DNA of 64,000 nucleotides from Thermococcus guaymasensis DSM 11113 (lineage in GTDB: Archaea > Methanobacteriota_B > Thermococci > Thermococcales > Thermococcaceae): assembly GCF_000816105.1 (NCBI RefSeq), contig NZ_CP007140.1, positions 434,001-498,000 on the forward strand, in the 5' to 3' direction. Of this stretch, positions 1 through 64,000 are shown piece after piece; position 1 is the stretch's first letter; every line of letters starts with the position of its first letter. The position numbers and the translations under genes were made by a program. Below the pieces are notes generated by a model. The model made no database searches. It was not told where the DNA came from and was given only the letters and a program-made list of their open reading frames with translations.

Positions 1-320
1 ACGTGGGAGTACTTGTTGTAGAAGAGTATCCTCCCCTCCTCGCGGTAAACGGCCGGCGCGTGAACCCAGCCGCCGAAGTAAATGAACTCGTCAACCGTCT
101 CAACCGCGTTGTAGGTGTCGCCACCGCTCGTCGGGGCATTGCCAAGAAGTGTGAAGTCGTAGACCTTTTCCTCACCGCTCTTCGCGTCTATGAAGTGCGC
201 CTCCGCCTCGAAGGCGAGGGTAAAGTAAAGCATCCCGTTGTGGTACCTCAAGCCGAAAATTCCACCGCTGCCCCACTCCGGGCCATATCCTCCAGGGAAC
301 CGGTAGTTCTTCAGGAGCAT
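1..320 (-). CDS. DUF2139-like protein, N-terminal part (cut by window edge)
   Basis: The minus strand reads an open frame from ATG at 320 to the window start, about 106 residues, preceded by the ribosome site GGGTGAT. The peptide begins MLLKNYRFPGGYGPEWGSGG and is rich in aromatic residues and short strand-turn patterns (GGIFGLRYHNGMLYFTL, DEFIYFGGWVHAP), as in WD40/beta-propeller-like proteins. It resembles the archaeal DUF2139 family common in Thermococcales, which has no known function. The plus-strand frame across the same bases is only its shadow. The C-terminal part lies outside the window. Confidence 0.6.
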   Translation of the reverse strand, partial: MLLKNYRFPGGYGPEWGSGGIFGLRYHNGMLYFTLAFEAEAHFIDAKSGEEKVYDFTLLGNAPTSGGDTYNAVETVDEFIYFGGWVHAPAVYREEGRILFYNKYSH

Positions 321-397
321 GGTATCACCCGGAGTGAGTATGAGTTTCCCTTTATTGCCCTTTCGGAGTTGGGTTTTTATACGGTGGGGCCCTATAG

Positions 398-751
398 ATG
401 ATTATGAGGCCGTATCGAGGACTGGCTATAATATTTGGCTTCTACGCACTGGGCGAGTTCACAAGTTCGGCTCTTGACCTGCCTGTGCCGGGTAGCGTGC
501 TCGGAATGCTCTTTCTCCTCGCGACACTCCTCTCGGGGGCAGTTAAGCTTGAGTGGGTAGAAAGTGAGGCAGAGCTCCTCGTGAAGAATATGAGCGTCAT
601 GTTCATTCCACCAGGGGTTGGGATAGTCACTTACACCGCCCTCATAAAGAGCCAGGCCGTGCCAATCGTGGGAGCGCTCGTCATCAGCTTCCTCGTGACC
701 CTCGTGGTGACTGCAAAGACCGTTGAAATCCTCAGGAGGGAAAGAGAATGA
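398..751 (+). CDS. lrgA: CidA/LrgA family membrane protein
   Basis: The 117-residue protein is almost entirely hydrophobic, with about four membrane segments. It carries the family-type stretch LDLPVPGSVLGMLFLLATLL followed by a conserved acidic/basic loop and MSVMFIPPGVG. In bacteria the LrgA/CidA partner works with LrgB/CidB as a holin-like or small-metabolite (pyruvate) transport pair; the archaeal role is unproven. The stop overlaps the start of the next gene by four bases (ATGA), so the pair is translationally coupled. ATG 398 is used; ATG 404 is equally possible. Confidence 0.85.
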   Translation: MIMRPYRGLAIIFGFYALGEFTSSALDLPVPGSVLGMLFLLATLLSGAVKLEWVESEAELLVKNMSVMFIPPGVGIVTYTALIKSQAVPIVGALVISFLVTLVVTAKTVEILRRERE

Positions 752-1419
752 ACCCGTACGGGATAACCCTGACCCTCGTCGTGTTCTACCTGTTCTCTGA
801 GCTCCACGCAAGGAGGAAGGCGTTTTACACGAACCCCGTCCTCCTTTCGATAGCCACAATAGCAGGCATCCTTAAGCTCGGCGGCTTCTCCTACGACTCC
901 TACATGGAGAGCGCAGTCTTTCTCAAGTTCCTCCTCGGGCCCGCTGTGGTCAGCCTGGCAGTTCCCGTCTATAAAGGCAGAGATAAGATAAAGGCGTATG
1001 TTAAAGAGATAGCGCTTGGGATAGCCGTCGGCGGGACAGTTGCAATTCTAAGCGCGTTCTACATTGCCGAACTCTTGGGCGGGAGCAGGGAAGTCCTCCT
1101 GAGCATTGCCCCGAAGAGCGTTACCACCGCCATAGCAATAGGCGTGAGCGAGGAGATAGGGGGAATTCCAGCACTAACCGCAGTCCTAGTGGTGCTTACC
1201 GGGCTTCTCGGCAATGCCTTCGCACCTGAGCTCCTGAACCTCTTCAAAGTCAGAGACAGAATAGCAAGGGGTTTGGCGACTGGCGTTAGCTCCCATGGCC
1301 TTGGGACTGCAAGAATAATAACAGAAGACGAGTTAGCGGGAGCCGTCAGTGGCCTAGCAATGGCACTAAATGGCGTTTTCACTGCGCTGATACTCCCTTA
1401 TCTCATCGAAGTCCTCTAA
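748..1419 (+). CDS. lrgB: LrgB/CidB family membrane protein
   Basis: A 223-residue polytopic membrane protein with the LrgB signature region LLSIAPKSVTTAIAIGVSEE in the middle and the conserved glycine-rich SSHGLGTARI near the C-terminus. It starts inside the stop of lrgA (ATGA overlap), so the two form one operon and presumably one complex. The family is linked to autolysis control or pyruvate/glycolate movement in bacteria and chloroplasts; archaea lack murein, so a transport role is the more plausible inference. Its last 54 bases overlap the oppositely directed Tfx gene. Confidence 0.88.
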   Translation: MNPYGITLTLVVFYLFSELHARRKAFYTNPVLLSIATIAGILKLGGFSYDSYMESAVFLKFLLGPAVVSLAVPVYKGRDKIKAYVKEIALGIAVGGTVAILSAFYIAELLGGSREVLLSIAPKSVTTAIAIGVSEEIGGIPALTAVLVVLTGLLGNAFAPELLNLFKVRDRIARGLATGVSSHGLGTARIITEDELAGAVSGLAMALNGVFTALILPYLIEVL

Positions 1420-1827
1420 TATACACTCGCTTATCCTCAGTCTGTCCTTGGCGTCGAGGAAGAGCGTGAAGTCGCGCTTCGCTATCCTGTCGCTTATCGG
1501 GGCGTGTTCCACGAGGAAGGCAATTATCTCTGCTGTGTTGTACGGCACCTTGACTCCGAGCTCGTCGGCCTTCCTGAAGAGCTTATCGGGAATCTCAAAG
1601 ATGTCCTCTCCGCGCTTGACCTCAACGCTTACTTTTGAGTTGATCTGTTCCCAGATTAAGAGGGTGTTTCTAGCCTTCTCAATCTTTTCAAGGGCCCTTC
1701 TCTCAAGAATGCTAACGTTAGCCCGGCTCGTTCCGAGCATCTCGGCTATCTCGCTCTGTTTGAGGCCCATAGCCCTTAACTGGAGAATCTTAATTTGGTG
1801 ATCGGTAAGAAAGCTCTTCGGTGACAT
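1366..1827 (-). CDS. Tfx family DNA-binding regulator
   Basis: A 153-residue protein whose N-terminus is a helix-turn-helix (LTDHQIKILQLRAMGLKQSE then IAEMLGTSRANVSILERRA), the defining pattern of the archaeal Tfx family, followed by a Tfx C-terminal domain. The founder from Methanothermobacter binds the promoter region of a molybdenum enzyme operon. ATG 1827 is chosen because TTTGGTGTTTAAG gives a GGTG site at normal spacing; a start 12 bases earlier would lack one. Its 3' end lies inside lrgB on the other strand, so the two transcripts are complementary over 54 bases. Confidence 0.85.
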   Translation of the reverse strand: MSPKSFLTDHQIKILQLRAMGLKQSEIAEMLGTSRANVSILERRALEKIEKARNTLLIWEQINSKVSVEVKRGEDIFEIPDKLFRKADELGVKVPYNTAEIIAFLVEHAPISDRIAKRDFTLFLDAKDRLRISECILEDFDEIREYQRSENAI

Positions 1828-1882
1828 CTTAAACACCAAAGTTTAACAAAGCGCCAAATATTAAAAGAGTTTCGGGAGCCGA

Positions 1883-1897
1883 AAGGTTTATAATTTT
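1883..1897 (+). promoter_or_regulatory. TATA promoter of tRNA-Thr
   Basis: CGAAAGGTTTATAATTTT is a BRE plus TATA-like element about 30 bases upstream of the tRNA-Thr 5' end, in the normal archaeal position. Confidence 0.6.
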
Positions 1898-1918
1898 CGG
1901 CTGGCTCCTTAGATTGGT

Positions 1919-1995
1919 GCCCCGGTAGCCTAGCCTGGCGGGGCGGCGGACTTGTAATCCGCCGGTCGCGGGTTCAAATCCCGCCCGGGGCTCCA
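1919..1995 (+). tRNA. tRNA-Thr (anticodon TGT), CCA encoded
   Basis: Full cloverleaf. Acceptor GCCCCGG pairs with CCGGGGC, the anticodon stem-loop is GCGGA-CTTGTAA-TCCGC (anticodon TGT, reads ACA), and the T arm is CGGGTTCAAATCCCG. It ends with discriminator T and an encoded CCA. No intron. Confidence 0.95.
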
Positions 1996-2001
1996 TATTC
2001 T

Positions 2002-2062
2002 GGTCCGATGATTGGAACGAGAGTGAGCTGACGGGATGATGACCGACTTCTCGCTGAGGACC
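2002..2062 (+). ncRNA. C/D box guide sRNA
   Basis: Immediately downstream of tRNA-Thr lies a complete C/D architecture. GGTCC and GGACC can form a terminal stem around the C core GATGA (2007-2011). A guide of about 14 nt is followed by D' box CTGA (2028-2031), a four-base spacer, C' box ATGATGA (2036-2042), a second guide CCGACTTCTCG, and D box CTGA (2054-2057). Such RNAs direct 2'-O-methylation by fibrillarin-Nop5-L7Ae in archaea. It may be processed from the tRNA-Thr transcript. The target rRNA or tRNA sites were not computed. Confidence 0.7.
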
Positions 2063-2236
2063 AAGAGTTAGTCCATTTTTCATACTTCAATGACCTTCAA
2101 TGTTCTCCAATGTATATAAAATCCTCGGTGTACATTCCTCTTTTTGCCTAAAGATTTCGGGAGGGTTTTTCTTTTTGCTGAAAATTTCAGTATATAACTT
2201 TTTGTTTAAAATTAGCCGTTCTCCAGCCCCCTTTAT

Positions 2237-2251
2237 CGAAAGGTTTATATA
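2237..2251 (+). promoter_or_regulatory. gdhA promoter (BRE/TATA)
   Basis: CGAAAGGTTTATATA is a near-consensus Thermococcales BRE plus TATA box. It places the transcript start near 2275 and leaves a leader of about 30 bases with GAGGTG before the gdhA ATG, as expected for a highly expressed gene. Confidence 0.75.
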
Positions 2252-2303
2252 TGCAAAGGCCGTAACCCGTATCGCAAATTACCGAAAACCCGAGGTGGGA
2301 AAA

Positions 2304-3563
2304 ATGGTCGAGATTGACCCGTTTGAGATGGCCGTTAAGCAGCTCGAGAGGGCTGCCCAGTTTATGGACATAAGCGAAGAGGCACTGGAGTTCCTCAAGA
2401 AGCCCATGAGGATTGTTGAGGTTAGCGTTCCGATCGAGATGGATGACGGTTCTGTTAAGGTTTTCACCGGATTCCGCGTTCAGCACAACTGGGCCCGCGG
2501 TCCGACCAAGGGTGGCATAAGGTGGCACCCGGCCGAGACCCTCAGTACCGTTAAGGCCCTCGCCACCTGGATGACCTGGAAAGTAGCTGTCGTTGACCTC
2601 CCCTACGGTGGAGGTAAGGGCGGTATCATCGTTGACCCGAAGAAGCTCTCCGACAGGGAGAAGGAGAGGCTCGCGAGGAGCTACATAAGGGCCATCTACG
2701 ACGTCATCAGCCCGTACACCGACATCCCGGCTCCGGACGTTTACACCAACCCGCAGATCATGGCCTGGATGATGGACGAGTACGAGGTCATCAGCAGGAG
2801 AAAGGTTCCGAGCTTTGGAATCATCACAGGTAAGCCGCCGGGAGTCGGTGGTATCGTCGCGAGGATGGACGCCACCGCCCGCGGTGCCAGCTACACCGTC
2901 CGTGAGGCCGCCAAGGCCCTCGGCATGGACCTCAAGGGCAAGACCATCGCCATCCAGGGCTACGGTAACGCCGGCTACTACATGGCCAAGATAATGAGTG
3001 AGGAGTACGGCATGAAGGTCGTCGCCGTCAGCGACAGCAAGGGCGGCATCTACAACCCGGACGGCCTCAACGCCGATGATGTCCTCAAGTGGAAGAGGGA
3101 GCACGGCTCAGTCAAGGACTTCCCAGGCGCGACTAACATCACCAACGAGGAGCTCCTCGAGCTCGAGGTTGACGTTCTCGCTCCGGCTGCCATCGAGGGT
3201 GTCATCACCAAGGACAACGCCGACAAGGTCAAGGCCAAGATCGTTGCAGAGCTCGCCAACGGTCCGACCACTCCGGAGGCCGACGAGATCCTCCACGAGA
3301 AGGGCGTCCTCATCATACCGGACTTCCTCTGTAACGCCGGTGGTGTTACCGTCAGCTACTTCGAGTGGGTCCAGAACATAACCGGCGACTACTGGGACAC
3401 CGAGACCACCAGGGCCAAGCTCGACAAGAAGATGACCAAGGCCTTCTGGGATGTCTACAACACCCACAAGGAGAAGGGCATCAACATGAGAGACGCGGCC
3501 TACGTCGTCGCCGTCCAGAGGGTCTACGACGCCATGAAGTGGCGCGGATGGGTGAAGAAGTGA
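2304..3563 (+). CDS. gdhA: Glutamate dehydrogenase
   Basis: The 419-residue enzyme matches the length of characterised Thermococcus/Pyrococcus glutamate dehydrogenases (cytosolic hexamers, glutamate + NAD(P)+ to 2-oxoglutarate + NH4+). Visible motifs are the substrate loop [11 protein letters not shown] (66-76), the catalytic Lys105 in PYGGGKGGI, and the Rossmann GYGNAG in the second domain. The open frame extends about 68 codons further upstream, but ATG 2304 has the GAGGTG ribosome site and sits just after a strong promoter. Codon choice is strongly biased to C-ending codons, consistent with very high expression. It is monocistronic; the next gene converges on it. Confidence 0.98.
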
Positions 3564-3628
3564 TTTCTTCTTCCCTTCTTTTTCTGTTCTGAATGCTCTT
3601 GTCCAAGCTAAGAAGGTAAAAACAAAAG

Positions 3629-4795
3629 TCATCCCTTTGTCCAGTAGTCTTTCTCTTCCACCATGGCCCTTATCATCTCGTCTTCGTTTTTGAACATCGT
3701 CCTCCTCGACGGATTCTGCATGCCGTAGAACTCCATGAACGGGCTCGGGCGCCTCTTGAACGGGTAGTAGAGGTATATCGCCGCGAGCGTCCTGTAAGCC
3801 TCTGCCATCTCGCTCACGACTCCGGCGGAGACGCCCTCCGCGTAGTGGTAGACGGCTATTGCCTTGCTGACGTCGACGAGGTTGAAGTCCCTCTCTACGA
3901 GCTGACGCCTTAGAATCTCAGTGGCCTGCTCTATGTCCTCCCTTTCAAGCTCGTCCACTTCGTTCCCGTCAAGGAGGTGCTTTATCTTGATCCTCTTGAT
4001 GTTTGGATCCTTGGCGACTTGGTTGTCGTACTCAGCAACGACCCACCAGTCGTCGAGTGCCCCGGGGTCGAGGACGGTAAAGTGCTCGCTGAGCTTGTTG
4101 TAGAAGTCCCTAACGCGGTGGTAGTACTCCTCCTCGTGGCCCGTCATCGGGTAGCTGAGGTAGACGATGGGCTTTTCATTCTCGTGGAATACGAGGTCGA
4201 GGAAGACCTCCGGCGGGTGCCTTATTCCGAACTGGAGGACGTAGCGGACGTTTATTCCCTCCTTCTTGAGCTCGTGAACGAGGGTCTTCACGTGGTTTAT
4301 CGCGTCTTCGCGCCACATTACGAGCGTCGTCAGCTTTATGTTGTCCGGGTTATTTCCGAAGCGCTCGAACCACTCCGGGTCGTTGATTGTCCTTCTCCTA
4401 ACCGAAAGGACGTCATCGAGGACTATGATGACCCTGTCCGGCTTCAGGAGCTTGAGGTTGCTTAGGGTGAAGCCGATAACGCTCCCGCTCCCCCAGCGGA
4501 AGAGGCTCGGCGTTGAGACGAGGTGAAACTTCTTGTCGCTTCCGTCTATCTCCTGCCTGATTCTCTCAAAGGCCTCGTCGCGGATCTCATTCATCAAGTC
4601 TTGGTGGCTTATCGCGAAGTCGAGGACGTTTTTCCTTGTTATTTTGACGCCTTTCTCCTTGCCGACCTCGCGGAGGTAATCGAACACATGATAGTACGCA
4701 AAACTCTCCCCGCTTGCTTTTTCGAGGGCTTCCTCAAGGTATTCGTCGCGCCCGTTGAGTGGCGGCCCAGTTAGAAGGATTACTTCCCTCTCCAC
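3629..4795 (-). CDS. P-loop NTPase-like conserved protein with altered Walker A
   Basis: A 388-residue protein starting at GTG 4795, directly after GGGGAGGTG. The first residues, VEREVILLTGPPLNGRDEYL, occupy the place of a Walker A loop, but the canonical GK[ST] is replaced by GRD. The overall layout (adenylate-kinase-like N-terminal half, later DRVIIVLDD strand) suggests a P-loop nucleotide kinase fold. The C-terminal half contains PIVYLSYPMTG and AEGVSAGVVSEMAEAYR, reminiscent of nucleoside-deoxyribosyltransferase-like or TIR-like folds. Its function is unknown. It is divergent from fni with about 72 bases between, so the two could share regulation. Confidence 0.6.
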   Translation of the reverse strand: MEREVILLTGPPLNGRDEYLEEALEKASGESFAYYHVFDYLREVGKEKGVKITRKNVLDFAISHQDLMNEIRDEAFERIRQEIDGSDKKFHLVSTPSLFRWGSGSVIGFTLSNLKLLKPDRVIIVLDDVLSVRRRTINDPEWFERFGNNPDNIKLTTLVMWREDAINHVKTLVHELKKEGINVRYVLQFGIRHPPEVFLDLVFHENEKPIVYLSYPMTGHEEEYYHRVRDFYNKLSEHFTVLDPGALDDWWVVAEYDNQVAKDPNIKRIKIKHLLDGNEVDELEREDIEQATEILRRQLVERDFNLVDVSKAIAVYHYAEGVSAGVVSEMAEAYRTLAAIYLYYPFKRRPSPFMEFYGMQNPSRRTMFKNEDEMIRAMVEEKDYWTKG

Positions 4796-4867
4796 AATTT
4801 CACCTCCCCGTAAATTCTCCCCCGAAAACCTATTAACGTTTCCCTCCTTCTCCCCTTGGTGGTGGCC

Positions 4868-5986
4868 GTGAAACCGCTTGACAAAGAAGAACTCACTATC
4901 ATCAGGAAGTTTGAGCACATCGAGCACTGCCTGAAGAGGAACGTCCAAGCCCACGTTTCAAACGGTTTTGAGGACGTCCATTTCGTCCACATGAGTCTGC
5001 CGGAAATAGACAAGGACGAAGTTGACCTGAGCGTCGAGTTTCTCGGGCGGAAGTTTGATTACCCGATTTTCATAGCCGGAATGACCGGTGGAACGAAGGG
5101 CTCCCAGTTAGCGGGACGGATAAACAAGACCCTCGCGAAGGCCGCGCAGGAGCTGAACATCCCTATGGGCGTCGGCAGCCAGAGGGCGATGATAAGGAAT
5201 CCCGAGACATGGGAGAGCTACTACGTTCGCGATGTTGCCCCGGACGTTTTCCTCGTCGGCAATCTCGGCGCTCCTCAGTTCGCCGAGGCGATGCCCAACC
5301 GCTACGGCGTTGAGGAGGCACTGAAAGCCATCGAGACGATTGGGGCGGATGCTTTAGCCATACACATGAACCCACTCCAGGAGAGCGTCCAGCCCGAGGG
5401 GGACACTCAGTACAGGGGCGTTCTGAAAGCTCTGGCTGAGCTCAAGGCGGAGTTTCCCTATCCGATAATCGCCAAGGAGACCGGGGCGGGAGTTTCCAAG
5501 GAGGTCGCGGTGAGGCTTGAGAGTATTGGGATTGACGCGATAGACGTCGGCGGCCTCGGCGGGACGAGCTGGAGTGCTGTTGAGTATTATAGGGCAAAAG
5601 ACGAGATGGGAAAGAACCTTGCGCTCCGCTTCTGGGACTGGGGCATAAAGACCGCGATAAGCGTCGCTGAGGTTAGATATTCGACCGACCTGCCCATTAT
5701 AGCAACGGGCGGGATGCGCGACGGCATAACTATGGCGAAAGCCCTGGCAATGGGTGCTACTTTTGCTGGGGTAGCTTTACCGCTCCTCAAGCCCGCTGTC
5801 AAGGGCGACGTTGAAGGTGTAATAAAAATCCTGAGGCGCTACATCGAGGAGATAAGGAACGCGATGTTCCTCGTTGGGGCGAGAAACGTCGAGGAGCTCA
5901 GAAAAGTCCCGCTGGTTATAACGGGCTTCACAAGGGAGTGGCTTGAGCAGAGGATTGATCTGCCGGCTTATCTTAGGAGGAGGTGA
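4868..5986 (+). CDS. fni: Isopentenyl-diphosphate delta-isomerase, type 2 (FMN-dependent)
   Basis: A 372-residue TIM-barrel flavoprotein that interconverts IPP and DMAPP for archaeal lipid synthesis. Family features seen are FIAGMTGGT near residue 70, GVGSQRAM, the conserved HMNPLQE with its QPEGDT follow-up, [17 protein letters not shown] and ATGGMRDG (FMN phosphate binding). GTG 4868 is chosen because GGTGGTGGCC precedes it; an upstream TTG at 4856 is possible. It is followed by RNase J and GGPP synthase on the same strand, a conserved Thermococcales arrangement that places it beside its downstream prenyltransferase. Confidence 0.95.
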
Positions 5987-6128
5987 CGTTCCCGGCCGTT
6001 TCTTTGCCAACTTTTCTATGCTTCTTTCTCTCCCAAAAAATGCACATCTTTTTAAACCCATGTCAACAACTAAGACCAACGCAGCCCCGTGCCTCAGGAG
6101 AGGCTCGGCGGCGCAGGAGGCGAAAGAG

Positions 6129-7463
6129 ATGATAAGAATTTACACAATCAGCGGTTACGAGGAAGTCGGCAAGAACATGACGGCCGTTGGCTACTCCGAC
6201 GGCAAAAAAGAAGAGGTCGTCATAATCGACGTTGGAATAAGGCTCGACCGCGTTCTCATCCACGAGGACGTCAACATACAGGAGTTTCCCACCAAGGAGC
6301 TCCAGAGAATCGGAGCGATTCCCGATGATTCCATCATAAGGAACAAGCGCGTCGTGGCCATAGCCTTAACCCATGGGCACCTCGACCACATCGGGGCGAT
6401 AGGAAAGATCGCACCCCACTACCCAGACGTTCCTGTTTACGGAACCCCTTACACCATAAAGCTCGCCAAGAGCGAGGTAAAGAGCGAGAAATACTTTGAC
6501 GTGAAAAACCCGATGTACGAGACCGAGTTCGGTGAAATAGTGCAGGTAAGCGAGAACCTTGCCATAGAGTTCGTTCGCTCGACGCACTCAATTCCTCAGG
6601 CCGCAATGGTAGTAGTCCACACTCCAGACGGTGCCGTTGTTCACACCGGCGACTTCAAGTTTGACAACAACAACCCCCTCGGTGAGAGACCGGACTACAA
6701 GAGGCTGAAGGAGCTCGGTAAAGAGGGTGTTAAAGTTCTTATACCCGAATCAACGCGCGTGGGAGAGCCGACAAAGACGCCAAGCGAAGCAGTTGCCCAG
6801 ATGCTTTTAGAGGACTTCTTCCTCTACGAGGGAATGGAAGCTGATGGGCTTATAGCGACAACCTTCGCAAGCCACATTGCCAGACTCCAGGAGCTAATCT
6901 GGATAGCCAACAGAATGGGCAGGCAGGCGGTCTTCATAGGCCGCTCCCTGGCCAAGTACACGGGCATAGCAAAACAGCTTGGACTCATAAAGATGAAGGG
7001 GTCGCGGGTTCTGAGGAGCCCCAACGCGATAAAGAAAGTCCTCGCAGAGGTCTCACAGGCTAGGGAGAACTACCTCCTAATCGTCACCGGCCACCAGGGC
7101 GAGCCCGGAGCGGTCCTCACCAGGATGGCAAACGGCGAGCTCTACGACATCGGAAAGCGTGACACGGTCGTCTTTTCCGCAGGGACAATACCCAATCCCC
7201 TAAACAGAGCCCAGCGCTACGTCCTTGAGACAAAGCTCAAGATGAAGGGCGTTAGAATGATAAAGGACATGCACGTTTCAGGCCACGCGAGTAGGGAGGA
7301 CCACCGCTACCTCATAAGGATGCTCAACCCTGAGAACATAGTCCCGGCACACGGCGAGTTCAGGATGCTAACCCACTACGCCGAGCTGGCCGAAGAGGAG
7401 GGCTATCTAATCGGCAGGGACGTCTTCGTGTCCAGGAACGGGTACACAGTGGAAATAGAGTAA
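6129..7463 (+). CDS. rnj: Archaeal RNase J (beta-CASP 5'-3' exoribonuclease)
   Basis: A 444-residue metallo-beta-lactamase/beta-CASP nuclease. The zinc motif HGHLDH is at 82-87, with HTGDFKFD further on, the beta-CASP motif SGHAS and the terminal PAHGEFRM. Archaeal RNase J degrades RNA 5' to 3' and prefers 5' monophosphates. The frame continues upstream over fni, but ATG 6129 has AGGAGGCGAAAG in front and begins the family-typical MIRIYTISGYEEVGKNM. It sits between two isoprenoid genes with no functional link to them. Confidence 0.95.
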   Translation: MIRIYTISGYEEVGKNMTAVGYSDGKKEEVVIIDVGIRLDRVLIHEDVNIQEFPTKELQRIGAIPDDSIIRNKRVVAIALTHGHLDHIGAIGKIAPHYPDVPVYGTPYTIKLAKSEVKSEKYFDVKNPMYETEFGEIVQVSENLAIEFVRSTHSIPQAAMVVVHTPDGAVVHTGDFKFDNNNPLGERPDYKRLKELGKEGVKVLIPESTRVGEPTKTPSEAVAQMLLEDFFLYEGMEADGLIATTFASHIARLQELIWIANRMGRQAVFIGRSLAKYTGIAKQLGLIKMKGSRVLRSPNAIKKVLAEVSQARENYLLIVTGHQGEPGAVLTRMANGELYDIGKRDTVVFSAGTIPNPLNRAQRYVLETKLKMKGVRMIKDMHVSGHASREDHRYLIRMLNPENIVPAHGEFRMLTHYAELAEEEGYLIGRDVFVSRNGYTVEIE

Positions 7464-7533
7464 TACGCCAAAAAACTGATAAAGGCTTTGGCCCTTTTTC
7501 CTTCAGTTTTAGGTGTTCAGATGGGGTGATAGT

Positions 7534-8562
7534 ATGGACTACTCAGAACTCTTCACGAGGATCAAAAGAATGGCTAAGGACGTTGATAAAATTATTCTGG
7601 AGCTGGTGCCGGAGAAAGAGCCTAAAGACCTCTATGAGGCGGCAAGGCACTATCCGCTCGCCGGCGGAAAGCGCGTCAGGCCCTTTGTTGTTCTGCGCGC
7701 CGCCGAAGCGGTTGGAGGCGACCCAACCAAGGCACTCTATCCAGCGGCCGCTGTCGAGTTCATCCACAACTACTCCCTTGTCCACGACGACATCATGGAC
7801 ATGGACGAGCTGAGGCGCGGAAGGCCCACTGTCCACAAGGTCTGGGGCGTCAACATGGCGATTTTAGCGGGCGATTTGCTCTTCAGCAAGGCCTTCGAGG
7901 CGGTAGCTAAGGCGGGGATAAGCCCAGAGAAGAAGGCGAGGATTCTCGATGTCCTTGTGAAGACGTCCAACGAGCTCTGCGAGGGTCAGGCCCTTGACAT
8001 AGAGTTCGAGACAAGGGAGGAAGTGACCGTCGATGAATACCTCAGGATGATCAGCGGAAAAACCGGGGCGCTCTTCGACGGCTCGGCAACTATAGGTGCT
8101 ATAGTCGGCACTGACAACGAGGAGTACATCCAGGCCCTGTCGAAGTGGGGAAGGAACGTTGGAATCGCCTTCCAGATATGGGACGACGTGCTCGATTTGA
8201 TAGCCGACGAGGAGAAGCTCGGCAAGCCCGTCGGAAGCGACATAAGGAAGGGCAAGAAGACCCTTATAGTCAGCCACTTCTTCCAGAACGCGAGCGAAGA
8301 TGATAAGGCCGAGTTCCTTAAGGTCTTCGGCAAGTACGCGGGCGATGCGAAGGGCGACGCGCTCATCCACGATGAGAAAGTAAAGGAAGAGGTCGCCAAA
8401 GCCATTGAGCTCCTCAAGAAGTACGGCAGCGTAGACTACGCGGCAGAATACGCCAAGAACCTCGTGAAGGAGGCCAATGAGGCCTTGAAAGTCCTTCCGG
8501 AGAGCGAGGCGAGGAAAGACCTTGAGCTCCTCGCCGAGTTCTTAGTGGAGAGGGAGTTCTAA
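7534..8562 (+). CDS. idsA: Geranylgeranyl/farnesyl diphosphate synthase
   Basis: A 342-residue all-helical short-chain prenyltransferase, the length of the characterised Thermococcus bifunctional enzyme. The first Asp-rich motif, DDIMDMD, is at 85-91, the second, DDVLD, follows FQIW near residue 210, and GGKRVRP binds IPP. It elongates DMAPP to C15/C20 chains for ether lipids. ATG 7534 follows GGGGTGAT at three bases spacing. It closes the fni-rnj-idsA block. Confidence 0.96.
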   Translation: MDYSELFTRIKRMAKDVDKIILELVPEKEPKDLYEAARHYPLAGGKRVRPFVVLRAAEAVGGDPTKALYPAAAVEFIHNYSLVHDDIMDMDELRRGRPTVHKVWGVNMAILAGDLLFSKAFEAVAKAGISPEKKARILDVLVKTSNELCEGQALDIEFETREEVTVDEYLRMISGKTGALFDGSATIGAIVGTDNEEYIQALSKWGRNVGIAFQIWDDVLDLIADEEKLGKPVGSDIRKGKKTLIVSHFFQNASEDDKAEFLKVFGKYAGDAKGDALIHDEKVKEEVAKAIELLKKYGSVDYAAEYAKNLVKEANEALKVLPESEARKDLELLAEFLVEREF

Positions 8563-8675
8563 AGTCCCTTTGTCCTTATTTGTACCTCCGCTCTATTTTT
8601 CAGTTCTGCAAAAAACCGATTTTTAGGGGAAACTTATTTATATTGTAAGGAACGTAATATTATCCGGTGGTCGCA

Positions 8676-9085
8676 GTGAAAAAGATGTTGAAAAAGCGGG
8701 CATTTCCTTCCTCATAGTCTCTCTTTCTTTTTTGGTAGGCTTTCTCCTCGGGGTTGATGCCGGGGGAATACTTCCGCTGGCACTCTACCTTACAGGCCTG
8801 CTCCTCGGCTCCCTCGTGGTGGCGTTCGTTGCCTTCAGGCTCGGCGTTAGACCAAAAGAGCTCGCCAAGACTTCCATCCTCATTGTCCCTGCAATGCTCG
8901 TGGTTGTCTTGGGGCTGATAAGAATTGTAGCCCCCCTCTTTGAAGCGCCACTGTCGGGCCCAACAGAGGGTGAGGGGTTTATGATAGTGCTGCTCTTCCT
9001 CATACTCCCCGCCCTCCTGATTGGCCTCATTGGAAGTCTCTTCGAGCTCCCGTTGTGGAAACAGGGCGGCAACGCCGCTGTATGA
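8676..9085 (+). pseudogene. Small three-helix membrane protein, frameshifted near its N-terminus
   Basis: Good initiation signals (TATA-like TTATTTATAT at about 8633, GGTGG, then GTG AAA AAG ATG TTG) lead into a frame that stops at 8712 after 12 codons. The adjacent frame reads EKAGISFLIVSLSFLVGFLL and continues for over 110 hydrophobic residues to 9085. Adding one A to the run of five As at 8691-8695 joins the two into a perfect MKKMLKKAGISFL start. So the gene is interrupted by a one-base homopolymer change, real or a sequencing error; slippage on AAAAAG could also join the frames. A restart at TTG 8732 has no ribosome site. The product is an unknown membrane protein. Confidence 0.6.
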
Positions 9086-9212
9086 TCTCTTTTGTTCTTG
9101 GGTTCTCTTTTACTCGGGCTTCTTTTGGCCTGTTTTAAGATGGGAAACTTCAGTTAGAACAAATTAATCTCTCTAAGAAAGAAAGGAGAAACAGTTACTT
9201 AAGGTAAACGGA

Positions 9213-9225
9213 AAATTTTATAAAG
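9213..9225 (+). promoter_or_regulatory. Promoter of the ABC-transporter operon
   Basis: AAATTTTATAAAG is a TATA-like element in an A+T-rich stretch. Its expected start site, around 9245, lies just upstream of the small reading frame at 9258 and of the four-gene operon that follows. Confidence 0.5.
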
Positions 9226-9257
9226 ATGCATTTCATAACAAATACCGCAAAAACTTC

Positions 9258-9350
9258 ATGGGGACAAACCCCTTGGAGTGGAAGCCTCTCTTTGCAGTCC
9301 TGTTAGGACTGCTGATGGAATTCATTCCGAATCCCGACCTTATAGTGTGA
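9258..9350 (+). CDS. Possible 30-residue membrane peptide leading the ABC operon
   Basis: ATG 9258 opens a 30-codon frame: MGTNPLEWKPLFAVLLGLLM followed by EFIPNPDLIV and TGA. It looks like a single short hydrophobic helix with a Pro/Asn-rich exit, has no Shine-Dalgarno, and starts about 10-15 bases after the predicted transcript start, so it would be nearly leaderless. It ends 17 bases before the next gene. It could be a small membrane protein, a leader peptide, or chance. Confidence 0.35.
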   Translation: MGTNPLEWKPLFAVLLGLLMEFIPNPDLIV

Positions 9351-9367
9351 GAACAGAGGGATGCAAA

Positions 9368-10201
9368 ATGCTGCGGAAAAAATGGTTTGCTGCCATTGCC
9401 CTTTTTGTTTTTACACTTTTGCTTTCTCTTCCCCACATTAGTGCCACTTCAAAAGTTCCGCTAACCTGGGAAGGACGGGTAATGGCACTTGGGGGAAAAC
9501 TTGATTCCTCTCATTACAGCTTCCGCGCAACCAATATGACCATTGAGGACAGGGGAAGTTATTATATAGTCCACGAGAACGTCTCATTTTATGAATGCTT
9601 GATATACAGAAACGGGACGGTTACTGGGAGGTGTCCAGTAAAGGAAAAGGAAGTTACTTTCTTGGTCAAGAAAGACACGAATACCTTCATGCTGGCAAAT
9701 AAACCCGTGTTCTTCTTCCAGTACTGGCCAGAGTTTTCCCTCAATAACTCGGTTTACAGCAGCGGCATCGAGCTTAAACCACTCCCCGTTGAGCTTTACT
9801 TAAAAAACAACAGCCCGGAGAATCGTATAGGATGGGGGGTAACCCTCCAAGGCGGCCCAATAAAAGTCCTCAGGTGTACTGGTTGGAGTTTACCTGAGAG
9901 TCCCACAGGTCTCCCCCGTTGCATAGATGAGGGTTATAAGAATTTTTCAATCGACATGAGCTTTAAGGGTCCATACTTGGTTGATGGGAGTATATACCTC
10001 CCAGCTGATCCATTTGGGATCATCAAAAATCAGAGCGTCATAATTTCGATTAGCGTTGAGGACACTCCCGAAACTAGAGAATTCCTGAGGAATGTCAGAT
10101 CAATCTCTCCACCCTCAAATTCGTCGTGGCGTCTCTACCTCATTGGAGCAGGTGTGATCGGCGGAGTTTTAATTTCCGCACTTAAGTTAAGGAGGAGGTA
10201 A
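9368..10201 (+). CDS. Secreted, membrane-anchored protein of unknown function
   Basis: 277 residues from ATG 9368, preceded by GAGGGATG. The N-terminus LRKKWFAAIALFVFTLLLSL is a signal peptide ending near SAT. The body is about 220 residues of extracellular, beta-rich sequence with many N-x-S/T sites and four Cys. A C-terminal membrane helix (LYLIGAGVIGGVLISALKL) ends in LRRR facing the cytoplasm. No family was recognised. It is the first full-length gene of an operon with a permease (6 bp gap), a second anchored protein and an ABC ATPase, so it is probably an accessory or substrate-binding part of that transporter. Confidence 0.7.
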   Translation: MLRKKWFAAIALFVFTLLLSLPHISATSKVPLTWEGRVMALGGKLDSSHYSFRATNMTIEDRGSYYIVHENVSFYECLIYRNGTVTGRCPVKEKEVTFLVKKDTNTFMLANKPVFFFQYWPEFSLNNSVYSSGIELKPLPVELYLKNNSPENRIGWGVTLQGGPIKVLRCTGWSLPESPTGLPRCIDEGYKNFSIDMSFKGPYLVDGSIYLPADPFGIIKNQSVIISISVEDTPETREFLRNVRSISPPSNSSWRLYLIGAGVIGGVLISALKLRRR

Positions 10202-10207
10202 ACCGCC

Positions 10208-10996
10208 ATGGAATCACTTAAGATCATTGGAGAAGAAATCAAATCGAACCTGCAATTGATACTCGTCCTGTTAGCATCCCCGATCGTTGTTCAATATATA
10301 CTCTGGAAGTATCTCCCAGAGATTAAGGGTGTTAGTGCCGGGAGTGAAATATCCTCAGCATTGCGGAGCACAATGAAGGACTATCTCATTAATGCCACTT
10401 CAAACACTGAATTCTTTGCCAAAGTCGCATCAGCCCAGCTCTCTTCCCTCTTTGAGACAGTCTCAAAAGTGCATTTGGTAGTTTTCTTGATTGGAGGACT
10501 TCTGGCAGCATTTCTTATCACAGAACCTATATACCGAGGCAATATAATTAACGATATAGCCATCATGGGGAAAAGAAAAACTTTACTCAGCAGATTTCTT
10601 TTCATGATAACTTATGGTCTCTTTCTCATTCTGTCAACAGGAGTAGCATTATGGGACGTCTCAAAACTCGTTGGTCTTTCGTTAGAGTCAAGATTCCTTT
10701 TCTCGATGTTGTTGATGTCCTTTGTATCATTCATAGCCGGTTCCCTGCTCGTAACTTTCCTGTCTACCATATCAAGAGAGCCTGTAATCCCATTGGCAGT
10801 GCTCTTTATAGCGGGCTTCCTCTCCACGGTAACACCCAACCTTAATAGCCTAATACTGCCGTTTGAAGAGCTCACGTACTTCCTCTGGAACCCAAAGCTT
10901 ACAAATCTCACAGCTTACGTGTATGGAGGTGCAATTCTCTATATTTCACTTGCCATTGCCTCCATAAAATCGTTTGAAGGGGGTGATTTTTATTAA
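10208..10996 (+). CDS. ABC-type transporter permease (ABC-2-like)
   Basis: A 262-residue protein with about six membrane segments and a large extracytoplasmic loop after the first helix, the usual layout of ABC-2 export permeases. ITEPIYRGNIINDIAIMGKR resembles the cytoplasmic coupling region of that family. The ATPase at 11407 is the obvious partner. It overlaps the next gene, and GGGGGTGAT near its end serves as that gene's ribosome site. Confidence 0.7.
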   Translation: MESLKIIGEEIKSNLQLILVLLASPIVVQYILWKYLPEIKGVSAGSEISSALRSTMKDYLINATSNTEFFAKVASAQLSSLFETVSKVHLVVFLIGGLLAAFLITEPIYRGNIINDIAIMGKRKTLLSRFLFMITYGLFLILSTGVALWDVSKLVGLSLESRFLFSMLLMSFVSFIAGSLLVTFLSTISREPVIPLAVLFIAGFLSTVTPNLNSLILPFEELTYFLWNPKLTNLTAYVYGGAILYISLAIASIKSFEGGDFY

Positions 10997-11435
10997 CATC
11001 AAAATTTTTCACATCTTCCTCCTAGCCGGCCTAATCTCGGGAATATTTTTCGCCGTGAACTACTACCAAACAGTCAATCCGGTAGTGGTGGAATTCAAGC
11101 TTCAGCTCTTCATACCGCCCGGAATGGAAAACGCCTATAGCAAGCTTGGCACTGCCCAAGTTGCCCAGGAAGAACTCGTTCTTCCGGCAGCGGGGGCCTA
11201 TGATGTCGTCCTGATCGGAAACTGCACCCTCTATGTACAAACAGACGACAAGTTGCTGGAGAACCCCCGCACTCTGACCGTTACTAACAGGGGGATTCGG
11301 ATAATCATCCTGAACCAGACAACCGATGTCACCGTAAAGTTCATTCCGCAACGGAGGATAAATGAAATTCCGGCACTTCTCCTCATCTTGGGGGGCGTGG
11401 TAGGATATGCTGTTAGAGTGTTCAAATTTGAGTAA
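10983..11435 (+). CDS. Small membrane-anchored extracytoplasmic protein
   Basis: About 150 residues: an N-terminal hydrophobic helix (IFHIFLLAGLISGIFFAV), a beta-rich outer domain of about 100 residues, and a C-terminal membrane helix (ALLLILGGVVGYAVRVF). The start is uncertain. GTG 10983 is used, but GGGGGTGAT is better placed for a non-standard ATT at 10992, which would give a five-base overlap with the permease. The 3' end overlaps the ATPase gene by 29 bases. Its function is unknown; context makes it a subunit of the ABC system. Confidence 0.6.
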   Translation: MIFINIKIFHIFLLAGLISGIFFAVNYYQTVNPVVVEFKLQLFIPPGMENAYSKLGTAQVAQEELVLPAAGAYDVVLIGNCTLYVQTDDKLLENPRTLTVTNRGIRIIILNQTTDVTVKFIPQRRINEIPALLLILGGVVGYAVRVFKFE

Positions 11436-12201
11436 GGCTTACGGAAACATAAAAGCCCTAAAAAGGGTTACCTTTTCACTATCAGAGGGCCTTTCCTTAA
11501 TCCTCGGGCCAAACGGAAGCGGAAAGACAACTCTAATCAAGATACTCGCAGGCCTCATTAAACCAGACGAAGGAGAGATTAAAGTACTTGGCAAAAATTA
11601 TCTTAGTGTCCCAAAGAGAGACATCGGATTTGCATTTGAACGTACAGTATCCCCTCCCCGCATCAAAGTTGAGAGCTATCTAAGAGCAGTCGCAGACCAC
11701 AGGGGGGTTGATAACGTAGATGAGCTCCTTGACCTTTTTGGGTTAAGAGAGTACAAGTCAAAGAGGTTCAAAGAGCTTTCCCAAGGTTACAAGCGAAGGT
11801 TCCTAGTTGCGGCAGCTTTTGCCGGAAGACCAAAGGTTGTGTTCCTCGATGAACCCTTCAGCAACCTAGACATACTCTCAAAGGTGGAACTTGCAAGGGC
11901 TTTCCAGGAAATAAAACGGGACATCAACATCGTTATAGTTTCTCACATAATATCTGGCCTTAAAGACTTAGACTCCGTGGTTTTACTTCACAATGGGGAG
12001 GTCGTTCTAAACAAAATTGGTGGTGAAGTCAATACCCTAAAAGGATTCAGAGCTATATTCGACGGAGGCACTATCGTAGAGAATGACGTTGAGAAAGTCA
12101 TGGAACTCATTAGAGCGGGCAAGAACCTTATCAACATTGAACCCATAACCCCAGAAGACATAATATACGAGACATTAAAGAAGACAAATGAAAAGAAGTG
12201 A
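11407..12201 (+). CDS. ABC transporter ATP-binding protein
   Basis: A 264-residue nucleotide-binding subunit. Walker A GPNGSGKT is at 34-41, the signature variant is LSQGY (canonical LSGGQ altered), Walker B is VVFLDEPFSNLD, and the H-loop is VIVSHI. Presumably it energises the permease at 10208. ATG 11407 follows GGTAGGAT. The stop at 12201 directly abuts the stop of leuS on the other strand with no bases between, so any terminator must lie inside coding sequence. Confidence 0.9.
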   Translation: MLLECSNLSKAYGNIKALKRVTFSLSEGLSLILGPNGSGKTTLIKILAGLIKPDEGEIKVLGKNYLSVPKRDIGFAFERTVSPPRIKVESYLRAVADHRGVDNVDELLDLFGLREYKSKRFKELSQGYKRRFLVAAAFAGRPKVVFLDEPFSNLDILSKVELARAFQEIKRDINIVIVSHIISGLKDLDSVVLLHNGEVVLNKIGGEVNTLKGFRAIFDGGTIVENDVEKVMELIRAGKNLINIEPITPEDIIYETLKKTNEKK

Positions 12202-15105
12202 TTACTCCACATAAACCGCCGGCTTCAGCGGCATTGCCTGCTTCTTCTTTCCTCCCCTGTCCTCCTCGGGGTTGATGATGACCTCAACGCCCAGCTCCTT
12301 CTCTATGAAGTCCTTAGCTTCCCTGAGTGCCTTCTCCTCGTCTATGCACTTCACTTCGAAGGCCCTTTCCTTGATGAGCCTCTGGATGAGCTTGCTGACC
12401 TCCTTGCCGTGCTTCCTCATCTCCGGGTCCTTCATGAGCTCTGCCATAGCTGACTTGAAGTCCCTCTTCTCAGCGACGACCTCAACGACCCTCCACTTCC
12501 ACTCCGGCGCGGTGTAGATGTAGACCCTCTTGGCGTCCTCTATCTTCGCCACGCGGATGATCTCCTTGATGTCCTCGAGGATGGACTTAACGAACTCCTC
12601 CTCCGCCTCAACGGTTTCGTTCCACCACTCCTCGACCGGTTCTGGCCAGGGGGCGAGGCTCACGAAGCCCTCTCCGCCGAGCTTCTCCCAGAGTTCCTCG
12701 CTGATGTGTGGCGTGAAGGGCGCCATCAGCCTGACCCAGACATCGGCGAGCTTTCTGAGAACGAAGCGCTTTGCCTCGTCGTCCCTTCCCTCGGTTCTGC
12801 GCATGTACCAGCGCAGGTCGTTGAGAACCGTATAGAACGCCCACTGGACGGCAGTCCTCGTCCTGAACTCCTCAAGGGCCTTGGTGGTTCCCTCGATGGC
12901 CTTGTTAAGGCGGTGGAGCATCCACCTGTCGATGTCCTTGAGCTCGACACCCTCTTTGGCTTCATAGCTTGAGAACTCACTCACCAGCTCGTAGAAGCGC
13001 TCGACCTGCCTGCGGAGCTTTCCTACTTCTTTCCTGCGCCAGTCGAAGTCGCTGTCGTGCTCGGCAAGGCTCATTATGTAGAGCCTCACCACATCGGCAC
13101 CGTTCTCCTCGATTGCATCTATGAAGTTCAGCACGTTGCCCTTGCTCTTGCTCATCTTCTGGCCTTCGAGGGTTCCGAAGCCGTTCACCGCGATGCCCTT
13201 CGGCCAGTGCTCCCTCCTGAATATCGCCACGTGGTTGAAGATGAAGAACGTCAGGTGGTTCGGGATGAGGTCTTTCGCCGAGCAGCGCCAGTCGAGCGGG
13301 TACCAGTACTCGAACTCCTCCTTCATCTCGTGGATTATCTCGGCCGGGATTCCGGTCTTCTCGGCAAGCTCTTTCTCCTTCTCCTCGCTGAAGTCCTCCA
13401 GGAACAGGTAGTCGAAGAACTCCCTCGTGAGCTTCTCGGGGTCGAGCCTGCCCTCTTCCCTCAGCCTGTTCATGTGCCTGCTTATCGTGTAGTATGCCAT
13501 GTAGATAGTCGAGTCGCTTAGGCTCTCGATTACCCACTCTGGGTCCCACGGGAGCGGGGTTCCAAGGCCGACCTTCCTAGCGCAGGCCTTCTTGTCAAGC
13601 CAGTCTATCACCGCCTCGAACTGGGCGCGCCTGCTCTCCGGGTAGATCCTCATGTTCGCCAGCGCTTCCCTCGCCTTCTCCTTCCACTCGGGATTTCCGT
13701 AGTCGATGAACCACTGGTCGTGGATTATCTTGATGACGGCCTGGTTGCCGAAGCGCGAGATGACGGGCTTGTCCGCGAACTCGTACATTATCTCCGCTAT
13801 TCCCTTCTCCTGGAGCTCCTTTGCGATGAGCTCTTTGACCTCCTGGACGGGCTTGCCCGCGTAGGGCTCAACCTTAAAGATTCCCTTGTGGTACTCGGCC
13901 TTGTAGATGTTCTTTGTGGCCTCTTCGAGCTTCTCCTTGTCCTTCTGGCTCTTCACGCCGAGTTTCTCAGCCTCCTCAACCGCAGGGAAGTCGCCATAGC
14001 CTTCCAGCTTGATCAGCGAGATGTAGCTTATCTCCTCAAGGACGCGCGGGTCTATGTCAAACTTCAGGAGAAGCTCCGTCTCCTTCTTCAGGTCTTCGAG
14101 GGCGATGTGGTCGAAGGGAGCGTGAGCAGGAACGCTCATAACCACGCCGGTTGCGTTGTCCGGGTCAACGAACTCTGCCGGCAGGATGATGACCTCGTCG
14201 CCGGTGACGGGGTTCCTCACGTATTTGCCTATCAGCTTCTCGCCCTTGAACTCCTCTATGACCTCAATCTCCCTGTCCTGGAAGGAGAGCTTGTAAGCGG
14301 CCTCCTTGCTGATTATCCACGTCTCAACTTTATCGCCGCGCTTGACCTTCGCCTTGACGTAAGTGGCGTTTGGATTCAGCCACATGTTGGTGACGCCGTA
14401 GACTGTCTCGGGCCTCAGTGTCGCCGCGGGCAGGTATATCTTCTCCCCATTCTCTTCCAAGATGAACTTGATGATGACATACTCAAGAATCTGGACATCT
14501 TCACCTTCCATTATGTCGTGGTCGCCGAGGGGAGTTCCAACAACGGGGTCCCACCTGACCCTGTGAGCACCTTTAACGACCAGTCCCATGTCCTTGAGCG
14601 TCCAGAACTGCCACTCTATGAACTTGCTGAAGGGCGGGAAGAGGCTCGTCGTGTGGAACTCGCGCGTCCAGTCCACGCTAAAGCCTGCCCTTATAAAGGT
14701 CTCCTTCGCGGCCTTCATGAAGTACTTGACGATTTCCTTCGGGTCTTCGAACTTCCAGAGTATCTCCTCCGGAACCTTGTAGACGTCGCGGTAGATGTGT
14801 ATGGTCTTGGGGTCGCGGTTCTTTATCCTCTCGGCGATTCCGACTATTGGAGCCCCCGTGATGTGCCAGGCCATCGGGAACAGCACGTTGTAGCCCTGCA
14901 TCCTCTTGAAGCGCGCTATCACGTCGGGAATCGTGTAGGTTCTCGCGTGGCCGACGTGGAGGTGTCCCGAAAGGTACGGGAAGGCGACGGTGATGTAGAA
15001 CTTCTTTTCCTTGGGCTTGGCTTTTCTGTCGGGCTCAAAGACCTTCTCCTCAAGCCAGCGCTTCTGCCACTTTTCCTCAATGGCCTTGAAGTTAAGCTCA
15101 GCCAT
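12202..15105 (-). CDS. leuS: Leucyl-tRNA synthetase
   Basis: A 967-residue class I synthetase of the archaeal/eukaryal type that charges tRNA-Leu. The HIGH-type motif HLHVGHART follows FPYLSG, a large CP1 editing domain follows, and KMSKS appears in [10 protein letters not shown]. The C-terminus has the archaeal extension. ATG 15105 ([10 protein letters not shown]) is preferred because AGGAGGT lies six bases upstream; ATG 15111 would abut it. Two tRNA-Leu genes occur elsewhere in the window. Confidence 0.97.
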
Positions 15106-15257
15106 GGCCATACCTCCTCAGAATTTTTTCAAAAGAGCGTGAGCGATACTCCAGAATAGGGGAGTCTTTCAGGAAATCAGGCGCTTTGCAACCAGCGGTG
15201 GAGAAGACACTCCCCCCTCATTGGCATCGGTGCGAGTAGGGTTTTTGATATTTAAAT
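15106..15257 (-). promoter_or_regulatory. leuS promoter and long structured leader
   Basis: On the minus strand a TATA box (ATTTAAATA, 15249-15257) predicts a transcript start near 15226, leaving an unusually long leader of about 120 bases. Within it GGGGAGTGTCTT (15204-15215) can pair with AAGACTCCCC (15159-15168). The ACTCC part of the latter can instead pair with GGAGT at 15148-15152. The two helices exclude each other and the second lies nearer the ribosome site. Confidence 0.4.
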
Positions 15258-15356
15258 CTTTTGGAATCCTAGCTGGGCGGAGCGGGCCTGCATCGGGGCA
15301 CGTTGAGGTAAAGTATAAAGAAGAAGCAGAAGAAATCCAAAAACAGAGGCCCAAGC

Positions 15357-15508
15357 CTAAAAGGTGGGCTCTTCCCAGGAGTTCAGCTTCAACCTCTTCT
15401 CCCGCGCGACTGTGCCGTAGAAGCGGGCGCTCTCCCTGGGGATTCTCCGGAAGTTCGCCCCTACTTCCACCAGCCCGAACTTCGGCTCGAACCCGCTGTT
15501 CTCTGGTT
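15357..15508 (-). pseudogene. C-terminal remnant of a GH1 beta-glycosidase
   Basis: About 49 codons ending in TAG at 15357 read FGLVEVGANFRRIPRESARF followed by YGTVAREKRL. This matches the universal C-terminal end of family 1 beta-glycosidases (pattern FGLVxVDxxxxxRxPKxSAxxYxxIxxxx). The rest of a roughly 450-residue enzyme is absent, so only the tail survives. It abuts the remnant of a debranching enzyme, indicating that one deletion event fused the leftovers of a sugar-degradation locus. Confidence 0.6.
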
Positions 15509-16032
15509 TCACCTTTCTTCCACCTCCAGAACCCTCAGCATCGCGAGCGCACCGGCGGCGCTCCACGCCTGCAGGCAGTTTGCGTACGGAACCGGCAAAA
15601 AGCTCGGGTATCTTTCCGCTCTTCTCCTCTATCTTCAGCCGCCGCACCCTGCCGTCGGCCCCCTTCCAGACTAGGGTGTTGCCCTCCCGGAGCGGGTGCC
15701 TCTCGACTCTCCCCCAGTCAGCTTCAAGGATGTCCTCAAAAGGCGTGGAGTAGCTGAACGCTACGTCCAGTTCAACCGGGGAATGGGTGGGGTTGAAGAC
15801 GAGCACCCTGTCATGGTAGCCGTTTCCGGTTGTTATTCTCCTGATGACGTAGCACTTTCCGGCCCGGTAAACTGCAGTTATGCCCTCCTCTCCCGACACT
15901 TCAAGGAGCTTTGTCCCCTCAATGGAAACCCCCAACGCCTCGCAGAAAAATTGTATCGTAGGCTATGTAGTCCGCTTTCCCCAAAATTTCGTTTAGAATC
16001 GCGATTTCGTGGCCGTAAGAAGCCGTGAGCAC
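15509..16032 (-). pseudogene. Amylo-alpha-1,6-glucosidase (glycogen debranching-like) gene, broken
   Basis: The pieces read in order from GTG 16032. Frame 1 gives LTASYGHEIAILNEILGKAD and YIAYDTIF. A T5 run near 15942 then shifts the frame into CEALGVSIEGTKLLEVSGEE and about 100 residues typical of the N-terminal domain of archaeal debranching enzymes. Near 15595 the frame changes again to FLPVPYANCLQAWSAAGALA and ends LEVEER with TGA at 15509, a typical debranching-enzyme C-terminus. The central catalytic domain (several hundred residues) is missing. So there are two frameshifts and a large internal deletion. A TATA-like TTTTATACT at about 16066 survives. Confidence 0.65.
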
Positions 16033-16213
16033 GCCGTTTCACTCTGAGTGCGTATTTTGGGGAGTATAAAAGGTTTTTCAATGACTCAGTTGTCAAGTGG
16101 ATGTTAAAACGTCACGTCCATCCTATTTGTCCGGTGAGAAATAGCGCGAAAAACGCTGAGCAGTCTCAAAACATTTTTCTTAATTCCTCCATAACAGCAG
16201 GGTGGTGATACCT

Positions 16214-17782
16214 GTGGCTAAAGCCTTCATAAACGGCAACGTTTACGTCTCGTTCAGGCCTCCCATCAAAGTTGAGGCATTTCTCGTCGTCAACGGTCGC
16301 GTTACTAAGACCGGATCCACCGGGGAAGTCCTCAAGGCAGCTAAGCCGCTGGGGGCGGAAGTTGTTGACCTTGGGGGAAAGACCGTCCTTCCGGGGTTCA
16401 TAGACGCCCATATGCACCTCGACGAGCTTGGGGAATACCTCGGCATGCTGGACCTCCGGGGAGTTAGGAGCATCGAAGAGCTGAAGGAGAAGCTTAGGAA
16501 GTTCGCCGAGGAGAAAGAGGGATGGATTCGTGGCCACGGCTGGGATCAGGAGCTATTCGAAGAAAAGCGCTGGCCCACGAGGCACGACCTTGACGAGGTC
16601 GTTAGCGACAGACCAGTGCTTCTCTCAAGGGTGTGCCTTCACGCCGCCGTCCTGAACACGAAAGCGCTGGAAGAGACCGGTCTTATTGATTGGGACTCGG
16701 AGGACGTATTGCGGGATGAAAACGGCGAGCCAACTGGAATAGTCAAAGAGGAGGCCTTCACACACGCCGTTCAGAAGTTCAATGAGATGATTTCCGAGGA
16801 AGAGTACGCAAAGAGCATCCTCAGGGCAGCTGAATACGTGCTCTCGAAAGGTGTGACTGGAGTCGGTTTTGTCAGCGTGGGTGAGAGAGCTTTAAGGGCC
16901 CTGAGCAGGCTCGACGCCGAGGGGAAGCTCAAGATTAGAGTGAAAGCGTACCTAAACCCCGGCGAGAACCTTGAAGTTCTCAACTCTCTCAAAAGGTTAG
17001 GTGTAAGGAACGGCTTCGGAGGAAAAAAGCTGAAAATCGGCGGGATAAAGGTTCTCGCCGACGGCTCCCTTGGCGCCAGGACCGCCTGGCTCTCAAGTCC
17101 ATACAGTGATGCAGAGACGAGGGGTCATCCAAACGTCACAAAGGAGTGGCTTGAACTCGTGGCGAGAGAGGCCCACGAGGCAGAGCTTCAAATGGCAGTT
17201 CATGCTATAGGTGACGCAACGCTTGACATGGTGCTCGATGTTTACGAGTCCCTGAAGGATGTTGAAAAGGCAGGACACCGGATAGAGCACGCCTCCCTCA
17301 TGAGACCAGACCAGATAGAGAGGGCCAAACGGCTTGGGGTTAGACTCGCAATCCAGCCGCACTTTGTAATAACTGATTGGTGGGTCGTTGAAAGGGTTGG
17401 AGCAGAGCGCGCAAAGTGGGCGTACCCCTTCAGGAGCATCGCGAAAGCTGGAATACCCTTTGGCCTGAGCACGGACTCGCCGGTGGAGCCCCTCGACCCC
17501 TGGGAAACTGTCTATGCTGCTGTAACCCGCGGAAAGTATGAAAACCTCCCTCTCGCGGTGCTGACTGGAGACGAGGCACTGACGCTTGAAGAGGCTCTCC
17601 ACGCGTACACAGCGGGATCTGCAGAGGTTCTTATGGAGAACGACCTGGGCAGCCTTGAGGAAGGCAAGCTGGCGGACTTCATCGTGGTGAGCGAAGACCC
17701 CTTTGAGGTTAATGAAAGGAAGCTAAGGGAAATAAGGGTACTGGAAACGTACCTGGGAGGGGAGAGAGTTTTCAAAGCCTGA
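16214..17782 (+). CDS. YtcJ-like metal-dependent amidohydrolase
   Basis: A 522-residue member of the amidohydrolase superfamily (amidohydrolase 3 / YtcJ branch). It has the N-terminal composite domain, metal ligands in GFIDAHMHLDELG, the catalytic Lys-region strand KIGGIKVLADGSLGARTAWL, later H in VHAIGDAT and RIEHASLM, and the final Asp in STDSPVEPLDPW. The substrate is unknown. GTG 16214 is preceded by GGTGGTGATACCT. It converges on pepQ with an 11-base overlap of 3' ends. Confidence 0.88.
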   Translation: MAKAFINGNVYVSFRPPIKVEAFLVVNGRVTKTGSTGEVLKAAKPLGAEVVDLGGKTVLPGFIDAHMHLDELGEYLGMLDLRGVRSIEELKEKLRKFAEEKEGWIRGHGWDQELFEEKRWPTRHDLDEVVSDRPVLLSRVCLHAAVLNTKALEETGLIDWDSEDVLRDENGEPTGIVKEEAFTHAVQKFNEMISEEEYAKSILRAAEYVLSKGVTGVGFVSVGERALRALSRLDAEGKLKIRVKAYLNPGENLEVLNSLKRLGVRNGFGGKKLKIGGIKVLADGSLGARTAWLSSPYSDAETRGHPNVTKEWLELVAREAHEAELQMAVHAIGDATLDMVLDVYESLKDVEKAGHRIEHASLMRPDQIERAKRLGVRLAIQPHFVITDWWVVERVGAERAKWAYPFRSIAKAGIPFGLSTDSPVEPLDPWETVYAAVTRGKYENLPLAVLTGDEALTLEEALHAYTAGSAEVLMENDLGSLEEGKLADFIVVSEDPFEVNERKLREIRVLETYLGGERVFKA

Positions 17783-18848
17783 TCAGCTCCCTCTCGGCCC
17801 TGGTTAGCCTCTTTCCCCTACCGTCCTGAACGACGACGTCGTCCTCTATCCTGACACCGCCGAGGCCGGGGATGTAGATGCCGGGCTCGATAGTGAACGT
17901 CATACCGTTTTCGAGGACTGTCTCACTGTCGGGACCAATGTAGGGCTCCTCATGGACGTCCAGCCCGAGTCCATGCCCGGTTCTGTGGGTGAAGTACTCG
18001 CCGTAGCCTGCTTTTGCTATTGTTTCCCTTGCGGCCCTGTCAACTTCCCTGGCAGGGATACCCTCCCGGACGGCCCGGTATGCGTTTTCCTGCGCCTCCT
18101 TGACTACTTCGTAGATTTCCAGGAGCTTTTCGCTCGGCTGTCCAATGGCTATTGTCCTGGTGATGTCCGAGCAGTAGCCGTTCCACTTTGCCCCATAATC
18201 GAGTATAACCAGGTCGCCCTTCCTGAGCCTCCTATCCCCAGGAGCATGGTGAGGATTTGCGGCGTTCTCACCACTGGCCACTATAGGTTCGAATGAAATG
18301 CCATCGCTAAGCTCCCTCACCGCCAGTTCTATCTTCAGTGCCAGATCCCTCTCGCGCATGCCGAGCAAGTCCCAGCCGAGGATCTCCTCAAAAACGCGGT
18401 CAACTGCTTTGGCCGCGTGCTTCATGGCCTCGATTTCGTGCCTGTCCTTCCTCATGCGGAGCTCCCTGGTAACAAGGTCCAATGGGTAGAGTTCAAAGCG
18501 ACCGTTCCCCAGCTTGAGGATATTTATCAGCCAGTCGGCCCTCATCGTGTTCTCAATGAGCAACCTGCCCTCGGAAAGTTTCAGCTCCCCCAGTATCCAC
18601 GAAAGCCGGTGATAAGGATTCTCGCCGTCGCGCCAGAATGTAGCGGGAAAGTTCTCGATGACGTTCTCGTAGAGGCTTGGCGCCAGGAGCATGTACTCGC
18701 CCTCGGCATTCACAACCAGAACGGTGAGCCTCTCTCCAGCTTCGTGGATGTGAAGACCTGTAAGGTAGTACAGATTTGCTCCGGGGCTTACTATCGCCCC
18801 CTCGAATCCAGCTTTTGCCATTTCCGATATAAATTTTTCAAGCCTCAA
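17772..18848 (-). CDS. pepQ: Xaa-Pro dipeptidase/aminopeptidase (M24 family)
   Basis: A 358-residue pita-bread metallopeptidase. The five metal ligands of the family are visible: D in LVILDYGAKWNGY, D in CSDITRT, H in RTGHGLGLDVHEEP, E in FTIEPGIYIP, and E in VRIEDDVVV. It cleaves X-Pro bonds in the cytosol using Co/Mn. TTG 18848 (MRLEKFISEM) is favoured because AGGTGAT sits exactly three bases upstream, the same spacing as in idsA; ATG 18854 is an alternative. It lies 31 bases downstream of the PAP2 gene on the same strand. Confidence 0.92.
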   Translation of the reverse strand: MRLEKFISEMAKAGFEGAIVSPGANLYYLTGLHIHEAGERLTVLVVNAEGEYMLLAPSLYENVIENFPATFWRDGENPYHRLSWILGELKLSEGRLLIENTMRADWLINILKLGNGRFELYPLDLVTRELRMRKDRHEIEAMKHAAKAVDRVFEEILGWDLLGMRERDLALKIELAVRELSDGISFEPIVASGENAANPHHAPGDRRLRKGDLVILDYGAKWNGYCSDITRTIAIGQPSEKLLEIYEVVKEAQENAYRAVREGIPAREVDRAARETIAKAGYGEYFTHRTGHGLGLDVHEEPYIGPDSETVLENGMTFTIEPGIYIPGLGGVRIEDDVVVQDGRGKRLTRAERELIRL

Positions 18849-18879
18849 AGCCATCACCTGAGGCCCTTCTCACTGAGGA

Positions 18880-19542
18880 TTAAAAACGTTCCGAGAGCCT
18901 GTACACGAGATAGCCCAAGAATATCCCGGTAAACGCGTCCCAAACCCAGTGTTCAGCCAGGAGAACCGTTGAAGCTGGAATCAGCGCAACGACGATCGCC
19001 AGCATCTTGGAAAGCTTTTCCTTTCTACGCACGAGCGCAATGAAACCCAGAGTATCCACGGTGCAGTGGGGGGAGGGGAGGACGAACTGCGGCCTCGCCT
19101 GCCACCCTGGAGGTGGGTACTCCCTTGGCAAGTCAGTATACACAAGGTGGGGCGGATAGACGTATGCTATAACGAATATAACGCTCATGATCAGAAACGC
19201 CACAAGACAACTCTTCGCGAGTCTTTCAGCACTTTTGGGATCGATAAGGAGGAGATACAGGGTGACCCCGAATATCACACCCGTAAACCCGGTCTTATAG
19301 AGAACGTCCATAAAAGCATAGAGCAGGGCGTGCGACTTCGTCCATACCAGGAGCCCCAGAACAAAGTCGCGGGACGTGCCGGGGAGGGCCAGCAACAGGT
19401 CAGTGTAGTTGACGCTCCAACGGCCAAGATGAGGATACACCAGACTGTAGAGATTCCAGTAAGCATAGGCCAAAATAAGCATCAAAATGGCCCTGACCCG
19501 TGAAGTGATGGAAAGGTTACCAATATTGATGACCCTCGACAT
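18880..19542 (-). CDS. PAP2 / AUR1-like membrane phosphatase
   Basis: A 220-residue protein with about six membrane helices. The C-terminal half carries PAP2-type catalytic residues: PSPHCTVDTLG (His in the C2-like motif) and AEHWVWDAFTGIFLGY (His and Asp of the C3-like motif). The arrangement resembles inositol phosphorylceramide synthase/AUR1-type proteins, so lipid head-group transfer or dephosphorylation is plausible. The ATG has no Shine-Dalgarno and sits only about six bases from the predicted start site, so the mRNA is probably leaderless. It shares a palindromic TATA with tRNA-Asn. Confidence 0.75.
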   Translation of the reverse strand: MSRVINIGNLSITSRVRAILMLILAYAYWNLYSLVYPHLGRWSVNYTDLLLALPGTSRDFVLGLLVWTKSHALLYAFMDVLYKTGFTGVIFGVTLYLLLIDPKSAERLAKSCLVAFLIMSVIFVIAYVYPPHLVYTDLPREYPPPGWQARPQFVLPSPHCTVDTLGFIALVRRKEKLSKMLAIVVALIPASTVLLAEHWVWDAFTGIFLGYLVYRLSERF

Positions 19543-19568
19543 GGTTCCCCAATGGACAAAGACCGCAA

Positions 19569-19580
19569 GATTTATAAATC
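19569..19580. promoter_or_regulatory. Palindromic TATA serving divergent promoters
   Basis: GATTTATAAATC is a perfect 12-base palindrome. Rightward it is correctly placed (about 30 bases) for tRNA-Asn at 19608. Leftward it is about 27 bases from ATG 19542 of the PAP2 gene. One box therefore probably directs transcription both ways. Confidence 0.55.
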
Positions 19581-19607
19581 CACCTAATATCTCCTAACAT
19601 GGGTTAA

Positions 19608-19683
19608 GCCGCCGTAGCTTAGTTGGTAGAGCGCCGGACTGTTAATCCGGCGGTCCCCGGTTCGAATCCGGGCGGCGGCGCCA
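19608..19683 (+). tRNA. tRNA-Asn (anticodon GTT), CCA encoded
   Basis: Acceptor GCCGCCG pairs with CGGCGGC. The anticodon arm is GCCGGA-CTGTTAA-TCCGGC and the T arm is CCCGGTTCGAATCCGGG, with G discriminator and encoded CCA. Confidence 0.95.
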
Positions 19684-19688
19684 TCAGT

Positions 19689-19766
19689 GGGCCCGTAGCT
19701 CAGCCTGGTCAGAGCGCGCGGCTCATAACCGCGTGGTCGGGGGTTCAAAGCCCCCCGGGCCCACCA
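19689..19766 (+). tRNA. tRNA with CAT anticodon (elongator Met or Ile2), CCA encoded
   Basis: Acceptor GGGCCCG pairs with CGGGCCC. The anticodon arm is CGCGG-CTCATAA-CCGCG, with A discriminator and CCA. It is not the initiator, which has an AGC/GCGGG-type start and GGG-CCC anticodon stem. The GGGCCCG acceptor with A73 resembles archaeal tRNA-Ile, so it may be the Ile2 tRNA whose C34 becomes agmatidine (reads AUA) rather than elongator Met. The sequence alone does not settle this. Confidence 0.9.
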
Positions 19767-19811
19767 TGTTCTCAAAACCCTTAATTTCCAAAGAACTCTG
19801 ATTTCTCATGA

Positions 19812-20312
19812 TCAAAATATTCCCAACGTTCTTTTTAGAAGAGCCACTTCTTTTTCACCCAGTGAATCCCCCAGAACCACGTGGAGCTTTGAGTTGTTGA
19901 CCAACGTTATATCATTGACCTTCGCAAGAAACTTCATCGTTGGGGCCAAACCAGCCTCAAGAATGAGGTATTCAACGCCATCCAAGATCACAACAGACCT
20001 CCTTGTGGAGACATCCTTAATTATCACAAATTCCAGCTTGTAGAGATCCCTCGGATTTATGGCACTGGGATGGTCTACCGTAGAGATCCACACTACCTTA
20101 AGCCGTTTGTCGTTCACATTCAGTTTTTCAGTCACTATGTTAGGGGGATCCCTAGCTACGAGAAGAACAGGGCGATTGGAAGAGAGTTTAGTAATTACAA
20201 GTCTCTTTATCTGGGAGGGCGGAATAATCACCTCTTCCCTTCTCACATCATTCCCAATGAAAGGTCTTGACTTCTTGCTGAATAATGGAATCATCTGGGG
20301 TCCCAAGGGCAT
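19812..20312 (-). CDS. DUF835 domain protein
   Basis: A 166-residue soluble protein. The C-terminal 110 residues have the pattern of DUF835, a domain frequent in Thermococcales (PRDLYKLEFVI, SVVILDGVEYLILEAG, then a helix and a hydrophobic strand LHVVLGDS). The domain is often attached to membrane or signalling modules; its function is unknown. TTATAAG about 25 bases upstream of the ATG suggests a leaderless transcript. It is a single-gene unit upstream of tRNA genes on the other strand. Confidence 0.65.
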   Translation of the reverse strand: MPLGPQMIPLFSKKSRPFIGNDVRREEVIIPPSQIKRLVITKLSSNRPVLLVARDPPNIVTEKLNVNDKRLKVVWISTVDHPSAINPRDLYKLEFVIIKDVSTRRSVVILDGVEYLILEAGLAPTMKFLAKVNDITLVNNSKLHVVLGDSLGEKEVALLKRTLGIF

Positions 20313-20472
20313 AATCTACACCACAAGCTTATAAGTATTTCGAAGATTGTGTAACTAATGTAACAATTCTTTAGATACATTGCAACAAATTTCAGCAATA
20401 CGAGAACAAATACTTTGACCGTACCATTCATCTGGTTATCACAAAACAAAATAGAAGAGTAAACAAGAGTGT

Positions 20473-20874
20473 TCATTCCCCTCTCTCGCAGAGTTCGAGA
20501 AGCACACCCGTTACGGCCTTCGGGTGGACGAAGGCTATCTTGGCCCCGCCTGCACCAGTCCTCGGTTCCTCGTCTATGAGCCGGTAGCCCTTCTCCTTGA
20601 GCTCCTTGAGGTGCTCCTCGATGTTCGTGACGCCGAGGGCTATGTGGTGTATCCCCTCACCGCGCTTGGCTATGAACTTCGCTATCGGTGAGTCCTCGGC
20701 GGTCGGCTCAAGGAGCTCAATCCTGCTCTCTCCGATGTGGATTATGGCGGTTCTAACCTTCTGGTCGGGCACTTCCTCGATTTCCTCGACCTTGAGACCA
20801 AGCCCTTCCCAGACCTTTATGGCCTCCTCAAGGTTCTTAACGGCTATACCAACGTGGTCTATCTTCCTGAACAT
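20473..20874 (-). CDS. mce: Methylmalonyl-CoA epimerase
   Basis: A 133-residue glyoxalase-fold (VOC) enzyme interconverting R- and S-methylmalonyl-CoA. Metal ligands are His in KIDHVGIAV, His in IHHIALGV and Glu in LLELCE, with the catalytic Glu in the ELLEP strand. It lies four bases after meaB and behind the B12-binding mutase subunit on the same strand, which fixes its pathway. Confidence 0.95.
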
Positions 20875-20878
20875 GCGA

Positions 20879-21847
20879 TCACCTCCAGAGATCCTCCTTA
20901 AGTTTCTCCATCACGATTTGAGATGCTGAATAGGGATCGAGCTTCCTTTCAACTACTTCTTCGATAAGCCCCCTCGCTTCCCCTCTTTCAAGCTTCTCCT
21001 CCACCTTGCTCGCTATGGTGGAGGCGATGATGGTTTTCACTTCCTCTCTCGCGCGGAACATTCTTCTCTCCTTCAGCCTGCCGCTCTTCTCCATGTGCTC
21101 CCTGTGCTTCTTTATGGCTTCCCAGAGAGGCCTGACCCCCTTCAGGGTGAAGGCCGTCGTCTCGACTATCGGGGGCTCCCAGCCGAGCCCCTTCCACTTC
21201 TCCCTCTCGAACTCCAGCGCCATCTTGAGCTCTAAGTAGACCATCTCAACACCTTCCCTGTCGGCCTTGTTGATTGCGAAAATGTCAGCTACCTCCATAA
21301 GGCCGGCCTTTATTGCCTGAACCTCGTCGCCTAGGCCTGGAACCGTCACGAGAACAACGGTGTCAGCAGTCTTAACGATGTCCACCTCGATCTGCCCGAC
21401 TCCAACAGTTTCAACGAATATCAGGTCGTAGCCGGCCGCGTCCAGAACCTTCACGGCGTCATTGGTGGCTTTCGCCAGCCCCCCCAAAGAACCGCGCGTG
21501 GCCATGCTCCTGATGAAAACGCCGGGATCCGTTGAGTGCCTCTGCATCCTCAGCCTGTCGCCAAGAAGGGCGCCCCCCGTGAAGGGAGAAGTTGGGTCTA
21601 TAGCCACGACACCAACGAGGTGACCTTCATCCCTGGCCAGCTTGATAAGCTTGTCGAGAAGGGTTGACTTCCCAGAACCAGGCGGACCGGTAATGCCGAC
21701 GACATAAGCCCTTCCGGTGTGGGGATAAATCCTCCGGATTATTTCCCTTGCTTTCTCCTCGTCGTTCTCCACGAGGGTTATGAGCCTTGCTATGGCCTTC
21801 TTCTCGCCTGAAAGTGCGGACTGGATAAGGGACTCAAGGCTCTCCAT
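20879..21847 (-). CDS. meaB: MeaB/ArgK-type GTPase, methylmalonyl-CoA mutase chaperone
   Basis: A 322-residue SIMIBI-class GTPase. Walker A GPPGSGKS is at 54-61, followed by switch-type D in [29 protein letters not shown] and NKAD. It gates cofactor B12 loading and protects methylmalonyl-CoA mutase. It sits between the B12-binding subunit (upstream) and mce (downstream), forming an operon. Older annotations call this family LAO/AO transport ATPase. Confidence 0.94.
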
Positions 21848-21886
21848 TTTCCATCCCTGGAGAAATTATCCAAAGGGAATATAAAG

Positions 21887-22315
21887 TTAAGCCTTGAAGC
21901 GCTTGAGGTTCTCAACGGCCTTATCGACGAACTCGATGATAGTCTTGAGCGAGGTTCCCGGGCCGAAGACCTCGGAAACACCCATCTTCTTAAGCTCCTC
22001 GGCGTCGTCAGGCGGGATTATTCCCCCAGCAAAGATTACAATGTCCTCGTTCGGCTTTATCCCCCTCTCTTCAAGGAGCTTAATTATCTTCGGAATCAAA
22101 ACCATGTGGGCCCCTGAGAGAATGCTTATGCCCAGAACCGCGGCGTCTTCCTGGACAACCGTCTCAACGATCTGCTCCGGAGTCTGCCTTATTCCCGTGT
22201 AGATGACCTCGTATCCGGCCTCCTTAAGGGCCCTTGCCACGACCTTGGCACCCCTGTCGTGACCGTCAAGGCCGGGCTTTGCTATGACGACGCGAACCTT
22301 TGAGCGCTCGACCAT
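21887..22315 (-). CDS. mcmA2: Methylmalonyl-CoA mutase, B12-binding small subunit
   Basis: A 142-residue cobalamin-binding domain. The base-off signature DGHDRGAKVVA (DxHxxG with the lower-ligand His) lies near residue 20, then the SILSGAH switch and AGGIIPPDD loop. In archaea the mutase is split, and this subunit pairs with a separate catalytic subunit that is not in the window. ATG 22315 is preceded by GGTGGTG. It is the first gene of the mcmA2-meaB-mce operon. Confidence 0.93.
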   Translation of the reverse strand: MVERSKVRVVIAKPGLDGHDRGAKVVARALKEAGYEVIYTGIRQTPEQIVETVVQEDAAVLGISILSGAHMVLIPKIIKLLEERGIKPNEDIVIFAGGIIPPDDAEELKKMGVSEVFGPGTSLKTIIEFVDKAVENLKRFKA

Positions 22316-22435
22316 TGACACCACCGGGTATGCTTACCCCCTTGTCGTATTTAAAGATTGTCAAAACTCAAGGTTCAGGTTTACGTTGGATTTTTTGTCC
22401 ACAAGATTTTTTAACGGCTTTGAAAAGGAGAGAAC

Positions 22436-23083
22436 ATGCTCCACGACGCCCACACCCACACGCTCCACTCGGATGGCCTCGGGGAGGTCTTTGAGAACAT
22501 AGCAGAAGCAGAGAGAAAGGGCCTCTCGCTCGTGGCGATAACAGACCACAGCCATTACGTTCTGGGTAGCAACTTCAACGCTTATCTGAACGAGATCCGG
22601 CGCTGGGGAGAAGACAGTGGGATAACGATATTAGCTGGGATCGAGGGGAACATAACCCCAAACGGCGTGGACGTGCCTGCATGGGCCGCGGAGAAGCTAG
22701 ACTTCGTGATAGCAAGCGTCCACGAGTGGGTTGATAGGCCTGACCAGTACGTTGGGCTCGTTAAGGCTGCCCTTATTGATGAGAACGTTGACATAATCGG
22801 CCATTTTGGAGCGAGCTTCCCCTACATCGGCTACCCACCTTGGGAAGACCTCGTTGAGCTGATAGAGCTGGCCGAGGAGAACGGAAAGGCCTTTGAGATA
22901 AGCTCACGCTACCGCGTCCCCGATCTGGAGTTCGTGAGAGAGTGCATAAGGAGGGGCGTCAAGCTGACGTTTGCCAGCGACGCCCACAGGCCCGAAAAAG
23001 TCGGGAACGTCGGCTGGAGCGTGAGCATTTTTAGAAAAGCCGGCGGAAAGCCCGAAGACCTGCTGTTTGAGGAGTTCTTGTGA
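22436..23083 (+). CDS. PHP domain phosphoesterase
   Basis: A 215-residue polymerase-histidinol-phosphatase (PHP) domain protein. Metal-binding motifs are visible: DAHTHTLHSDG at the N-terminus, AITDHSH, the Glu in LAGIEGN, ASVHEW, GHFG and the terminal FASDAHRPE. It is probably a histidinol-phosphatase-like or nucleotide phosphoesterase; the substrate is undetermined. GGAGAG precedes the ATG. The CRISPR array begins only 17 bases after its stop. Confidence 0.85.
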   Translation: MLHDAHTHTLHSDGLGEVFENIAEAERKGLSLVAITDHSHYVLGSNFNAYLNEIRRWGEDSGITILAGIEGNITPNGVDVPAWAAEKLDFVIASVHEWVDRPDQYVGLVKAALIDENVDIIGHFGASFPYIGYPPWEDLVELIELAEENGKAFEISSRYRVPDLEFVRECIRRGVKLTFASDAHRPEKVGNVGWSVSIFRKAGGKPEDLLFEEFL

Positions 23084-23100
23084 TTTCAAGCTCCATCTTA

Positions 23101-23669
23101 GTTCCAATTCTCCTAGAGTCTTATTGCAACAGTATGCGCGGCGAAAAAAAGAGGAAGACGACGCCCGCCTTTCAATTCTCCTAGAGTCTTATTGCAACCT
23201 GCTCTTCCTCGTGATGGCCCTGGTCGGCATCATCAGGCTTTCAATTCTCCTAGAGTCTTATTGCAACACATTAAGCTGATTGTCTCTATTGTTAGCTGGG
23301 CTCTCTTTCAATTCTCCTAGAGTCTTATTGCAACCGCCGTGAAACGGCCCGGAGAGCTAAAAAGAAAACTGCACTTTCAATTCTCCTAGAGTCTTATTGC
23401 AACGCAGCGCCGAGCTAACCGGAGTCACCCTCTATGTTGACTTTCAATTCTCCTAGAGTCTTATTGCAACGCTCTAGCTGGGGGTGTGGTGCTATGAAGA
23501 GGCTTCCTTTCAATTCTCCTAGAGTCTTATTGCAACGTGTACGGCGTTGACAAGCAGGACATGCACGCCGTCGCTTTCAATTCTCCTAGAGTCTTATTGC
23601 AACGGAGCCAGAGTCTCCCTCCCACTTGAACTTGGTCTCCTTTCAATTCTCCTAGAGTCTTATTGCAAC
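23101..23669 (-). CRISPR. CRISPR array, 9 repeats and 8 spacers, no cas genes nearby
   Basis: A 30-base repeat, CTTTCAATTCTCCTAGAGTC followed by TTATTGCAAC on the plus strand, starts at 23101, 23169, 23238, 23305, 23374, 23441, 23507, 23574 and 23640. Spacers are 36-39 bases. Eight copies are identical. The copy at 23101 differs at two bases (GTTCC for CTTTC), marking it as the old, leader-distal end. The array is therefore read on the minus strand from a leader to the right of 23669, with repeat sense GTTGCAATAAGACTCTAGGA and so on, the Thermococcales type ending in GAAAG. It must use Cas proteins encoded elsewhere. Confidence 0.98.
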
Positions 23670-24126
23670 AGGGCGGAAAATCCGCCCCTTCGCCCGACAG
23701 AAGGCTATAAACACTCAAATATTTAAGCTTTTCTGGAAACCTCTGCAAAAGCAAAGAGGAGGAAGTACCCTGAATTCAGGCCTTGAGAAGTCCCCTGTGC
23801 ACCGCCGAGGCAATATTGTCCTTCCTTTTCTGCCGGGGCGAGAACCGGTCGGCGATTTCCAGGGAAAAGATAGCGCCCCAATTCAAAATTTTGAACGTCC
23901 AACTGCTTGAAACTCAAAAAGATTCAATTTGAACAGGGTTTTGGGTTGGAACTCTGGTGGGGTCGCTCCGTTCGAAATTCCGAAAAATTTTCGTTACAAA
24001 ATTCAAGTCGGATCGTAACGATAAGGGACGCTTTCAAAGTGGTCAAAATCGATTTCCGGGCGCCTTAGATGGGAGAAATTGACAAAACTGGCCCTCACAG
24101 GACATAAAACTCAAATCCGGGGGTGT
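23670..24126 (-). promoter_or_regulatory. CRISPR leader region (no gene)
   Basis: 457 bases without a credible gene. Next to the first repeat is a hairpin, GGGCGGA-AAA-TCCGCCC (23671-23687). On the minus strand GCTTAAATATTTGAG (about 23718-23732) is a TATA-like element about 50 bases before the array. Farther out are A+T tracts (AAATTCAAGT, GAAAAATTTTCG) typical of archaeal leaders. The far end touches the stop codon of maf. Confidence 0.6.
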
Positions 24127-24684
24127 TCATCGTGATATGATGTCAAAGCCTAACTCCCTGAGCTTCCAAATTATCTCCATCGGAAAGCCGACGACGTTGT
24201 AGTAGTCGCCATTAATCCACTCGACGAAGAGGCCGGCCTTTCCCTGAATCCCGTAAGCACCGGCCTTGTCCATCGGTTCGCCGGTTCTTATGTAGGCCCA
24301 TATCAGCTCATCGTCCAGCTCGCGGAACTTGACTTCGGTCGTGACCGAGCCAGTTATCTCCTCTCCCTCGCGGACTATGCAGTAGCCGGTCGTGACGAGG
24401 TGAACCCTCCCGCTGAGCAGTTTGAGCATCTCGTAGGCTTCCTGCTCGTCCCTCGGCTTGCCGAGTATATAGCCGTCAATGCTGACGACCGTGTCCGCGC
24501 CGATGACCGTGCCGCCGACGCGCGAGTAGACCTCCCTCGCCTTCAGCCTCGCGAGCTCAACGGCGCACTCCTCGGGAGTTCCTGAACATCTCTCCTCCGC
24601 GTTGCTCGGGATTACGTGGAAGTCAGAGATGAAGCGCGACAGTATCTCCTTCCTCCTCGGTGAAGCTGAGGCCAGAACGAGCAT
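24127..24684 (-). CDS. maf: Maf-like nucleotide pyrophosphatase
   Basis: A 185-residue Maf/HAM1-fold protein. The N-terminal signature LASASPRRKEIL, the central GADTVVSIDG with catalytic Asp, LGKPRDEQEAYEML, and the C-terminal GAYGIQGKAGLFVEWINGDY are all present. The family hydrolyses non-canonical or modified NTPs (dTTP/UTP/CTP types) to monophosphates. ATG 24684 follows GGGGGTGTGGGA; the open frame extends 12 codons further without a better start. Confidence 0.93.
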   Translation of the reverse strand: MLVLASASPRRKEILSRFISDFHVIPSNAEERCSGTPEECAVELARLKAREVYSRVGGTVIGADTVVSIDGYILGKPRDEQEAYEMLKLLSGRVHLVTTGYCIVREGEEITGSVTTEVKFRELDDELIWAYIRTGEPMDKAGAYGIQGKAGLFVEWINGDYYNVVGFPMEIIWKLRELGFDIISR

Positions 24685-24730
24685 TCCCACACCCCCAAAC
24701 GTTAAAAGGAAAGAGCCCAACTGAAACTAG

Positions 24731-24785
24731 GCGATGACGACAATTTCGCTAGCTGAACCGTGATGAGTACCCTCGCAACCGAGCC
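24731..24785 (+). ncRNA. C/D box guide sRNA (second in window)
   Basis: Between two minus-strand genes the plus strand reads GGC stem, C core GATGA (24733-24737), a guide of about 15 nt, D' CTGA (24753-24756), a three-base spacer, C' GTGATGA (24760-24766), guide GTACCCTCGCAA, D-like CCGA (24779-24782), and GCC closing the stem. The D box deviates by one base from CTGA. Its end touches the stop codon of the next gene. Guide targets were not computed. Confidence 0.5.
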
Positions 24786-25153
24786 TAAGCGAGGCACTCC
24801 TCGATGGCTTTCACTATGCACTCGATATCTCTCTCGAACTCGAGAACCGAACAGCGGTTTCCATCCACCGGCGGGCAGTTTTCCGTTATTCTCCTCAGCT
24901 TGACGTGGACGATTCCCTTCTTGCCCTCCTTTTCGAGGGTGTACTTACGGTAGAGCACGTCGCAGTCCTCGCCCTCAAGCTCCTCGACGTCCGCGTTGAA
25001 GTGGGCCTTTATGATCCTGTCAACGCCGTTCACTATCTCCATAGCTATGTCGTAGCTCCTGTCACCGATCACCATCGGGGGGCAGACGTGCTCCATGTTG
25101 TGTTTGTCGAAGCGGTGGAAGCTCTCCGGGATGATAACAACGTCGTACTTCAT
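24785..25153 (-). CDS. Conserved hypothetical protein
   Basis: A 122-residue soluble, acidic protein from ATG 25153 (CAGGTGGTGTCC upstream). It begins MKYDVVIIPESFHRFDKHNM and contains five Cys, including VCPPMVIGD and ENCPPVDGNRCSVLEF, which could form disulfides or bind metal. No family was recognised. It lies 48 bases downstream of the PIN-KH ATPase gene on the same strand. Confidence 0.65.
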   Translation of the reverse strand: MKYDVVIIPESFHRFDKHNMEHVCPPMVIGDRSYDIAMEIVNGVDRIIKAHFNADVEELEGEDCDVLYRKYTLEKEGKKGIVHVKLRRITENCPPVDGNRCSVLEFERDIECIVKAIEECLA

Positions 25154-25201
25154 GGACACCACCTGAAAAAGAATGGGAGGGGAAATTAAAAAGCTTTGGA
25201 C

Positions 25202-27010
25202 TCAGGTGCTGGCCCAAATCGGTATGCCCGCTTGGATGAGCCTCTTCAGTTCCTTGCCTATCGGCGTGCTCTTGCTCACCTTGACGAGGCCCTTCTTGCT
25301 CGGCGTTGCGGTGAAGACGTACTGTTCTCCCCCGTAGAACTTGAGGGGCTTCTTAGCATAGTCCGGCGAAACACGGAGCACTATCGTTTTCTTCTTTTCC
25401 TCGACCTCGACGGGTATCTTCTCCTTGGGTTTCTCGGCTTCCCTCTCGGTGAAGCTCTTGACGTCTATGCTTATGCCTATCTTCTTCTCAAGCTCGGTTA
25501 TGCGCTTGCCCTTCTTGCCGATGATTGCCGGGATGTCGAACTCGTCCGCGTAGATTACCGCCTTGTGCGGGTTGACTATCTCGACCTCGGTGTAGACATC
25601 TGGCAGGAACTTCTTGATCTCCTGCTTGAGCCTCTTCTCGGCGAGCTTTAGGGCCGGAGCCTTCTCCTCCTTCTTGACCGGGACGACGCTTACCTCTTCA
25701 CCGTAGGTGTAGATCTCGTACTCCAGCTCGCCGGTCTCGAAGTCCCTGACCTCTATCACAGGCCTCGCCAGATCCTCCTCCTTCATTCCGCTCGGAACCT
25801 TGACGAGGTATTCCAGCGTGAGAACCTTGGCAACTCTGCCTGCCTTGATGAAGATCACGGTGTCAACTATCTGGGGTATCATTCCAAGCTCGACCCTTCC
25901 GATGAAGCGCTGTATGGCGTCAATAGGCTTCGTCGCGTGGACGACACCGACCATTCCAACGCCAGCCAGGCGGAGGTCGGCGTATATCTTGAAGTCGCTG
26001 GTCTTCCTCATCTCGTCGAATATCGTGTAGTCCGGTCTCACTAAGAGCAGTATGTCGCCGGTCAGCTCCATCTTGCCGCTCAGGGCCGTGTACTGCGTTA
26101 TCTCCTCGCCCACCTGCAGGTCCCTTGGCTTCTCCATCGTCTTGACTATCTTGCCCATGCTCGCGTACCACTCGGCTAGGGCCTGTGCGAAGGTCGTCTT
26201 ACCCTCACCGGGAGCGCCGGCGATGAGGATTCCCTCCGCCTTGTCCTTGAGCCTCTCAAGGAGCTTCTCGCTGAGCTCGTAGTCCTCTATGCTCAGCTTC
26301 TTGACGGGCCTGACGGCGGTAATCTCCATCCTGTCCGCGAAGGGCGGCCTCGCTATGACGATACGGTAGTTCCTGAGCTGGACGACAGTTGCCCCTGGTT
26401 CGTCGAGCTCTATGAAGCTGTCTGGTTCTCTCTTAGCCCTCTCCACCACGTCGTCCGCTATATCCTCAAGCTCCTCGTCGGTGAGGGGTTCATCCCTTAT
26501 CGGGACGAGCCTCCACTCACCGGGCTTCCCTTTCTTGGCGAGGGGCCTCACGCCGGCCTTGAGGTGGACGCTCATCGTGGTCTCGTCAAAGAAGTCCTCA
26601 AGGCGGTGCTTCACCCCGCGCTTGGCGGTCAGGTATATCACGTCTATGCCCTTTGCTATGGCTATGTCCCTCTGCACCTGGTCGCCGGTGATAAGCGTCG
26701 CGTTGAGCGCCCTTGCAGTCTCGCGAACCATGTGGTCTATCTCGCCGGCCTTGGCCCTTCTTATCTGCCAGAGCTCCGGCCTCTCGCCGTAGAACTCCAG
26801 CAGGATTTTGCCGTCCTCTGCCATCTCGCGGAGCTTCTTGAGCTCCTCAAGGCCCGTATGTCCGATAGCCTTCCCCTCGTTAGCCTGGTGCTCTATCTCA
26901 GCGACCACAGCCTCTGGAACGACGACCTTGACCTTCTCGTCGAGGGTTGAGAGGAACTGGGTCAGCCTACCGTCAACTATCACGCTCGTATCCGGAACGA
27001 ACACTCTCAT
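25202..27010 (-). CDS. PIN domain - ATPase - KH domain protein
   Basis: A 602-residue archaeal protein in three parts. The N-terminal PIN nuclease domain (VPDTSVIVDGR, first Asp at 7; VAEIEHQ; TGDQVQRDIA) is followed by a PilT/VirB11-like ATPase (Walker A GAPGEGKTT at 265-273, DYTIFDEMRKTSDF as Walker B, GVVHATKPIDAIQRF) and a C-terminal KH-type RNA-binding segment (IIGKKGKRITELEKKIGISI, near 520). An RNA-processing or quality-control role is inferred; the family is uncharacterised. GTG 27019 in frame is less well placed than ATG 27010 with AGGTGAGAGAG. Confidence 0.88.
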   Translation of the reverse strand: MRVFVPDTSVIVDGRLTQFLSTLDEKVKVVVPEAVVAEIEHQANEGKAIGHTGLEELKKLREMAEDGKILLEFYGERPELWQIRRAKAGEIDHMVRETARALNATLITGDQVQRDIAIAKGIDVIYLTAKRGVKHRLEDFFDETTMSVHLKAGVRPLAKKGKPGEWRLVPIRDEPLTDEELEDIADDVVERAKREPDSFIELDEPGATVVQLRNYRIVIARPPFADRMEITAVRPVKKLSIEDYELSEKLLERLKDKAEGILIAGAPGEGKTTFAQALAEWYASMGKIVKTMEKPRDLQVGEEITQYTALSGKMELTGDILLLVRPDYTIFDEMRKTSDFKIYADLRLAGVGMVGVVHATKPIDAIQRFIGRVELGMIPQIVDTVIFIKAGRVAKVLTLEYLVKVPSGMKEEDLARPVIEVRDFETGELEYEIYTYGEEVSVVPVKKEEKAPALKLAEKRLKQEIKKFLPDVYTEVEIVNPHKAVIYADEFDIPAIIGKKGKRITELEKKIGISIDVKSFTEREAEKPKEKIPVEVEEKKKTIVLRVSPDYAKKPLKFYGGEQYVFTATPSKKGLVKVSKSTPIGKELKRLIQAGIPIWAST

Positions 27011-27109
27011 CTCTCTCACCTAGCCTAACTTGACTGAACGGTTCATAAGGTTTTAGCATTTCCTAAAGCTTCATAAAGGTTTAGGAGCAAAATTTTATCA
27101 GGTGGGATT

Positions 27110-27847
27110 ATGGGGCGCCTGATATCAATTGCAAGCGGTAAAGGCGGGACCGGAAAGACCACGACCACCGCAAACCTCTCGATAGCCCTCGGAAAACTTG
27201 GAAAGAGGATTTTGGCAGTAGATGCCGACCTGACTATGGCCAACCTCAGCCTGGTTATGGGGATCGATGATGCTGAAACCACCATCCACGATGTCCTTGC
27301 TGGGGAAGCTTCGATTTCCGATGCGATATACCAGACGAGTTTCGAGAATGTGGATCTGATTCCTGCCGCCATAGACTGGGAGCATGTCAAAAGAGCGGAC
27401 CCAAGAAAGCTGCCCTCCACAATAAAACCGCTCAAAGAGCATTACGACTTTGTGATAATTGATTGCCCGGCCGGACTCCAGATGGATGCGATGAACGCTA
27501 TGCTAAGCGGTGAGGAGGTAATTCTAATCACGAACCCTGAAATCTCCTGCATAACCGACACGATGAAGGTTGGAATCGTCCTCAAGAAAGCCGGCCTGGC
27601 CGTCCTCGGCTTTGTTCTCAACCGCTATGGCAGAAGTGAAAACGACATACCCCCAGAGGCGGCGGAGGAAGTCATGGAAGTTCCCCTCCTCGTTGTTGTT
27701 CCAGAGGATCCAAAGGTCAGGGAAGCGACTCTTGAGGGCATACCCGTCGTTGAGTATGCCCCAGATTCAGGGGGTGCGAAGGCATTTATGAAACTGGCAG
27801 AAGAGGTTGTGAGGATAGCAGGCTTCAAGGCAAGGGTCATGTACTGA
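27110..27847 (+). CDS. minD: MinD/ParA-type ATPase
   Basis: A 245-residue deviant-Walker ATPase: KGGTGKTTT at 11-19, DADLTMANLSLV, DFVIIDCPAG, and a later NRYG segment. The C-terminus RIAGFKARVMY lacks an obvious MinE-style amphipathic helix. Archaeal MinD paralogues help position chemotaxis arrays and archaella or act in metabolism, so the role is open. It lies nine bases upstream of the GPN GTPase and is probably cotranscribed. Confidence 0.9.
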   Translation: MGRLISIASGKGGTGKTTTTANLSIALGKLGKRILAVDADLTMANLSLVMGIDDAETTIHDVLAGEASISDAIYQTSFENVDLIPAAIDWEHVKRADPRKLPSTIKPLKEHYDFVIIDCPAGLQMDAMNAMLSGEEVILITNPEISCITDTMKVGIVLKKAGLAVLGFVLNRYGRSENDIPPEAAEEVMEVPLLVVVPEDPKVREATLEGIPVVEYAPDSGGAKAFMKLAEEVVRIAGFKARVMY

Positions 27848-27856
27848 GGTGGTGCC

Positions 27857-28606
27857 ATGATAGTTGCCTTTCTCGGAACCGCAGGGAGCGGAAAAACAAC
27901 GATAACGGGGGCTTTCGGGAGGTACCTCGAAGAGCAGGGGCATAGCGTTGCCTACGTAAACCTTGATACCGGGGTAAAAAGGCTCCCCTATACCCCAGAC
28001 ATTGACGTAAGAGAAATCGTAACTGTGGAAGAGCTCATGGCAGAGGGCTACGGGCCGAACGGTGCTATAGTCGAGAGCTATGACAGACTTCTGCCGGAAG
28101 TGGAGAAGATCGCGGAGAAGATACTAAAACTTGAGGAAAAGAAGGAATGCACCCTGATTGACACCCCCGGCCAGATGGAGAGTTTCCTCTTTCATGAGTT
28201 CGGGATCATGCTCATGGACCGCCTGGGTGAACCCCTCATGGTGTATCTGTTTGATCCAGAGATCCTGAAAAGGCCCCACGACTACTGCTTTGTAAGGTTC
28301 TTCGCCCTGATGATAGACCTCCGTCTCGGCACGACTACGGTTCCGGTTCTCAACAAGATTGATCTTCTGGAGAATGAAGAGCTTGAGAGGCACAGGAAGT
28401 ACCTTGAGGACATCGAGTACCTGAAAGCGAGGCTGAAGCTTGATCCAACGATGCAGGGGCTCTTGGCGTACAAACTGTGTTCGTTTCTTCCAGAAGTTTC
28501 TCCCCCGGTTAGGGTCGTCTACGCATCTGCCCGGAACCGAACCGGGTTCGAAGATCTTGAGACTCTATCCTATGAGCATTATTGCACCTGCGGAGATTTA
28601 ACTTGA
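27857..28606 (+). CDS. GPN-loop GTPase
   Basis: A 249-residue small GTPase. G1 GTAGSGKTT is at 7-15, the diagnostic Gly-Pro-Asn insertion at 66-68 (GYGPNGA), G3 DTPGQ at 102-106, and G4 NKID at 166-169. Archaeal GPN proteins are homodimers; eukaryotic relatives assemble RNA polymerase II. It follows minD closely. The unusual C-terminus has two Cys (YCTCGD). Confidence 0.93.
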   Translation: MIVAFLGTAGSGKTTITGAFGRYLEEQGHSVAYVNLDTGVKRLPYTPDIDVREIVTVEELMAEGYGPNGAIVESYDRLLPEVEKIAEKILKLEEKKECTLIDTPGQMESFLFHEFGIMLMDRLGEPLMVYLFDPEILKRPHDYCFVRFFALMIDLRLGTTTVPVLNKIDLLENEELERHRKYLEDIEYLKARLKLDPTMQGLLAYKLCSFLPEVSPPVRVVYASARNRTGFEDLETLSYEHYCTCGDLT

Positions 28607-28702
28607 ACAGGCATTCAGAGTCCTGCCCTCGTTCTGCAAACTTTCCCAAGTAGGAAGGGCTAAGGCTTTTCTCCCCACCAGTGAAGGAGTGTGGGTGGGA
28701 TC

Positions 28703-30142
28703 ATGTGTCTGATCGCGGGAGGAATAGGCGACGTCAGGGAAAGGCTCATCCGGATGGCCCTCGCCGGGAAGCACCGCGGGCCCGAGAGCTTCGGTGTCTG
28801 GACGGACGAGGGCGTCCTGAAGTCGAATGACTTCTCAAGACTAAGCGAGATTCCGGGCGGAAGGACAGGCATCCTCCAGTGCAGGCTGGCAATGACCGGC
28901 TCCAAAGAGTTCACCCAGCCGTTTGTAAATGAGCTTGCCCTCGTCCACAACGGCGAGATATATAACCACGTCCAGATCAGAACGTTCCTTGAGGGGAAGG
29001 GAGTCTCCTTTGAAAGCGACGTCGATAGCGAGGTCATTCTGAGGCTAATTGAGTTCCTGAGGGAAAAGGGGTTGAGCCTGTCCAGTGCTGTCAAGGAAGC
29101 TATGCGCTGGCTCGAAGGAGACTATGCAGTTGCATTCTCGGATGGCAATAAAATTTACCTCTTCAGAGACCCGGTTGGAATAAGACCCCTGTACTTCTCG
29201 CCCAACGGCTTTTTTGCAAGTGAGAAAAAAGTTCTCTGGTCTATCGGCGAGAAAGCCATTCCCGTTGAGCCTGGAAGCCTCGTCACGATTTCAAAGAAGG
29301 GTGTTGAAAGCAGGAAGCTGTTCAGCATCCGCGAGTTGAGGAGAAGGGAATTTTCGGAGGATATGGCAGTCAGTTCGCTCGTGAAGACACTTCCATACTC
29401 CGTAAGGAACAGGTGCAACAAGAAAACAGGTGTGCTTTTTTCCGGCGGCCTCGACAGCTCTCTGATAGCCCACCTCGCCTCAAGGTATTCAGATGTAGTC
29501 CTGTACACCGCAGGAACTGAGAACAGCCCAGATCTTGAATGGGCGAGAAAAACCAGCGATATCCTCGGGCTAGAGCTCAGGGAATACATGTTCACAGAGG
29601 AGGACGTTGAAGAGGCCCTTAGAGAGATCATGTTCGCCATTGAGGAACCAAACGCTATGAACTTGGCCATTGGAGTTCCCTTGTATTTTGCCACCAAGCT
29701 GGCGGGGATGGACGGTGTAAAAGTTCTCCTGAGCGGACAGGGGGCAGATGAGCTCTTTGGAGGCTATGCCAAGTACCTTGAGAGGCCGGAACTCATGGAG
29801 AGAGATCTCGAAGAGCTGGCCGAGAGGAACCTTGCAAGGGACGACAAGATAGCAATGATAAACGGCGTGGAGGGGCGCTTCCCTTACCTTGCCCTCCCCG
29901 TCGTTACGGCGGCACTCAACACGCCACAAGACCTTAAGGTGAGGGATGGGATCAGAAAGTTCGTTTTGAGAAAAGCCGCCGAAAAACTTGGGCTCCCAAA
30001 AGAGATTGCAGAGAGGGAGAAAAAGGCGGCCCAGTACGGCAGCGGTGCGCAAAAGATACTTAAAAAGGTCGGAAAGAAAAGGGGATTGTCACCAAGGGAA
30101 CTCGCCGAAAGCCTTTTCAGGGAAGTTTTTCACTCTTTCTGA
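28703..30142 (+). CDS. asnB: Asparagine synthetase (glutamine-hydrolysing)
   Basis: A 479-residue two-domain enzyme. ATG 28703 is required because Cys2 must follow the initiator as Ntn nucleophile (MCLIAGG). The glutaminase domain shows HNGEIYNH (82-89) and FRDPVGIRPLY, the synthetase domain has the PP-loop SGGLDSS (247-253) and LSGQGADELFGGY. GGGTGGGATC precedes the ATG. It is shorter than bacterial AsnB, as usual in Thermococcales. It converges with the helical-repeat gene, 13 bases overlapping. Confidence 0.93.
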   Translation: MCLIAGGIGDVRERLIRMALAGKHRGPESFGVWTDEGVLKSNDFSRLSEIPGGRTGILQCRLAMTGSKEFTQPFVNELALVHNGEIYNHVQIRTFLEGKGVSFESDVDSEVILRLIEFLREKGLSLSSAVKEAMRWLEGDYAVAFSDGNKIYLFRDPVGIRPLYFSPNGFFASEKKVLWSIGEKAIPVEPGSLVTISKKGVESRKLFSIRELRRREFSEDMAVSSLVKTLPYSVRNRCNKKTGVLFSGGLDSSLIAHLASRYSDVVLYTAGTENSPDLEWARKTSDILGLELREYMFTEEDVEEALREIMFAIEEPNAMNLAIGVPLYFATKLAGMDGVKVLLSGQGADELFGGYAKYLERPELMERDLEELAERNLARDDKIAMINGVEGRFPYLALPVVTAALNTPQDLKVRDGIRKFVLRKAAEKLGLPKEIAEREKKAAQYGSGAQKILKKVGKKRGLSPRELAESLFREVFHSF

Positions 30143-31317
30143 CTTATTCCCTCTGCTTCATGGAGCATATTAACGAGCGATTCAAGCTCACTTAGACTGT
30201 TAAGGACTCCGTCAACTATTTCTATAGCCCTGGCTTCGTTGTTCCTGTCGAGGTAATACTCGGCGTCGTAGACGGCGGAGAGAACATGACTGTCCCTATT
30301 CTCCGCCCCATAGACCTTTAGGATCGCAATCCGCATAATGGTGTGGCTCCGGAGGGAGCTGTCCATGTTGAGTGACTCCTTGTAAGCTTTAAAGGCCTCT
30401 TTTGTCTTGCCGACAGCGAGCAGGGACTGAGCAAGTTCGAGGAGCTTTCTGGCCACATCCTTGTCCCTTCCAGCACTCTGGAACGAGCTTATAACCTGAT
30501 AGGTTATCCTCACATTGTTGAGGCCGATAAGCTTGGCCCGACTGGTATTTCCAGCGAGGAGATATGAGTACTGAGCCTTGAGGAGGTGAGTAGTCGTGCC
30601 GTCGAGATCTCCCTCAGAATACGCCAGCTTGCTCGCTTTCTCGTAGTTCCTCGCGGCCGTGTCCATCATTTCAACGTAGTGGGCATCGTAGCCGAACAAC
30701 GCTAGGACATACCCGGCGAGCCGGTAGAAAGCGTCTGCGGCACCTGCTGCATCCCCTTCAGCGACCTTTTCTTCAGTTATACGGCCATAGGCCGTGATGA
30801 GCTCATCGGCTATACGCTTTATCGCCTCCCCATCGCCCACGATCTTGTAGTAACGGAAAGAGTCCTCAAATGCCCTTATGGCAAGCTCTATTTCATCACT
30901 ATCCAGGTATGCCCTCGCTAAATCTTCGTACATTTCAGCAAAATGTTTGGCATATTTTTTGAGGTTTTTCTCATCCCCCACCGTGGCAAAAATGGAAAGT
31001 GTCTTTGTGCAGTACTCGTTGAGCTTGGAGGTGTCGATGTCAAAGTTGCTGAGTTCTTTTTCTATGAGATCTATGTACAGGGCGGCGCTCTTCAGGAGAG
31101 GCGGCTTAGCCTTGTCGGGCTTCCCCAGCCTTTCAAGGAAGAAGTAGCCGAAATAGTGGTACAGCCTCGCGGCGTCTTCAAGCTTTCCTTCATCTTCGTA
31201 CCTCTTAGCAGACCTGAGGATGAGTTTGAGGCCCTCTTTAAGCTCGCCTCTGTTAAGGCGCTCAAAGCCCATATGCTCAAGTTCCTCAGGCGAAGCCATC
31301 TCAGGAAGCAGAGCCAA
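30130..31317 (-). CDS. TPR-like helical repeat protein
   Basis: About 395 residues, all-helical and charged, with recurring pairs of helices in TPR-like spacing (for example GKLEDAARLYHYFGYFFLE, SDEIELAIRAFEDSFRYYKI, VGKTKEAFKAYKESLNMDSS). No enzyme motif is seen, so a scaffolding role is inferred. The start is uncertain. TTG 31317 (MALLPEMASPEEL) has GGGGTGAGAACG upstream; GTG 31326 and ATG 31290 are alternatives. A second protein of similar style occurs at 41350. Confidence 0.75.
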   Translation of the reverse strand: MALLPEMASPEELEHMGFERLNRGELKEGLKLILRSAKRYEDEGKLEDAARLYHYFGYFFLERLGKPDKAKPPLLKSAALYIDLIEKELSNFDIDTSKLNEYCTKTLSIFATVGDEKNLKKYAKHFAEMYEDLARAYLDSDEIELAIRAFEDSFRYYKIVGDGEAIKRIADELITAYGRITEEKVAEGDAAGAADAFYRLAGYVLALFGYDAHYVEMMDTAARNYEKASKLAYSEGDLDGTTTHLLKAQYSYLLAGNTSRAKLIGLNNVRITYQVISSFQSAGRDKDVARKLLELAQSLLAVGKTKEAFKAYKESLNMDSSLRSHTIMRIAILKVYGAENRDSHVLSAVYDAEYYLDRNNEARAIEIVDGVLNSLSELESLVNMLHEAEGISQKE

Positions 31318-31382
31318 CGTTCTCACCCCGTGATTTAAGGATCACACTCATGCAGTCTCTTTTGAAAGTTTTCTATTTAAGG

Positions 31383-32408
31383 TTATCCTTGAACTCTGAT
31401 AACTCGATATCCAGCGGCCTTCCGAAGGCGGTTCATCACTGCAAGACCGAGACCCTTCTCCTCTATCCCTTCGGCAATTATCACGTCAACTCCGGCCTTG
31501 TCCAGCTCCCTGAGGGCCCGGAAAATATTTCGGGCGACTTCTTCAGCCGTTTTTCCGAGGTGGAAGAACGCATCGGCTTCGTGCTCCTCCGTTGCCATGA
31601 CCCCGACTTTGAGGCCTTTTCTCCTGAACTCTTGAACCAGCTCATCGATTCTCTTCTGAACTGCCTCGCGAGAACCTTCAACAACGATGACCTGGGCGTT
31701 TGGAGAGTAGTGCTTGTACTTCATACCAGGGGCCTTGGCAACGTCGGCTTCAATCCCCTTCGCAGCGGGATGGATCTCAACTCTCCCTACAACCTTCTCT
31801 ATCTCCTCCAATGGAAGCCCCCCAGGCCTGAGAAGTAAGGGAACGTCGCCGGTAAGGTCAAGAACCGTTGACTCGACTCCGATAGGAGTCGAACCCCCGT
31901 CCACTATGCACTCAATCCGACCGTAGAAGTCATCCACGACGTGGCCGGCCTCAGTGGGGCTGGGTTTTCCGCTTATATTGGCGGATGGAGCAGCTACGGG
32001 CCTTCCACTGAGCCTTATTAGCTCAAGGGCTATGGGGTGGGCCGGCATCCTGACGGCAACGGTGTCAAGGCCGCCCGTGGTGATGTCGGGGACTTCTTCA
32101 CGTTTTGGGAGGACAAGGGTTAGGGGGCCCGGCCAGAAGCGCTCGCCGAGCTTCAACGCGACCTCCGGGACTTCTCTGGCGAGCTCAAAGAGCCATTCCC
32201 TCTCGGCTATATGGATTATCAGCGGGTTATCCGCTGGCCTGCCCTTGGCTTCAAAGATCCTCCTGACCGCTTTCTCGTTCAGGGCATCGGCACCAAGGCC
32301 GTAAACGGTCTCAGTTGGAAACGCGACGAGCTTTCCCTCTCTAATGAGCCTCGCAGCGACCTTTAGCCTTTTGTCCGGGCCAGCCTTCATGGGAATAACT
32401 ATAGTCAC
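31383..32408 (-). CDS. sua5: Threonylcarbamoyl-AMP synthase (Sua5)
   Basis: A 341-residue protein with an N-terminal YrdC/Sua5 catalytic domain (KLVAFPTETVYGLGADA, IFEAKGRPADNPLI, AAPSANISGKPSPT) and the C-terminal Sua5 domain (MKYKHYSPNAQVIVV) that distinguishes Sua5 from YrdC. It makes threonylcarbamoyl-AMP for t6A37 of ANN-decoding tRNAs, handed to Kae1. GTG 32408 (MTIVIPMKAG) is preferred; TTG 32411 is equally close to GGGGTGAAG. Confidence 0.95.
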   Translation of the reverse strand: MTIVIPMKAGPDKRLKVAARLIREGKLVAFPTETVYGLGADALNEKAVRRIFEAKGRPADNPLIIHIAEREWLFELAREVPEVALKLGERFWPGPLTLVLPKREEVPDITTGGLDTVAVRMPAHPIALELIRLSGRPVAAPSANISGKPSPTEAGHVVDDFYGRIECIVDGGSTPIGVESTVLDLTGDVPLLLRPGGLPLEEIEKVVGRVEIHPAAKGIEADVAKAPGMKYKHYSPNAQVIVVEGSREAVQKRIDELVQEFRRKGLKVGVMATEEHEADAFFHLGKTAEEVARNIFRALRELDKAGVDVIIAEGIEEKGLGLAVMNRLRKAAGYRVIRVQG

Positions 32409-32415
32409 CAAGACT

Positions 32416-32841
32416 TCACCCCTTGGGCTTTACTTCCACCCTCGGGAGGGGGATGTGGTATGGGAGGCGCATTTCCTTGGCGATCACAAAGAGGAGCGGG
32501 CTGATCTCGGCGGTGAGGAAGTTTATGACCTCCGCAAACACCTCAGGGGGAACCTTTCTCTCCGCATCCCATGTATCGAGGATTCTATCCACGTCCTCCT
32601 TCCTCTGGGGCAGGTACATAACGGCCCCTTCGATGAGCCCCTCTGCTATCTCGGGCCTGTAGGTTATCTCGTACTTAAAGAGTATCTCAACCCCGTTCAT
32701 CCTCCCGGTGGGGCTTCTGATCTCGCCAAGCCTCATGTCCCTGACCTTCGGCGTCAGGTTGACCTCAATCCTGCCCCCAATCGGTGGTACTCCCTTCTTC
32801 TCAAACTCTATCTTTGTCAGATTGATCCCTATTACCGGCAT
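32416..32841 (-). CDS. Conserved protein, possibly SecB-like
   Basis: A 141-residue alpha/beta protein from ATG 32841 (GGTGGAG upstream). The pattern of a strand-rich first half, FKYEITYRPEIAEGLIEGAV, an amphipathic helix, then LLFVIAKEMRLPYHIPLPRV and a short tail is reminiscent of SecB-type chaperone folds described in some archaea, but this is a weak impression from pattern alone. It lies seven bases upstream of sua5, so cotranscription is likely. Its 5' end is 61 bases from the divergent nucleotidyltransferase start. Confidence 0.5.
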   Translation of the reverse strand: MPVIGINLTKIEFEKKGVPPIGGRIEVNLTPKVRDMRLGEIRSPTGRMNGVEILFKYEITYRPEIAEGLIEGAVMYLPQRKEDVDRILDTWDAERKVPPEVFAEVINFLTAEISPLLFVIAKEMRLPYHIPLPRVEVKPKG

Positions 32842-32902
32842 CTTCTCCACCAAAGCTCGTCTCGACGATCCCCTTAAAAAGGTGAGCGGTGAAGTGGATG
32901 CG

Positions 32903-33607
32903 ATGCCGAGGGAAAAAGTTGTCCGCGTCTGGGACGAGCGCGAGATAATCTACACGCCCAAGAGGTGGCGCTACCTCTGGGAGAAAAGGGAGAAGGCGCT
33001 GAAGATAATGGAGCGCCTGGCTCAGTTCGACCCCCTGCTCTACGGCAGCGTCGCGAGGGGCGACGTGAGGCGGGACAGCGACATAGACATCTTCATCCCT
33101 ATTCGGGTTCCTAGCTATCTCATCGAGCTCGCCCTTGAGGGCCTTGTGAGGAGGAGAAAGATAGTCATGGCGACGCCATGGCATCTGATAAAGGGCGTGA
33201 TTGAGATTGACGAGGAAACTACCGTTACCTTCCCCCTCATCGAACCGACCGACAGGGAGCTGGACTTCTACCGCTGGGGAGGGGCCATTGATTTATGGGG
33301 CGTCAAGACGAAGGAGCGCGTCCCGGGGGTGAACAAGAAGCTTATCCTCATAATCCCGACAGAGAGGGGCCACGTCGAGCGCGAAGTGGTTGGAAGGGAA
33401 AGTGAAGTCGCCAAAATTCTCGGCGTGAGCGTTGACATCGTTACCGAGCGCGTGCACGTCCTCACGAGGAGGGACGCGATTGGGAGGACTGGCATTTACC
33501 TCAACGAGGAGGTTCCCGACTGGATGACCTTCGAGGAAGCTTTGAAGATAATCGCCGACCGCGACCCGAACGTCAGGAGGAAGGTGAGGGAGCGGGGAGG
33601 GGTTTAG
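32903..33607 (+). CDS. Nucleotidyltransferase-fold protein
   Basis: A 234-residue protein with the pol-beta-type motif GSVARGDVRRDSDIDIF (GS-x10-DxD) near residue 50 and a third acidic strand (GVIEIDEETTVTF). The second half, ending in a helix-turn-helix-like segment (KILGVSVDIVTERV), may bind nucleic acid. The specific reaction is unknown. ATG 32903 follows GGTGAAGTGGATGCG. It is separate from toxin-type MNT/HEPN pairs, as no HEPN partner lies adjacent. Confidence 0.75.
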   Translation: MPREKVVRVWDEREIIYTPKRWRYLWEKREKALKIMERLAQFDPLLYGSVARGDVRRDSDIDIFIPIRVPSYLIELALEGLVRRRKIVMATPWHLIKGVIEIDEETTVTFPLIEPTDRELDFYRWGGAIDLWGVKTKERVPGVNKKLILIIPTERGHVEREVVGRESEVAKILGVSVDIVTERVHVLTRRDAIGRTGIYLNEEVPDWMTFEEALKIIADRDPNVRRKVRERGGV

Positions 33608-33650
33608 CAACCCTTATATTCTTCCCCGAGAAATCAAAAATGGTGGGAAC

Positions 33651-33836
33651 GTGGAGACGGTTGATTTGAAGGTTCCAAAGGGGCTTGAGAGAAAAGTCCG
33701 CCTGTACATCCAAGAGCTTGAAAAGAGGCGGGAAATTCTGAAAAAAACTGCGGGAATTCTAAAAACTAAAAAATCGGCCAGAGAACTTAAGGTGGAGCTG
33801 TATGAAGAAATTTTTGACTCAAAGAAGAAAAATTAA
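33651..33836 (+). CDS. Small VapB-like antitoxin, apparently orphan
   Basis: 61 residues from GTG 33651 (GGTGGGAAC upstream, TATA-like CTTATATTC at 33612). VDLKVPKGLERKVRLYIQEL followed by basic helices and KVELYEEIFDSKKKN resembles the short archaeal VapB-type antitoxins that precede PIN toxins in Thermococcales. Here no toxin follows: the next gene is serS, convergent after two bases. Either the toxin was lost or the protein works in trans. Confidence 0.55.
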   Translation: METVDLKVPKGLERKVRLYIQELEKRREILKKTAGILKTKKSARELKVELYEEIFDSKKKN

Positions 33837-33838
33837 CC

Positions 33839-35206
33839 TCAGTCCTGACAGCACTTCTCCTTCATGCTCGCGGGCAGGATCTCCTTGAAGCCAGTGTACT
33901 TCCAGAGAACCTTCGGGAGCTTCACCACACCTTCCTCGGTCTGGTGGTTCTCAAGGATTGCAACGATGGCCCTCGAAGTGGCTATCGCGGTTGAGTTCAG
34001 CGTGTGGACGAACTTCGGCTTCTCGTGGGTCTTGTCGCGGAAGCGGATGTTCAACCTTCTCGCCTGCCAGTCGGTACAGTTGCTCGCTGAAACAACTTCC
34101 CTGAACTTGCCCTGGCCGGCCATCCACGCCTCTATATCGTACTTCTTGGCCGCGACGTAGCCCAGGTCGCCAGTGCAGATGTTCACAACGCGGTAGGGAA
34201 TCTCAAGCTCCTGGAATATCTCCTCCGCGTTGGCTATGAGCTTCTCGTGCCACTCCCAGCTCTCCTCGGGCCTTGAATAAACGAACTGCTCGACCTTATG
34301 GAACTGATGCACCCTGAAGATTCCCTTGGTGTCCTTTCCGGCAGTCCCGGCCTCCTTACGGAAACAGGGACTAACTCCGACGTAGAGGAGCGGTAGGTCT
34401 TTGCCGTCGAGGATTTCGTTGGCGTGCATGCCCGCTAACGGGTGCTCGGCGGTTGGGATGAGGTACAAATCTTCGCCCTCGACCTTGTAGATGACGTCTT
34501 CGAAGTCCTCGAAGGTCGTCGCTCCCTCCTCCACAAAGCGGCGCACCATGTAGGGCGGGATTACCGGCGTGAAGCCCTTCTCGATGAGCTTGTCAAGGGC
34601 GAAGCGTATGAGAGCCAGATCCAGTATGACCAGCTCATTAAGGAGGTAGTAGAAGCGGGCACCGCTGACCTTCGCGGCCCTCTCAAGGTCGGCACCGCGG
34701 AGGAGCTCAAGCATGTCAACGTGGAGCCTCGGCCTCCAGTCCAAAAGCTCGTACTCCATCTTCCCGAGGCTCTGCTCCTTGAAGGTTTCGAGGAAGCCCT
34801 CCCAGACACGAGCTTTGCCCCAGAACCTTATCGGCACGTTTTCGGTGTCGTCCTTGCCGATCGGAACGCTCTCGTGGGTGATGTTGGGGAGGCGCCAGAG
34901 GTAGTAGTCGATTTTCTTCTTCAGGGCCTCAACTTCCTTCTCAAGCTCTTCAATCTGCTTCACTATCTCGTTGCTCTTCGCGAGGAGGTCATCTATCGGC
35001 TCTCCAGCTTTTTTGCGCTTGCCTATCTGTATAGCAAGCTGGTTGCGCTCCTTTCTGAGCTGGTTGATTTTCTTCAGGTTCTCGCGCCACTTCCTGTCGA
35101 GCTCAAGGATTTCATCGATCCATTTGACCTTCTCCAGTTCGCCCCTCTTGATGAGGTCGTTCTTAACGACCTCCGGCTTTTCGCGGATGAGCTTTATGTC
35201 AAGCAT
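33839..35206 (-). CDS. serS: Seryl-tRNA synthetase
   Basis: A 455-residue class II synthetase of the common (not methanogen-type) form. It has an N-terminal two-helix coiled coil (residues 30-100, LRKERNQLAIQIGKRKKAGE) that grips the long variable arm, then the catalytic core with motif 2 (SPCFRKEAGTAGKDTKGIFR) and motif 3 (STAIATSRAIVAILENHQ). ATG 35206 (MLDIKLIREKPEVV) follows AGGTGTTGGCT; the longer frame upstream is not used. The C-terminus ends CCQD. Confidence 0.97.
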   Translation of the reverse strand: MLDIKLIREKPEVVKNDLIKRGELEKVKWIDEILELDRKWRENLKKINQLRKERNQLAIQIGKRKKAGEPIDDLLAKSNEIVKQIEELEKEVEALKKKIDYYLWRLPNITHESVPIGKDDTENVPIRFWGKARVWEGFLETFKEQSLGKMEYELLDWRPRLHVDMLELLRGADLERAAKVSGARFYYLLNELVILDLALIRFALDKLIEKGFTPVIPPYMVRRFVEEGATTFEDFEDVIYKVEGEDLYLIPTAEHPLAGMHANEILDGKDLPLLYVGVSPCFRKEAGTAGKDTKGIFRVHQFHKVEQFVYSRPEESWEWHEKLIANAEEIFQELEIPYRVVNICTGDLGYVAAKKYDIEAWMAGQGKFREVVSASNCTDWQARRLNIRFRDKTHEKPKFVHTLNSTAIATSRAIVAILENHQTEEGVVKLPKVLWKYTGFKEILPASMKEKCCQD

Positions 35207-35280
35207 AGCCAACACCTGAAGAAGAGGAAGGTGAAGGAGTTTAAAAAAGGTTTTGATGGGGAAATTTGGAGAGGACAAAG

Positions 35281-36483
35281 TCAGCCGAAGAAAGTAACTT
35301 CAACTTCCTCCCCTGCCTCTAATATCTCCACGTTCTCGGGAACCTCAATGAACCCGTCGGCATCAACGAAACTCGTTACGGCCCCGCTCCCCTTGAGTAT
35401 CGGGATGGCCTTATCGCCCTCTATTCTGACCGGGAGGAACTGCCTCCTGCCCTTCACCGAGAAGATCTTGTGGGCGAGCCTCTTTTTGACCTTTCTGACC
35501 TCGCTTTCCCTTCCTACAAGCTTCCGGAGGAGTGGGGCGACGAGGAGGGTGAAGTTCGTGAGACAGCTCGTTGGGTAACCCGGAAGACCAAAGATCGGCT
35601 TTCCGTCAATTTCTCCTATTATGGTGGGCTTTCCGGGCTGGATCGCTATACCGTGAACGTAGACCCTGCCAAGTCTTTCTATTGTGGAGCTCGTCAGGTC
35701 TCTCATTCCCCCGCTCGCGCCGCCGCTGAGAACGACGATATCACAGCTTGCGACGCCCTCAAGTATCATATCAGCAAGAACCTTCGGGTCATCACCTGAG
35801 ACACCTATGAAGCAGGCTTCACCGCCGAGTTCCCTTATGGCATCGGTTACTGCCCTGCCGTTGATATCGTAAATCTTACCGGGCCTGAGTTCCTCACCGG
35901 GAAGGGTTATTTCGTTCCCCGTGCTTATCACGGCAACCCTGGGTTTTCTGAAAACCGGAACTTCTGCCATCCCTACCGCCGAGAGCAGGGCGGTCTCCTT
36001 GAAGCCAAGCTTTGTTCCCTTTTTGAGGAGGAGCTTGCCCTTAGGGATATCCACTCCAGCTTTCATAACGCCCAGGCCAGGATATGCGGGCTTGTATATG
36101 AGAACCTCATCGCCCACGCGGTCAACGTCCTCGAACTGTACCACTGCATCGGCGCCCTCAGGGAGGGGTGCACCTGTGGAGATGTAAGCGGCAAGTCCCT
36201 TCTCGATCTTCATCCTCGGTTCTTCTCCAGCGTGAACTTCGCCGATGACCCTCAGCTTTACCGGCTCACTCTCACTCGCCATGAAGGTGTCCTCTGCCCG
36301 AAGAGCATATCCATCAACCGTCGCCCTGTTAAAGGGCGGGACGTCTATCGGGGAGACGATATCCTCTGCCAAAACCCTGCCGAGAGCCTCCTCCAGGGGG
36401 ACAGTTTCGACCTTTGGCTCAAGACGGAAGGAGTTGATAACGTCCAAAGCCTCCTCAAGGGGAACTACCTTTAGGAACGCCAT
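35281..36483 (-). CDS. moeA: Molybdopterin molybdenumtransferase MoeA
   Basis: A 400-residue protein with MoeA domains. VDGYALRAEDT at the N-terminus, the dimer domain, and the MoCF-binding MogA-like domain (VAVISTGNEI, YDINGRA, VLSGGASGGMRDL, GLPGYPTSCL) are clear. It inserts Mo or, as expected in Thermococcales, W into the pterin for aldehyde:ferredoxin oxidoreductases. The start is ATG with GGTGGTGGC. It lies upstream of serS by 74 bases. Confidence 0.95.
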   Translation of the reverse strand: MAFLKVVPLEEALDVINSFRLEPKVETVPLEEALGRVLAEDIVSPIDVPPFNRATVDGYALRAEDTFMASESEPVKLRVIGEVHAGEEPRMKIEKGLAAYISTGAPLPEGADAVVQFEDVDRVGDEVLIYKPAYPGLGVMKAGVDIPKGKLLLKKGTKLGFKETALLSAVGMAEVPVFRKPRVAVISTGNEITLPGEELRPGKIYDINGRAVTDAIRELGGEACFIGVSGDDPKVLADMILEGVASCDIVVLSGGASGGMRDLTSSTIERLGRVYVHGIAIQPGKPTIIGEIDGKPIFGLPGYPTSCLTNFTLLVAPLLRKLVGRESEVRKVKKRLAHKIFSVKGRRQFLPVRIEGDKAIPILKGSGAVTSFVDADGFIEVPENVEILEAGEEVEVTFFG

Positions 36484-36548
36484 GCCACCACCGGAGAAAG
36501 TCTGAAAAGGCGTATAAATGGGTTTTGTTAAATAGAAGCGTTAAAAAC

Positions 36549-36626
36549 TGGCGGACCGGCGGGGCTTCGAACCCCGGACCTGCGGCTTAGGAGGCCGCCG
36601 CCCTATCCTGGCTAGGCTACCGGTCC
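36549..36626 (-). tRNA. tRNA-Arg (anticodon CCT), CCA encoded
   Basis: Read on the minus strand: acceptor GGACCGG / CCGGTCC, anticodon arm GCGGC-CTCCTAA-GCCGC, T arm CGGGGTTCGAAGCCCCG, G discriminator, encoded CCA. It reads AGG, the major arginine codon here. Confidence 0.95.
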
Positions 36627-36691
36627 ACTGCCCGCTATCACCTTTAGCGGTGAGTATTTAAAGTTTACGGTGTATTAGGGAGGGGGTAGGT

Positions 36692-37156
36692 ATGGACGAA
36701 CTTGACCTCAAGATCCTCCAGTTGCTCCAGAAGAACGCTAGGCTGTCCTACCGTGAGATAGCGAGGGAACTGAACGTTGCAGTTGGAACAGTCTATAACA
36801 GGATAAAACGTATGGAGGAAGAGGGCGTCATAAAGGGCTTCTGCGTTGCCATAGACTACGAGAAAGTTGGTTTCGGACTGACGGCAGTGATAGGCATAAA
36901 GGCCAAGGGCAGGGAAATAGTGAGGATAGAGCGTGAAATCGCGAAAAATCCGAGGGTTATGCAGGTCTACGACGTGACAGGGGAGTACGACATAATAGCC
37001 ATAGCAAAGTTCCGGGACAGGGCGGATATGAACAGGTTCGTAAAATGGTTGCTCTCCCTTGAGGGAGTTGAAAAAACGAACACCAGCGTCGTCATGGACG
37101 TTCCCAAGGAGAGCTTTGTAATAAGCCTGGAAGCCTCATCTGAGCACAAGGACTGA
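36692..37156 (+). CDS. Lrp/AsnC family transcription regulator
   Basis: A 154-residue regulator. N-terminal winged HTH (LDLKILQLLQKNARLSYREI, VAVGTVYNRIKRMEEEGVI) and C-terminal RAM ligand/oligomerisation domain (YDVTGEYDIIAIAKFRD). The ligand is unknown. GGGGGTAGGT precedes the ATG. The last 21 bases overlap the convergent gene at 37136. A stand-alone RAM protein is encoded at 38773 and could form mixed oligomers with it. Confidence 0.93.
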   Translation: MDELDLKILQLLQKNARLSYREIARELNVAVGTVYNRIKRMEEEGVIKGFCVAIDYEKVGFGLTAVIGIKAKGREIVRIEREIAKNPRVMQVYDVTGEYDIIAIAKFRDRADMNRFVKWLLSLEGVEKTNTSVVMDVPKESFVISLEASSEHKD

Positions 37157-37471
37157 ATCCATGGCCTCAAGGAACCTTTTGGCAAAGTCCTCAAATGACT
37201 CTGCCGGCAGAACGGCCTCGGAACCGTTTACCTTACCTTTAAAGACGTATTTCCTGACCTTTATTCCCAGTATTGACTTGAAGTCTGGATTTTCGTCTAC
37301 AACGGAATTAAGGACGACCGCGAACTCTTCCTCGGAGACCTGCAAGATAACCCCCTCGACAATCAACTCTTTGCCGCACTCTTCGGCAGAACAAGTAAAT
37401 TTAAATGGCCGGCCGGGCTCGGCCTCGACCGGAACGCTCAGCCCTTCAACGTTGTAGAGCATAAACTTCAT
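37136..37471 (-). CDS. Conserved hypothetical protein
   Basis: A 111-residue protein from ATG 37471 (GAGGTAAT upstream). A beta-rich first half contains the pair CSAEECG; strands (KSILGIKVRKYVFKGKV) and a C-terminal helix (FEDFAKRFLEAMDSVLVLR) follow. It follows the GfcR-like gene by four bases and so probably belongs to its operon. No family was recognised. Confidence 0.6.
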   Translation of the reverse strand: MKFMLYNVEGLSVPVEAEPGRPFKFTCSAEECGKELIVEGVILQVSEEEFAVVLNSVVDENPDFKSILGIKVRKYVFKGKVNGSEAVLPAESFEDFAKRFLEAMDSVLVLR

Positions 37472-37475
37472 AGTA

Positions 37476-38195
37476 TTACCTCTCAAGGGTTATGACGCTT
37501 TCCACGGGTATTCCATGCTCCTCCCCGAACTTCCTGGCAGTGTCGCCGACGCTGACGAGGAAGAGCATGCCAACCGGCTTTGCACCCGCCTGGAGGACGA
37601 GCTCAAGCAGTGCCCTTTGGGTCTCTCCGCTCCTCACCACATCGTCCACGATGAGAACCCTGTCCCCCTTGCTGAGAGCCCAAGAGGGAAGGTACAGGGT
37701 GGTAACACTCCCAGAGGCACTTGGGACGTAGCTAACCTCGTAGAACTTCTCAACTCCCACTTCCTTCTTCTTTTTGGCGTAGACGACGTCCACTCCCAGC
37801 TGTCTGCCGACGTGAACCGCGAAGGGTATACCGTCCGTTGCCGCAGTCAGTATCTTGTCCGGGTTCAGCGGGGAAAGTTTACTGGCAAGTTCTTCTGAAA
37901 GGAGCGTCATGAGCGAAGTATCGCTCAGAACCGCCATCGTGTCAAAGAAGCCCCTGCTGTCAAACTTGAGCCTCTTCCTGACCTCCGCCCTGAGGTCAAT
38001 ATACGGGCTGAGGAGCTCGATGAGGGCTCTCGTTCGCTCGGTGCTCGGGAGCACCTTCCCGCGAACGTACCTGTTCAGCACCGTTATCGGCAGTCCCGTT
38101 ATCTTCGAGAGCTCCTCGTAGGTGTAGCTCTTCTTGAGGAGCCTGAGCATGTTAACGAGCCTGATCTTCTCCTGCACTGACTTCAACTGTGTCAT
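37476..38195 (-). CDS. GfcR-like phosphoribosyltransferase-type transcription regulator
   Basis: A 239-residue protein joining an N-terminal helix-turn-helix (SYTYEELSKITGLPITVLNR) with a type I phosphoribosyltransferase domain (PRPP loop VLIVDDVVRSGETQRALLEL; TAATDGIPFAVHVGRQLG). Archaeal proteins of this build (GfcR of haloarchaea, formerly called PyrE2) regulate sugar catabolism, and bacterial PurR is analogous. GAGGTGAGCAC precedes ATG 38195. A TATA (ATATTTATAC, 38232-38241) stands upstream. Confidence 0.82.
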   Translation of the reverse strand: MTQLKSVQEKIRLVNMLRLLKKSYTYEELSKITGLPITVLNRYVRGKVLPSTERTRALIELLSPYIDLRAEVRKRLKFDSRGFFDTMAVLSDTSLMTLLSEELASKLSPLNPDKILTAATDGIPFAVHVGRQLGVDVVYAKKKKEVGVEKFYEVSYVPSASGSVTTLYLPSWALSKGDRVLIVDDVVRSGETQRALLELVLQAGAKPVGMLFLVSVGDTARKFGEEHGIPVESVITLER

Positions 38196-38253
38196 GTGCT
38201 CACCTCCGGTGGCCACTGATTAACAAAAAAATGTATAAATATGTTTCGGTCGC

Positions 38254-38763
38254 TCACTCTCCTTCCATGAGTTTCCGTCTGTACTCCTCGAAAAGCTCTC
38301 CGTACTCCCGGAGGAGAAAATTCTCGTCGACCGGTTCGCCTTCTGGATGATTTATTCCTGGACAGAAAGGATCCTCCTTTATATAGATTTCCATCTTGGT
38401 TCCGTGCTTAACAAAGACAAAAGGATAGAGTCTGCAGGCCAGCGGTCTCTTCTGGTATATCCGACACCTCTTTGTTTCAGGGTCAAGAAAAACACAACCG
38501 TCATCAAAGGGCCTCTTCTTGATTGCATAACTGAGGAACTTATCGCCCCGGTAGAACATCTTCTCATAGTCCACAAATTCCCAGGCGTTGTAGCCTAGCT
38601 CCTCTATTGCCTCGATATCCTCATCGCGGAGGGGAATCTCAAGCTCATAGCAGCAGCGTCCACAGTCCTCAATACATTTGAACTTTACAGAATTGACCAC
38701 CTCAACTTTTAAAGTTGAGAGATCGACCGTGGCCACCAAAGTTTTCTTTGATTCGGTGGCCAC
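38254..38763 (-). CDS. YkgJ-family cysteine-cluster protein
   Basis: A 169-residue member of the Fe/Zn-chelating CxxxCxxCC family: KCIEDCGRCCYELEIPL, then CRIYQKRPLACRLYPF and FCPGINHPEG. The eight conserved Cys suggest a metal cluster; the biochemical role is unknown. The GTG start has GAGGTGAT three bases upstream. Nine bases separate it from the RAM-domain gene, so it is the third gene of the srp54 transcription unit. Confidence 0.82.
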   Translation of the reverse strand: MATESKKTLVATVDLSTLKVEVVNSVKFKCIEDCGRCCYELEIPLRDEDIEAIEELGYNAWEFVDYEKMFYRGDKFLSYAIKKRPFDDGCVFLDPETKRCRIYQKRPLACRLYPFVFVKHGTKMEIYIKEDPFCPGINHPEGEPVDENFLLREYGELFEEYRRKLMEGE

Positions 38764-38772
38764 GATATCACC

Positions 38773-39027
38773 TCAGTCTTCCTTTAAGCCGTAGGTACTG
38801 GCTATCAGCGTTTCGGTAAGCTCTATCTCCCTTGTCTGCCTTAGAACCCCGTCGTGGAACTTGTCGAGTTCTTCTATGTCATTGACCTCGACCCTAAGGA
38901 TCAGGTCGTACTCCCCGTAGACCCTGTATATCTCCTTTACGTTGGGGTGATCCTTGAGCTTCTCATAGACTTTCTCCTCAGTACCGGGCCTACTCACGAC
39001 GAGAATTATCGCCTCCATTTTCTTCAT
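38773..39027 (-). CDS. Stand-alone RAM domain (Lrp/AsnC ligand-binding) protein
   Basis: 84 residues that correspond only to the C-terminal RAM domain of Lrp regulators (MEAIILVVSRPGTEEKVYEK, YRVYGEYDLILRVEV); the DNA-binding domain is absent by design, as in known SraM-like proteins. It likely binds amino acids and may co-assemble with full-length Lrp. It starts inside the srp54 stop (ATGA overlap). Confidence 0.88.
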   Translation of the reverse strand: MKKMEAIILVVSRPGTEEKVYEKLKDHPNVKEIYRVYGEYDLILRVEVNDIEELDKFHDGVLRQTREIELTETLIASTYGLKED

Positions 39028-40370
39028 ATTCCCAGCCCCCCAAAGTTAAACTTCTTCGCCATCTTAGCTAGCTTTCTCTTGTCCAAACTCTTAAACATTT
39101 TTCTCATCTGGTTGTACTGTGCCAAAAGCTCCCTGACTTCACGCGTTGACGTTCCAGAACCGCGGGCTATCCTCTTTATCCTGGAGTAGTTAATGATGTC
39201 GGGGTTCTCAAGCTCATCTTCCGTCATCGAGTCCATTATGACACGGTATCTTCTGAGTTTCTCCTCTCCGACCTTTACGACGTCGTCAGGCAGGGAATAA
39301 CCGAGACCGGGTATCATCTGGAGTATCTGCTTAAGGGGACCCATCTTCTGCATTGCCTCAAGCTGTGCGTACATGTCCTTGAGGTTGAACTTGCCCCTGA
39401 GGAACTTCTCAACGTCTTCTTCTTTGAATTCCTGCTCCTTCTGGAGTTCCTCGATCTTCTCAAGGAGCCCCTGAATGTCGCCCAGGCCGAGGAGCCTCGA
39501 AACGAACCTCTTCGGGTCAAATGGTTCAAGATCATCTATTTTCTCACCAACGCCTATGAACTTTATCGGTGCCCCAGTTGCGGCGACGGCGGAGAGGGCA
39601 CCACCGCCCTTGGCCGAACCGTCGAGCTTCGTGACGATTATCGAGCCTATTGGGGTAGCTTCCTTGAAAGCGAGGGCCTGGTGATAGGCCTGCTGTCCGA
39701 TTGTACCGTCGATCACAAGTATGACTTCGTGCGGCTTTATGACGTCGCTTATCTGCCTCATTTCCTCTATAAGGCTGGATTCCTCCTTGTGTCTCCCCGC
39801 AGTATCGACGATTATGACGTCTACGCCCTTCTCCTTGAAGTATTCAACGCCTTCTCTCGCGAGTTTTATGGCATCCTTTTCGTTGGGGTCTCCGAAGACC
39901 TCAATGGTGTAGGGCTCGACCAGCTGCTTGAGCTGGTAGTATGCTCCAGGCCGCCAGGTATCGGTACACACGAGGCCCACTTTATAGCCCCTCTTCTGGA
40001 GATGCCGGGCGAGTTTAGCTATCGTCGTCGTTTTACCGGATCCTTGGATTCCAACTGTGAGCAGTATCGTGGGCTTTTCTCTGATCTCCAGCGGAACCGC
40101 TTCCTTTCCGAGGAACTTCGTCAGCTCTTCATAGACTATCTTGATGACGTGTTCTTTGGGGCTCACACCGGCGGGGGGCTTTTCGTTGAGGGCCCTCTCC
40201 TGTATTCGTTTCGTCAATTGCAGAACAAGCCTCACATTAACGTCGGACTGTATAAGCGCCCTCTGGATATCCCTAACGATCTCCCGGATGAGAGCCTCAT
40301 CAACCGTACTGGATCTCGCCAACTTTTTCAGGGCACTATTAAGAGCCTTTCCAAGTTTATCTAGTGCCAT
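39024..40370 (-). CDS. srp54: Signal recognition particle 54 kDa GTPase
   Basis: A 448-residue NG-M protein. G1 GIQGSGKTT lies at about 107-115, then DTWRPGAYYQL, DTAGRHKEES and TKLDGSAKGGGAL, followed by the Met-rich M domain (MQKMGPLKQILQMIPGLG) and SRP RNA-binding GSGTSTREVRELL. It delivers ribosomes with signal peptides to FtsY and Sec. ATG 40370 (MALDKLGKAL) has GGTGGTGAC; the upstream frame extension is not used. Confidence 0.97.
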   Translation of the reverse strand: MALDKLGKALNSALKKLARSSTVDEALIREIVRDIQRALIQSDVNVRLVLQLTKRIQERALNEKPPAGVSPKEHVIKIVYEELTKFLGKEAVPLEIREKPTILLTVGIQGSGKTTTIAKLARHLQKRGYKVGLVCTDTWRPGAYYQLKQLVEPYTIEVFGDPNEKDAIKLAREGVEYFKEKGVDVIIVDTAGRHKEESSLIEEMRQISDVIKPHEVILVIDGTIGQQAYHQALAFKEATPIGSIIVTKLDGSAKGGGALSAVAATGAPIKFIGVGEKIDDLEPFDPKRFVSRLLGLGDIQGLLEKIEELQKEQEFKEEDVEKFLRGKFNLKDMYAQLEAMQKMGPLKQILQMIPGLGYSLPDDVVKVGEEKLRRYRVIMDSMTEDELENPDIINYSRIKRIARGSGTSTREVRELLAQYNQMRKMFKSLDKRKLAKMAKKFNFGGLGI

Positions 40371-40575
40371 GTCACCACCGTTACTATAAGGGCTGGACAG
40401 TTTATAAACAGTTAGGTAAAAACCTCCTGTACTAATGTATGCATTCTTTGAAAAAACACAAATTACACTCGTTTTTCTTGAACAATAATGTTCATTCAGG
40501 TTCAAAATTTGTCTCGGGGCATTTTTTGAGAGAATGTAGAGCCAAAAGGGACATTTCTGCCAAAATCGGCGCTGA

Positions 40576-40590
40576 AAACCTTTTTAAACC
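40576..40590 (+). promoter_or_regulatory. Promoter of the 38-residue protein gene
   Basis: GAAAACCTTTTTAAACCG is a BRE/TATA-like element about 60 bases before the ATG at 40640. It predicts a leader of about 30 bases that contains GGGAGGTGA. Confidence 0.5.
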
Positions 40591-40639
40591 GAAAAAAACC
40601 AATAATAGCTCGGAGAGAAAGAAAAGGGAGGTGAGAGGA

Positions 40640-40756
40640 ATGATGTGGCCAATGTCCATGCTTGCCTTCTACGAGTACATGCTCACCCGCGAGAGGAAGA
40701 AGAAAGTGAGAAAGCCCATACCCAATGAGTTCGAGTACCTTGAGAGGCCCCTGTGA
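40640..40756 (+). CDS. 38-residue small basic protein
   Basis: ATG 40640 (or 40643) follows the strong site GGGAGGTGAGAGG and a promoter. The product, MMWPMSMLAFYEYMLTRERK then KKVRKPIPNEFEYLERPL, has a hydrophobic N-terminal half and a basic then acidic tail, like small membrane-surface proteins. A longer in-frame opening upstream (to 40439) lacks a ribosome site and crosses the promoter. A T-rich stretch follows at 40768-40800 and could terminate transcription. Confidence 0.65.
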   Translation: MMWPMSMLAFYEYMLTRERKKKVRKPIPNEFEYLERPL

Positions 40757-41047
40757 GGTATGTAAAAGTCTTTTGATTTTTCATGTTTTTTCTGATTACT
40801 TTTGTAAATTTTCCATGCATTGATTTTGTGAATTTTTATGTATCCGCAGAAAATTTCCCAATATTTCAAGTTCTCGACAAGACCTTGCCGGAGCCACAGT
40901 GACAAGAATGTAATTAACTTAACAGCCTAGTGATACCGTATCTCCTCCCCAACCCCAGACTTCGTTGATTGTCGAAATAATGTTTAACAATTGTCTTTCC
41001 GAAATCCTTTTATACTTTGAGGTTGTATATCATAATGGTGATGTACT
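40757..41047. other. Intergenic stretch, 291 bp
   Basis: No gene is seen. It contains T-rich tracts on the plus strand (terminator-like, 40768-40800), and a TATA element TTTTATACTTTGAGG at about 41008-41022 which is the promoter of the next gene. Confidence 0.6.
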
Positions 41048-41257
41048 ATGGCAACCGTGATAAGAAAGAACCCGGCCCTCTTTCTGAAGGAGCTGAAGGA
41101 GTACTACGACGATGTCTGGAAGATCCCCGGAAGCGAGTACCTCAAAGAGCCGGACTTTCTCGTCGTCGACCGGAGGACTGGGAAAAAGGTTAAGATCAGC
41201 TTTGTAGTTCTCGACGACGGAGAGACCGTCAGTGTCGTATACGACGACATGAGCTGA
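41048..41257 (+). CDS. Small conserved hypothetical protein
   Basis: 69 residues from ATG 41048 (GGTGATGTACT upstream, TATA at about 41010). The sequence is ATVIRKNPALFLKELKEYYD, then a compact beta segment (FLVVDRRTGKKVKISFVVLD) and an acidic end. It looks like a well-folded small soluble protein. No family was recognised. Confidence 0.65.
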   Translation: MATVIRKNPALFLKELKEYYDDVWKIPGSEYLKEPDFLVVDRRTGKKVKISFVVLDDGETVSVVYDDMS

Positions 41258-41349
41258 AACCTTTCGTTGTTTGCGGCCCTTTTAATAAGTCCATTTGAAT
41301 TCGCAAGGATTAAATATCAGAACGTTCTTCTATAGTATTGGTGGGTTTC

Positions 41350-42669
41350 ATGCAGACTGACGCCCAAACCAGAATCGGCGAGGAAGTCCTAAAGATCGCG
41401 GAGACTATTCCCGATCCGTACGTTAGGACGCTCACCCTGGGCAGGCTAGGTTACGTTCTGAGAAAGAGCGAGCCCCATCTCTCAACAGAAGCGTTCAAGC
41501 TTGCAGTTTCATCCCTCGATCTCATAGACGATCCCGTGCTCATACTGAAGGCAATGATATCACTGGCTAGGTTCCTCAGGATGGCAGGCAAAGAAAACCT
41601 CTCAGAGAGCATGCTCCACAGGGCCTATGAAGGAGCCCTCCTCCTCAAGGGCAAGATCAAGGACTCCCTCCTTGTGGAGATAATCCGCGAGTCAATACTT
41701 GCTGGAAAAGGTAGGGACTCTATTCTCTATGCAACCGACATAAAGGACGAAGCGCTTAGAAACAGGGTGCTCCTTGAGATCGTGAAGAAGCTCGTCCAAG
41801 AGGGGGATCTCCAAAAGGCGAGAACAGTTCTCAAGGTCTTTACCAAAGAGCCGGAAAAATCCCAAGCGGCTGTCGAGGTTATTAGAGGACACCTTAAGAG
41901 GGAAGAATTTGCGAGCGTCCTCTCCCTTATTCCGAGCATAGAGAATGCGTACTGGCTTGAGACCATTCTTGAAGAGACAGCAAAGGCCCTGAGAAAAGCC
42001 GAAGTGCCGAAGGAGACATACAAAAAGTTCGTGGAGGCCGCTAAGGAGCTCTCAGAACGGCTTGGAAGAGACTTCCTGGGTGCATTTTTAACGGGTCTCG
42101 TAGATAGTGGAGAAGTTGAAACTGCCGCCGAAATATTGAACTCCGTGGCTGACAACCGGAAGGCAATTGCAACACACCTTTCAAAGCTCCTTCTTGACAA
42201 GCCGAGGGAACTGCACTCTTTCCTGAAGGCTTTAAGACTAGAACCCGAAGGGTTTGACGGACTGGCCAAGGAAATTCTCGACGCTCTGCTTGAGAGAAAA
42301 CCCAGCTCAAACTACAGAGAAGTCGTGGAGTTTATTGGCAGAAACACCGAGAACGAGAGAGTTCTTGTGAAAGTTACAACGTACCTGGCAAAGATCGGTG
42401 ACTTTGACACTGCCGAGGAGTTTGGGGGGGCGATAGACGATCCATACCTACGGTCCCTTGCCTTCGGTGCAGTTGCCCTTGAAAAGCTCAGGAAAGGTGA
42501 CATTGACGGGGCGATAGATGCAGCTAGGAACGTCCAAGACGTTGAATGGGAGTCCTGGTTGATGGGTGAGATACTTGTTAAAATCGTGGAAGGCTCCCTC
42601 GGAGAGCATCCCGAGAAGGAGCTGGAGAGAAGAGCCGAGCTCCACATGAGACGAAGGGAGGGCTCTTAA
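41350..42669 (+). CDS. All-helical repeat protein (HEAT/TPR-like)
   Basis: 439 residues of tandem helix pairs with a repeated pattern around IPDPYVRTLTLGRLGYVL, IDDPVLILKAMISLARFL and IDDPYLRSLAFGAVALEKL. The recurring [ID]DPY/V-x-R/L-x3-L motif marks the repeat unit. It is probably a protein-binding scaffold. ATG 41350 has GGTGGGTTTC; TTAAATATC at about 41309 is the TATA. It is similar in style but not in motif to the protein at 30130. Confidence 0.72.
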   Translation: MQTDAQTRIGEEVLKIAETIPDPYVRTLTLGRLGYVLRKSEPHLSTEAFKLAVSSLDLIDDPVLILKAMISLARFLRMAGKENLSESMLHRAYEGALLLKGKIKDSLLVEIIRESILAGKGRDSILYATDIKDEALRNRVLLEIVKKLVQEGDLQKARTVLKVFTKEPEKSQAAVEVIRGHLKREEFASVLSLIPSIENAYWLETILEETAKALRKAEVPKETYKKFVEAAKELSERLGRDFLGAFLTGLVDSGEVETAAEILNSVADNRKAIATHLSKLLLDKPRELHSFLKALRLEPEGFDGLAKEILDALLERKPSSNYREVVEFIGRNTENERVLVKVTTYLAKIGDFDTAEEFGGAIDDPYLRSLAFGAVALEKLRKGDIDGAIDAARNVQDVEWESWLMGEILVKIVEGSLGEHPEKELERRAELHMRRREGS

Positions 42670-42733
42670 GAGGCTCTAAAGTTTTAAACCCCTGGCCGTT
42701 CTATTCTTTACAGACATCTGCGGGGGAAAGGAT

Positions 42734-43537
42734 ATGGTGAGGATAGCAATTATTGGAGGATCAGGTGTCTACGACCCGAAACTGCTTGAGAACATCAGGG
42801 AAGAGACGGTGGAGACACCCTACGGGAGCGTCAAGGTCAAGATAGGCACCTACAAGGGAGAGGAGATAGCGTTCCTGCCGAGGCACGGGGAAAAGCACAG
42901 CGTCCCGCCCCACAAGATAAACTACCACGCCAACATCTGGGGGCTCCACGAGCTCGGCGTCGAGAGGATTCTTTCGACTTCAGCCGTTGGTTCCCTCAAC
43001 CTCGACATGAAGCCGGGCGACTTCGTTGTCCTCGACCAGCTAATGGACTTCACGAAGACCAGGCACTACACATTCTACGACGGTGAGGACAGCCCCCACG
43101 ACAGGAAGTTCGTTGCCCACGTTGACTTCACCGACCCCTACTGCCCAGAGCTCAGGAACGCGCTCATAACCGCCGCCAAGGAGCTCGGCTTCACTTACCA
43201 CCCGACCGGAACCTACGCCTGTATGGAAGGACCAAGGTTTGAGACGAGGGCGGAGATAAGGGCGCTCAAGATTCTCGGTGCCGACGTCGTTGGCATGACC
43301 CAGTGCCCGGAAGCGGTTCTCGCAAGGGAGCTTGAGATGTGCTACGCCAGCGTTGCCATCGTGACTAACTACGCCGCCGGAATAAGCAGGGAGAAACTGA
43401 CACACAGCGAGGTCGTCGAGCTGATGGCGCAGAAGGGCGAGGAGATAAAGCTCCTCCTCATGAAGGCCGTCGAGCACATTCCGAAGGAGCGTCGCTGTGC
43501 ATGTAAGGACGCCCTTAAGGGCGCGACCGGAGAATGA
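42734..43537 (+). CDS. mtnP: 5'-methylthioadenosine phosphorylase
   Basis: A 267-residue MTAP/PNP-family enzyme: IIGGSGVYDP with the phosphate loop, FLPRHGEKHSVPPHKINYHAN, GTYACMEGPRFETRAEI, and GMTQCPEAVLARELEMCYA. The C-terminus carries the CxC pair (RRCACK) known from the hyperthermophilic archaeal enzymes, where it forms stabilising disulfides. It recycles MTA from polyamine synthesis to methylthioribose-1-P and adenine. Confidence 0.95.
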   Translation: MVRIAIIGGSGVYDPKLLENIREETVETPYGSVKVKIGTYKGEEIAFLPRHGEKHSVPPHKINYHANIWGLHELGVERILSTSAVGSLNLDMKPGDFVVLDQLMDFTKTRHYTFYDGEDSPHDRKFVAHVDFTDPYCPELRNALITAAKELGFTYHPTGTYACMEGPRFETRAEIRALKILGADVVGMTQCPEAVLARELEMCYASVAIVTNYAAGISREKLTHSEVVELMAQKGEEIKLLLMKAVEHIPKERRCACKDALKGATGE

Positions 43538-43660
43538 CTCCCCTGCTCTTTTTTCTCCATTGTTGAAACATTTAGTACCCACGTTCTAAACCAGAGGTTA
43601 ACGAAAGGTTAAAATCCTTTGGTGTGTAAATATAACCGAAAACCTTTAGGAGGGCCTAAT

Positions 43661-44998
43661 ATGAAGTATGATGTCGTTATCATAGGAGCGAGCGCCGGGG
43701 GCCTGACTACGGCGATTTCAGCCCGAAAGTTCTATCCTGATAAGAGTGTCCTCGTCATCAGGAAGGAAAAAGTAGGGATGGTTCCCTGCGGGATTCCCTA
43801 CATCTTCGGGACGCTGAAGAGCGTTGACGATGACATCCTTCCCGTCAAGAAGTTCCTGGAGCCTCTTGGTATCGAGATCCTAACTGACGAGGTCACGGAT
43901 ATCGACCCGAAGAAAAAGGTCGTTAAGACCAAGTCCGGAAAGGAAATCGCCTGGGAGAAGCTCGTCTTGGCGACTGGTTCGAGGCCGGCCAAACCGGACT
44001 TTCCGGGCGTTGACCTCGATGGAATATACACCGTCCCCAAGGACTACGAATACCTGAAGAAGCTACGCGAGAGGGTAGAAGAGGCAGAGAAAATCGTCAT
44101 CGTCGGAGGAGGCTTCATAGCCCTTGAGGTCGGCGATGAGATAAGGAAGCTCGGCAAGGACGTTACCCTCGTTGTCAGGAGCAGACTGCTTAGGAGCTCT
44201 TTTGACCCCGAGTTCAGCAGGATAGTCGAGGAAAGGCTAAAGGAAGCTGGCATCAAGATTGTTTACGGGCAGGTCGAGAGGTTCCTTGGCAATGGGAAGG
44301 TTGAGAAGGTTAAACTCCTCGACGGGAGCGAGATTCCGGCAGACCTCGTAATCCTCTCAACAGGTTACAGGCCGAACGTCGATCTTGCAGTCAAGGCAGG
44401 CCTGAAGGTCACCCGCTACGGCATCTGGACCGACGAGTACATGAGAACTTCTCACCCGGACATCTTCGCGGTCGGCGACTGTGTGGAGCACAGGGACTTC
44501 TTCACCGGCAAACCCCACCCACTAATGCTCGCCTCCACCGCCACCTTTGAAGCCAGAATCGCAGGAGCGAACCTCTTCAAGCTCCAGATCGTCAGGGAGA
44601 ACAGGAGGACGATAGGCGCCTACTCAACCCACATAGCAGGCCTTACCCTCGCGGCCGCTGGTTTGACGGAGGAGGCTGCAAAGAGGGAGGGCTTTGAGAT
44701 CATAGTCGGCAGGGCAACTGGCCCCGACAGGCACCCCGCGAAGTTCCCCGACACTTCAACGGTCACGGTGAAGCTCATATTCTCCCGCGACAGAGGAGCG
44801 ATACTCGGGGCACAGATAGCGGGTGGTAAGAGCGTCGGCGAGATGATAAACATCTTAGCCCTCGCGATACAGAAGCGCCTCACAGCGAGTGAGCTCTACA
44901 CCCTCCAGATAGCCACACACCCGCTCCTCACGGCTTCACCCATCGGCTACCAGATACTCAAGGCGGCGGAGGACGCGCTGGCGAAGCTGAGGACTTGA
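43661..44998 (+). CDS. CoA-disulfide reductase family NAD(P)H oxidoreductase
   Basis: A 445-residue FAD/NAD(P)H enzyme with single active-site Cys43 (GMVPCGIPYIFG). FAD motif VIIGASAGGLTTA, second Rossmann VIVGGGFIALEVGDE, and FAVGDCVEHRDFFTG (FAD) are clear, with the C-terminal dimer domain. In Thermococcales this family covers CoA-dependent NAD(P)H sulfur oxidoreductase, CoA-disulfide reductase and NADH oxidase; the sequence alone does not choose among them. BRE/TATA CGAAAGGTTAAAAT (43600-43613) and GGAGGGCC give a clear promoter and start. The frame upstream of ATG 43661 is unused. Confidence 0.92.
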   Translation: MKYDVVIIGASAGGLTTAISARKFYPDKSVLVIRKEKVGMVPCGIPYIFGTLKSVDDDILPVKKFLEPLGIEILTDEVTDIDPKKKVVKTKSGKEIAWEKLVLATGSRPAKPDFPGVDLDGIYTVPKDYEYLKKLRERVEEAEKIVIVGGGFIALEVGDEIRKLGKDVTLVVRSRLLRSSFDPEFSRIVEERLKEAGIKIVYGQVERFLGNGKVEKVKLLDGSEIPADLVILSTGYRPNVDLAVKAGLKVTRYGIWTDEYMRTSHPDIFAVGDCVEHRDFFTGKPHPLMLASTATFEARIAGANLFKLQIVRENRRTIGAYSTHIAGLTLAAAGLTEEAAKREGFEIIVGRATGPDRHPAKFPDTSTVTVKLIFSRDRGAILGAQIAGGKSVGEMINILALAIQKRLTASELYTLQIATHPLLTASPIGYQILKAAEDALAKLRT

Positions 44999-45004
44999 AT
45001 TTTC

Positions 45005-45706
45005 TTTTGACTTCCTCTTGAATCTCATTTTTGTGAGAAGAATCACAAGCTTTGGTTAAACTTTGCGGGCTGTCGTCCCTTGTGTCGGGCAGAGTCTGAC
45101 GTTGCGCAGGTGAACAAGCTTTGTAACAGCCTTTGGGAAAGGCTGGCGAAAAGAATGCCCTTCTACCCAAGGAGCAGAAAAACAGTTGTGCACTACTCAA
45201 CCGTAACTTTAGAAGGGGGTTAACTCATTAAACAAACATTTTCAAACAGTTTTAACTTCTTATCAGCGCCCGAAGGGAGCTAATGGGAGAAACACCCTCA
45301 AAATTGCGAGTTTTAGGCCAAACTCATCTGAAAATGGACCCTCTAAAACGCATGCCTGATTTTGATGAAACTTTTCACCAGAAAAGTTTCTCCGCCAGCG
45401 CTGAAGCTTTTGGAAAAAGCTTCACCAAAAGTTAGTAGCTCCCGCTCGAAGGCTCAAAGGAAATAGATTTTGCTTATAACCTCGTGGTTTCTAAAGGAGA
45501 ACACACTCAAATGGCACTCTCGGAGGGGTTTATTTTCCCTTGACGCCCTTCGGGCGTCGATTTAAACGCAAAACCCTACGAAAGGAGCAAGTTAAGAAAG
45601 TTCTCACAATCAAATTGACCATCCAATAAGAAAAATTCCCAAAAACTTAACCTTCCAAAAGGACCTACCAACCTTGGTCAAACTTCGCGCAGGCGAAGTT
45701 TGTAAC
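45005..45706. repeat. Hairpin-rich intergenic island next to tRNA-Arg
   Basis: About 700 bases with no credible gene but six perfect or near-perfect hairpins: TTGTGA/TCACAA (45031-45048), CAGCCTTT/AAAGGCTG (45127-45145), GAAACTTTTC/GAAAAGTTTC (45367-45390), GAAGCTTTT/AAAAGCTTC (45403-45423), GACGCCC/GGGCGTC (45542-45558) and CAAACTTCGC/GCGAAGTTTG (45679-45702). The ends share imperfect direct repeats: TTTGGTTAAACTTTGCG (45051) with CTTGGTCAAACTTCGCG (45673), and GCGCAGGTGAA..TTTGTAAC (45104) with GCGCAGGCGAAGTTTGTAAC (45687). It could be the relic of an element inserted at the tRNA 3' end or a non-coding RNA locus. Confidence 0.6.
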
Positions 45707-45784
45707 TGGCGCCCCGGCGGGGATTTGAACCCCGGACCTCGAGGTCCGCAGCCTCGCGCCCTATCCAGACTAGGCCACCGGGGC
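45707..45784 (-). tRNA. tRNA-Arg (anticodon GCG), CCA encoded
   Basis: Minus strand: acceptor GCCCCGG / CCGGGGC, anticodon arm CGAGG-CTGCGGA-CCTCG (GCG, reads CGC/CGU), T arm CGGGGTTCAAATCCCCG, G discriminator, CCA. The 10-bp hairpin at 45679-45702 follows it after four bases and may act in 3' processing or termination. Confidence 0.95.
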
Positions 45785-45831
45785 ACTTGCCCGCTAACCC
45801 TTCTCGGAAACGCTTTATAAATTTAATGCCT

Positions 45832-46290
45832 TCACCTCATGTAGGCCACCACGTAAAGTTCGCACGGAAAATCCTCCTCCGTTAGCTGAGCTCCATTAAT
45901 TTTATTCTTCCCCCTGTCCTCAGGAAAGTACCAAGTGGCCGATTTTCCGTTGCACAGCTGAACGTGAATCTCTCTTATTTTGTTTTCATCTCCGTTAGCG
46001 TAGACATATACTTTGTACTTCCCAGTATCTGGGTAGTAGTGGAGATTTACGGAAACGTAGAAGTCACAGTTTTTTGTGGCTTTGCAGCCTTCAGGGTACT
46101 TGTAAACGATCCACGTCACAGGGTGATCATAGCCGGGTTTTTCGGGGGAGAGCTCGGGATCTATGTACGCAATTCCAGTTATAGGAGTCCCCTTAGAGGC
46201 TGGTAGGATGTAATTAAGAACAACCGCAACAACGATCAGCACGACAGCGATCATAACCAGATGTTCTGGGGAACCTTGTCCTTTTTTCAT
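45832..46290 (-). CDS. Class III signal peptide (pilin-like) protein
   Basis: 152 residues from ATG 46290 (GGTGGGGCC upstream). The N-terminus MKKGQGSPEHLVMIAVVLIV carries the QxSxE motif of archaeal class III signal peptides, cut before Gln5 by EppA/PibD-like peptidase and used to assemble pilin-type fibres. The mature part is a beta-rich extracellular domain with four Cys (CKATKNC, LCNG, CELY) and Tyr-rich strands. The frame opens far upstream through a tRNA, which is an artefact. It is a solitary gene, so it may be a minor or adhesive pilin. Confidence 0.75.
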   Translation of the reverse strand: MKKGQGSPEHLVMIAVVLIVVAVVLNYILPASKGTPITGIAYIDPELSPEKPGYDHPVTWIVYKYPEGCKATKNCDFYVSVNLHYYPDTGKYKVYVYANGDENKIREIHVQLCNGKSATWYFPEDRGKNKINGAQLTEEDFPCELYVVAYMR

Positions 46291-46383
46291 TGGCCCCACC
46301 AAGTATACTAACCACATCATCAAGATAAAAGCTTCGACCGAAAGATTTATAAATCCGCCCGGGCTGAGTATTAACCGGGCTGT

Positions 46384-46460
46384 GCGGTGGTAGTCTAGCC
46401 TGGCTAGGACAGCGGCCTGCCACGCCGCTGGCCCGGGTTCAAATCCCGGCCACCGCACCA
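46384..46460 (+). tRNA. tRNA-Gly (anticodon GCC), CCA encoded
   Basis: Acceptor GCGGTGG / CCACCGC, anticodon arm AGCGGC-CTGCCAC-GCCGCT, T arm CCGGGTTCAAATCCCGG, A discriminator, CCA. TATA AGATTTATAAATC lies about 40 bases upstream (46342-46354). Confidence 0.95.
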
Positions 46461-46702
46461 GAAACTTTTCTTGGCAAAAAATCTCAAAGCGTACAGCGGG
46501 TTTGTTGATGAATTTTCTAAATGCTCCTAGCTCGTTGAAATTTTGATAGCCTAATACAACCATGATCTAAATTCTCAGACACCTTCAGGATATCCTAGAT
46601 CTTTCTTCCACTCAAACTCCGGCCAATCAGCACCCGAAACATTTAAATACTTCGAGGTTTTTAGTTTCTTTAGGTAAGAAAAATGGGGAGGTGGTGAGGG
46701 TG

Positions 46703-47461
46703 GTGTACGTGGCGGTTCTTGCGAACATAAACGGGAACCTTCCAGCCCTTGCGAAGGCCCTTGAGAAAATCGAGGAGCTCAAAGAAGAGGGTTATGAGAT
46801 TGAAAAGTACTACGTGATTGGTAACATCGTAGGCCTCTTCCCGTATCCAAAGGAAGTTCTCGACACGCTCGACGACCTCATCGGGAACAACATCGTCAAG
46901 GTCATCCGCGGTGAGTTCGACCAGGCCATAGCCGCGAGCGACCCGCACTCAGAGGGACCAGACTACATCGACAGGCTCAACTACCCAGACTACATCAAGA
47001 AGGCCCTCAAGTACACCTGGGAGAAGCTCGACCATGACGGTAGAGAGTTCATAAGGGATCTGCCGATTTACCTCGTGGACAAGATCGGCAAGAACGACAT
47101 CTTCGGCGTCTACGGAAGCCCGCTCAACCCGTTCGAGGGGCAGGTTCTTCCTGACCAGCCGACCAGCTACTATGAGACCATAATGAGGCCAGTTAAGGAG
47201 TACGAGATACTCTTCGTCGCATCACCCAGGTATCCGGTCAACGCAATGACGAGGTACGGAAGGGTAATCTGCCCAGGAAGCATAGGCTACCCACCCGGCA
47301 AGAACCACAAGGCAACCTTTGCGCTAGTGGACGTTGACACACTCCACGCCAAGTTCATCGAAGTTGACTACGAGGACGAGAAGAAGCTCATCGAGGAGAA
47401 AATCAAAAACGAGGGCCTCCCGGAGGAGCTCATCAAGATTCTCTACCACGGAAAGGCCTGA
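46703..47461 (+). CDS. Metallophosphoesterase-fold protein with lost metal ligands
   Basis: 252 residues with the calcineurin-like/YfcE pattern: VAVLANINGNLPALAKAL, YYVIGNIVGLFPYPKEVLD, VKVIRGEFDQAIAA, GRVICPGSIGYPPG. The positions that bind metals in active members are replaced: DxHGN has become NINGN, GDxVG has become GNIVG, GNHD has become GEFD. The fold is kept but catalysis is unlikely, suggesting a binding or structural role. Start choice among GTG 46691/46694/46700/46703 is uncertain; 46703 fits GGAGGTGGTGA best. Confidence 0.75.
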   Translation: MYVAVLANINGNLPALAKALEKIEELKEEGYEIEKYYVIGNIVGLFPYPKEVLDTLDDLIGNNIVKVIRGEFDQAIAASDPHSEGPDYIDRLNYPDYIKKALKYTWEKLDHDGREFIRDLPIYLVDKIGKNDIFGVYGSPLNPFEGQVLPDQPTSYYETIMRPVKEYEILFVASPRYPVNAMTRYGRVICPGSIGYPPGKNHKATFALVDVDTLHAKFIEVDYEDEKKLIEEKIKNEGLPEELIKILYHGKA

Positions 47462-47472
47462 CTTCTCTTTAT

Positions 47473-47772
47473 TCATCCTTTGTGGAATCCAAGATAGAAC
47501 CCAGCAATAAAGGCCCCCGTTCCAGGGAGGATTCCAATTGCTTTCTCCCCAAGACCAATTACCTGCTGGGTCACATCGCCAGTCAAATTGAAGAGCTTGT
47601 CAGTGTTTATTGTTATCACTCCCTTCTGCTGGAGCCAGAAGAGACTTAGTACATAAGCACCGATAATCGTCACGACTAGTTTCATGAACTTCTTGAGGGC
47701 GTAGCCTAGTATGAAGCCAGTCACCCCTCCGACACCCAAGTCCCCAACCATTCCACCCAAGTCGAACTGCAC
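47473..47772 (-). CDS. FUN14-like membrane protein
   Basis: 99 residues with two or three membrane helices rich in Gly (GGVTGFILGYALKKFMKL, GTGAFIAGFYLGFHKG), the pattern of archaeal/bacterial FUN14 domain proteins. Its function in archaea is unknown. The GTG start follows GGTGGTGATGTAA. Confidence 0.75.
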   Translation of the reverse strand: MQFDLGGMVGDLGVGGVTGFILGYALKKFMKLVVTIIGAYVLSLFWLQQKGVITINTDKLFNLTGDVTQQVIGLGEKAIGILPGTGAFIAGFYLGFHKG

Positions 47773-47881
47773 TTACATCACCACCAAAAATGGGAAGCTC
47801 AGATTAAAATAGTTTTCTAACCAAAACTTTAAATTATATCAACGTGAAATATTTGGTAGACATAAATTACAGGGTGATATC

Positions 47882-48244
47882 ATGACAAGTCCAATGGAGA
47901 GATTAAAGAACAAGATCACTAAAGAAGTCCTCTGGCTGTACATACTTAAACTCCTCCGGGAGAGGCCCATGTATGCATATGAGCTGAAGCAGGCGATAAA
48001 AAACGCCTTTGACTTTGAGCCTGCAACGGTGAGTTCTTACGTCGTGCTCTACAAGCTAGAAAAAGATGGCTACGTAAAGGCTAGATGGCAAGAGGGCACT
48101 GGCGGCAAACCATCAAGAAAATACTATGAACTGACCCCAGAAGGTGAGAAGCTCCTTGAGGAAGGGTTGACGTTTCTTGAAAAAACACTATCGAAACTTA
48201 AAGAAAACCCAAAGAAGAGGAATGAAAACAAAACAACAATATAA
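47882..48244 (+). CDS. PadR family transcription regulator
   Basis: A 120-residue winged-helix protein of the PadR family: YILKLLRERPMYAYELKQAI (recognition region), VSSYVVLYKLEKDGYVKARW and KYYELTPEGEKLLEEGL in the wing. TATA TTTAAATTATAT (about 47828-47839) and GGGTGATATC precede the ATG. Its gene abuts the L40e gene convergently (13 bases). Confidence 0.9.
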   Translation: MTSPMERLKNKITKEVLWLYILKLLRERPMYAYELKQAIKNAFDFEPATVSSYVVLYKLEKDGYVKARWQEGTGGKPSRKYYELTPEGEKLLEEGLTFLEKTLSKLKENPKKRNENKTTI

Positions 48245-48257
48245 CTCAAACGGAGCG

Positions 48258-48413
48258 TCAGCGGCCGCCACCGCGCGGCTCCCTTGCCTTTGGCCTGAGT
48301 CCCTTGTAGCCGCACTTTCTGCACTTTTTGGCACCCCACGGGTTAGTGGCGCCGCAGCGCATGCAGATAAGCTTCTTGAAGAGTCTTGCTTCTGCTTCTG
48401 GAAATCTCGCCAT
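48258..48413 (-). CDS. rpl40e: 50S ribosomal protein L40e
   Basis: 51 residues, found by reading the minus strand directly: [20 protein letters not shown] then [20 protein letters not shown] and [11 protein letters not shown]. The four-Cys zinc ribbon (CxxC...CxxC) and the basic C-terminus are diagnostic. GAGGTGGTTGAG precedes the ATG. Long frames in other phases across this gene are shadows. It lies just downstream of tRNA-Leu and the S2 operon. Confidence 0.97.
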
Positions 48414-48474
48414 CTCAACCACCTCGGATGATCCTGAGCTGAACTTCCATCCAACACGGAACTTTTAAACTCTT

Positions 48475-48562
48475 TGGTGCGGGGGACGGGATTCGAACCC
48501 GCGAAGCCCTACGGCACCGGATCTTAAGTCCGGCCCCTTTGGCCAGGCTCGGGCACCCCCGC
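48475..48562 (-). tRNA. tRNA-Leu (anticodon TAA), CCA encoded
   Basis: Minus strand, class II with long variable arm: acceptor GCGGGGG / CCCCCGC, anticodon arm CCGGA-CTTAAGA-TCCGG (TAA), variable arm GCCGTAGGGCTT, T arm CGGGTTCGAATCCCG, A discriminator, CCA. Confidence 0.95.
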
Positions 48563-48603
48563 GCGAGGGGAAATAAAGGAGGGAGAGTTAAAAACCTTCC
48601 CCC

Positions 48604-49209
48604 TCAGGTCCTGATGATCCTCATCTCAAAGTCCTCAACGGGAACCTTGAAGTCCTCCCTGCTCTCGATTTCCTTCCTGTTGTAGAGGATTTCCCTCGCG
48701 AGTATCCAGTAGATGAGCGCCAAAGCTTTTCTACCCTTGTTGTTGGTTGGGATCGCGAGATCCACGTAGCTGAGGAAGTTCTCAGTGTCGACGAGAGCGA
48801 CTATTGGGATACCAATTTCGATTGCCTCTTTCATTGCCTGGTGATCAGCCCTAGGGTCGGTGACGATTATGACGTCCGGCTCAAAGAAGTTCTTGACCTG
48901 CGGGTTGGTCATAGTTCCCGGCAGGAAACGTCCCGGAATAGTCCTGGCCCCTGTAACCTCACCGAACTTCTTGACCGGCTTCTGGCCATAAAGTCTCACG
49001 CTGACCGCGAGGATGCTCTCCGGGTCGAACCTGGCCAGGAACTTGCCGGCAACGCGGAGCCTCTCATCGGTCTTCCTGACGTCGAGGACGTAGAGTCCGT
49101 CCTGCCTGACGCGGTATATAAACTTCTTCATGTCCTGGGTCTTCTGCTGGGTTCCTATGTGGACACCAGCTGCGAGGTACTGGTCAAGTGGGACAAGATA
49201 CTCCTCCAT
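48604..49209 (-). CDS. rps2: 30S ribosomal protein S2
   Basis: A 201-residue archaeal S2: [20 protein letters not shown] at the N-terminus, [39 protein letters not shown] and [20 protein letters not shown]. It is the last protein gene of the L18e-L13-S9-RpoN-RpoK-enolase-like-S2 operon, 14 bases after the enolase-like gene. Shine-Dalgarno GGAGGTGTGAAGG. Confidence 0.97.
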
Positions 49210-49223
49210 CCTTCACACCTCCG

Positions 49224-50249
49224 TTATTCCTCAAACGTTATCAGCCTACCTCTTTCGCCGAGGTCTTCGGCAATGCGGTTGAGCTCGTTCATCTTGGCCA
49301 CCGAGTCCTTCCCCAGTATCATTGCCGGGCACTTAAGGCCCACGGCAAGGTGGGGAAGGGCCTCGTCGGCCGATTCATATCTGGCCTCCGCCAGAATGGG
49401 GGTTATGCGCTCTGATTTGACGTCGTTCACAAGGTTGTAAAGGTCTGTGAGAGTTCCGAGGTTTATAGGCTTTATGGAAAGGGCGTTGTAGTAGCGCCTG
49501 TCTATGATGCCCTTCTCGCGGAACAGGTACTCCCCATCTATGAAAACTCCGTGAGTTCCGGCTATGAGCTCAAGGAAGAGCTCCTCATCCCCGATAGGCT
49601 TAACGTAGGCGATGTTGTTGTCCTCAACGAGGTTCAGAAGCTCCTCCGTTTCCATTCCAGACTTCAAAGCGATACCCAGCGAGACCTCAAGGCCAAGCTC
49701 TTTACCGGCTACATCAGAGGCTTTTGAGAGGGCCTCAAGGGAAATCGAGTCCGTTGTCTCCAGAACCTTGTTGGTGGCATCGATGACGTCGGTGACTTCC
49801 ATGATATCACGGACGAGAACGTAGTACTCAAAGACCCCATCCTCAGCAAATTTCACAATCGGAACCGGGAGTTCGGTAGTAAAAGTGCCCCCTATGTAGC
49901 TGTAGAGAGGGAGCCTTTTAACGCTCGCGGCCGCTTTGGCAACGGCTATTGAAACGGCCAGAGCAGTGTTTGCACCTATGTGGCTGAAGTCATCAGTGCC
50001 GTCGATCTCCCACAGGTAGCTGTCTATCAGCTCCTGCTCACTGGCATCAAAGCCTATCAGCTCCGGGCCGATGATTTCATCAACCTCGCTCACGGCCCTA
50101 TGAGCTTCGGCTAGGTAAAGTAGGGAATCCTCATCAATAGGGGCAGCAAACCGGCCAAAGCCGGAGCTAGTTATGACATCTACTTCAACAGAGTACTTAC
50201 CGCCCCTGAGCACCGCCACCCTACCAATAACGTTCTCTATGATCGTCAT
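49224..50249 (-). CDS. Enolase-like protein, probably not an active enolase
   Basis: 341 residues, roughly 90 shorter than enolase. It retains the N-terminal enolase layout (NVIGRVAVLRGGKYSVEVDV, GANTALAVSIAVAKAAA) and KPINLGTLTDLYNLV in place of the catalytic KVNQIGT, but ARYESADEALPHLAVG replaces SHRSGETED..ADLAVG, and the acidic metal ligands of the barrel are not recognisable. It sits exactly where the true enolase gene lies in the ribosomal/RNAP operon of other archaea, so it is a degenerated or repurposed paralogue. Confidence 0.8.
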   Translation of the reverse strand: MTIIENVIGRVAVLRGGKYSVEVDVITSSGFGRFAAPIDEDSLLYLAEAHRAVSEVDEIIGPELIGFDASEQELIDSYLWEIDGTDDFSHIGANTALAVSIAVAKAAASVKRLPLYSYIGGTFTTELPVPIVKFAEDGVFEYYVLVRDIMEVTDVIDATNKVLETTDSISLEALSKASDVAGKELGLEVSLGIALKSGMETEELLNLVEDNNIAYVKPIGDEELFLELIAGTHGVFIDGEYLFREKGIIDRRYYNALSIKPINLGTLTDLYNLVNDVKSERITPILAEARYESADEALPHLAVGLKCPAMILGKDSVAKMNELNRIAEDLGERGRLITFEE

Positions 50250-50255
50250 CTTTCA

Positions 50256-50429
50256 TCAGCTCGGCCTGATCACTGTGATTGGGATTACCCCTTTCTCGAA
50301 CTCGATTATTGCCGCCTGAAGCGGAGTTGAGCCTTCCGGAACGTCCACCAATACTGGAGCACCGAGCGCAATCTGGAGAGCCCTTGCCCCAATGATACGG
50401 GCCTTCTCAAAGCGGGTATACCTAAACAT
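50256..50429 (-). CDS. rpoK: RNA polymerase subunit K (Rpb6 homologue)
   Basis: 57 residues: [20 protein letters not shown] then [20 protein letters not shown], the invariant Rpb6/omega core, lacking the acidic N-terminal extension as in other archaea. ATG 50429 follows GGGAGGGGGTA. Operon with RpoN, S9, L13 and L18e; tRNA-Pro is embedded between rpoN and rpoK. Confidence 0.97.
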
Positions 50430-50463
50430 TACCCCCTCCCTCCAAACATCCTCTGCAAATTTT

Positions 50464-50541
50464 TGGTGGGGCCGCCGGGATTTGAACCCGGGTCTCCGGC
50501 ACCCCAAGCCGGGAGGATAGACCAAGCTACCCCACGGCCCC
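50464..50541 (-). tRNA. tRNA-Pro (anticodon GGG), CCA encoded
   Basis: Minus strand: acceptor GGGGCCG / CGGCCCC, anticodon arm CCGGC-TTGGGGT-GCCGG, T arm CCGGGTTCAAATCCCGG, A discriminator, CCA. It lies inside the rpoN-rpoK interval, so it is probably excised from the operon transcript. Confidence 0.95.
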
Positions 50542-50557
50542 CCAAGAATTGCGGTTT

Positions 50558-50755
50558 TTAGTAGACTTTATAAACCATTACCTGGTCGATGAGCTCCACG
50601 TGGCTGAGGAGAGTTCTCCTGCAGCAGTACCTCTCGACGCCGAGGTCATCGAGGACCTTGCCAGGGTCTTCCCCGGCCTCAACCCTCTTCTTGAACTCGT
50701 AGTATTTATCGGCCAACACCTTTCCGCAGGTGAAGCACCTGACGGGGACTATCAT
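50558..50755 (-). CDS. rpoN: RNA polymerase subunit N (Rpb10 homologue)
   Basis: 65 residues starting [20 protein letters not shown], with the atypical zinc site CxxC (CFTC) and CC ([16 protein letters not shown]). ATG 50755 follows GAGGTGTGGGAA. The length equals archaeal RpoN. Confidence 0.97.
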
Positions 50756-50787
50756 TTCCCACACCTCAAATTGTTAAAGGAGAGGCA

Positions 50788-51195
50788 TCAACGGTAGGAC
50801 TTCTGCCTCTTAGCCCTCGGACCCTTGGTCGAACGGTTGGGCTTGTGGGGCTCGGTCCTCCTGCTGTCGCCAACGAGCATAGTCCTGTCGTACTTCATAA
50901 ACTTTTCCTTCAGGTTCATGTCGTTGGTCCACTCGACGAGGGCCCTGGCTATGGCGACGCGCGCGGCCTCGGCCTGACCCATGAAGCCTCCGCCCTCAAC
51001 CTTGACGTCGATGTCAACCTTGCTAACGATCTCCTCGCCGGCGAGGATGAGCGGCTCCATGATGGTGAAGCGCGCTATCTCGGGCTCGATTATCTCAACG
51101 GGCTTGTGGTTGATCCTGACGCGACCCTTTCCTTCCCTTATGGTGGCCCTAGCTATAGCGGTTTTCCTCTTTCCAGCAGTCTGGATGACCCTCAT
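50788..51195 (-). CDS. rps9: 30S ribosomal protein S9
   Basis: A 135-residue protein with the S9 signature [20 protein letters not shown] and the typical basic tail ending [12 protein letters not shown], where the terminal Arg reaches the P-site tRNA. ATG 51195 ([18 protein letters not shown]). Confidence 0.97.
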
Positions 51196-51205
51196 CTTTC
51201 TCACC

Positions 51206-51634
51206 TCAGAACTTTCCACCGAGGAACTTCGCCACTTCACCAACGGTGACGTACTTCGGCGTGGCAAGCCTCGACATGTGGGCCTCGCTTATGGTCTCAA
51301 GCTCCTTACCCTCAAACTCCTTCGGAACGCCAACGTAAACCTTGAGCCTCCTGAAGGCCTTCCTTCCGCGGTCGGTCTTCCAGGGGAGCATGCCCCTGAC
51401 AGTCCTTCTAACGATCTCGTCGCTCCTCTTCGGGTAGAAGGGACCCCTCCTCGGGTTGGTCCTGGTTCTCAGCTCGGTCCTCTGCTTGTACTTGGCGAAG
51501 ATGTCCTCGCGGTTTCCGGTGATGATGGCCTTCTCGGCATTGACTATGACGACTTCCTCGCCTTCGAGGAGCATCTTGGCAACCTTCGAGGCGAGCCTTC
51601 CGAGTATGAGTCCTTCAGCGTTAATTATCCTCAT
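51206..51634 (-). CDS. rpl13: 50S ribosomal protein L13
   Basis: 142 residues: [59 protein letters not shown] and the C-terminal [14 protein letters not shown] match archaeal L13. It is ten bases upstream of S9. Confidence 0.97.
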
Positions 51635-51640
51635 GGCCCA

Positions 51641-52006
51641 TCACTCCATTATGATTACTCCACTACCCTTCGGGTTTCTCTCCATAAGCTCCTCGATGGT
51701 GAGAACCTCTCCACCAGCCTCGAGGATTTTCTTCTTGGCCGTCTCGCTGAACTTCCATGCGGCAACGGTGACCTTGTGCTCAAGCTTTCCTGCACCGAGG
51801 ACGCTTCCCGGAACGATAACGGTATCGCCGTCCTTGGTGTAGCGGTTTATCTTGCTGATGTTCACTTCGGCCCTCTGCCTTCTCGGCCTCTCAAGGCGCC
51901 AGGCTATGTCCTTCCATATCCTAACTCCCTCTTCATTCGACTTCTTTCTGAGGTACCGGATTAGCCTCCTCAGGTTGATATCAGTCGGACCGGTTCTCTT
52001 GACCAT
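51641..52006 (-). CDS. rpl18e: 50S ribosomal protein L18e
   Basis: 121 residues: [40 protein letters not shown] and [20 protein letters not shown]. First protein gene of the operon; ATG 52006 follows AGGAGGTATGTTC. No TATA is visible between it and tRNA-Leu(CAA), so it may be transcribed through the tRNA. Confidence 0.97.
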
Positions 52007-52066
52007 GAACATACCTCCTCAACGCTCTCGCAGGGAAACCGACAGGGACGGGGTGAGCGTGAATAG

Positions 52067-52151
52067 TGCGGGGGCGGGGATTTGAACCCCGGAACCCCTG
52101 CGGGAGTGGATCTTGAGTCCACCGCCTTTGACCAGGCTCGGCAACCCCCGC
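52067..52151 (-). tRNA. tRNA-Leu (anticodon CAA), CCA not encoded; integration site
   Basis: Minus strand, class II: acceptor GCGGGGG / CCCCCGC, anticodon arm GTGGA-CTCAAGA-TCCAC (CAA), variable arm CTCCCGCAGGGGTT, T arm CGGGGTTCAAATCCCCG, A discriminator. It is followed by CTATTC instead of CCA, unlike every other tRNA here. A reading frame from the right runs through it in the sense strand, marking it as the att site of an integrated element. Its TATA (CTTTAAATC, 52188-52200) lies on the element side. Confidence 0.93.
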
Positions 52152-52394
52152 GTCCGGATACGGAATTATAACCAACTCCGCCGCCGGACGGAGATTTAAA
52201 GCCACCTCAAGCAGCCGTTCCACCACACGGCTCACATTAGGGAAGCGCTCCCTTGCCAATGTCCATACCTGTCTACGTATGCTTAAATTCATATGGACTC
52301 TCTCATCACCCAGCTGTCTCCGAGGTCCTCTCCCCGAAACCCCCCGCCTCCGAGGAGATCCCGAAGATCCCCCAGTACGCACCTTTGAAGACAT
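52067..52394 (-). pseudogene. N-terminal half of an SSV-type integrase gene, int(N)
   Basis: From ATG 52394 (GGGTGAT six bases upstream, TATA TTTATAAAT at 52416) a frame runs leftwards through about 80 element-side codons and then reads the whole tRNA-Leu as GVAEPGQRRWTQDPLPQGFR and GSNPRPR. Its middle, NLSIRRQVWTLARERFPNVS followed by RVVERLLEVALN, looks like a small DNA-binding helical domain. Beyond the tRNA the frame enters host sequence (51981) with no recombinase domain. SSV-type integrases have attP inside the gene, so integration leaves int(N) overlapping a tRNA at one edge and int(C) at the other. The matching int(C) should lie right of 64000. Confidence 0.6.
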
Positions 52395-52514
52395 CTACGT
52401 ATCACCCGACAAGGGTTTATAAATCTTACCTTAAAAAACTCACAAAAAACATTGAAAACATTTAGCAAAAACAAAACCCTCAACGCCTACGCGACCTCTT
52501 AGATGACCCCTTAA

Positions 52515-52601
52515 TCACTTTGGCCCCTTAGCAAGAAGGTACACCCCCAATAACATTCCAACAGCCATGAGCGCTAACATCTTCAAATCAGGATCCTTCA
52601 T
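52515..52601 (-). CDS. 28-residue single-helix membrane protein
   Basis: MKDPDLKMLALMAVGMLLGV then YLLAKGPK: a short cytoplasmic tail, one membrane helix and a basic end. It overlaps the 44-residue gene by 14 bases in another phase. Such tiny helices are common in thermococcal plasmids and viruses. No function is known. Confidence 0.4.
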   Translation of the reverse strand: MKDPDLKMLALMAVGMLLGVYLLAKGPK

Positions 52602-52722
52602 TCTTTTCCAAGAGATAATTCAACCTCTGAAGTTCAGCCGCCGTCAAACTCTCAGGACCGTAATACCTTAACTTGTCCATTAGCATTCTGAACTCCTTCT
52701 CCTCCTCAGGACTCAGAGTCAT
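52588..52722 (-). CDS. 44-residue helical protein
   Basis: ATG 52722 is preceded by GAGGGGGTGCAAGGG, a strong ribosome site. The product MTLSPEEEKEFRMLMDKLRY and YGPESLTAAELQRLNYLLEK is an acidic two-helix protein with a capping-box start (SPEEE, TAAE). Family unknown. Confidence 0.5.
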   Translation of the reverse strand: MTLSPEEEKEFRMLMDKLRYYGPESLTAAELQRLNYLLEKNEGS

Positions 52723-52755
52723 CCCTTGCACCCCCTCTTCCTGACAACCTCTTCA

Positions 52756-53018
52756 TTAAGCTGACGAAACAACTTCCCGCGAGAACCTAGAACCCAAAAT
52801 AACTGACCTCAATGATAATAACTCTGAATAATTCCTATCAATGTGTGCACTTAACTCCCTTCTCACACCATCTACTTCCCGCTCAATCTTTCTATCTAAA
52901 TCCCGTCTTAACTCATCAAGTCGAGCATTAAAACTAAATATAATTAATTATTTATCTGCTAAAGACCAAGGAATAACACGCCAATACCAATAAACACCGC
53001 TACTGTGCTGGCGTCCAT
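52756..53018 (-). pseudogene. Membrane-anchored coiled-coil protein, frameshifted (or a 19-residue peptide)
   Basis: ATG 53018 (GGTGATTTGT upstream) starts MDASTVAVFIGIGVLFLGL, a membrane helix, and stops at TAG 52959. In a different phase, from about 52950 to TAA 52756, the DNA encodes NARLDELRRDLDRKIEREVD and VRRELSAHIDRNYSELLSL, a clear heptad-type coiled coil with no start codon of its own. The simplest reading is one anchored coiled-coil protein broken by small indels in the A+T-rich joint (52930-52960). Confidence 0.5.
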
Positions 53019-53030
53019 ACAAATCACCAT

Positions 53031-53195
53031 CTAAGTCTTAGCCTTAGACTCACTCCACTTCTCCAACTTTGGCCTCTTGTAGATCTTCGTAATCCCAACC
53101 TCCACTATATCTCCACGCTCAATATCATAAACCTCCCTAACATCCTGCGGAATCGTAATCCCGCCACCTGCAATGATTCGCACCACCGGACTCAA
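53031..53195 (-). CDS. AbrB/SpoVT-like DNA-binding protein
   Basis: About 54 residues with the swapped-hairpin core VVRIIAGGGITIPQDVREVY and DIERGDIVEVGITK. The start is uncertain. TTG 53195 is given, but the open frame extends upstream to about 53250 without ATG. TATA GGTATATACTA (53255-53266) suggests the true start lies between. AbrB-like proteins are regulators or antitoxins; here it heads a set of tiny mobile-element genes. Confidence 0.6.
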   Translation of the reverse strand: MSPVVRIIAGGGITIPQDVREVYDIERGDIVEVGITKIYKRPKLEKWSESKAKT

Positions 53196-53553
53196 AATAT
53201 CAACTTCCCTAACCTTAGCTCCCCCATCATCCTTGCTACCTTCTTGCCTTGTAGTTAGTATATACCCATTTCTTTCTTAGATTTCAGAGGGTCCACCTAA
53301 ACAAAACTCTAAATTAGCATATACTGAAAGAATTAATTACAGGCGTATATAATTAATCCAAATATAGACCATTCTTTTATCCCCTTTATCTCTACCAGCT
53401 GATCCCCAAAGATTTTGACATATACCAAACCCAGAACTCGTAAACTTGTATAATAAACTCACAATCTCAGCAGAAAAACACAGAAAAATATGAAACGACC
53501 AAGGATCGTCACAACATCACCAGATTCGCCGGGAAATGTTAAGGGGAGAATTA
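53196..53553. other. A+T-rich intergenic stretch without genes
   Basis: About 360 bases with no convincing frame. It contains the promoter of the AbrB-like gene (53255-53266), several TATA-like words (GCGTATATAATTAATCC, TTGTATAATAAAC) and direct ATTAATTA tracts around 53330-53355. Together with the iteron cluster to its right it resembles a replication-origin or control region. Confidence 0.5.
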
Positions 53554-53791
53554 TTTTCACCCATGTTTCACTCTTTTTTCCCTTTTGTTTCTCTAGTGAT
53601 TTCCCTTTCACCCAAAGTCCCTTTTTCACCCCTTCACTCCGGGTGATTTCTAGGGATTCATTCTCCGATTTTCACCCCATTTCCCCAATTTCAACTTGGT
53701 GACTTTGGGGATTCACTCTTTTTTCACCCTAAAATCACCGTTTTCACCGGGATGAATTTGGGGGTGAAAAAGGGTTATCACTCATTTTCAC
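53554..53791. repeat. Iteron-like cluster of TTTTCACCC repeats
   Basis: In 238 bases the word TTTCAC followed by CC or TC recurs: TTTTCACCC at 53554, TTTCACTC 53566, TTTCACCC 53606, TTTTTCACCCC 53622, TTCACTCC 53633, TTTTCACCCC 53669, TTCACTC 53712, TTTTCACCC 53721, TTTTCACCG 53741, TTTTCACA 53785. Inverted copies are GGGTGATT (53641) and GGGGGTGAAAA (53760). A TATA (ACATATAATATAAAC) follows at 53790. Such density points to a protein-binding array, for example a replication initiator or repressor of the integrated element. Confidence 0.7.
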
Positions 53792-53884
53792 ATATAATAT
53801 AAACCCCTTTAATCTAGGCAATGTCACTTCCTCAATTGTGGGTTATCAAGAGTTTAGGAGCCTAAGAAGGCCTTAATGACATAG

Positions 53885-54331
53885 TCAAATTTGGATACCC
53901 CTTGCCTGAGAGATTTTTTTGTCTAGTGCTGCTTTGATTTTTGCACTTGACTTTACCGGGGCAAAGACTATCGGGATTTGAAGCTCATTCCCCTCTTTAT
54001 CTCGGCCTTTTACTATTAACCCAATTTGTTCTGTTTTTTTCTTGCCTATTAAGAGAGCGCCTATCCCCAATGTAATAAAGCCAGCGAATAATCTTTTCCC
54101 GGACCATTCTCTTTCTATATCTGTGGTCACAGAGTCAATTTTCTCGTATGGAATTCTAAATAGCTCTCCTGAAGCCATGGTTAGACCTGTTCTCCAGCTA
54201 AAGGAAGTCCTCCTTTTGACTACTACTTCATTTTCATATAACTCTATATAGCACGGGACGTTCTCTTCCACTACTCCCGGATATCCAGTCACATACGTTC
54301 CTTCGAACTTGAATTCAGGTTTTTCACTCAT
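53885..54331 (-). CDS. Conserved protein with PH/GRAM-like domain
   Basis: 148 residues from ATG 54331 (AGGAGGTTTTGCT upstream, TATA TTATATAA at 54371-54378). A beta-rich N-terminal domain (CYIELYENEVVVKRRTSF, FRIPYEKIDSVTTDIEREW) resembles bacterial/archaeal PH-like folds, with a hydrophobic helix (LFAGFITLGIGALLIG) inserted. It has its own promoter and so is separate from the operon upstream. Function unknown. Confidence 0.55.
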   Translation of the reverse strand: MSEKPEFKFEGTYVTGYPGVVEENVPCYIELYENEVVVKRRTSFSWRTGLTMASGELFRIPYEKIDSVTTDIEREWSGKRLFAGFITLGIGALLIGKKKTEQIGLIVKGRDKEGNELQIPIVFAPVKSSAKIKAALDKKISQARGIQI

Positions 54332-54469
54332 AGCAAAACCTCCTAGTATTTTATAAACTTGGTAGTTGGATTATATAAGAATATCGGTTTACACATTGGC
54401 TAAAAACACAAACATAGATATAAGAAACATCATTTAAGCATCTTAAACACTTGAGTCGTACTATAGAGG

Positions 54470-54895
54470 TCATAAATAATTCTTTTTTACTAGCTCAATG
54501 ATACTTTCTAATTTTCCAATGTCTCCCATATTAGCATAGCCAAAGGTTACTAATCTGGTGTTGGCAATTCTGCTAGCTATAGACATGAGCTCTAGATATT
54601 CCCTTCTAGCTCCTCCTTTGTAGTACACAACAACATCGAATTTTTTCAATGTCTTTGAGACAATAGGTATTAATTCCTGGATCTTGCTAGGAGTTAGAAT
54701 TTCATCATACGGCTCTAGTACCCTCTCAGCAGGCACTAATCCATATCTAGCACTTAAAATGTAGAATGGATACCCTAATTCTCGAGATTTTTTATACAGG
54801 TGCCTAATCCGAGAGGATTTGTATAATCTCCATGCAGGTTGAGGAAACTTTTCTTTTTTCGCACCACATGCAGTTGCAATCGCTATCTTTTTCAT
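54470..54895 (-). CDS. DUF6884/YaaA-like small protein of the modification operon
   Basis: 141 residues from ATG 54895, which overlaps the dpdA-like stop as ATGA. IAIATACGAKKEKFPQPAWR, YILSARYGLVPAERVLEPYD (SARYGLV at 48-54, EPYD at 61-64) and VVVYYKGGARREYLELM match the pattern of DUF6884-type proteins, related to the YaaA/DUF328 fold, which recur near 7-deazaguanine and phage DNA-modification genes. A role in base chemistry or DNA binding is inferred. Last gene of the operon; A+T-rich. Confidence 0.6.
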   Translation of the reverse strand: MKKIAIATACGAKKEKFPQPAWRLYKSSRIRHLYKKSRELGYPFYILSARYGLVPAERVLEPYDEILTPSKIQELIPIVSKTLKKFDVVVYYKGGARREYLELMSIASRIANTRLVTFGYANMGDIGKLESIIELVKKNYL

Positions 54896-55944
54896 AGCCA
54901 TCTCTCCAAGGTGGAAGTTTTGTCAGTTATATATTTGAAAAGTTTTCTATACACTGGATTGTCTTTAACTAAATTCCACACATATTCCTGATAAGTTCCT
55001 TCTTCGATTTTTTGCCGAGCAATTTCAACTTCTTTTTGGTATACCCAGGCATTGTGTATTGCACGTAGTTTAAAACTTGATCTCAAACCTTCCACACCGT
55101 GGGAAGTACACGCTGGACACTCACATTTCCTTAATTCGGCCAAGTCTTCTTCAGAAAGGTCACGATACTTTGGCTGAGCTTTGCCGGTAATATACCTGTC
55201 TCCCTTGCCTGGAAGCTGAATAGCACCATATGCAGCTTTAAATCTCCATGAGGAACTATCTATTGAATTAACCCCCAGAAGAAACATTAAATGCATTGTG
55301 AGGGAACCCCCTATTCCAAACACATGAATTTTTCGATCAGGCACTAGCTCCTTAACTAGTTTAATAAGATCAATAGCCTTGTAAAATCTTCCGTTAACAC
55401 CTTTTATCCCTTTCACTAAAGGTACCAAACTCCCTAATCCGTAAATATCAAATTCGCCAATTCTTTCCAATTCTTTTATATACCACTCTAGAGACTTTCG
55501 AGAGTACCCGTGTATTACAGGAATAAAAACAGGATTATCAGATTTTTTGAGCTCTACCATAGTTTTTATATTGTTTAAACTCCAAATTTGTCGTTTCTTG
55601 ATGATGTTCTCAGGCAGGGACGGGAAAATGGGGTGATCAAGGGAAACGGCAAAGTTAGGTTTCCATTTTTCATATAGTTCGACTAATTGTTCTGGGGATA
55701 CGGGTACCTTATTATGTTTCATGAACAGAAATCCACCAGAATCTATTGTAACATACCCATCAAAGCCAAGATAATTATGAACTTTTTTCTCTCTGATCTT
55801 TTTGTCTATATATGGTTTGGTTAATATATCGTAGGCATTTAGCATGACTCCTTCTACTCTAAAGTAATCCCACGGTTTAGGATTGAGTTTTGATAGTTGA
55901 GTCAACCACATAAATGGAAATTTTAATGAAATTTTTTTACTCAT
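54892..55944 (-). CDS. dpdA: DpdA-like transglycosylase (TGT family, DNA-type)
   Basis: 350 residues with a TGT-like TIM barrel. DSGGF at 68-72 supplies the general-base Asp68, GVNSIDSSSWR (225-233) the nucleophile Asp229, and CECPAC (274-279) with His297 the structural zinc site. TGTs swap guanine for preQ1/preQ0 in tRNA. The IDSSSW context and short length without PUA domain fit the DpdA branch, which exchanges guanine in DNA for preQ0. The host must have a separate arcTGT for tRNA. ATG 55944 (GGTGATAAACC) overlaps the ArcS-like gene by eight bases. Alternative: a tRNA-acting paralogue. Confidence 0.75.
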   Translation of the reverse strand: MSKKISLKFPFMWLTQLSKLNPKPWDYFRVEGVMLNAYDILTKPYIDKKIREKKVHNYLGFDGYVTIDSGGFLFMKHNKVPVSPEQLVELYEKWKPNFAVSLDHPIFPSLPENIIKKRQIWSLNNIKTMVELKKSDNPVFIPVIHGYSRKSLEWYIKELERIGEFDIYGLGSLVPLVKGIKGVNGRFYKAIDLIKLVKELVPDRKIHVFGIGGSLTMHLMFLLGVNSIDSSSWRFKAAYGAIQLPGKGDRYITGKAQPKYRDLSEEDLAELRKCECPACTSHGVEGLRSSFKLRAIHNAWVYQKEVEIARQKIEEGTYQEYVWNLVKDNPVYRKLFKYITDKTSTLERWL

Positions 55945-56707
55945 GGTTTATCACCTGTTCTATTGTTTTTTTGAGATAATATCTAAGATACTCTTGAGCC
56001 TCCGGATGAGCAATGCCATACATATCCCAAGCGAATCTTCCATGTTTTTTCACTATCCTAGCTATAAGGCGTTTGGGAGGAAGTAACTTTACTTTAACTC
56101 CCGAAAGAGCCGATGCCTTCTCGATGATCCGCCTGTGGGTATGATCTTTCTTGAGTTTTAAGCTCGATGAATACGTTCGTACAAAAGCAATCTTAGCCTT
56201 ATAATGTGATTTTGTTTTCTCCAAGTATTTTGCAACATTTTTTGCAAGGATATTAATGCTCTGTTCTAGAAATTCTTCCTCGTAAGGTAGCTTGTGTTTT
56301 CTAACCCACCACTCAAATAATCCCGGGACGTCGTACCATTCATCTTTCCAATTATATCCGTCTCCTTTCATCCCATAAAATTCTTCAGGAATAACCCCAA
56401 ACGGTTCTGAAACTGTCACGAGGTGAATAAGATCTCTATGAGAAAGTTTACTCAAAGTATTAAACAAAGCTTTATATGCTCTAGACTCCCAAAATGGCTT
56501 TACCGTAGAGCAAGGATACAATAGCAGGATTTTTTTGGAATTTGGAGGAATGTATTGATTTTCAATTATCGAAAACCACGAATGTATTCTCTCATTACGC
56601 TCCAAAAGTTCATATACCTCACGTGGGGTATAAGCGCATAATTCTGGCAGTATTTTTACACCTTTTCCATGCTTACTTGATTCTACGTATAGTTCGTTTC
56701 GATTCAT
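55937..56707 (-). CDS. ArcS-like (archaeosine synthase, DUF5591) protein
   Basis: 256 residues. ILLLYPCSTVKPFWESRAYK contains PC-x3-KPF-x2-S-x2-Y (Cys66, Lys70, Ser75, Tyr78), the ArcS signature PC-x3-KPY-x2-S-x2-H with F for Y and Y for H. VTVSEPFGVIPEEFYGMKGD matches the following ArcS strand-loop. Lys70 corresponds to the residue that handles the nitrile of preQ0. The PUA domain and other parts of full ArcS are absent. I infer it converts preQ0 placed in DNA by the neighbouring DpdA-like enzyme to an archaeosine-like base. ATG 56707 has GGAGGGATATTT. Confidence 0.65.
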   Translation of the reverse strand: MNRNELYVESSKHGKGVKILPELCAYTPREVYELLERNERIHSWFSIIENQYIPPNSKKILLLYPCSTVKPFWESRAYKALFNTLSKLSHRDLIHLVTVSEPFGVIPEEFYGMKGDGYNWKDEWYDVPGLFEWWVRKHKLPYEEEFLEQSINILAKNVAKYLEKTKSHYKAKIAFVRTYSSSLKLKKDHTHRRIIEKASALSGVKVKLLPPKRLIARIVKKHGRFAWDMYGIAHPEAQEYLRYYLKKTIEQVINHE

Positions 56708-56723
56708 AAATATCCCTCCTGCT

Positions 56724-59700
56724 TCATTTTACAAGTGATATTGTACTTTTCAGCAGACCCTTCCGCTCTAAGGTAACTAATGCACGTATGATTTCTATTT
56801 CTGAGAACTTCCCCTGCAACGCATCCAAGAGATCCTTGAGACTAATATGCGGGTTATTCGCCAAAATCCTGAATACGGATACTTGCACATTGTTATCAAC
56901 CCCAGCCATGAACTGATATAATTTTTGTAGTTTATGTTTTAGAGTATCCAAATCATTTATTGATCTTTCAAGGTGCAGGAGGACATCTCGGTACGAGTTA
57001 TTAGCAGTTATACTTTCAGCAATTTTCTTTGATAAGCTAGCAACATCCTTGTATTCTAACACGATATCATCTGGAAGTTCTATTATTGAGTTCGCATGCA
57101 ATTCTTTCAGGAATGAGACAACAGAGTCTGCTTGACTCGTTGTTACTCTAATATGATCAGAAATACGTTCAATTTCCGTTTTAATACTGCTTTGGACATC
57201 AATTACTATTTTTTCGATTTGCGACAACAGATTTTCTAATTTCAAAATATATGCCTCTGAAAGAAAGATCTTGCTAAGAACGTCTCTAGCCTGTTCCAGG
57301 TTAGAATCAAGTTTTTTCAGAGTTTCTTCAAGCTCTGTGACCTTCTCACAATTGATAAGATATCCCCCGTCAGAGAAAGTTTTTGAGCATAAACCTTTCA
57401 ATAGTTGTAGATCCCTTATGAGTTTTTTCTGCTCATTACTGAAGTTCATTAGTTTAGTATTGTCTTCGTTATATGTTCGAATAAGGTTATCTAGCGAATT
57501 ATAAAGTTTCTTAAGACCCTCATAATGTCTCTTTAGTTGGTTTTCGATATATCCTTCCACCATTCTTGTTAGATCCGCTAGTGTTAGATATCCACTAGTT
57601 ACAGGATATTGTTTTTCTTTGAGCTCTGGTATCTTGACATTTGTTATGTTATACTTCCTAATCATTTCCTGTATCTTATCTTGAAGTCTATTGATTTGGT
57701 ATCTATATTCGTTCAAATCTTGTATCGCCTCGTCAATTCTTGAGAATTCTCGCCTAAGGTAATTCTCTTTGTACTTAGAAACTTCTTCTTCGATCTTTTT
57801 GAGGAGATATCGGACATAATTATGAACATCGCGTGAAAAGAACATTGGATGCTTATCTATGGAGCCTTTATTGGTTTTATGCTCGTGTTTTAATTCCTTT
57901 TTGAGAACTTCTTTAGACTTTGACATCAATTCTGAGATCTTTTCCTCGAATGCACTGAGAGTTCTGTATTCACTCAACATCTGGATTTCCAAGTCTGGAT
58001 AAATTTCTGTAATTGGTTCTATTTTTTGCTTTAGCTGGATTTTCATATCCGCCAAAGACTCTTCAACTTGCTGCTTTGTACGTTCTATTTCATTTAACTC
58101 AAATGTCATTTTACCGAAAAGCACTTCTATAACGTACTCTATATAATCGGATATTAACATCTTCTGAGCCTTCGACAAAGAATATCTTTTGTTGACATAG
58201 CTTTGAACTATAGAGTCAATGTTGTCAATATCAATGAATAACTCTTTGTGTTTTTTGAACATAGCTATATGCGCCAATGCAGGATTTTCTTGGACAATGT
58301 ATTTTGATAAAATCTCATTTTTCTTCTTTTCAAATTCTTCATAAATCATGTTTAATCTTTTGTTAATATCTACTTCACTGAGCAAACTAATAGTCTTGTT
58401 CTTAATATCTATCTCTCCTCTCCATTTTAAAATCATTAAGAATTTTTCTAAAATATCGTATGCAGACCTACTCATATCAATAAAATGCTTTCTTAGTTCT
58501 TGTATGGACACACTGTCGTGTCCATTATCTTTGTATTCTTTCAGTATTTCTAGAATTTTCTTTTCAACAGGAGTCATTTGGATTATTATTTTTCCGTCGG
58601 CGGTCTCAGAGATAAGGCCATTTTCCTTAAAGGATACAAGAACTCTCCTAACTAGCTTTTTGAACTGTTCAAAAGTTTCTACATCATATTTCAAGACAAC
58701 GGGTTTTTTAACACCTCTCCCATACAAGAGGGTAGTGGATATTTTCGTTAGATTGTTTTCCCATAGCTCCTCCAAAGTAAACTCAGAGCCTCCAAGAAGA
58801 AGCATGAAATAAATATCCAGCAGTTCAGATATCCCTTTTTCAGTCACTCTTTTGAAATCTTCTAGCACATAGCCATCCGCCCTTAGGTTAGATATCAAGT
58901 TTTGGATTTTTTCGTCAATGTTCAGTGATCCAATAATCTCATTAAGCTTGCGTTTTAATCTTTCAATGTCCACCTTTAGCTCTATTTCATTGCGTTTTTG
59001 TTTTTGAATGAGCTTTTCAATTATAGCCAACTGCACCAATGTGACTTCTGGTAAGGGTATAATAACTGTTTTACTGCTCAAGTTCAAGTCTTCTATTTTC
59101 TTTTTTAAAAGGTCATATATCGAGTCTTTCGCTATTATTACAGGGATTCTGCCTTCTTCTCTTATTGTTTGTCTTATGATCTCCATTCTATTTTCTGGAT
59201 TGTACATGAAAACAAATAAGTCAACTTTCAACGGTATCTTTTTACCCCCATAATCATACTGATATACCAGCCTCGCATTTTCAATTTTGAGGCTTGGAAT
59301 GTTGTTGATTAAAAGAAGCATAACGTTTCTTTCGATAGTCTCAGGGTTATGCACGACTTCATCATATGCAGATTTCCACAGTTGGAGCGCTCTACTTGGA
59401 TCCACGAAATCAAGGACAAAAATCGGAGGTGCTGGATATATCCTCTCTTGTACCTCTGGGGATAGCCAGTAACCAATTAATGGTTGCTTATCATTCTGGG
59501 TTTCACGCTCTAATATGTCATATATTGCCTTAACTTTATCAGGAGATATAATAACAATATTGGAAAATGATAGAATCTTCGATATTATTTCGCTGATCCA
59601 GCGTCTGTTTGTGTAGTCGTATGGGGGTAAAGGTAAATATCTCATTCCCCCTATGTTAACTAGAACTCTCCGAATAGCTAGCATTATTTCTTCTTTATCT

Positions 59701-61061
59701 AGGCCAGGGTTCATCAAACTCAATATATCCACTATCTCATCTTCTATTTTGGATCCAGTGGGATAGGGATACAGTTCCACTTTAATAATAGGCTCTTTGC
59801 CAAATTTGTTTAATAATACCTTATTTAAAAGCACTATATCTTGCTCATTAAGTTCATAATCAAAAAATATGCTAGAACTTGCAACGAATTTTTTCCAAAG
59901 AGTTACATATCTCTCTGACCCTAGTTCTTGGTTGATATAACCTATTGTTTCCATGTATAAGATTCTATCAATTCCTTCACTTTCTCCAACATAGGTGTAT
60001 ATCTTGTTTTGAGTTAGGGTTTCGATAATCAAATCTGCACTAATTTTTATTATCCCATCCGAGTTCCCGTATTTTTGTCTATATTTTTGTCTAGCCATTG
60101 CAATAAGCTTGTTAAAGGAATCAACTAAAGCACCAATATTTCCTTGAGATACAGTAAATAGGATGTCAATATATCTCTCGTCTTCGAAGACATCTTCAAT
60201 GTTTGTGTCCTCGGAAAAGTATACTTTCTTGATTAATGTCGAAATTATTGTCTCAACATCTCTTCGTGTCAAAGGTCTAAGTTCAATAATATATCTACGC
60301 CGCTGTTCCCATCCTTTAAACTCCATTCCAAGTTTACTAACATATTCAGAATACGCATAGGGAGTCATAGAGAGTACGAAATGAGGAATTACTCCCCCCT
60401 TCTCTATGAGTTCGTTAAATCCACCACCACGAGCACCACGTATTGCTTCAACGACCAGATCAACTATTTCCCTATTGTGAACTTTTTTGCCTTTCCATTG
60501 GAAGATTGCCTCGAACTCATCTATGAAAAATATCACGTGAGTACGGTTCTTAGATAATATTCTCAATACATCCTCTAGATTAGTAGAGACCTCCCTAATG
60601 TCACTTAGCTTGGGAAACATGGATAATTGTCCTTTTATTTTTATTTTCTCTCTCACGGCTTCTAAAATTGCTGCTAAGAATTTTTTAGCTGGATACCAAG
60701 GTCCATGCTCATTTAATTTTCTTTCAAAAATTGGCAATACATCGTCCATTCTAACTGTATAAGAAATGATATTTTGAGAATATTTATCATCTTTGTTCAG
60801 TTTCTCTGAATAGACACTTATTAAAGTTGTTTTTCCCTCTCCCCATTCCCCCTTGACAATAAGTATTTGAGGAGTCTTAGTGCTCATGCAGAGCTCTAAA
60901 AATAGCTCAAATTGTTCTTCTATGTTTGTTCTACTTTCCAATACAAGAGTTGATATTGCTCGCTGGACTTTTTCATAAATCTCTCTTGGAAGGTTCTCAA
61001 AAGCTACATCAACAAATTGAAAATCCTTAGATAATTTGACAATATTATGTCTCTCATGCAT
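56724..61061 (-). CDS. Giant P-loop ATPase with coiled coils and winged helix
   Basis: 1445 residues. Walker A GEWGEGKTT is at 71-79 and Walker B VIFFIDEFE at 176-184, then a sensor-like region (SMTPYAYSEY), the layout of large AAA/STAND-like ATPases such as those in BREX (BrxC) or Dpd islands. Residues of about 480-800 hold a mixed domain, about 800-950 winged-helix segments (TPVEKKILEILKEYKDNG), and 950-1380 long coiled coils, ending in another winged helix (VSVFRILANNPHISLKDLLD). No nuclease motif is seen. ATG 61061 overlaps the herA stop by eight bases. Probably the sensor or motor of the system. Confidence 0.8.
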   Translation of the reverse strand: MHERHNIVKLSKDFQFVDVAFENLPREIYEKVQRAISTLVLESRTNIEEQFELFLELCMSTKTPQILIVKGEWGEGKTTLISVYSEKLNKDDKYSQNIISYTVRMDDVLPIFERKLNEHGPWYPAKKFLAAILEAVREKIKIKGQLSMFPKLSDIREVSTNLEDVLRILSKNRTHVIFFIDEFEAIFQWKGKKVHNREIVDLVVEAIRGARGGGFNELIEKGGVIPHFVLSMTPYAYSEYVSKLGMEFKGWEQRRRYIIELRPLTRRDVETIISTLIKKVYFSEDTNIEDVFEDERYIDILFTVSQGNIGALVDSFNKLIAMARQKYRQKYGNSDGIIKISADLIIETLTQNKIYTYVGESEGIDRILYMETIGYINQELGSERYVTLWKKFVASSSIFFDYELNEQDIVLLNKVLLNKFGKEPIIKVELYPYPTGSKIEDEIVDILSLMNPGLDKEEIMLAIRRVLVNIGGMRYLPLPPYDYTNRRWISEIISKILSFSNIVIISPDKVKAIYDILERETQNDKQPLIGYWLSPEVQERIYPAPPIFVLDFVDPSRALQLWKSAYDEVVHNPETIERNVMLLLINNIPSLKIENARLVYQYDYGGKKIPLKVDLFVFMYNPENRMEIIRQTIREEGRIPVIIAKDSIYDLLKKKIEDLNLSSKTVIIPLPEVTLVQLAIIEKLIQKQKRNEIELKVDIERLKRKLNEIIGSLNIDEKIQNLISNLRADGYVLEDFKRVTEKGISELLDIYFMLLLGGSEFTLEELWENNLTKISTTLLYGRGVKKPVVLKYDVETFEQFKKLVRRVLVSFKENGLISETADGKIIIQMTPVEKKILEILKEYKDNGHDSVSIQELRKHFIDMSRSAYDILEKFLMILKWRGEIDIKNKTISLLSEVDINKRLNMIYEEFEKKKNEILSKYIVQENPALAHIAMFKKHKELFIDIDNIDSIVQSYVNKRYSLSKAQKMLISDYIEYVIEVLFGKMTFELNEIERTKQQVEESLADMKIQLKQKIEPITEIYPDLEIQMLSEYRTLSAFEEKISELMSKSKEVLKKELKHEHKTNKGSIDKHPMFFSRDVHNYVRYLLKKIEEEVSKYKENYLRREFSRIDEAIQDLNEYRYQINRLQDKIQEMIRKYNITNVKIPELKEKQYPVTSGYLTLADLTRMVEGYIENQLKRHYEGLKKLYNSLDNLIRTYNEDNTKLMNFSNEQKKLIRDLQLLKGLCSKTFSDGGYLINCEKVTELEETLKKLDSNLEQARDVLSKIFLSEAYILKLENLLSQIEKIVIDVQSSIKTEIERISDHIRVTTSQADSVVSFLKELHANSIIELPDDIVLEYKDVASLSKKIAESITANNSYRDVLLHLERSINDLDTLKHKLQKLYQFMAGVDNNVQVSVFRILANNPHISLKDLLDALQGKFSEIEIIRALVTLERKGLLKSTISLVK

Positions 61062-62769
61062 TTTCATCACCCTCTTCAAATATCCTTACACGTCCTATTG
61101 AGTGCTCAACCCGTCTTGCAGGTATTTTCACTAAAAGAGGGAACCCAAATCTATTCATTTGGCCTGCTAACACTGCAAGTCCTCTTTCTAGGAGAGTCAA
61201 CTTTTTCGAGATAAACGGGGGAAGTCCGCCAGTTACAGTTTCGACGAATTTAACATCTTCCGGAGAGACTCTATGAATGATAAATGTGTTGACCATTGAC
61301 ATTACAATCGGATCAACAAAGCTCGGCCTCTGTGTCACCAAGCATAATGATAAACCGAATTTTCGTCCCTGGGTCGCAATCGTGGCTAGAATATCCTTGG
61401 CGACACTAAAGCCAACAGGATACTTTGATTTATTTGGAGCATAGTTTTGAGCTTCCTCTATTACAAACAACAAAAGGCGCTCTTTTTGGTCTATTCTCGT
61501 TTTATACTCAACAAATTTGTTGTACAACAGCTTGAGAATGTAGTAAACAACAAATTGTTTAACTTCAGGATAAATACCTGTTGCTCCATCAGAGGAAAAG
61601 TCTATAATGACCATTCCAGGAGATCTAGGTTTAGTCATCTCATCTATTAGGTCTACATTGAGAGTTGCTCCAGAGTAATCATAAGGTATAATGCAAGAAG
61701 ACTTCACTATGTCTTCGTGGAATACGGAAAGTGCTCGTTTAACTGCACCAATAGTTGCACTATGATACACTTTTTTTAATTCACTATCTTCATCCAAGTA
61801 TTTTGAAACTAAATTGTCTGAAAATACAGAATTAAAATCGATACCTGCCTGTGATCCAGCATACTCGGCACCTTTTTCTTTTGCATATTCATGGAATTCT
61901 CTACTAGCAAGAACATTATGAAGCAACGAAACTTGTTGCTCTGCTCCTTCTAAGTTTCCTCTCTTGTAATACGCGATAACTAGTTCAGAAAGTTCACGTT
62001 CATTGAATACATTTAAATCAATAGTTAATATGTCAATATTTTCTTCATGTCTTATGACTGCAGAAGACTTTGGGAATACAAATCGTTTAATCATGGAGTA
62101 AGATTTTACTTCTTTTCTGTTCTCGGGCAAAGTATAATCGATATAATCTCCATTGGCATCAATAATAATAACTGGAACAGCCGGGTATACTGAGGAATTT
62201 AGTCTAGATAATTGTTCCAGCAAGTATCCAGTAGTGTTAGATTTTCCACTTCCAGTTATACCTAAGATAGCCATATGCATTGTGATATTGTTAATATTTA
62301 AAACAGCAGGAAGGTCTTCATATCCATAGATAGTTCCAAAGGGAGTAGCAGTTGGCTTGAAGTTAAATTCTCTCAAGAGTTCTTCTGAACCTTGTCCATA
62401 TATTTTTTCAATATCTTGTTGCGAAAGTGGATAAATAGGATCTCCCGGAAATGGAGGTTGGCTAATAGAAAAGATACTTCCTCCCTTAAGTTCACCCAAA
62501 AGTTCTATATGGACTGTCGTGTATCTCCTGGCAACATTTAAGGGTATATCCTCCCCTTTTTGTCTGGCTTCGCTCCAGATATCGCCTTCCTCAAAAAACT
62601 CATGATAGTGAACTATAGAAACGACACGTCCCAATAACTCTCTTCTGTCCTTAGTCTTTATTATCACAAACATTCCTTCCCTGACTCTTGAGCCAGAATC
62701 CTCCAGTGGCTGTGCTTTAACAAGGGTAGTTGTACTTCCCGATAATACAATTCCAATTCTTTCAGACAT
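61054..62769 (-). CDS. herA: HerA-type hexameric DNA-translocating ATPase
   Basis: 571 residues. An N-terminal HAS-barrel (IGIVLSGSTTTLVKAQPLED) is followed by the FtsK/HerA ATPase core with Walker A GITGSGKS at 170-177, PVIIIDANGDYIDY, Walker B LLLFVIEEAQNYAP, the ATQGRKFGLSLCLVTQRPS sensor segment and an arginine-finger region. HerA pumps DNA and acts with NurA in end resection; the chromosomal pair is normally next to Mre11-Rad50. Here an A+T-rich second copy is in the modification operon, two bases after the NurA-like gene, pointing to a defence or element role. Confidence 0.9.
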   Translation of the reverse strand: MSERIGIVLSGSTTTLVKAQPLEDSGSRVREGMFVIIKTKDRRELLGRVVSIVHYHEFFEEGDIWSEARQKGEDIPLNVARRYTTVHIELLGELKGGSIFSISQPPFPGDPIYPLSQQDIEKIYGQGSEELLREFNFKPTATPFGTIYGYEDLPAVLNINNITMHMAILGITGSGKSNTTGYLLEQLSRLNSSVYPAVPVIIIDANGDYIDYTLPENRKEVKSYSMIKRFVFPKSSAVIRHEENIDILTIDLNVFNERELSELVIAYYKRGNLEGAEQQVSLLHNVLASREFHEYAKEKGAEYAGSQAGIDFNSVFSDNLVSKYLDEDSELKKVYHSATIGAVKRALSVFHEDIVKSSCIIPYDYSGATLNVDLIDEMTKPRSPGMVIIDFSSDGATGIYPEVKQFVVYYILKLLYNKFVEYKTRIDQKERLLLFVIEEAQNYAPNKSKYPVGFSVAKDILATIATQGRKFGLSLCLVTQRPSFVDPIVMSMVNTFIIHRVSPEDVKFVETVTGGLPPFISKKLTLLERGLAVLAGQMNRFGFPLLVKIPARRVEHSIGRVRIFEEGDENA

Positions 62770-62770
62770 A

Positions 62771-64000
62771 TCATAATCCCCCCCTTTCCAGCAAATAGTG
62801 CTTCAATAAACTATCACTGGAACCAGTTCTTAGGTTATTAGACACAAACTTAGTCAAAATTTCCCTTATGAGAACTTTAGCAACTGGTTTTTTGATCGTG
62901 CATGTTTGATGTGCCAGAGAGATTGGAAGAGGATATTTCAATCCTGAAGGAGTCCACAAGTAAAGAAGCTTTATTGCCTCTTCAAATCGTCTCTGAACTT
63001 CTCTTGTAGAGGGTTTCCTCAAGAACGGGATTTCTATCCTATATACTGGTCGTTTGGGATATAATTTTCCAGACAGTTTTAAAATTGAATAATAGACATG
63101 AATACCTTTATCTTTGTAGTCTTTGTATGCTTTTATTATCTCCTCAGGAACTTCTTGTGGGACTGTGTACAAGATAAAATCAGAATTATTTTTTTCATTA
63201 AGAACCACGCGCTTGAATTCAAACAAGAGAGTAGCAAGAGTGTAGTCTCCGAGATCTGCCAAGGAAATTTCATTGTCGGATGTAGACGTTGTAATAGTAT
63301 ATTCTTTCAGCTTAGCTTGGTTTCCATATGAAAAAACATTTCCAATAACTCTCTTCACAAATCCAATAGGCAGAATATTGTTATCCATCAGATTCATAAT
63401 AGCAGATATCCTCTCATTGACAAAGTGTTCATATTTGTCATTTCTAATTGGCAAAGGCGGATCAATTAACGGACCATCTGTTATTAAAACTCCACGAGCA
63501 CCTTGAGATAATCTCTCCTGAGCTTTGAGCGATTTAAACTTTCTAATTGCGTTATTAATTGCTGCTGTTTCTGTTTTCATCATATCCAAACTTGCTTCCC
63601 GTTTGACAAGTGATATGTCTTGGTTTGAGGGATAACTTGCCAAATAGGCCTTTACTTCAACAAGAGGATTTTCGATATAATACTTTGAATACCTTGGAAA
63701 GATCACTAGTGCCGAGGAAATCACAACATAATATTTCATTGAAATAAAATCACCTGGAACCATACTTCCATCTTCAGAAATTACAACATGTTGATGGTAT
63801 TCTCTGAGTTCTTCTTGTTTAGGGTTTTCTGAGCTAAATTCTATGTATCTAATGTTTTCATGACCACTTTCAAGGTAGTACTTCTTTGTTGCTTCATATA
63901 TTTTCCTTAAGGTAATAGCCTCGGACTTTCCATGTTCATTGGCTTGTATTATTAGATTCTTCCAAGCTTGTGAGTTTGTTTTTTTCAGTAGTTCCCTTAT
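62771..64000 (-). CDS. nurA: NurA-domain nuclease (5' part beyond window)
   Basis: The minus-strand frame is open from 64000 to TGA 62771 (410 codons in window), so the gene continues to the right. NurA features are the first acidic motif EDGSMVPGDF preceding a beta strand (YYVVISSALVIF), GVLITDGPLIDPPLPI as the second, and the C-terminal YPLPISLAHQTCTIKK resembling the NurA YPxPLxxAH segment. NurA is a Mn-dependent 5'-3' exonuclease and ssDNA endonuclease activated by HerA. The internal ATG 63763 is not the true start because coding continues upstream in frame. Confidence 0.72.
   Translation of the reverse strand: MRELLKKTNSQAWKNLIIQANEHGKSEAITLRKIYEATKKYYLESGHENIRYIEFSSENPKQEELREYHQHVVISEDGSMVPGDFISMKYYVVISSALVIFPRYSKYYIENPLVEVKAYLASYPSNQDISLVKREASLDMMKTETAAINNAIRKFKSLKAQERLSQGARGVLITDGPLIDPPLPIRNDKYEHFVNERISAIMNLMDNNILPIGFVKRVIGNVFSYGNQAKLKEYTITTSTSDNEISLADLGDYTLATLLFEFKRVVLNEKNNSDFILYTVPQEVPEEIIKAYKDYKDKGIHVYYSILKLSGKLYPKRPVYRIEIPFLRKPSTREVQRRFEEAIKLLYLWTPSGLKYPLPISLAHQTCTIKKPVAKVLIREILTKFVSNNLRTGSSDSLLKHYLLERGGL

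Follow-up and report, generated by a model that had tools for sequence, protein, structure and literature searches.

Two overlapping genes in a heat-loving archaeon, one encoding a TGT-like protein and the other an ArcS-core protein, raise the question of which molecule their products modify. The genes lie in the window, the whole stretch of 64,000 nucleotides that was analysed. It belongs to a 1.92 Mb archaeal chromosome that is Thermococcales-like by its arcTGT sequence and its kin. A first-pass annotation described an eight-base overlap between the genes and proposed that the pair makes archaeosine in DNA. Both reading frames and the overlap are confirmed, and the overlap is conserved in relatives: 8 bp in the window, 11 bp in G096, G068 and the korarchaeon Candidatus Methanodesulfokora washburnensis (NZ_RCOS01000174.1), and 14 bp in G217. 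Chance or artefact as the source of the overlap is ruled out, since overlap and gene order are both conserved.

The pair is part of a cassette of six tightly packed minus-strand genes running from 64030 to 54470, the first 30 bases of which lie past the window end (Table 1). Beyond what the first-pass annotation described, genes for a NurA-like nuclease, a HerA-like translocase and an ATPase lie upstream, and a DUF6884 gene lies downstream, sharing 10 bp with the TGT gene. The GC content of the cassette is 36%, against about 50-53% in its flanks. A gene for a 148-aa protein (window 53885-54331) adjoins the cassette; the other Thermococcales-like cassettes were not seen to have it as a neighbour.

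Table 1. Genes of the cassette, with positions in the window and the profile matches of their products
Product	Position	Strand	Match or remark
NurA-like nuclease, 419 aa	62771..64000	-	PF09376 NurA 1e-10; 5' end 30 bases outside window
HerA-like DNA translocase, 571 aa	61054..62769	-	PF01935 1.8e-23; PADLOC HerA 4.9e-40
AAA/STAND-like ATPase, 1451 aa, probable sensor/coordinator	56724..61079	-	AAA_22 3.7e-4; AAA_16 8e-4
ArcS-core (DUF5591) protein, 256 aa, putative nitrile-modifying enzyme	55937..56707	-	DUF5591 4.6e-11
DpdA-like TGT, 350 aa, putative DNA-guanine transglycosylase	54892..55944	-	Pfam TGT 3e-24
DUF6884 (DpdC-type domain) protein, 143 aa	54470..54901	-	PF21818 5.1e-12

Comparisons of residues and trees support the view that the cassette TGT is DpdA-like and lies outside arcTGT. 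As described earlier, the window protein keeps Asp68, Asp229 and the CxCxxC/His zinc site. The two aspartates align with those of arcTGT, and none of the seven cassette TGTs departs from them; the first cysteine of the zinc site is tyrosine in G096. All seven proteins also carry a histidine (in the window TGT, His145 in VIHGY) where tRNA TGTs carry glutamine (VQGS). The DpdA proteins of Enterobacter and phage 9g have histidine here, as does STSV2. Glutamine stands at this position of the joint alignment in E. coli Tgt, arcTGT and one cyanobacterial DpdA. The block after the nucleophile, DSSSWRxKAAxGAIQLP, is common to the cassette TGTs and phage 9g DpdA (DSSSWIQSAAFGAIETP), but not to arcTGT (DSASYALYAKDD).

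In the tree, arcTGT and E. coli Tgt are split from the cassette TGTs with support of 97.8/99. The monophyly of the seven cassette TGTs is without strong support, and the deep branching of DpdA-type proteins is unresolved. The AU test rejected a position of the cassette TGTs within arcTGT (p=0.012); it gave 0.037 for a grouping with all tRNA TGTs and did not reject a grouping with DpdA (0.55). An arcTGT paralogue is thereby ruled out. The first-pass annotation had named a place inside arcTGT as the outcome that would speak against it; the protein falls outside. Its description of a DpdA-like TGT coupled to an ArcS-core protein is borne out by the tree, the AU test, the signature residues and the conserved overlap. 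The PADLOC DpdA model matches at 1.9e-19, and the PDB matches include archaeosine TGT (1iq8, 1e-27) and DNA-guanine transglycosylase (7ui4, 8e-9). AlphaFold modelled the TGT poorly (pLDDT 60.7), and that model was left aside.

DpdA-like TGTs also occur in other settings. An orphan with the signature VHGH (L082:1149-2162) is found without a cassette in a genome of the same class. In a plasmid of Aulosira laxa (L100:3820-11038), such a gene lies downstream of SbcD-like, SbcC-like and weakly HerA-like genes, a possible bacterial analogue of the arrangement.

The partner protein corresponds to the core of ArcS only. DUF5591 scores 43.2 bits against a cut-off of 26, and the full-length ArcS equivalog model scores 47 against 600 bits. 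The motif reported by the first-pass annotation is present as P65-C66-x3-K70-P71-F-x2-S75-x2-Y78, but it is not the canonical one, in which the last residue is histidine. Cys66, Lys70, Pro71 and Ser75 are invariant. The motif reads PC-x3-KPF/KPY-x2-S-x2-Y, against PC-x3-KPY-x2-S-x2-H in the ArcS reference. Tyr78 replaces histidine in all four of the closest members, whereas the proteins of G217, STSV2 and the haloarchaeal fusions retain it, as does the canonical ArcS encoded elsewhere in the genome of the window (PCSARKPYSFSRSH). The alignment contains gaps, and it was used for the presence of the motif alone, not for some lengths and positions.

The ArcS-core protein gave a good AlphaFold model (pLDDT 90.7). 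A PDB fold search with this model returned nothing significant (best E 0.11). The viral protein closest to it in fold is encoded by Vibrio phage nt-1 and belongs to DUF5591 (E 3e-5, probability 1.00, TM 0.49/0.54). No relatives were found in tblastn searches of phages with the ArcS-like protein and canonical ArcS, or in scans of viral contigs with three alignments. Stand-alone ArcS-core-like proteins with a YD(V/A)P insertion occur at L076:5970-6827 and L077:9976-10668, without an adjoining TGT. In a Rhizobium plasmid (L102:9932-10948), a hypothetical protein weakly like ArcS-core is encoded two genes before 8-oxoguanine deaminase.

The three upstream genes encode what would be the effector part of the cassette. 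The NurA-like protein conserves the acidic motifs DGS and DGP-x2-DP, the HerA-like protein has the Walker A sequence GITGSGKS, and the ATPase family conserves Walker A (GEWGEGKT) and DEFE. In T. kodakarensis, ATP hydrolysis by HerA feeds double-stranded DNA into NurA, and both strands are cut (PMC12977600). The cassette proteins belong to the same families as this housekeeping pair, which acts in DNA end resection, and share their conserved motifs. They differ from it in that the cassette NurA is a divergent second copy, a separate and better-scoring NurA being encoded at C1:284315 (3.7e-30). The HerA-like protein scores far under the curated housekeeping HerA cut-offs (102 against 800 bits), and both genes are linked to the 1451-aa ATPase and to modification genes.

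The cassette is rare. Close homologues of the ArcS-core protein, and likewise of the TGT, occur in 3 of 115 genomes of the phylum (G000, G096 and G068). The six-gene set is complete in each of them, with unrelated flanks and a differing order of ATPase, NurA and HerA genes; in G068 the cassette has a GC content of 36.9% against 55-56% in its flanks. Differing flanks, low GC and sporadic occurrence fit what a mobile defence island would show. Among these three Thermococcales-like copies, identity is 54-71% for the modification genes and only about 20-45% for the effector genes, which is the pattern of two modules. The DUF6884 orthologues in the two other copies are 57 and 54% identical.

More distant cassettes differ in their modification genes. 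A TGT profile search of 396 archaeal genomes found three of them. Those of G116 and G178 consist of TGT, NurA, HerA, ATPase and DUF6884, without ArcS-core; that of G217 consists of NurA, HerA, ATPase, a 178-aa ArcS-core protein and TGT. The G217 NurA is called from a late start (L099:12559-13248) and is without the N-terminal acidic motif, possibly because of a frameshift or a start error. The korarchaeon has NurA, HerA, ATPase, ArcS-core (54%) and TGT (50-55%); a Cas4-like nuclease gene follows the TGT in the place of DUF6884. Thus TGT, NurA, HerA and ATPase are linked in seven archaeal genomes, with ArcS-core in five of the seven and DUF6884 without ArcS-core in two. A profile search for the ATPase family had hits in 7 of the 396 genomes. 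Six are full-length, all within such a cassette, and the seventh (G219) is distant and stands alone without one. Because the TGT profile leads to cassettes and the ATPase profile leads to the same cassettes, the linkage is tight both ways.

The pair of modification genes can also be found in archaeal viruses. In STSV2 (L108:2875-4285), the TGT-like gene 15 shares 23 bp with gene 16. Gene 16 is annotated as hypothetical; its product matches DUF5591 (8.1e-20), carries the exact motif PC-x3-KPY-x2-S-x2-H (PCTSVKPYNRSATH) and is 36.6% identical to the G217 ArcS-core (4e-23). With that small protein as query, STSV1 and STSV2 were matched, and STSV4 matches too. STSV1 has TGT and ArcS-core genes as neighbours, like STSV2, and its DNA was reportedly found by Xiang and co-workers in 2005 to be unusually modified. 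Haloarchaeal plasmids carry genes in which TGT and ArcS core are fused (L101:12456-14477 and 15191-17155; L103:8495-10498). Those of L101 lie near a cluster of TGT, DUF6884, PLD-like and DEAD/DEAH helicase genes, a further Dpd-like arrangement.

Vibrio phage nt-1, with DpdA2 and ArcS, resembles the cassette in having a DNA transglycosylase together with an ArcS-core protein that stands alone (PMC6884629). It differs in being a phage with its own preQ0 genes, and its DpdA2 is reportedly without the conserved histidine of the cassette TGT. Per million nucleotides, nt-1 DNA contains 232 dPreQ0, 72 dADG and 44 dG+ (PMC6884629). ArcS-core proteins therefore do occur with 7-deazaguanines in DNA, although the resulting base is not fixed.

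DNA is thus the likeliest substrate of the cassette TGT, a well-supported conclusion drawn from family signatures and genomic context. It rests on the DpdA-type histidine, the AU rejection, the fold match and precedent of nt-1, the STSV1/2 pair, the restriction-like neighbours and the recurrence of the cassette. The cassette as a whole is probably a Dpd-like mobile modification-restriction system, in which a deazaguanine in host DNA would be the self mark and HerA-NurA would destroy DNA that is unmarked. The TGT-like protein would replace guanine in the DNA of the host by preQ0, or by a derivative of it, supplied by the host's own preQ0 pathway. The ArcS-core protein, with DUF6884 where present, would then act on the nitrile via its conserved cysteine and mature the mark, giving dADG, dPreQ0-Lys or dG+. 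The large AAA ATPase would sense or license, directing HerA-NurA to unmarked DNA; the HerA-like ring would pump DNA into the NurA-like nuclease, and DNA without the mark would be destroyed. The sequences establish gene content, conservation, linkage, horizontal character and family signatures, whereas the identity of the base, the order of the steps and unmarked DNA as the target are inferred. Alternatively, NurA, HerA and the ATPase could serve to capture invaders without reading the base.

The genome of the window encodes homologues of QueC (1.3e-61) and RaSEA (1.7e-124), so both preQ0 and a lysine-cleaving step are available. No clear QueC was found in the korarchaeon genome (6e-6), so either preQ0 has another source there or that genome is incomplete. 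This result speaks against the self-mark reading, as do the loss of the first zinc ligand in G096, the tyrosine in the ArcS motif and the lack of matches to DpdB and DpdD-K.

Several products are compatible with a mark in DNA. One is the amide dADG, as in Dpd, made by DUF6884, by the ArcS-core protein acting as a hydrolase, or by both, which may be put forward tentatively. DUF6884 is the dpdC domain in the GATOR-GC listing (PMC11888242). With PADLOC, the DUF6884 protein matches DpdC weakly (7.7e-4) and PDC-M57A at 2.9e-11; a hypothetical gene before dpdA in an Enterobacter dpd island matches DUF6884 at 6.2e-5, which falls short of the curated cut-off. Two cassettes with DUF6884 but no ArcS-core, those of G116 and G178, fit this product. 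When profiles are aligned with hhalign, a broader ArcS set matches DUF6884 with 83-92% probability over the same Cys...Lys region, but the profile of the four closest ArcS-like sequences gives no significant match. ArcS-core and DUF6884 may thus be distant relatives sharing an active cysteine region, which is suggestive only. Against dADG, DUF6884 has no match anywhere in the Methanodesulfokora genome, so ArcS-core alone must suffice there, and the presence of both proteins in one cassette suggests more than simple hydrolysis.

The first-pass annotation had set an ArcS-type route to dG+ against the different enzyme of bacterial Dpd systems. This contrast fails, because the next overlapping gene encodes DUF6884, the DpdC domain. 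A broader reading is that DpdA and ArcS-core place archaeosine or lysine-linked preQ0 in archaeal chromosomal DNA as the self mark of HerA-NurA, and that the same pair marks the genomes of Sulfolobus viruses. It is possible, but on balance doubtful. What stands of the earlier proposal is the DpdA-like TGT, its coupling to an ArcS-core protein and DNA as likeliest substrate; the Dpd contrast, the canonical motif and the argument from PUA domains do not.

Still a little less likely is the narrower route in which ArcS-core adds lysine to dPreQ0 and the radical-SAM enzyme RaSEA of the host cleaves it to leave dG+ in DNA. The invariant Cys, Lys and Ser of ArcS-core, the canonical RaSEA homologue elsewhere in the genome and the presence of some dG+ in nt-1, with its similar stand-alone ArcS, are consistent with it. 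The change from His to Tyr in the motif of the close members, the lack of a radical-SAM gene within the cassette and the co-encoded DUF6884 of the Thermococcales-like copies argue against it, as does the excess of dPreQ0 and dADG over dG+ in nt-1.

It is improbable that the pair is a second tRNA system, modifying some tRNA position, with its neighbours as accidental passengers. The TIGR00432 arcTGT model does outscore NCBIfam DpdA on the cassette TGT (7.6e-34 against 2.1e-18), but neither reaches its cut-off (117 against 350 bits and 66 against an equivalog cut-off of 200 bits, respectively). Neither protein of the pair matches a PUA model in a Pfam search, as the first-pass annotation stated in arguing for a non-tRNA substrate. 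That argument is weak, because the PUA domain of arcTGT is reportedly not required, going by a title of Sabina & Soll cited in PMC11298593, and because T. kodakarensis ArcS acts on the free preQ0 nucleoside (PMC11298593). Canonical arcTGT and ArcS are already encoded elsewhere in the genome, and the AU test, the DpdA-type residues, the linkage to NurA, HerA and ATPase across distant archaea and the pair in STSV viruses all speak against a tRNA role. Attachment of the base to a protein or signalling molecule that activates HerA-NurA, as in the QueC-family deazaguanylation of type IV CBASS, is very improbable: anti-phage systems do use deazaguanine chemistry on proteins (PMC13279940), but with QueC-type enzymes instead of TGT base exchange, and the cassette TGT retains both catalytic aspartates and the DpdA signature.

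The Dpd-like modification-restriction system proposed here can be compared with three known systems. Like bacterial Dpd islands (dpdA-dpdK, with dPreQ0/dADG in DNA), the cassette has a DpdA-type TGT, a DUF6884/DpdC-type protein and a restriction-like module in an island. Unlike them, it adds ArcS-core in five of seven loci, and its effector is NurA-HerA-ATPase instead of DpdD-K. The six cassette proteins gave no match to DpdB (DGQHR/DndB-like; PADLOC, Pfam and NCBIfam) or, in the PADLOC scan, to the dpdD-K restriction proteins. BREX-related capture (BRC; NAR 2026 gkag035, PMC12839542) shares a HerA/FtsK translocase, an AAA ATPase and a sporadic spread in archaea and bacteria, and a subset has a TGT. 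Its parts are PglZ, DUF6079, DUF4007, STAND and GNAT, none of which has a Pfam match in the window cassette proteins; the cassette instead has NurA, ArcS-core and DUF6884. The BRC paper is silent on ArcS and reports no DpdC (PMC12839542). The tRNA pathway of arcTGT, ArcS and RaSEA shares the TGT family, the ArcS core and preQ0 chemistry, but the cassette lacks both PUA and the TGT-like N-terminal domain of ArcS, has other signature residues and forms a separate clade. Judged by its gene content, the cassette would work like Dpd and share parts with BRC while failing the defining features of both. No description of it was found in a literature search that was not exhaustive, and it has the look of a so far undescribed defence system by which a heat-loving archaeon tells foreign DNA from its own.

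If this is true, 7-deazaguanine marking of DNA would extend from bacterial Dpd islands and phages to cellular archaeal defence, with HerA-NurA as the destroyer, and ArcS chemistry would gain a role on DNA in cells. STSV1 and STSV2 would stand out as archaeal viruses possibly bearing the same base. Genetically tractable relatives of the host exist, so the question can be tested directly.
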